From IMG/VR virus record IMGVR_UViG_3300047453_000317, positions 1-21,803 of that record: DNA of 21,803 nucleotides. One strand, written 5' to 3'. Both the position numbers and the translations under genes were made by a program. The first letter of the stretch is position 1. Each line of letters starts with the position of its first letter. The DNA is from a virus. Below, in pieces: positions 1 through 21,803 of the stretch. The notes under the pieces are model-generated. The model was not told the origin of the DNA and did not search any database. It saw only the letters and a program-made list of their open reading frames with translations.

Positions 1-1316
1 ACTACACCTTGCTTTTAAGCACCGAGGTTATCTGGACTAGCGCCATCCCAACCGCCGCGACTGACGGGGTGCACGTCTACGTTAGTCCCGAGTTTTTTCG
101 TGGTCTAGCGACTGACTCACAGCGCGCATTCCTGCTCGCACATGAGGTATCGCACATCATCCTGCGCCACCCCCAGCGCAGTAAGGCATTCTCTGATCGC
201 GGCTGGTTCACGGCTGACGTTTCATTTGATCACCGCCTCTACAACAAAGCGGCTGACTATATGATCAATTCAGACTGTGATGCTATGGGTCTGGAGCCAG
301 TGCCTAACGGATGCTACTCCGTAGAGTATGGCCGCAACGATCTGGTGGACGCGATTTACCTGTCGCTCTACTCAAACAAGCCTGAGAATGGTGACCCTTC
401 TGATCAACCGGATGATGATGGCGACCTGCATGGCGATGACTGGGGAGATTCGACTGGCTCTGACAACTCAGATCCACAGCCAGCGTCAGAGCAGGATGGT
501 GACGATTCAGGGGAATCAACTGCTCCTGACAAGTCAGAGCCAGAGCTTCCCGACGCAGAGGGCCACGACTATCATCTAACTCCCGAGTATGAAGGCGATG
601 AGGACGAGCAAGCTCAAGCCGCCGCTGAGGACGAGCATGAGATCCGGTCATCTGTTGATGACGGTATCGAGCAACTCGGTCGGGAGGGTGGCACCGTCGC
701 TGGACTGAGCGACTCAATCCGAGAGGGATCGCACCGGTACCGAGAGTCTGCGTCTAGCAGTACCGACTGGCGCGCACAGCTTGCTGATCGGTTCAATCGT
801 GCAGGCGAGGGTGGCAATGTCACATGGTCGCGCATTCACCGCCGCCGGTTTGCCACGCTGGGCGTGATCAGTCCAACAACTATCGGCAAGATTGGTCGGA
901 TCGGCATGGTGATTGATGTGTCACCGTCAGTAAACGAGCAGGCTCTCAACAACTTCTTGACCGAGAGCGCATCGCTGATCGACTCACTCCAACCCAGAGA
1001 TGGGGTGGTGGTGTGCTGGACCGGCTCACATGTAGTCCAGACTGACGAGGTGCACAGCGGCTCTGAGCTAACGGACATCGAGGTGCCTTACGGCGGCGGG
1101 ACTTACATGACATCCGGTGTTGAGTATCTTGACGAGAATGGTCTGGAGTGTGACCTCACTGTTGTCTTCACTGACGGCGAGATGATGAGCTTTGACTGGG
1201 AGAATCTTGGGATGCGAGAGAATCTGGTTGTAGTACTGGATCGCATGCCACGCTCTGACATTCAGCGAGACATCGACACGTCAGGCACTGAAACCATCGT
1301 CGCGCAAGCGGCTTGA
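1..1316 (+). CDS. Metallopeptidase-like / VWA-domain protein (DUF2201 type), 5' partial
   Basis: The reading frame is open to the window edge, so the true start is upstream; the first start-like codon, TTG at 9, is probably internal. Numbering from that codon, residues 14-20 (PTAATDG) and HEVSH at 45-49 match the HExxH-like metallopeptidase N-domain of the DUF2201/VWA-like family. Residues about 120-215 are an acidic, Asp/Glu/Ser-rich low-complexity linker. A C-terminal VWA fold follows, with a MIDAS motif D303-x-S305-x-S307, a GGGT motif and a late FTDGE strand. In bacteria such proteins are usually paired with a MoxR-type AAA+ ATPase and are thought to act as metal-dependent remodelling partners; the ATPase, if present, would lie upstream of the window. 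Whether it cleaves protein is unknown. The family call is fairly secure, the role is not. Confidence 0.8.
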   Translation, partial: YTLLLSTEVIWTSAIPTAATDGVHVYVSPEFFRGLATDSQRAFLLAHEVSHIILRHPQRSKAFSDRGWFTADVSFDHRLYNKAADYMINSDCDAMGLEPVPNGCYSVEYGRNDLVDAIYLSLYSNKPENGDPSDQPDDDGDLHGDDWGDSTGSDNSDPQPASEQDGDDSGESTAPDKSEPELPDAEGHDYHLTPEYEGDEDEQAQAAAEDEHEIRSSVDDGIEQLGREGGTVAGLSDSIREGSHRYRESASSSTDWRAQLADRFNRAGEGGNVTWSRIHRRRFATLGVISPTTIGKIGRIGMVIDVSPSVNEQALNNFLTESASLIDSLQPRDGVVVCWTGSHVVQTDEVHSGSELTDIEVPYGGGTYMTSGVEYLDENGLECDLTVVFTDGEMMSFDWENLGMRENLVVVLDRMPRSDIQRDIDTSGTETIVAQAA

Positions 1317-1320
1317 TCAC

Positions 1321-1337
1321 GGGGGCCACGCGCCCCC
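1321..1337 (+). terminator. GC-rich hairpin after the metallopeptidase gene
   Basis: GGGGGC (1321-1326) pairs perfectly with GCCCCC (1332-1337) around a 5-nt loop, five bases after the TGA stop. It is followed by TTATTCTT, a broken U-tract, so it may be a weak or partial terminator or an mRNA 3'-end stabiliser. It lies directly before the shared leader of the next gene. Confidence 0.45.
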
Positions 1338-1340
1338 TTA

Positions 1341-1372
1341 TTCTTAACAAGTCCCGAGGAGGGATCACAATG
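1341..1372 (+). repeat. Duplicated gene leader, copy 1
   Basis: This 32-nt leader includes the AACAAGTCCC box, the AGGAGGG Shine-Dalgarno and the ATG. It matches 1672-1703 at 28 of 32 positions. The similarity extends a few bases upstream through a pyrimidine-rich stretch. The two downstream proteins are not obviously related, so only the leader is shared. Confidence 0.75.
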
Positions 1373-1660
1373 GATATCAACAAACCAATTTCGGAATTGA
1401 TTGGGATTGAGTCTGCGGACTTTGCCTCACAAGTTTACGACGTTATGGAGGATGGCAACGACTTCTGCAAAAGCACGATGGTTGTAGTTATTGACGAGCT
1501 TTTGCATGACCTGCTTGCCGTGGTGGATAGTGAAGATCAGGCAGACATGCTCTCGATAGTGCACAAGGCAAGCGAGACGCTGAAGGATGTAATGATTGAT
1601 GAAGCAGGGGAGCCAGAGAAAAGGCTTGAGGTTAATGGGCGGTGGATACCTAGAGTCTAA
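1370..1660 (+). CDS. Hypothetical acidic phage protein (96 aa)
   Basis: I do not recognise a family. The start ATG at 1370 is chosen over the upstream in-frame ATG at 1313 because GAGGAGGG at 1356-1363 is ideally spaced. The 1313 start would also run the protein through the GC hairpin and the leader. The product is acidic and mostly helical in appearance, with a hydrophobic central helix (residues about 35-52, rich in Val and Leu) and a C-terminal NGRWIP segment. No cysteine cluster or membrane segment is seen. It is the first of a run of small early-type genes on the plus strand. Confidence 0.65.
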   Translation: MDINKPISELIGIESADFASQVYDVMEDGNDFCKSTMVVVIDELLHDLLAVVDSEDQADMLSIVHKASETLKDVMIDEAGEPEKRLEVNGRWIPRV

Positions 1661-1671
1661 AGCACCTCTTA

Positions 1672-1703
1672 CTTTTAACAAGTCCCAAGGAGGGATCGCA
1701 ATG
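1672..1703 (+). repeat. Duplicated gene leader, copy 2
   Basis: The second copy of the 32-nt leader: TTTTAACAAGTCCC, then AAGGAGGG, then ATCGCAATG. It differs from copy 1 at four positions. The Shine-Dalgarno and start codon are intact. It could be a translational or transcriptional control element copied with one gene and kept. Confidence 0.75.
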
Positions 1704-1889
1704 TTGAAATCAATCAGGCTTAGCGTATCTGATGACGCGCTCAAAGAGATCAAGAAGCAACTGTTGATTATGAATATCAGCGGTCAAACCTTATCAACTC
1801 CGCGAGTAGCCCTTGATCGCATTATCAAGGGGCTTGAGGAGGAGACTGACGTTATCTTAACCTTTCACAAGAAACGCTCGACGAAATAA
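1701..1889 (+). CDS. Small basic protein, possibly ribbon-helix-helix-like (62 aa)
   Basis: ATG 1701 is selected by the strong AAGGAGGG Shine-Dalgarno in the duplicated leader; an upstream in-frame ATG at 1596 lies inside the preceding gene. The N-terminus (KSIRLSVSDDALKEIKKQL) alternates like a beta strand followed by a helix. A second helix follows (STPRVALDRIIKGL). This order is compatible with a ribbon-helix-helix or other small DNA-binding fold, but no diagnostic motif is present. The C-terminus is basic. The function is unassigned and the fold suggestion is inference only. Confidence 0.6.
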   Translation: MLKSIRLSVSDDALKEIKKQLLIMNISGQTLSTPRVALDRIIKGLEEETDVILTFHKKRSTK

Positions 1890-1934
1890 AAACATAATGA
1901 TATATTCAATCTGTCATTCTGACGGGAGGATTTT

Positions 1935-2219
1935 ATGAAGTTATGTCCAGTATGTCTGGTGGTCAACGGCCACCACCCCAACTGCCCGAACCAACGGGCG
2001 CCATCAATCAGGGAGATTGCAATGACCAACGAAAAAAGAGCACAGGTGCGGGACAAGATTGCCGCACAGATTGCAGAGTTTGAACAGCGTGGAGGTGAGA
2101 TCCAGAAGATCGAACGCGGTGCCAGTACCACTGACATGGTAGGTGGTAAGTTTAATGAGAAGAATCGCACACGCCACGGAGGATTGGGCATCACCATCAA
2201 GGAGGTTAGGAATGGATGA
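1935..2219 (+). CDS. Small protein with N-terminal Cys/His zinc motif (94 aa)
   Basis: ATG 1935 follows GGGAGG at good distance. The first 20 residues hold C4-x2-C7 and H13, H14, C17, a short zinc-binding knuckle of a type common in phage small proteins. The rest is a charged helical segment followed by a C-terminal part ending in a basic, Gly-rich GITIKEV strand. A second in-frame ATG at 2022, preceded by GGGAG, could give a shorter 65-residue product lacking the zinc motif, so two forms are possible. It overlaps the next gene by 8 nt, suggesting translational coupling. No named family is recognised. Confidence 0.65.
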   Translation: MKLCPVCLVVNGHHPNCPNQRAPSIREIAMTNEKRAQVRDKIAAQIAEFEQRGGEIQKIERGASTTDMVGGKFNEKNRTRHGGLGITIKEVRNG

Positions 2220-2451
2220 TGATGTTTTTGAGGTGGACGAAAGGTTCATGCCTATCGCCACGCTAGAGTCGGTGGTCCAGTACATGAACGCAGAAGATAC
2301 CGATGGCTTTGTCCGTGAACTTGTCAGGGATAAGGAGATCGCCGGGACTGACGACGAAGACTATGAACTGACGGTGGAGGAAGTGACTGAGATGTTATAC
2401 GACCTTTCACTACGGGTCATTTCTGAATTCATTGGGGCGACGAGGCACTGA
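2212..2451 (+). CDS. Hypothetical acidic protein (79 aa)
   Basis: ATG 2212 is chosen because AGGAGG sits just upstream inside the end of the previous gene; the in-frame ATG at 2143 would give a longer overlap without a comparable site. The product is strongly acidic (it starts MDDDVFEVDE and has a central Asp/Glu cluster), with predicted helices and no cysteine motif or membrane segment. A small acidic early phage protein could be an inhibitor or DNA mimic, but nothing in the sequence shows that. Its stop abuts the start of the DUF3310 gene. Confidence 0.6.
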   Translation: MDDDVFEVDERFMPIATLESVVQYMNAEDTDGFVRELVRDKEIAGTDDEDYELTVEEVTEMLYDLSLRVISEFIGATRH

Positions 2452-2452
2452 C

Positions 2453-2668
2453 ATGAGCGCATTAGATAGGCAAGTCGATGGCGATCACTACAAGAAGCTA
2501 GAGATTCAGCCTCTTGAGTATTGCATGAAGAATAAGCTGGGCATCTGCGAGCATGCCGCTATTAAGTATCTGTCTCGCCACAGGGATAAGGGTGGCGTGT
2601 CTGACCTCAGAAAGGCCATTCACTACATCGAGATCCTGATTGAGGAGCAACTAAATGAACCGGCATGA
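2453..2668 (+). CDS. DUF3310 (SaV-like) phage protein (71 aa)
   Basis: The protein carries the pattern typical of the DUF3310 family: an early DHYKKLEIQPLEYC segment, then CEHAAIKYLSRHRDKGG, then DLRKAIHYIEILIEE. This small helical family is frequent in tailed phages and is related to a segment of T7 gp1.7-type proteins; its biochemical role is not well established. ATG 2453 starts one base after the previous stop. An upstream in-frame TTG at 2432 is less likely. The gene overlaps the following membrane-protein gene by 14 nt, so the two are probably translated together. Confidence 0.8.
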   Translation: MSALDRQVDGDHYKKLEIQPLEYCMKNKLGICEHAAIKYLSRHRDKGGVSDLRKAIHYIEILIEEQLNEPA

Positions 2669-2858
2669 CTGGTCAGAGTCTTGCCTTGCTGACGCGGTGC
2701 TGATTGCCGCGATCCTACTCTTGTTCGTAATCGCTGGAACTTTAAGCTACGAAGATGAGGTTGTTAGATCCAACAACTACTCTCAACAAGTTGAGTGCAA
2801 AGAAGAACAACCAACTAAACCTAATCCAAACTATCAAGAGGGATGTTCAAATGAATGA
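2655..2858 (+). CDS. Small single-pass membrane protein (67 aa)
   Basis: ATG 2655 lies inside the end of the DUF3310 gene, behind a GAGGAGCAA Shine-Dalgarno. Residues about 11-31 form one uninterrupted hydrophobic helix (Ala/Leu/Ile/Val-rich), flanked by a charged N-terminus and a longer polar tail with two cysteines (C48 and C64). It is too small, and has only one helix, to be called a holin with confidence. A phage membrane-associated early protein is equally possible. It overlaps the next gene by 8 nt. Confidence 0.6.
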   Translation: MNRHDWSESCLADAVLIAAILLLFVIAGTLSYEDEVVRSNNYSQQVECKEEQPTKPNPNYQEGCSNE

Positions 2859-3342
2859 TATATCACTAAGTGATGCCGAGATGGACCACGCAATAGCTCT
2901 TAACAAACAGCTAGAACTGAAGCCTATCCGGTACAGGTGGACGGCAGAAGATGACATGGTTCTGTATGAAATGATGGCTGACGGTGCGCCCTATGAGGAC
3001 ATTGCCTTTCAGCTTAACCGAACTAAGAAGTCGGTCGAGATGCGAGCGTTCAAGCTCAGAAAGAAGCTACGTCAAGCCAATCTAGCTGGCCCGAGCAAGG
3101 TGATGAGCAAGCGCGCACCCAGCAAACGCAAGGGCGTTGCTCGCAGGGCAGTGGCAAAGAAGAAGGTAGCCACCAAGAAGCCAGCACCGTCTCAACCAGA
3201 GAAGGATAGTGATATACCTTATTCTGGCGGTGCACTGTTTGAAGAGCGCATGGGACACCTCATGGTGTTAGGTGCCGCTGGAGCCGCAGGTGCTTGGCTT
3301 GTCCTGTTGTTGGTTGCGCTTGGCGTCTTGCAAGTTATATGA
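2851..3342 (+). CDS. Myb/SANT-type DNA-binding protein with histone H1-like tail and C-terminal membrane segment (163 aa)
   Basis: ATG 2851 is preceded by GAGGGA; the frame is open to 2755, but that part overlaps the previous gene. Residues 28-72 resemble a Myb/SANT or GcrA-like helix-turn-helix: RWTAEDD, a middle helix, then TKKSVEMRAFKLRKKL. Residues about 83-112 are Lys/Arg/Ala-rich like bacterial H1-type tails (repeats of AKKK and ATKKPA). After a short acidic and polar stretch, residues about 137-163 are a Gly/Ala/Leu/Val hydrophobic helix ending at the C-terminus. The order suggests a DNA-binding head tethered to the membrane by a tail anchor. The fold and topology are inferred from sequence only. 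Confidence 0.65.
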   Translation: MNDISLSDAEMDHAIALNKQLELKPIRYRWTAEDDMVLYEMMADGAPYEDIAFQLNRTKKSVEMRAFKLRKKLRQANLAGPSKVMSKRAPSKRKGVARRAVAKKKVATKKPAPSQPEKDSDIPYSGGALFEERMGHLMVLGAAGAAGAWLVLLLVALGVLQVI

Positions 3343-3542
3343 CAGGCGAGCGACTTGCCGGTAAGAAGTTTGCTCTAAGCAAGTCTGAAGTAGCGAAAGC
3401 GTTTGAGCTTGCCGAAGAGGGCTATTACTGGTGGCAGATTGCGATCATGGTAGGGGTGGCACAGTCCACCCTTATGCGTTACGTTAGAGGTGCCGAGATT
3501 TACGGCTACTCATTCTGGTCTGACTATCCGAGGGACTTCTGA
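3339..3542 (+). CDS. Small helix-turn-helix protein (67 aa)
   Basis: ATG 3339 overlaps the previous stop in an ATGA arrangement, suggesting coupled translation. Residues about 12-50 read as a helix-turn-helix of the resolvase or homeodomain-like type: ALSKSEVAKAFELAEEG, a turn, WQIAIMVGVAQSTLMRYV. Such small HTH proteins in phages often act as transcription regulators or terminase-type accessory proteins; there is no further evidence for either here. The C-terminus is rich in aromatic residues. It follows another DNA-binding protein, so the pair may be a regulatory unit. Confidence 0.6.
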   Translation: MTGERLAGKKFALSKSEVAKAFELAEEGYYWWQIAIMVGVAQSTLMRYVRGAEIYGYSFWSDYPRDF

Positions 3543-3742
3543 TGATAACTAACCGGTCAGCAAACGCAATTAAGGACATTGTTTTATCGCTACTTGACTC
3601 CGAAGAGGTCATATCTCAGGAGCGATTAGAGTCCTTTATCAACAACAAATTCCATTGGAAGTCACTGACTCCATTCGATCAGATGAAGATCGCCAAGGAG
3701 CTTTACGCTTACAGGCAGTCCGACAAGACAGTGGAACTCTAA
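3542..3742 (+). CDS. Hypothetical small helical protein (66 aa)
   Basis: ATG 3542 shares its first base with the preceding TGA (TGATG), which favours re-initiation. The product is a soluble, mixed-charge helical protein without cysteines, membrane segments or a motif I recognise. It is the last gene of the left plus-strand cluster and ends just before the convergent stem-loop. Confidence 0.6.
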   Translation: MITNRSANAIKDIVLSLLDSEEVISQERLESFINNKFHWKSLTPFDQMKIAKELYAYRQSDKTVEL

Positions 3743-3766
3743 ACATCCCCCCACTCCCTACGGCGA

Positions 3767-3830
3767 GCGGTGGCGTCGAAGACTAGAAAGAGGGGGGGTA
3801 TCATTGAATCTTTTTCTAGTCACCCACCGC
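3767..3830. terminator. Convergent-gene stem-loop, candidate bidirectional terminator
   Basis: Two nested inverted repeats lie between the plus-strand stop at 3742 and the minus-strand stop at 3832. GACTAGAAA (3781-3789) pairs with TTTCTAGTC (3813-3821). Outside them, GCGGTGG (3767-3773) pairs with CCACCGC (3824-3830). The loop holds a run of seven Gs. The inner arm carries a run of five Ts on the plus side (3811-3815). No long clean U-tract follows the hairpin on either strand, so termination efficiency is uncertain. Confidence 0.5.
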
Positions 3831-3831
3831 A

Positions 3832-4311
3832 CTACCCACGTTGCAAGTGACGAACTGGGTTTCTCCCTCCCGACATTCTCCTGTCAGCAATCCAATCCAA
3901 ACCCTTCTTTAATGTCTTTAACTTGTCAGGACTATCAGACACATCCCAGTCGTGCAAGACAACCTCCTCAACAATATAGCTGGCGTAGTGACCGAACCGC
4001 TTGGTCACCAGCCCAATAGTCTTGGAGTACCTCATAAGCTGATCGCTCTCAAGCCCGCCCTTTGACATACCTCCTGACGCCCTTGGCTCGTAGTTTAAGG
4101 GCTTGGCAAAGATGCCCGCCTGAGATGCCTGACTTAACAGATACTCAGCGGCCTGATGCTGGGCCAGTGTCAGCAAGCCATTCATAAGCATGCGGTCTAC
4201 AACTGTCTGGTCCATCACCTTGGCGCGGGGCAGGCTACCACCCTCAACCATCACGCTGTGGCGTTTGTGTATCTCTGGCGTACCCAGATCAGTCGGTGAT
4301 TTATAGGTCAT
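3832..4311 (-). CDS. DUF6456-like phage protein (159 aa)
   Basis: The central part (GLLTLAQHQAAEYL, then a Gly-rich stretch and YSKTIGLVTKRFG) resembles the pattern of DUF6456, a small family found in phages and alphaproteobacteria whose role is not established. The match is by eye and moderate. ATG at 4311 is preferred because GGAG lies 8 nt upstream; a GTG at 4320 would add three residues. The gene overlaps the end of the helicase gene by 11 nt (20 nt with the GTG), so it is probably co-translated with the replication genes. The C-terminus is basic (WIADRRMSGGRNPVRH). Confidence 0.55.
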   Translation of the reverse strand: MTYKSPTDLGTPEIHKRHSVMVEGGSLPRAKVMDQTVVDRMLMNGLLTLAQHQAAEYLLSQASQAGIFAKPLNYEPRASGGMSKGGLESDQLMRYSKTIGLVTKRFGHYASYIVEEVVLHDWDVSDSPDKLKTLKKGLDWIADRRMSGGRNPVRHLQRG

Positions 4312-5074
4312 CGAAGTCACTCCAGTCCCTTTGATTCCCTTTCAAGCTGGACGGCAACTCAACTCGCGGAGTGAACTGCTGATACCTTCCTGTTGGCAAG
4401 TCATAGCTAAGAGCCGACACGCCCTGCTGTCCTACCCACTTGAACCTAGACTTCCAGCAGTGTATTTCCACGCACTCATCTGTCCGATGAACTGTGATAC
4501 CAAGGTCAGCCTTTGCAAACCATGCCGCCGATCCAGATATGTTCATGCCTTTCGGTACAGAATAAGTGCCGTCCTCTCGCGGGTACATCTTCTGAGGGTG
4601 GGCAACGAACCAGACGTGAATGCCGTGTGCCTTGGCAAACGATGTGATCTTGCTGAGCATGTGAGAGATGCCAGAATGTTCTTCTTGTCCTGACTGCTCG
4701 ATGTAATTGTATGGGTCTATCAGCAGTCCGCGCACACCCAGACGCATCACCGCCTGCTTGGTCCGATCTATCACGCTGTCGATGGTTGCCATGCCCCCAT
4801 CCTTGGACTCCAGAAAAACAAAGTGCTCGTTGATAAACTCAACCGCTGTCTCTAGCTCATCCTCTGTCATGCGAGGAGTAAGGCCGTCATAGAATGGCTT
4901 GCCTGTAATCTTCTCGGCTAGCTTGGCGATGTGCATGTGCGGTGGGTTTTCAAAAGAACAGACAGCAAACTTCCATGACTCATTCTGCGCTAGGTTTATC
5001 ATAATCTGATCGATGAACTCAGACTTGCCAGAGGATGGCATGCCGGTCACAATGGATAGCTGACCCTCAGCCAC
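4301..5074 (-). CDS. DnaB/Twinkle-type replicative helicase domain (C-terminal part of a split primase-helicase)
   Basis: The protein unwinds DNA ahead of the fork in T7 gp4-like systems. The first usable start is GTG 5074. Residues 10-19 (TGMPSSGKSE) are Walker A; LLIDPYNYIE is the Walker B strand; WFVAHPQKM matches motif H4; KSRFKW fits the arginine-finger region. Starting at 5074 drops the conserved linker encoded at 5075-5119 (RGSSTGFPAIDELFT), which normally precedes this domain. That linker is in the same frame, immediately after the TGA that ends the primase. The complete helicase segment is therefore most likely 4301-5119, joined to the primase by readthrough, or the product of a gene broken by one base change. 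The upstream Shine-Dalgarno for GTG 5074 is weak (GACGAG). Confidence 0.85.
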   Translation of the reverse strand: MAEGQLSIVTGMPSSGKSEFIDQIMINLAQNESWKFAVCSFENPPHMHIAKLAEKITGKPFYDGLTPRMTEDELETAVEFINEHFVFLESKDGGMATIDSVIDRTKQAVMRLGVRGLLIDPYNYIEQSGQEEHSGISHMLSKITSFAKAHGIHVWFVAHPQKMYPREDGTYSVPKGMNISGSAAWFAKADLGITVHRTDECVEIHCWKSRFKWVGQQGVSALSYDLPTGRYQQFTPRVELPSSLKGNQRDWSDFDDL

Positions 5075-5119
5075 TGTAAATAACTCGTCAATAGCAGGGA
5101 AGCCTGTCGATGAACCTCT

Positions 5120-5122
5120 TCA
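5120..5122 (-). other. In-frame TGA between primase and helicase
   Basis: The minus-strand reading is GGC CAC TGA AGA GGT. The frame upstream (primase) and downstream (helicase linker) is identical and open on both sides, so one codon divides a 582-codon frame, close to the 566 residues of T7 gp4. The TGA is followed by A. No strong downstream hairpin is evident. TGA ends many other genes here, so the code is not reassigned. Confidence 0.9.
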
Positions 5123-6049
5123 GTGGCCGTTGGAATATATCTCTCTAATGCTATCGAGATAGTCTGATGCGCCATACACACCGGACAGTGGCACCGGCTC
5201 GGGGTTGTCAAACAGGCTATGAGTTTCGCCCTCACCCAACTCCCTGACCGCATCATTACCGTCTTTAATATCCTCTGGGAACTTAACCCGCCAGCACTTA
5301 GCTCTGCCTACTCTGCGGGCTATCTCCTCAGCAAGAGCCTCACCTTGCACGTCGTTGTCTGTTGCCAGCACGACACGCTTGCATTGCTCAAGGCGCTCCC
5401 TCTCCTCCCAGATATAGGCAAACTTGCCGTCCTCCTCTGGGCTTACCCGATTCTGACTTACCTTTGCCGGCGCTCCATTTGGGCAGGAAACCGCCTTGAT
5501 TCCGACGCTAGCCAGAGCTATGACATCACACTCCCCCTCAACTATCGTCAATTCATCATCGCTTGCACCCACGTTTTCGATACCGTAGAAGCTACGGGGC
5601 GCACCCTCGCAGGTAAAAAACTTCCCGTCCACGGATCGCCACTTAATCGCTGATGGATTTTCTCGACTGCCGTATATAAATCCTACTGCCTGCTTCTGCT
5701 CTCCAGCAAACCATCGCTCACCGGTAGTCATTGCAGGTAACTGGTCAAGACTATCAAGCTCTACGCCTCGTCCATGAAAAAAATCTTTGATCACATCTAC
5801 ATTGTAATTTAATTGCGTTGGTATCTTTACGACCTTCTCTGGTTTGCTCACTCGATATTCCTCCCAAAACTTTTTTCTTTTGACAGCCCCCGACAACCCG
5901 CAGTGGTGACACATAAACACTGAGTGGTCGTGGTGAACAGTTATGCTAAATGTTTTCTCGTTTTTCTTTTTTCGCTGGTCTCCGCACTCTGGGCACCTAG
6001 TCCTAATGTTGTCCCCAAAGCCCAAGACGAACTCATCTATGGCCTGCAT
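5120..6049 (-). CDS. Zinc-binding/Toprim DNA primase (N-terminal part of a T7 gp4-like primase-helicase)
   Basis: This protein should make RNA primers at the replication fork. Residues C19-x2-C22 and C47-x2-C50 form the template-recognising zinc ribbon. A linker follows, then a Toprim domain with VEGECDV (acidic E and D) and ATDNDVQGEA (the DxD pair) in the C-terminal half. The frame ends at TGA 5120-5122 and continues in frame into the helicase (see that entry). The start ATG at 6049 has only a modest upstream AAAGG. The 5' side is the repeat-rich non-coding region 6050-6234, which may drive its transcription. The domain call is secure. Whether the stop is real, leaky or an error is open. 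Confidence 0.9.
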   Translation of the reverse strand: MQAIDEFVLGFGDNIRTRCPECGDQRKKKNEKTFSITVHHDHSVFMCHHCGLSGAVKRKKFWEEYRVSKPEKVVKIPTQLNYNVDVIKDFFHGRGVELDSLDQLPAMTTGERWFAGEQKQAVGFIYGSRENPSAIKWRSVDGKFFTCEGAPRSFYGIENVGASDDELTIVEGECDVIALASVGIKAVSCPNGAPAKVSQNRVSPEEDGKFAYIWEERERLEQCKRVVLATDNDVQGEALAEEIARRVGRAKCWRVKFPEDIKDGNDAVRELGEGETHSLFDNPEPVPLSGVYGASDYLDSIREIYSNGH

Positions 6050-6090
6050 AAGCGTTTGCCTTTGCTTAATTTTTGTGATAATTATGGAAA

Positions 6091-6200
6091 CATCTAGTAC
6101 AATCCTAGTCTTAGGACAGTCCTAGCTTAGGTACTTACTAAGTTTAAACCTTAGATAAGTCCTAGCTTATGACAGTCCTAGAGGATTAAGACCTAGACGT
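6091..6200. promoter_or_regulatory. Repeat-rich candidate operator or replication origin
   Basis: This non-coding stretch upstream of the primase is unusually structured. GTCCTAGCTTA occurs at 6119-6129 and 6159-6169. GACAGTCCTAG occurs at 6115-6125 and 6171-6181. TAGGAC-A-GTCCTA (6112-6124) is a perfect 13-bp palindrome, with a one-mismatch second copy at 6168-6180. In the centre, ACTTA-CTAAG (6133-6142) pairs with CTTAG-A-TAAGT (6150-6160) around TTTAAAC. Six CTAG tetramers fall in this stretch and a seventh at 6209. A TACAAT box at 6098-6103 could be a plus-strand -10 element, but no convincing -35 at standard spacing was found. No gene is seen between 6050 and 6234. Confidence 0.6.
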
Positions 6201-6211
6201 TTCCCCCCTAG

Positions 6212-6235
6212 CCCCACCACCAGTGGGGTTTTTTT
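6212..6235 (+). terminator. Rho-independent terminator on the plus strand, orphan
   Basis: CCCCAC (6212-6217), a 5-nt loop, GTGGGG (6223-6228) and seven Ts (6229-6235) form a textbook intrinsic terminator for plus-strand transcription. The genes on both sides run on the minus strand, so no annotated plus-strand gene ends here. It overlaps the stop codon of the minus-strand gene at 6235 at its edge. Confidence 0.8.
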
Positions 6236-6477
6236 CATTCCAACTCATCCATAAGCATTTGTGCCACGACACGTTGCTCTGTTCTGCTGAGCAATAGCAT
6301 CTCATCGAGCGCGTCTTGAAGCCCGAAAGGATAGCCGGCAATGGAACAATGCTTGAGGAATGCTGGCGACTGCAAGTATTTAATTGCATCGTCTCTGAGG
6401 TGCGGTTGGTTACTAATCAGATCCTTGATCGCCTGACCAATCACCTTCGCATAAACTGTCTTGTATATTCCAGACAC
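6235..6477 (-). CDS. Hypothetical phage protein downstream of rusA (80 aa)
   Basis: No family is recognised with confidence. The frame starts at GTG 6477, inside the end of rusA (65-nt overlap). A later in-frame GTG at 6444 would shorten the overlap; neither has a strong Shine-Dalgarno. The product reads as several helices: an Ala/Ile/Lys helix, a segment AIKYLQSPAFLKHCSIAGY, and a C-terminal amphipathic helix ending MLMDELE. The middle resembles small phage proteins that follow resolvase or regulatory genes. It ends at the plus-strand terminator. Confidence 0.5.
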   Translation of the reverse strand: MSGIYKTVYAKVIGQAIKDLISNQPHLRDDAIKYLQSPAFLKHCSIAGYPFGLQDALDEMLLLSRTEQRVVAQMLMDELE

Positions 6478-6823
6478 TGATTACTGCTCTTGGGTCATCT
6501 TTGTCAACCCCACCCCATATTATGTGTTTAACCTTGACTTGCCTGTCGTTTTTATAAACCAGTCCCTGCATGCAATCTAGTATTAAAGACTCATCCAGAT
6601 CAGGTCTTCGGCTAGCATAATAGATTGTGATTTTTACCGCTACATCTTTTTCAAAAAGCGGATCAATCTTTTTGCACTGCTTCTCAAAGGTCTTCACATA
6701 GTCCAGTGCCTTCTGTGATTTAATGAACAGCGGGCGCCCAGTCTTACTCTTCACTAGCCTTCTACTGTTAGCCTTACTGCATGGCTCACCATATATAGTT
6801 ATGTTCAATATATTATTTGACAT
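6413..6823 (-). CDS. rusA: RusA-family Holliday junction resolvase
   Basis: RusA enzymes are small Mg-dependent dimeric endonucleases that cut four-way DNA junctions made during phage recombination and replication. The protein has the usual opening (LNITIYGEPCSKANSRR), the middle FIKSQKALDY helix, and the diagnostic acidic segment YYASRRPDLDESLILDCMQG, whose Asp residues bind the catalytic metal, followed by VYKNDRQV. Its length of 136 residues is normal for the family. ATG 6823 has a strong AGAGGGG Shine-Dalgarno. It is the first gene of the minus-strand replication group and lies opposite the plus-strand recombination cassette across a short divergent region. Confidence 0.88.
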   Translation of the reverse strand: MSNNILNITIYGEPCSKANSRRLVKSKTGRPLFIKSQKALDYVKTFEKQCKKIDPLFEKDVAVKITIYYASRRPDLDESLILDCMQGLVYKNDRQVKVKHIIWGGVDKDDPRAVISVWNIQDSLCEGDWSGDQGSD

Positions 6824-6888
6824 TGCCCCTCTACCGTTATTTACTTATCTACACCCAGCCCCTTTTGTGGGGGGCATTACATCGGTTA

Positions 6889-6918
6889 GTGCCGCCCCGA
6901 TTGGGTTGAATGCGGCAC
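6889..6918. promoter_or_regulatory. Hairpin in the divergent intergenic region
   Basis: GTGCCGC (6889-6895) pairs perfectly with GCGGCAC (6912-6918); inside, CCC (6896-6898) can pair with GGG (6903-6905). The element lies between rusA (minus) and the plus-strand cassette, 24 nt upstream of ATG 6943, and could be a leader hairpin or operator. No consensus promoter is recognised in 6824-6942. Confidence 0.4.
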
Positions 6919-6942
6919 AACATTATCAACCGGAGAGCACCC

Positions 6943-7173
6943 ATGAGCAAGATGGGCCGACATGTTTATCGAATACAGGAACAAGAGGAAGCAGAGCTTT
7001 ATGACTATTGCTATAGAGAAAGACATACCAATGCCGCAACGCACCCGCTTACCAGAGCTACCGTTTGGCGACATGGAGATAGGCGACTCGTTTCTCGTGC
7101 CCTTGCCCGATCAAGACTACCAAGCCGTAGCTTCTTTGCGTCAGAGAGTGTCGAGGTTTCAGAGGCAGAATGA
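6943..7173 (+). CDS. Possible small phage protein overlapping the next gene
   Basis: ATG 6943 has a good GGAG Shine-Dalgarno, and the first 30 residues (MSKMGRHVYRIQEQEEAELY...) look like a genuine small phage protein of the type that often opens early operons. From about residue 35 on, the sequence is Arg-rich and irregular, as expected for a shadow of the next gene's reading frame. The 173-nt overlap with the gene starting at 7001 is unusually long. Either a real short gene has drifted into overlap, or the original stop has been lost. No function is assigned. Confidence 0.4.
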   Translation: MSKMGRHVYRIQEQEEAELYDYCYRERHTNAATHPLTRATVWRHGDRRLVSRALARSRLPSRSFFASESVEVSEAE

Positions 7174-7234
7174 ACCCAAGAAGTTTAGCACCGTCAAGTC
7201 TGATGGTGGCATGAGGGTTTTTAGAATCGCATGA
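7001..7234 (+). CDS. Conserved small phage protein (77 aa)
   Basis: The N-terminal strand followed by R-x-R-L-P-E-L-P-F-G-D-M-E-I-G-D-S-F, a middle helix (ASLRQRVSRFQRQ) and the C-terminal KKFSTVKSDGGMRVFRIA match a widespread small phage protein pattern: a PF-x-x-M-x-x-GDSF motif and an ending in RVxRI. Its function is not known to me. ATG 7001 is preferred over 6962 because it gives the usual N-terminus and has AGAGGAA upstream. It overlaps the exonuclease gene in an ATGA arrangement. Confidence 0.7.
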   Translation: MTIAIEKDIPMPQRTRLPELPFGDMEIGDSFLVPLPDQDYQAVASLRQRVSRFQRQNEPKKFSTVKSDGGMRVFRIA

Positions 7235-8103
7235 TCATTACGAATCAAACCAACCTACCTGAGCCGGTCTTCTTGTCACTGACTCATAGTGATTACTCCA
7301 AGGGCGATAGCAATCGGTCGGTCACTCAGCTTATAGACTCTCCCCGCGTGAGAATACTGCGGAAGGAGCATGAGAGTCAGCTTACTGAGGACGCCGCTGA
7401 TATGGTGTGGTCTGTACTGGGGACCGCAGTGCACAAGGTGTTTGAACAGCATGACGCAGACGGTCATATATCTGAGGAGCGGCTGTATGCGGAGGTAGAC
7501 AACTGGGTTATCAGTGGCGCCATAGATATACAAAGATCTGAAGATGACGGCACAGTCACAGTCTTGGACTATAAGTGCACGTCCGTGTGGTCGGTGGTTC
7601 ATGGCAAGCCAGAGTGGGAGAAGCAACTTAACTTCTACGCATGGCTAGTCGAGCATTGTAAGGGCGCTGAGGTTAAGTCACTACAGATTGTCGCTGTACT
7701 GAGGGATTGGCAACGCATGAAGGCAACTATGGAGTCTAACTATCCAGAGGCGCCAATCACTGTGGTTGATGTGCCGTTGTGGAGTCAGCAGGAGCGAGAT
7801 GATTACGTCCGTGGGCGTGTCCAGCTACATCAAAACGCTGAGTTTGACAGGCTCACTGGCGGCTCGCTTCCCCTGTGCAGTGATCAGGAACGGTGGAAGA
7901 AGGAGGATTCGTATGCCGTGATGTCTGGAAAAAACAAGCGAGCAACCCGAGTCTTTGATTCAGAGTCCGGGGCCAAGTCCTTTATTGCTGACAAGTCAGA
8001 CCCTAAGTTTCACATTGATCACCGCGTTGGCAAGTACACTCGATGTGCAGATAACTACTGCAAGGTCGCTCAGTTTTGTGACCAGTATCAGGAGGGAGCA
8101 TGA
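7231..8103 (+). CDS. PD-(D/E)XK exonuclease, RecB/Cas4-like, with probable Fe-S cluster (290 aa)
   Basis: This is the likely 5'-3' resection nuclease of a phage recombination system. The catalytic signature is in order: H68 (GTAVHKVFE), an acidic residue near E83 or E88, D99 (SGAIDIQ), D113-x-K115 (VLDYKCTS) and Q132-x3-Y136 (QLNFYAWL). Four cysteines remain: C216, then C272-x4-C277-x5-C283 near the C-terminus. This layout is like the single distal cysteine plus C-terminal triplet that holds a 4Fe-4S cluster in AddB and Cas4-type nucleases. ATG 7231 overlaps the previous stop by 4 nt. The annealase and SSB-like genes follow downstream, supporting the role. The Fe-S cluster is inference from cysteine spacing. 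Confidence 0.82.
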   Translation: MIITNQTNLPEPVFLSLTHSDYSKGDSNRSVTQLIDSPRVRILRKEHESQLTEDAADMVWSVLGTAVHKVFEQHDADGHISEERLYAEVDNWVISGAIDIQRSEDDGTVTVLDYKCTSVWSVVHGKPEWEKQLNFYAWLVEHCKGAEVKSLQIVAVLRDWQRMKATMESNYPEAPITVVDVPLWSQQERDDYVRGRVQLHQNAEFDRLTGGSLPLCSDQERWKKEDSYAVMSGKNKRATRVFDSESGAKSFIADKSDPKFHIDHRVGKYTRCADNYCKVAQFCDQYQEGA

Positions 8104-8327
8104 ACCCGCTCGGAAGTGACCCCGACTTCTATCGGAAGGTGGTCGGTATGATGCAACAATCTAAGCAGAATCTAAAAATAAATATTCATGGGAATGAACT
8201 GTCATTCTGGTTAAACGACAAGCACATTGGCAATATTAATGGGGCTGAGTTTTACAAGATGACGGCGAATGAAATTTGGAAACAACTAGGAGTAAGTAAT
8301 GAGCACAAAAAACGCTGGTTCCAGTGA
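8100..8327 (+). CDS. Hypothetical small protein between exonuclease and annealase (75 aa)
   Basis: ATG 8100 overlaps the exonuclease stop (ATGA), so it is coupled to it. The product has an N-terminal helix (DFYRKVVGMMQQSKQN), a beta-like middle (LKINIHGNELSFWLNDKHIGNINGAEFY) and a basic helical end. No family is recognised. It overlaps the annealase gene by 29 nt. Its fixed place in the cassette suggests an accessory recombination role, but that is inference. Confidence 0.65.
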   Translation: MNPLGSDPDFYRKVVGMMQQSKQNLKINIHGNELSFWLNDKHIGNINGAEFYKMTANEIWKQLGVSNEHKKRWFQ

Positions 8328-9060
8328 GCCTTCATATCAAGCAGTCTGGGATACTTTATCCAAGGTTGATGTCAATGATCACAAGAAGTCCAAAGGTGGG
8401 TTGAGCTACCTGTCTTGGGCTTGGGCTTGGGGTGCGCTGATGGAGCACTACCCGCAGGCTACCTATGAATTTTTCGATGAGGCGAGAGATGAGCTTGGTC
8501 ACGTCGAGGTGTGGTGCAAGGTGAAGATCGGGGAGCTTGAGAGGGTGATGTGGTTGCCGGTGATGGACTACAAGAATAACGCCATGAAGAACCCTGATCT
8601 TCGGAAGATATCCGACACCAGAATGCGGTGCCTTACAAAGTGCATTGGCATGTTTGGGCTGGGGCATTACATCTACGCTGGTGAAGATTTGCCTAGCGGC
8701 CCCGATGATCCAGAGCCTGAGCCTGAGAAGAAGACGGAGAAGAAGCCTGCTCCTGCTAAGAAGCCACAAGCAAAGCCGAACGCCCAGCCAACTGCCGAAC
8801 AGCAGGCTGTCGTTGACGCCAGCTTTGGTGTGAATAAGCCTTCGTCGATAGGTGACGCGGAGGAAGCCGCTAACGTGGTGACATTCCTTATCGGTGCCGT
8901 AGATCAATTTGCTTCCGAGTCCTTCCAGCAACTCAAAGAATTCTATGGCGACAATAAGCAGGTAATAGACCTGTTAGACAGCCAGTATCCAGAGCAATAC
9001 GCTAAGTTGAAAGATCACCTTAGTGCACTTAAAGCTAAACTACAGGAGCAAGCGGCATGA
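8299..9060 (+). CDS. DUF1071 / Sak3-type single-strand annealing protein (253 aa)
   Basis: Sak3 proteins pair complementary single strands after exonuclease resection. The conserved N-terminal core is present: YLSWAWAWGALMEHYP, then a middle strand set (VEVWCKVKIG...VMWLPVMDYKNNAMKNP), then RMRCLTKCIGMFGLGHYIYAGEDLP near residue 110-137. A Pro/Lys-rich flexible linker (residues about 138-175) separates it from a C-terminal helical part, as in many annealases. ATG 8299 has GGAG six bases upstream. The next gene begins in ATGA overlap. The family assignment is strong. Confidence 0.88.
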   Translation: MSTKNAGSSEPSYQAVWDTLSKVDVNDHKKSKGGLSYLSWAWAWGALMEHYPQATYEFFDEARDELGHVEVWCKVKIGELERVMWLPVMDYKNNAMKNPDLRKISDTRMRCLTKCIGMFGLGHYIYAGEDLPSGPDDPEPEPEKKTEKKPAPAKKPQAKPNAQPTAEQQAVVDASFGVNKPSSIGDAEEAANVVTFLIGAVDQFASESFQQLKEFYGDNKQVIDLLDSQYPEQYAKLKDHLSALKAKLQEQAA

Positions 9061-9389
9061 GTAACGACAAGTACCCTAAAACTGAAGGTGGCCTGTGGGC
9101 AAACCAGTATAAGGAAAAGCAAAGCCACCCCGACTGGACTGGCAACGTCAAGATATCATCTGCTCAGATGAAGAATCTGATTGCGATGGGCAAGTCAGGC
9201 CAAGAGCCTAAGCTCAAGCTGGCTTCATGGAATAGGAAGGACAAGGAGAATGGCAAAGAATATTTTTATGTTTCAGCAGAAGCCGCCTTTGACCCAGAGA
9301 AAGCGTCTGCCCCTCCTGCTCCTGACTATTCACAGGTAGTGTCCGCGCCTGAACCCATCCCTGCACCTGACGATGACTGGCCTTTCTGA
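9057..9389 (+). CDS. Probable single-stranded DNA-binding protein, divergent (110 aa)
   Basis: The C-terminus DDDWPF closely copies the acidic tip (DDDIPF) through which bacterial SSB recruits partner proteins. It is preceded by a Pro/Ala-rich disordered tail from about residue 82. The N-terminal 80 residues contain alternating strand-like segments (LWANQYKEKQ, WTGNVKISS, KLKLASWNRK, EYFYVSAEAAF) compatible with an OB-type barrel, although the sequence does not show the classical SSB family. Placement directly after the annealase supports the role. ATG 9057 overlaps the previous stop in ATGA. Confidence 0.65.
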   Translation: MSNDKYPKTEGGLWANQYKEKQSHPDWTGNVKISSAQMKNLIAMGKSGQEPKLKLASWNRKDKENGKEYFYVSAEAAFDPEKASAPPAPDYSQVVSAPEPIPAPDDDWPF

Positions 9390-9709
9390 TGGTTAGAAGT
9401 AAGCCGATGCTGGCTGGTGCGAGAGATCAGTCTTGTGTGAACTGTGGTGTCTCTGATGGCACCATTGTTTCCGCTCACTACACCGGTTTACGAGGGCACT
9501 TGCTTGGCAAGGGGAAGGGTATTAAGTGTCACGATCTTATGATTGCTGACCTTTGTTACAAGTGCCACCACTCATTCGACGTGGGTTATGACGGGTCTAG
9601 TTTTGAAAAGAAGATAGACCTAAGTGAACAGTTTTTATACTTGATTGCACAGACGCTGTTGCGCCGTGTAGATCAAGGCATCATTACCGTGAAGGGGTAT
9701 GAGCCATGA
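9389..9709 (+). CDS. DUF1364-type Cys/His-rich phage protein (106 aa)
   Basis: Zinc-binding pairs are visible: C16-x2-C19, H30, C47-H48 and C56-x2-C59-H60-H61, in the order seen in DUF1364 proteins (SCVNCG, then AHYTGL, then GIKCHD, then DLCYKCHHSFD). DUF1364 is a phage family with an HNH-like cysteine/histidine arrangement, suggesting a nuclease-related fold; its activity is not established. ATG 9389 shares a base with the previous stop (TGATG). Its position inside the recombination cassette fits a DNA-processing role. Confidence 0.65.
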   Translation: MVRSKPMLAGARDQSCVNCGVSDGTIVSAHYTGLRGHLLGKGKGIKCHDLMIADLCYKCHHSFDVGYDGSSFEKKIDLSEQFLYLIAQTLLRRVDQGIITVKGYEP

Positions 9710-9924
9710 GTTACCTTAATCCAATCTTAGCTCTAGACAAGAAGATGACTAGGCAGAGAGCCATCAAAGCCATGTGTGCACACTGCATGGGGTGTACCAA
9801 AGATCATATCGAGCAGGGGTTTCGTGAGTGTGTTCGCAACTGCACCTCAGTGAACTGCCCGCTGTATTTTTACAGGCCATATCAAGCAAAGGAGAGAGAG
9901 CATGTTAATTCCAATACCGCGTAA
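9706..9924 (+). CDS. Small zinc-ribbon-like phage protein (72 aa)
   Basis: Six cysteines (C24, C27, C30, C42, C46, C51) in the segment CAHCMGC...C...NCPLYFYRPY give the pattern of small phage zinc-binding proteins that end in CPL-x-x-YRP. The N-terminal 20 residues are a basic helix. The function is unknown. The gene starts in ATGA overlap with its upstream neighbour, and its 3' end overlaps the next gene by 23 nt. Confidence 0.7.
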   Translation: MSYLNPILALDKKMTRQRAIKAMCAHCMGCTKDHIEQGFRECVRNCTSVNCPLYFYRPYQAKEREHVNSNTA

Positions 9925-10330
9925 AAAGTCTATCGAACTGATAAGCATGTTCCAGTACCTGTCCTCTGCGTTTCCAGAGAAGATGCCCGAGCTTGTTGAT
10001 GTTAATAAGCAGGCACCAGAAGGCGTCGTGGTCGAGATAAAACCAATGAGGGCAGGGCGCTCTCGCCCCCAAGAGAACTATTATCGTAAGTGGTGTGGTG
10101 AGTTTGCTAGGTTCTGTGGCATGACGCCCGATGAGATGCACGAAGAAATGCTGTGTCAGTGCTATGGTTCAACCGAGCACTCGACTAAGTTTGGTTTACG
10201 CAGGCGCCCAGCGAAGCGAAGCAACGATGCAAACAAGCACGACTACTCTGAACTTATTGAGGCGTTGTGCAGGATAGCCGCCGAGGTTGGCTTCTATGTG
10301 CCACCGGCAGAGGAGGGAAGGAGTGAGTAG
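9902..10330 (+). CDS. NinB-like recombination mediator candidate (142 aa)
   Basis: The pattern RSRPQENYYRKWCGEFARFCGMTPDEMHEEMLCQCYG, then basic residues, then HDYSELIEALCRIAAEVGFYVP, resembles phage NinB/Orf-type proteins (recombination mediators that load annealases). The similarity is a general helical layout and a conserved acidic-His segment rather than a diagnostic site, so the assignment is moderate. ATG 9902 has a strong AAGGAGAGAGAG Shine-Dalgarno. The neighbouring exonuclease, annealase and resolvase support a recombination role. Confidence 0.45.
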   Translation: MLIPIPRKKSIELISMFQYLSSAFPEKMPELVDVNKQAPEGVVVEIKPMRAGRSRPQENYYRKWCGEFARFCGMTPDEMHEEMLCQCYGSTEHSTKFGLRRRPAKRSNDANKHDYSELIEALCRIAAEVGFYVPPAEEGRSE

Positions 10331-10550
10331 CATAAAGGTTACGCTAGAAGGGGACGCCTACCACGATCTTATCGTTTCGATTGATCGCTTTGTGGACGAG
10401 ATGACTGGCCGGCTGGAGGATATTGAGTCTATGATCGCTGATGTACAGCGAATGTCACTAGAGAATCAGGCTGACTTGTCACTGATAATGAAGAAGGTAG
10501 GGGCGGTAGGAATATTATCGGCAGGAGGTGCCAATGAAACAGGGAACTGA
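10323..10550 (+). CDS. Small coiled-coil-like protein (75 aa)
   Basis: The best start is GTG 10323, behind GAGGGAAGGA and 8 nt inside the end of the previous gene; an earlier ATG at 10287 lies deep in that gene. The centre (residues about 15-60) is one long amphipathic helix with heptad-like hydrophobics (VSIDRFVDEMTGRLEDIESM...), and the C-terminus is Gly-rich. It could be an oligomerising helper. No family is recognised. The 34-residue membrane gene starts inside its 3' end. Confidence 0.55.
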   Translation: MSSIKVTLEGDAYHDLIVSIDRFVDEMTGRLEDIESMIADVQRMSLENQADLSLIMKKVGAVGILSAGGANETGN

Positions 10551-10638
10551 ACCACCAGCAGAATACTGGTACGCGCTAGGCATAACCACCGCAGTCTCTG
10601 CGGTAATTCTTATTCTAGATTGGGGCAACCTACTTTAA
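10534..10638 (+). CDS. 34-residue single-pass membrane protein
   Basis: ATG 10534 has an excellent AGGAGG Shine-Dalgarno 5-6 bases upstream and overlaps the previous gene by 17 nt. The product begins MKQGTEPPAEYWYALG, followed by a hydrophobic helix (about residues 14-30, ending VILILDW) and stops at TAA 10636-10638. The start signal and overlap make translation plausible; the function is unknown. Confidence 0.6.
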   Translation: MKQGTEPPAEYWYALGITTAVSAVILILDWGNLL

Positions 10639-10656
10639 GTAAAGGGATTAACTTAG

Positions 10657-11385
10657 ATGGATGAGGTCTTAATGGAGCAGGAAAATCCTAGAAGAGGACG
10701 GGCAAATGAGGAGGTGTTTTTTACAGGACCATCTGCCTCATACGATGATTTTATCGGGATGTGGGATACATCCTATGACGGTCAAGAGCTTATAGATTAC
10801 TGGAACCTGTGCAACAGCTTAGGTGCGACTATTCCCAGAAGGTCATTTGGTGCAGATCCAGAAGATAATAAACAAAGATCCCACATGGGAGGCGGCGATG
10901 GCTATATGCCATTTTCAAGGACAGATAGCATGGTCACCCTAAGTCCTGATAGCATAGAGTACATAACCTCACCAAATGTCCCCATTGATGCAGTTGCTTT
11001 TTATGGCCATTTGCGAAGCTTAAACGAACTTATTAGCCAGTGCTTGGCTCAGTATATAGATCAGTTTGAGGGGTTATCTGGCTACGCACTGAACCTAGAC
11101 TGCCCTAACATTCAACGGACAAAACCTACCGAGGGGTATCACGCTTGGCACTGCGAGGATGCAGGTTATGGCGTGGGGAAAAGGGTTCTTGCTTATATGC
11201 TGTACTTAAATGATGATTTTGATGGAGGGGAAACCGAATGGCTCTATCAGAAGCGAAGGGAAGCACCTACTGAAGGCCGCATGGTGATATGGCCCGCTGG
11301 CTGGACTCATGTTCATCGCGGACTTCCCCCTCTCAATGGCGAAAAATACATCGTAACCGGATGGGTTTCGGCGATAAGGGGATAG
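10657..11385 (+). CDS. 2-oxoglutarate/Fe(II)-dependent oxygenase, prolyl-hydroxylase-like (242 aa)
   Basis: The double-stranded beta-helix core is visible in the C-terminal half. YHAWHCEDAG supplies the iron pair H165-x-E167. VLAYMLYLNDDFDGGETEW is the core strand with the GGE turn typical of P4Hc-type enzymes. PTEGRMVIWPAGWTHVHRG gives the distal His (H218 or H220). K230 (GEKYIVTGW) can hold the 2-oxoglutarate carboxylate. The iron site uses Glu where Asp is usual, a recognised variation. The substrate is unknown. ATG 10657 and ATG 10672 are both possible starts (GAGG favours the latter). A second enzyme of the same superfamily follows immediately. Confidence 0.78.
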   Translation: MDEVLMEQENPRRGRANEEVFFTGPSASYDDFIGMWDTSYDGQELIDYWNLCNSLGATIPRRSFGADPEDNKQRSHMGGGDGYMPFSRTDSMVTLSPDSIEYITSPNVPIDAVAFYGHLRSLNELISQCLAQYIDQFEGLSGYALNLDCPNIQRTKPTEGYHAWHCEDAGYGVGKRVLAYMLYLNDDFDGGETEWLYQKRREAPTEGRMVIWPAGWTHVHRGLPPLNGEKYIVTGWVSAIRG

Positions 11386-11387
11386 AC

Positions 11388-12098
11388 GTGAACGAATCTA
11401 TATATGCCGAGCTTGAAAATCCATGCACTCCCCAGTACCTAGACTTAAAGAGGAAGCTTTGCTTTGTTGAGCAACCAGTGATGTTCGGCCCAGCAATGAC
11501 ATCTCCGTCAATAATAAAAGATAATTTAGCTTCTCAGTTACATAGTAATTGGGAGGCTAAGTTACCCACCCCCTTTCCAGATGATCAGAGGCTGATGTGG
11601 GACAAGTCATATCTGGACTCATTGCAGTTTACCAAGACACTGGTGGGGAGAAATGAGCTAGACCGCACCCCAGTAAAGGGCCAAGTGATCAGTCCTTTGG
11701 GGTATCAATTAAAGATGGTTGTACGAGACATCTTAAAGCACAATGACATGAGGCTAGGCGACCTATACAGAGGCGGGGCAAACCTAACAAGGCACAGCCC
11801 ATTCCTCGCTAGCCCGCACACTGACCACACATTCCCACATGTAGGCATGTTGATATATTTGAATAACTGCACTGGAGATACTGTGATTTGTAATGAAAGG
11901 GCGAGTGACCTGAGCGAGAGTGAAGGGGGGTCAGAAAGCTTTGTTCAACTGGAAGATACCACCGTCGGAGCGAAGATTACTCCAGCAGAAAATAAAGTGA
12001 TTATTATGGATGGATCTCGTTATCACTATAACTTATTGCCGAGCAAGGAAGAGGGCGGGCGCATGGTGATTGTGGCTACCTTTAGCCTGCGTCAGTGA
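11388..12098 (+). CDS. Second 2-oxoglutarate/Fe(II)-dependent oxygenase (236 aa)
   Basis: The iron motif is H144-x-D146 (SPHTDHTFPHVG), the core strand is MLIYLNNCTGDTVI, the distal iron ligand is H213 (GSRYHYNLLP) and R225 (GGRMVIVATF) fits the 2-oxoglutarate-binding Arg. The first 120 residues are not recognised. GTG 11388 is preferred: AAGGGG lies just upstream, two bases after the previous stop. An in-frame ATG at 11361 would overlap the preceding gene. The two oxygenases are clearly different in sequence, so this is not a recent duplication. The gene ends convergently with the minus-strand gene at 12092. Confidence 0.72.
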   Translation: MNESIYAELENPCTPQYLDLKRKLCFVEQPVMFGPAMTSPSIIKDNLASQLHSNWEAKLPTPFPDDQRLMWDKSYLDSLQFTKTLVGRNELDRTPVKGQVISPLGYQLKMVVRDILKHNDMRLGDLYRGGANLTRHSPFLASPHTDHTFPHVGMLIYLNNCTGDTVICNERASDLSESEGGSESFVQLEDTTVGAKITPAENKVIIMDGSRYHYNLLPSKEEGGRMVIVATFSLRQ

Positions 12099-12382
12099 AC
12101 TGTTTCGTCACCGTCATCATAAGGAGCCATCTCATATAAGCAGGCCATGTGAACTGCCGCCGCCATCATTCCGACACTCTCGGGGGTGGCGTTGGTGGTG
12201 CACTCAAATGTCACGTCACCGTCATTAGTCCGGTACATCAACACCACACAAGACAGATCATTGCAGACCCCCGACGCCTCACCGGTCTCTGCGTCCGTTA
12301 TCGACTCAACAAAAGCCTCAAGCATCTCGCTAACCTCTTCAAACATCGTAGGCTTTTTGGTTAGTGTTACAATTTTAGTCAT
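12092..12382 (-). CDS. Hypothetical small acidic phage protein (96 aa)
   Basis: ATG 12382 has GAGG eight bases upstream and overlaps the metallophosphoesterase stop by 8 nt. The protein has an amphipathic N-terminal helix, a central beta-like part (CVVLMYRTNDGDVTFECTT), a helix rich in Ala and Met, and an acidic end. The general order (VLMYRTNDGDV, then SVGMMAAAVHMA) resembles small phage proteins that report on DNA or hydrolase partners, but I cannot name a family. Its last codons overlap the end of the plus-strand oxygenase gene by 7 nt. Confidence 0.65.
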   Translation of the reverse strand: MTKIVTLTKKPTMFEEVSEMLEAFVESITDAETGEASGVCNDLSCVVLMYRTNDGDVTFECTTNATPESVGMMAAAVHMACLYEMAPYDDGDETVH

Positions 12383-13529
12383 GCCTTGGCCTCACTGTTA
12401 CCCGATGGACCTCTCCGTCTGACTTGTCATAAGTAATCATCTTAGCACCACGCTGGCTTACATAACCATTGGAACTGCTGTAATTATCTCGGGCGGCAAG
12501 GGTCGGGTGCTGTTCGATAGTGGCGCCTGCATCATCAAGCACACGCTCATGGTGTAGGTGTCCGCAGTGTATGTATGCGTGGTGACAGTCACCCCAGATC
12601 TTTCGGAAGCGAGGCTCTGATGCAAATAGCTTCTGTAGCTGTGCCATTCTCATCTTGTGGCCGTGGTGAAAGCCAAGCATGATATTGCCGTGTTGGTATG
12701 CGTAGTAGGGGAACTCATTGTCAATGACTTCTACTCTAGGTTCGTTCTCAAATGAGTGCTTGATGAACTTCCTCATCCATACACTGGACGCAAGGTCGTG
12801 ATTACCCTCGGCCTGTACCACAATAACTTTGCCGAACTTCTTTAACATGAGTTGAACTGCTTCGGTCATCACCGAAATACTAAGCTCAACAAGTTTAGAG
12901 TAGCGGTCGTCCCCGGTGAGTTGATGTCCAGACGTAGGGGTAACCTGAGCAAGTCCATCCCAGTGCAGGAAGTCACCCAACTGATTAAGTATGCCGACAC
13001 CAGACTTAGGGCTTGCATATATCATGTCGTGAATAGCATTTAAGAATACGTCACGCGCTATCTTGACATCCCAGTTATCGCCATCCGAATCCTTCCATGC
13101 CTTCATGCCAAGGTGAAAGTCGGTGATTGTTAACAGCGATGCCAGATTCTCGTCTGACTGGGTGGGAGCCTTGATGGGCTTGAACTTCGGGAACGCGGAC
13201 GATGCAGACTCAATGGCATTGAGCAGTGCCTCTGCCCTCTGCACTTCATCTGAGGCTGATTTAACCCACTGAGCGGTGGGCTGGCCGTCATCGTTGTAGT
13301 AGGTTGAGACGCCCTTGACCTTGAACCCCTCTGGTACGGTGTGGTTCATGTCATGCTCGGGACTGTACCCTCGCTTGATTGCGTTGAACCTGATGCGCTC
13401 TTGCATCTTGTAGACGTTGCGCTCGGCTATCTTCAGCTTGACGGCTATCTGAGCCTTGCTGTGGCCCGCATCCAGTAGATTTGCCACCACCATTTGAGAT
13501 GGTGTCAGCGCATACTTTTTATACTCCAT
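12375..13529 (-). CDS. Calcineurin-like metallophosphoesterase with N-terminal HTH (384 aa)
   Basis: Metal-binding motifs of the family are all present: D137-x-H139 (TDFHLG), D186 (LGDFLHW), GNHD at 242-245, H289-x-H291 (HHGHKM) and GHLH at 323-326. The domain therefore should hydrolyse phosphoesters or act on nucleic acid ends. Residues about 8-48 form a LuxR- or sigma-region-4-like helix-turn-helix (LTPSQMVVANLLDAGHSKAQIAVKLKIAERNVYK), which suggests DNA binding or specificity. A linker joins the two. ATG 13529 has GAGG upstream and starts 11 nt after the giant gene ends. This is a common phage protein type; its substrate is not known. Confidence 0.82.
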   Translation of the reverse strand: MEYKKYALTPSQMVVANLLDAGHSKAQIAVKLKIAERNVYKMQERIRFNAIKRGYSPEHDMNHTVPEGFKVKGVSTYYNDDGQPTAQWVKSASDEVQRAEALLNAIESASSAFPKFKPIKAPTQSDENLASLLTITDFHLGMKAWKDSDGDNWDVKIARDVFLNAIHDMIYASPKSGVGILNQLGDFLHWDGLAQVTPTSGHQLTGDDRYSKLVELSISVMTEAVQLMLKKFGKVIVVQAEGNHDLASSVWMRKFIKHSFENEPRVEVIDNEFPYYAYQHGNIMLGFHHGHKMRMAQLQKLFASEPRFRKIWGDCHHAYIHCGHLHHERVLDDAGATIEQHPTLAARDNYSSSNGYVSQRGAKMITYDKSDGEVHRVTVRPRHD

Positions 13530-13540
13530 TCCAAGCCTCG

Positions 13541-16500
13541 CTAGAATGTACCTTGAAAGAATGGAGCGTCGGCTAGCTCCTTGAGCCTCGGGATAACCTT
13601 TAGGTGCTCATTCATTTGAGCGTCCAAGTCTTCGATCATACGATCCTTTACCTCGGGGTCCATGTCAGTCCTAGTGATTGCCCGCTTATCTTCTCTCAGC
13701 CGATCAAGTGATCGCTTGATGTTATACACTGGGCCTTTTAAGTCAAGCATGTGTTGCCGCGCTGACAGGTAGGCTTCTAGCTCATCTACACGCCCTGCTT
13801 TCTGCAAGGCGTTGACCGTAGTGACCACTTCCTTCACGTCATTGTATAGCTCATACGCATCCGTCCTGAGACCTGAGCCTTCTTTCGGGGCAAAGAACCT
13901 TTTAACTACTGGGTACTCAAAGACAGTCTTGGAGGGTCGCTTGTCTTCACCACCCGCTACCTGACGGTATGCCGCGTCAACCGCAGAAATAACGTAAGCG
14001 CCAAGGGTGCCTGTGTAACCAGAGAGTATGTGATCAATCTTCATGGGGCTAATGTTCAACTTCTCGCCCAAGTCTTTGGCCATCTGCGTGTTGTACTCAC
14101 CACCTGTCAAGCCTGCGGTCATGCCACCATCTGCATCCACATAGTATGGAACGATGGGGCGTCCAGTAAACGAGTTATGATTAAATGCAACTTCAATCAG
14201 CGGGGCAACCGCTTGGATTCCCAGAGGGTTTACCTCCAGCGTTGATACCAGCCCTCGTTGTAGCGTCTGCCTAAGCTCTCTGCTTGACTGGTCACCATAC
14301 CTTTTCGCTAGTACCGCCTCTGGGATAGTCTTAAATATCAAGCCAACTTCAAACGGAATCGGGAATTTAAAAGGCACACCGCTGGCAGTAGGTACCAGCC
14401 AGTTTAACTCTCTGACGTGCTCGTCTTGCTCGTTGTACCAGTCTTCATCACTGACAAGTAAGTAGTAGAGTGATGTCAGCCCTACCAAGATTGCACCACG
14501 ATAGGCTAGCCTTAGCTGGCCCGCGCTTGCCGGCTCATCCCTGCGCGTGGTGTAGTTACCTGTTGCCGAGCGTACAAATACATCCAAGCCTTGGAATCGT
14601 GCGTTAAGGAATGGTATTGCCGCTGTCAGCACACGAGCAAACGGATTAGAGCCTCTTCGTGCAAAGTTAATAATCTCCATAGCTTGGAACGCGGCCTCTG
14701 CCTCACTGCCTGTCCTAGCTAAAACGTCATTGTATACAGCGTTACGGGTAGAGGCGTCGGATGCAGTGGTTGCGTTGCCAGCCCAGTCCCATATTCGTGT
14801 GAACATGTTAAGTGGAGTCATAGACTCTGTGCGTCTCTTGTTCTCCGCTTCGTAGAACTTAACGATGTCCTTCTTGTCTATTGCAAAATCATAGCCGCCC
14901 ACAACACCGAGCTTCTCCAACCGCTCAATCCCATCGCCTAATCCTTTCACCGTGCCTATGACAGGGGCGAACGATGCGCCAGATGTGGTCCATGTGGAGA
15001 GGGTATCTCTCATCATGTTGGCTATCATAAAGCCGGGGTCTCTGGTGATAAGCTCTCGGAGTACGTTGGATGGCATGCCGAGATACTTAGTGGCCGCTTG
15101 CTCAACGTAGCCCGCCCCCTGCGTGGTCATCGAGTCGTAGATAAGGGTGTCATCTAGCTCAAAGCGCACAAGGTTGCCGTTTACCTTGAACTCAATGTCG
15201 GTTGGCCCGCGTTTTTTCTTGAGGCTAACTTGACGGGCGATGCCCATCTTCTGCATGTCCCGAGTGATACGTTGCTGGGCTACGTTCTTCATTCCCATGT
15301 CAACTGCCGCGCTCATGTTGAGCACAACAGATTCAATCAGTCCGACATCAACAGCTTTTTCGCTACCTTGATATGCGACGAACTCTTTCATGCGAGTCAT
15401 ATCGCCAAACACGCTCTTAGCTACTTGGGGGAGGGCATCTTCGCTCACGCCTGTGCGATAAAAAGGAATGTAGGAAGACTTCTTCCAGACCTCAGCGGTG
15501 TCCTCGTTTAACACACCCGTAGCCTTGAGGAAGTCGATGGTCTTTTCATTGTAGGCAGACCATGTGTCATGCCATTTCTTGACGGGGTTGTAACCATCGG
15601 CATCAGTTAGAGACTCAACCTCTGCAAGAATTTCTCGCTTAGTCTTTGCGTCTACCGGAGTCAACTGGCCTCTTGCTGACAAGTAATCACCACGCTTAAC
15701 CATTGCATAGGCTTGAGCTATCTTCCGCAGGTCGCCAACATCCTTGTTGTATATCAGTGACATTACACCAATGAGTCCACGATAGGTGTCGCCGTCGTGC
15801 GTAAACTCTTCGACCCTTGTAAGTCCATCTCTGTATACAGGCACCCCGTACTTCACAGCGGAAGCAAGAATACCTTTAGACCTGTCGGAGAATAAGGCGG
15901 CGGCTATGGCGCTAGACTCAGCTTGAAGCTCCCTTAGCTCAGGCACCTTTTGATAATACTTTTCAAGGGCCGCATAGCGAAACAGAGCGCCAGCTTTTAG
16001 CTTGGTCAGGATCGTGCCAAGAGACCCAGTGTTGGTGGCGTCCATGAACACCCGACCGTTTGGAGCTTCGCGCTCTGGACCTCGTGTTAACTTGTCAACA
16101 GCAGGGATGTCGCCCCGGACAGAAAACAATGGCTCATCTGGTTCAAGCGCCGCCTCTGGATTCTGTGCTATATATTGTGCGTCGGGGGATGCCTTGACGC
16201 TGAAGCGAGGGACGCCCTTAACATTCTCAGCAATGCTAGCTATATTTTTATCTACAGCTTTATCTGCCTGCTCTGGAGTGATGGTCTGACGGGGTGACAA
16301 AACCCTTGTCTGAGTGTCTTTTGTTATCGGCTTACTGCTTACCGCAACTGACTCGTCTGAGATCAAGGGCTGATTAACAAATACAACCTTGCCAATCCGC
16401 TTATCGTTTACTCTAAACCCGATATAGCCAGCATTGTTTAATGCCGCTAGGGTGTTATCCCAGTTGAGGTTGCCATCTGGGTTCGTAGCGACCAACCCAT

Positions 16501-19500
16501 AAGGGTCTGTATTTAGAGGGTATACAAGAAGGGGGTCAACCGAGAAGGTGCTCTCTACATTCCCGACGACCGCCTCGTTCCGATACCCGTCTTCAGTCGC
16601 TTTGACGATCCCGAAATACGTTCCTTCTGGGGCGTACCGTCTGCCCCTGTCTGCTCCCCTGCCAGCCATCTTCGGGTCTGTTCTGGCAATCCGCTTGCCT
16701 GAGAAGTGGCTGAGTTGGAGCTTCCCGCTTGCGTCGATTGCGCCTTCAAGCCCTTCTTGAAAAACTGATGAATCTGCTCTTCTAGGGTCACTTTGTCGTG
16801 CCTCCTCCGACACCCATAGCGGGAGTAACCCCACCTTTTGGTCGGCATATATAGTGTCTGCGCCATTAGCCTTGGCATTAAATGCCGCGTCAGGCCCAAA
16901 GTTTACCCAAGAGTTTTGCCCTCGGGTCTCGCTTGTCATTGCTCTTCTGGCTAAGGTTGAGTACATCGCGGCATGAGATTGCCATGCGTTTTCCTCACCT
17001 CTTGCTCGGAAGCCTACACCATTTTTGATGTGACCGAAATAGTCGTGAACAACACGGAACACGTCATTGGCTAGCATCGGATCGCCATCTGCTGTTCTGT
17101 ACGGGGTCTCTCTCAGCATAGGATTGCTCGCCAAGTCTTGCTGAGTAATACCGTCCATTCCGTAGCCGTCTCGCGTGGAGAACACATACATACGATTGTT
17201 GTTAATAACATCTAGGATGGCATTGCGTGGATTGCCGTATGGGTCATCGCCTTTGATGAACTGCACGTTCAACCCTGACCTGAGTATCTCCTCATACTGA
17301 GCGAGAGTTTCATCAATCATTGCGTTATACGCGGCCTTGACCTCTGGGTCATTAGGCGCATCCTCCATAAGATCGTACTCGGCGGCAATCTTACTCGCCA
17401 TCTTCTGATCAATCGGAGCGTATTGCGTCAGAGGCTCATAGCCCATTCCAGCTTTTTCAGCGTAGCGACGTGCGGCATCTACTGCTGGCTGGTGATAGCC
17501 AAACTCAACAGACTGCCCGTCAACGTCAAATGCCTCGGGCATTCCCTCCAGCCGACGCAAGCTAAACATAATGTCGTCTTCGTATTTGGCGCCCTCTGGT
17601 ACAGAGGTGGGATCATACTCAGCAAACACACCCTTAACATTTGACGCATCGAACACAGCTATGCCAGTTGGGTCGGTGGGACGAGATGCTGTTCCTACTG
17701 TCTCAAAATCAAGATAAGAATCAAACCCTGCGGCTTGGATGAATGGAGCCAGCTTCTCCAGATCCTCAAAGTTAAGCCGCTTGGCCAACTTAGACTGACC
17801 TTTCCGAGCAAAAAACTTATCATTGCCTTTTCTACGAGACAAGATTGCATCAGCTTTTTCGACAGCAAGATCGCCTGAGTCCAGAATTTCTTGCTCGGTG
17901 AACTCAAACGTAGACACCTTCGACCGCAACAAGTCAGACGCAGTTTTATGACCACCTCCATTACGACCCTTGGCCACTTCTTGTAATACCGCATCCATCA
18001 TCTCTGGGTTGCGATAATCAAAGGTGTTGTTTACCCGTAGAAACACAGGGTATACCGTGCCCGCCTCGCCTTTTAGACTGATCAGGGGAACAAATCCGCT
18101 AGCAAATTCTGGGTTAAGCGTGAAGTGGCCCGCGATAACCCCCTTGGCGTTCGGGATTCTGGATCGGAACTGCTTGATACTGGGAGATGCTGTGCCGTGA
18201 TAGTAAACAGTCGATGTATCAAACCCTTGGTCTGCGGCTCTATCCAGCCTTAGACTGAACATGGACTCATCAACTACTTCGGGGGCGTCATCTAGATCCT
18301 GCCTTACCTTATTGATAACTTGTCGTGCAGTAAGAGGGCGCCCGCGCTTACCGGTCTCTAGCCCTATGTCCTCTCTGGTGATGCCGCGTTCTGCAACCTC
18401 CTTGGCCTTTACTTCGGTGTACAGCGGAGTCCTGATCACGCCCCGCTCACGACGGCCTACGGCACCAGACTGAACTTTATCGACTAGCTCCTTGAAGGAG
18501 GCCACATCGTTGTCCTGAGCAACGCCAACCAGCCCCTTGAAGAAGTTAATAATCTTGTTGAAGATAGACCTTGGCTTACCTGTCGGCTTGCGAACATCCC
18601 CATCCATAACCACGCCGGTAGTCAAGGCGTCGGATATCATCTCGGCGATAGCCTCTTCCTGAGTCCTGACGGCACTGATATCACCGTAGTTATCTACCGC
18701 CCACTGACCGTAAGTCTTGCCTTCTCCCGGCTTCTGATACTTGCGACTCAGGCGCTCCAGTAAGCTGTACTCGCTTGCTGTAAACAAGTCCATAGCACGG
18801 AGTGCATGCAAGATTTCGTGATTCATAATCTTAGCGACAGCTTGCTCGTAAGACATGCCTGCATTGACATCGGCCATAACCGCATCAAGGCCAACCTGAA
18901 TCACCTTTGCCCCTGCCTGTGCAGAGCCAGCGACCATAGCGGCCTTACCGTCTTTGTCTACAGGCCGGTTCTTTAATGGATCTATATATATGTTGCCGGC
19001 AGAGTCTCTCTTTGCGGTGCCTACCTGCTCAACCATACGGGTGGCATACTGATCGTCTATGCCAAACTTCTTGAGGGCATCACGCAACTGCTGGCCTAGA
19101 GCGGATTGATCTAGGTCATAAGGCACAAGCTCCTGCCCTTCGGGGACACTCTCTTCCGCTCGCTCTATCGGTCGTGCTGTACGCTGAGCCTCGGCCTCTA
19201 CCCGATTAAGCTCTGCCTGAGCGGGAAGCTGTCCCGTCTGCCCAAACGCGGCGGCTTCAACAGCCAAGCGAGATGGTTGCTCAACCTCAATCTGGCGGCG
19301 AGCAATACGCACAAGCTCACCATCTGGCGTCTTAGCACTAAAGTCAGGGATCTGGGTAGCTTGTTCTTGGAAGCTAGGTAGCTTGCGAATCCTGTGATAA
19401 AGATAGCGCCGCTCGTTAGCTGATAGGTTGGATAGAGGATTCTTCTTGGAGGGGACTTTGCCTATGATCCTCTTGACCATTCCGCGAAATGCTTCGGAGT

Positions 19501-21226
19501 CTATAGAGGCGGCTATTCTTTTTTGAGCCAGCAAGTCCTCCATGACACGCTCAGATGACAGAGGGTTGTCAAAGGAGCTACTCAGTGATTGTAAGGCTTG
19601 CTGTCTACCAAGCGCCGGTTGCCTTGGTCTGGTGGGGTCCGGGGCTGTAGTGGGAGTGGCCGGCTCGGGTGCACCAAAGGCTAAGAAGTCAGCATCCTTT
19701 GCCGCGAGAACGTCGCCTAGATTACCAAGGTCGCCTCTGTTTGCGGCGCGCACTTCTTCCAGTGTGAACGTGAGGCTCTCGGCCTCTCCTCGGTCAGCCT
19801 GCTGTCGATTGATTACCCTAGCAATGTCCTTGCCTGTTGCAAGGTTGGCGTCTTCCGCGCTAATGATACGCTCTTGAGGCGACGGGATTGACCTGCCCAG
19901 CCTGCGTACCTCATCTGCCTGTTGCTCTGTGTACTCAATGCCAGAGTTCTCGACAAGGTACTCAACCTGCGCGGACTTAGCTAGCTCCTGACTTGCTCCT
20001 GTTAGTCTGTTGGATAACTCTTGAGCCAGCACTGGGTCATCAAACACAGGGCCAAACTGCTCGCCATCCACCTCAGCAAACGACTGGTTATCGAGGGAGC
20101 CAACAGAGAACACCTTGCCTACAGGTAGGCGAGAGCCAAGTCTGGTGACAACCTGACCGGCTATCTCTTCGACGGGTAGGGTTGCATCAACGAGGGTGGG
20201 ATCAATTGGATCTTCACCAATATCTGAAGGTACTTCTTCTGCACCTTCGGCCTCAAGGGTAGCATCCAGCCCCTCTCTGCGAGCTTGCTCTCCCGCATCT
20301 TCGTTGGCTCGGAGTCTCTGTTCGTCAGCGATCTCCTCTTCGGTCATGTCTTCTATGGGCTTTGGCGCCCTGCCTTTACGTCCTTTAAGGGGCGTCTGAG
20401 CAAGGCCAATAGCTAAGTCAAGAACAGCACCTGCTCCGCCACCCAGCGTAAAGTCATCCATGACGCTATCAGCAATCTTGCGGTCAGGATCGTATATGGC
20501 AAGCGTTGCAATGTCTCTCGCAATACCCTGCCCTACTTCCTGCACACCTTCTTGAAGACCAGAAGCAATCATAGACTCCATGCGTCTAAGAATAGGGTTA
20601 GCTTGCGGGGTGTCAAAGAATCCGCGAGGCAGTCCCTTGAGAATTCTGGTGGGAATACCGAGCCTCTCCAGCATACCAAGGCCAACGTCCGCGCCCTTTG
20701 CAGTCAGTCGCTCTGCCGTGGAGAGTGCTTCGCCTGTACGCTCTTCGTACTCAGCACGATCCGCGCCGCCTTCAGAGACAGCAGGACCAATCATTGTGGC
20801 AAGCTGTGTTGCTCGCGCAGGCAGACCACCGGGGAGAAACAGGGATGCAACCATTGGCCCCATCTCTCCGACAACGCCGCCTAGCTGTGCACCATAGTTG
20901 TCATCGTAAGCGGGGTCATACCCTAACGTGTCAGCAACAAACGCATCAAAGTCGCTTTGGACTTCACGAGCCGCCTCGTCATCAACGCCGGGAATTAACT
21001 CAGCAAGACCTGTACCAACGCGGGCCGTACCTGTAGCTAGGCCACCAACCAGACGCTTGCCTGCCTCACCAACAGAACCAAGGAAGGTCGTGTCGTCCGC
21101 AAACAAATCACCAAAGTCAGACTCTACTGCCAGATTGCCATCTATCGCAATTCGAGCAAGCTCTTTCTGGCTTATGTCATCTGGAACATTTGTAATTAGC
21201 TGGCCATTCGGCAGGCTTACGTCCAC
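13541..21226 (-). CDS. Giant polyvalent internal virion-type protein (2561 aa)
   Basis: Such proteins are thought to be carried in the virion and injected with the DNA. The start is GTG 21226 after AAAGGG. Residues 1-30 (MDVSLPNGQLITNVPDD...) match a short N-terminal module common in phage internal proteins. Residues 803-807 (HEILH) are a zinc-metallopeptidase HExxH motif. Residues about 1008-1012 (YYHGT) plus AGHFTLNPEF look like an ADP-ribosyltransferase-type fold. H1394-D-Y-F-G-H1399 and GEENAWQSHAAMY mark a conserved but unnamed phage domain. SHFSG at H1507 with Gly/Arg-rich DPKMAGRGADRG may be a second ART-like segment. From about 1705 to the end the sequence fits large polyvalent domain LPD38, with a hydrophobic helix near 2245. 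FS(L/V)(R/K) motifs at 990, 1221, 1675 and 1701 separate the modules. No lysozyme motif is seen. Confidence 0.75.
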   Translation of the reverse strand: MDVSLPNGQLITNVPDDISQKELARIAIDGNLAVESDFGDLFADDTTFLGSVGEAGKRLVGGLATGTARVGTGLAELIPGVDDEAAREVQSDFDAFVADTLGYDPAYDDNYGAQLGGVVGEMGPMVASLFLPGGLPARATQLATMIGPAVSEGGADRAEYEERTGEALSTAERLTAKGADVGLGMLERLGIPTRILKGLPRGFFDTPQANPILRRMESMIASGLQEGVQEVGQGIARDIATLAIYDPDRKIADSVMDDFTLGGGAGAVLDLAIGLAQTPLKGRKGRAPKPIEDMTEEEIADEQRLRANEDAGEQARREGLDATLEAEGAEEVPSDIGEDPIDPTLVDATLPVEEIAGQVVTRLGSRLPVGKVFSVGSLDNQSFAEVDGEQFGPVFDDPVLAQELSNRLTGASQELAKSAQVEYLVENSGIEYTEQQADEVRRLGRSIPSPQERIISAEDANLATGKDIARVINRQQADRGEAESLTFTLEEVRAANRGDLGNLGDVLAAKDADFLAFGAPEPATPTTAPDPTRPRQPALGRQQALQSLSSSFDNPLSSERVMEDLLAQKRIAASIDSEAFRGMVKRIIGKVPSKKNPLSNLSANERRYLYHRIRKLPSFQEQATQIPDFSAKTPDGELVRIARRQIEVEQPSRLAVEAAAFGQTGQLPAQAELNRVEAEAQRTARPIERAEESVPEGQELVPYDLDQSALGQQLRDALKKFGIDDQYATRMVEQVGTAKRDSAGNIYIDPLKNRPVDKDGKAAMVAGSAQAGAKVIQVGLDAVMADVNAGMSYEQAVAKIMNHEILHALRAMDLFTASEYSLLERLSRKYQKPGEGKTYGQWAVDNYGDISAVRTQEEAIAEMISDALTTGVVMDGDVRKPTGKPRSIFNKIINFFKGLVGVAQDNDVASFKELVDKVQSGAVGRRERGVIRTPLYTEVKAKEVAERGITREDIGLETGKRGRPLTARQVINKVRQDLDDAPEVVDESMFSLRLDRAADQGFDTSTVYYHGTASPSIKQFRSRIPNAKGVIAGHFTLNPEFASGFVPLISLKGEAGTVYPVFLRVNNTFDYRNPEMMDAVLQEVAKGRNGGGHKTASDLLRSKVSTFEFTEQEILDSGDLAVEKADAILSRRKGNDKFFARKGQSKLAKRLNFEDLEKLAPFIQAAGFDSYLDFETVGTASRPTDPTGIAVFDASNVKGVFAEYDPTSVPEGAKYEDDIMFSLRRLEGMPEAFDVDGQSVEFGYHQPAVDAARRYAEKAGMGYEPLTQYAPIDQKMASKIAAEYDLMEDAPNDPEVKAAYNAMIDETLAQYEEILRSGLNVQFIKGDDPYGNPRNAILDVINNNRMYVFSTRDGYGMDGITQQDLASNPMLRETPYRTADGDPMLANDVFRVVHDYFGHIKNGVGFRARGEENAWQSHAAMYSTLARRAMTSETRGQNSWVNFGPDAAFNAKANGADTIYADQKVGLLPLWVSEEARQSDPRRADSSVFQEGLEGAIDASGKLQLSHFSGKRIARTDPKMAGRGADRGRRYAPEGTYFGIVKATEDGYRNEAVVGNVESTFSVDPLLVYPLNTDPYGLVATNPDGNLNWDNTLAALNNAGYIGFRVNDKRIGKVVFVNQPLISDESVAVSSKPITKDTQTRVLSPRQTITPEQADKAVDKNIASIAENVKGVPRFSVKASPDAQYIAQNPEAALEPDEPLFSVRGDIPAVDKLTRGPEREAPNGRVFMDATNTGSLGTILTKLKAGALFRYAALEKYYQKVPELRELQAESSAIAAALFSDRSKGILASAVKYGVPVYRDGLTRVEEFTHDGDTYRGLIGVMSLIYNKDVGDLRKIAQAYAMVKRGDYLSARGQLTPVDAKTKREILAEVESLTDADGYNPVKKWHDTWSAYNEKTIDFLKATGVLNEDTAEVWKKSSYIPFYRTGVSEDALPQVAKSVFGDMTRMKEFVAYQGSEKAVDVGLIESVVLNMSAAVDMGMKNVAQQRITRDMQKMGIARQVSLKKKRGPTDIEFKVNGNLVRFELDDTLIYDSMTTQGAGYVEQAATKYLGMPSNVLRELITRDPGFMIANMMRDTLSTWTTSGASFAPVIGTVKGLGDGIERLEKLGVVGGYDFAIDKKDIVKFYEAENKRRTESMTPLNMFTRIWDWAGNATTASDASTRNAVYNDVLARTGSEAEAAFQAMEIINFARRGSNPFARVLTAAIPFLNARFQGLDVFVRSATGNYTTRRDEPASAGQLRLAYRGAILVGLTSLYYLLVSDEDWYNEQDEHVRELNWLVPTASGVPFKFPIPFEVGLIFKTIPEAVLAKRYGDQSSRELRQTLQRGLVSTLEVNPLGIQAVAPLIEVAFNHNSFTGRPIVPYYVDADGGMTAGLTGGEYNTQMAKDLGEKLNISPMKIDHILSGYTGTLGAYVISAVDAAYRQVAGGEDKRPSKTVFEYPVVKRFFAPKEGSGLRTDAYELYNDVKEVVTTVNALQKAGRVDELEAYLSARQHMLDLKGPVYNIKRSLDRLREDKRAITRTDMDPEVKDRMIEDLDAQMNEHLKVIPRLKELADAPFFQGTF

Positions 21227-21229
21227 TGG

Positions 21230-21803
21230 CTACCCTTTATTTGCTATAGAATTAAAATCGACCGGTGTACCGGCGCCCACCATCGGTGCTCCATAGTTAG
21301 GCGCGCCCCCCATATAGGCAATAAGGTTCTGTATCTTAGCCGCATACTTTGTTTTTTCAGCCCCAAGTGCGCCTTCGTACAGGTCTAGCAAGCCCTTGAG
21401 TTGAGCGCGGGTGTTGAGGTCTGCACTCTGTTCAATCAGTGCCGCTAGCTTTTTCTCGCTCAGACCAAATGTCTTGGTGAATTGATCGGCTTTCTCCGCT
21501 CTTGCCGCGTCTTCTCGACCAGCTTGATACTTAGCTAGACGCTCCTTCATTTCCAAGGATCGAGCATCCTGCATGCCTTTGCTTGCGGCTGTGCCTGCGG
21601 CAGATATTCCTTGTGACAAGTTACCACCAGCAATACCAGCGCCTAGTTGCATCAGTGCGTTAGATCCAGCCATGCGCTTAGAGTCAGCAATAAGGTTTGC
21701 AAAGCTAAGCTCAGATGGCGCAAGCTCAGATGGCAGTGATTGTTGCTGTATCTTGCTAACGCTTTGCACCTCTTTCCCGCCTGCGGGCTTGGTAAACGGA
21801 TTG
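21230..21803 (-). CDS. Virion-associated protein, 5' partial
   Basis: The frame is open to the right window edge, so the start lies outside; GTG at 21769 is probably internal. The visible C-terminal 191 residues are Ala/Gly/Ser-rich with amphipathic helices (ADSKRMAGSNALMQLGAG..., EMKERLAKYQAGREDAAR..., TKTFGLSEKKLAALIEQ) and a Gly/Pro/Asn-rich end. Its style and place just upstream of the giant polyvalent gene suggest an internal virion or ejection protein. The stop TAG lies 3 nt before the start of the giant gene, so the two are coupled. No family is named. Confidence 0.6.
   Translation of the reverse strand, partial: NPFTKPAGGKEVQSVSKIQQQSLPSELAPSELSFANLIADSKRMAGSNALMQLGAGIAGGNLSQGISAAGTAASKGMQDARSLEMKERLAKYQAGREDAARAEKADQFTKTFGLSEKKLAALIEQSADLNTRAQLKGLLDLYEGALGAEKTKYAAKIQNLIAYMGGAPNYGAPMVGAGTPVDFNSIANKG

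Follow-up and report, generated by a model that had tools for sequence, protein, structure and literature searches.

A single in-frame TGA in a T7/Twinkle-type primase-helicase gene of a phage is very probably accidental

The window analysed here is the whole stretch of 21,803 nucleotides from positions 1 to 21,803 of the IMG/VR virus record IMGVR_UViG_3300047453_000317. On its minus strand, from 6049 to 4301, lies a frame of 582 codons for a primase-helicase of the T7/Twinkle type, which contains one in-frame TGA and is made up of the following features:

5120..6049, minus strand: primase half, with zinc-binding and Toprim domains and a linker helix, running from ATG 6049 to the TGA (309 aa)
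5120..5122, minus strand: in-frame TGA, in a column occupied by glycine (GGN) in 26 of 26 closely aligned relatives
4301..5119, minus strand: helicase half, an SF4/DnaB-like RecA core with the Walker A motif GMPSSGKS, 272 codons in the same frame
5072..5074, minus strand: GTG, the first common start codon in frame past the TGA, opening an ORF at 4301..5074 for a helicase core of 257 aa

The helicase half terminates at a TAA (4301-4303), and the TGA, at residue 310, is the sole stop separating the two halves. Translation of the ORFs thus agrees with the original prediction that both halves share one frame with only TGA 5120-5122 between them, and that their joined length is 582 codons (309, the TGA and 272).

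Both halves carry the domains expected of this type of enzyme. The primase half presents zinc-binding cysteines in a CPEC...CHHC pattern followed by a Toprim domain, which matches the Toprim families with E = 4e-10, and the helicase half matches DnaB_C with E = 3.5e-10. The two halves also match consecutive stretches of one PHROG primase/helicase family, phrog_239, and these domain and family matches together exclude a chance arrangement of frames. The same order of Toprim primase, linker and SF4 helicase is found in T7 gp4 (PDB 6n7i, 5ikn, 1q57), to which the profile of the relatives aligns over positions 140-559 (E = 7e-9), but the gene of this contig differs by its TGA just past the linker helix. 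Similarity to the mitochondrial helicase Twinkle is more distant, with weak sequence matches from the helicase half (8e2l, 7t8b), and Twinkle is intact. The zinc and Toprim domains and the SF4/DnaB-like core with its Walker A motif are thus all present, whereas one open frame joining both domains through a linker helix is seen in 75 of 76 relatives and is interrupted by the TGA in the contig. The gene is an ordinary fused phage primase-helicase of the T7/Twinkle type, and we file the present copy as a broken or misread member of the T7 gp4/Twinkle-type family.

The position of the stop relative to the linker was deduced from a structure model of an intact relative (L004), of which the mean pLDDT is 65.5, with low confidence at the junction. 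In this model a linker helix at residues 294-307, around DYLDSIREIYSN and ahead of the TGA, is followed by a loop (308-318) and next by the helicase core, a layout consistent with the collinear alignment to T7 gp4. The TGA is thereby predicted to lie in the loop between linker helix and helicase core. The original prediction had placed the linker after the stop; the residues found there, RGSSTGFPAIDELF, instead open the RecA-like helicase core.

This arrangement bears on the idea that two proteins are made, with termination at the TGA and a separate helicase start downstream, for instance at GTG 5074, whose 257-aa frame retains Walker A. Its product would, however, lack both the start of the core and the linker helix, which stands before the stop, so that the original statement that this GTG yields no full helicase holds. 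Both T7 gp4 and Twinkle require the linker to form hexameric rings and to act as helicases (PMC7231222). Moreover, inspection by eye revealed no clear ribosome-binding site for GTG 5074, and a split at the TGA site was seen in no relative among the 76 that cover the gene. A downstream restart was therefore ruled out on the position of the linker helix, and the production of two separate proteins is very improbable. T7 itself obtains its short gp4 form from an internal start, which leaves out the zinc domain, and not by separation of primase and helicase.

Scans of viral contigs recovered close relatives with up to 92% identity in the helicase half and 88% in the primase half, the three closest intact ones being 90-92% and 86-88% identical, respectively. 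Primase-helicases of uncultured phages from IMG/VR such as L002, L003 and L004, 90-92% identical in the helicase half, represent the same gene, with 582 codons and the same neighbours, but have GGG or GGA (glycine) in place of the TGA of the window. In the codon alignment this column is invariant (GGN in 26/26 relatives), and a sense codon occupies the position in all 79 viral contigs in which the junction is visible. Similarly, two relatives found when bacterial and archaeal genomes were scanned, both metagenome-assembled genomes, have a sense codon there. The comparison of homologues at 5120-5122 that the original prediction had called for thus gave a sense codon throughout (79/79 viral contigs and the two metagenome-assembled genomes), and the TGA is not conserved. 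No near-identical contig was found by an exact search in which the position of the stop codon was left free, in a collection that may lack records very close to the window.

In a wider search, 75 of the 76 relatives covering the gene had an uninterrupted fused frame. The lone exception, L028, is frameshifted by a deletion of one base in its primase frame (at about position 2818), and the frame is intact in its sibling L025, 99.4% identical. As this deletion is missing from so close a sibling, isolated breaks of the primase-helicase in such contigs can be given a rough base rate of about 1 in 76, that is, about the one-percent level.

Comparison with related contigs also brought out features elsewhere in the window. 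On the minus strand at 6413-6823, the gene for a RusA-like resolvase has a TGG in place of the TAG stop of its three closest relatives and is extended by 8 codons; the position of its stop varies in more distant relatives too, and an ORF at 6235-6477 overlaps its end. On the plus strand, the region 10657-12098 contains a gene for a 2OG-Fe(II) oxygenase and a neighbour matching phrog_274, a family there named DNA endonuclease V. Neither gene has a match in five related contigs, although these otherwise mostly follow the gene order of the window in this region, and the pair therefore looks like an inserted cassette. Finally, a single frame of 2,561 codons (13541-21226, minus strand) shares about 32-48% identity with the corresponding frames of related phages, whereas identity is mostly 70-90% in the replication genes.

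Selection on the primase-helicase was estimated separately for each half. Against the closest relatives, dN/dS was 0.04-0.07 for the primase half and 0.02-0.06 for the helicase half, compared with 0.02-0.09 for intact pairs. The window retains each of the 148 helicase residues that do not vary among the relatives, with about 349 nonsynonymous sites in the corresponding codons. The branch dS was taken as 0.3-0.65, a value assumed from pairwise estimates near saturation; had the helicase half drifted neutrally over more than 1.3-2.9% of such a branch, at least one change would have appeared at these sites with 95% probability. As there is none, neutral drift lasting longer than about 1-3% of the branch is excluded at the 95% level, and if the helicase is dead, the TGA could be no older than that. 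The low dN/dS and the retained invariant residues rule out a decaying gene. Since selection on the helicase half is intact, three readings are left for the TGA: an error, a very young change or a stop that is read through.

Another explanation considered was a code in which TGA encodes tryptophan, or glycine as it does in Gracilibacteria and Absconditabacteria. The TGA does sit at a glycine position, and reassignment of TGA to glycine is known in bacteria (PMC8629427). However, among 7,077 codons the census counted a single internal TGA, compared with 536 GGN and 82 TGG, and TGA terminates 16 of the 28 genes. The code of this genome is standard, with TGA serving as an ordinary stop. Codes 25 (TGA as glycine) and 4 (TGA as tryptophan) are refuted by this ratio of one internal to 16 terminal TGA, and recoding is left with a negligible probability.

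Readthrough of the UGA in the phage would yield primase alone along with a smaller quantity of the full primase-helicase. UGA is generally the leakiest stop in many bacteria, and the base after the UGA of the primase half is A. The intact helicase half, its purifying selection and the absence of substitutions at the 148 invariant positions are in keeping with this reading, and efficient readthrough in the lineage would likewise preserve selection on the helicase. Intact selection is nevertheless explained equally well by the readings that do without readthrough. No stimulatory RNA structure was detected in the 80 bases past the stop, where folding compared with shuffled sequences gave z = -0.05, and the window, a fragment of the genome, contains neither an Rfam match nor a tRNA gene, including suppressors. 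Coding selection is thus present on both sides of the stop, as expected of programmed readthrough, but the stop is shared by no relative and neither a stimulatory structure nor a suppressor tRNA accompanies it. The replicative helicase would then probably be made in small amounts only, and our literature search found no paper on readthrough in phage primase-helicases. We therefore consider readthrough improbable. Slightly less probable still is that the TGA is real and leaky in this lineage, so that most ribosomes would stop after the linker helix, releasing a primase that includes it, and a minority would go on to the full primase-helicase. Among the three options of the original prediction, a recent nonsense change, for which GGA had been one of the proposed source codons, and an assembly error both fit the glycine codon and intact fusion of the relatives, whereas readthrough as a means of setting the ratio of two forms gained no positive support.

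The TGA is thus very probably an accident, namely a single-base nonsense change, confined to one contig, in a conserved glycine codon of an ordinary fused gene, in the loop between linker helix and core. We consider a base error in the metagenome consensus a fairly probable source, and a real nonsense mutation of very recent origin in the sampled phage a possible but rather unlikely one. A phage truly stopping at this TGA would make the primase half only and would have no working helicase unless the UGA leaks. A family profile, run against the window and against five related contigs that may be incomplete, detected no further copy of the helicase. Loss of the sole helicase of this type that was found would presumably be lethal or close to it, and this shifts the balance towards an error. 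Changes specific to the window near the TGA include G-to-T substitutions that replace Ala by Ser on either side of the stop; a signature of oxidative damage was considered and set aside, as the spectrum across the gene is mixed. The fused gene, its TGA, the conserved glycine and preserved selection in each half are thus shown by the data, while we infer that the TGA is without function, and the choice between error and mutation is drawn in the same manner.

In the normal relatives, a single fused protein unwinds DNA and lays down primers. The locus is accordingly best annotated as a single primase-helicase that carries a probable error or recent nonsense change, neither as two genes nor as a case of readthrough, and its importance beyond annotation is small.
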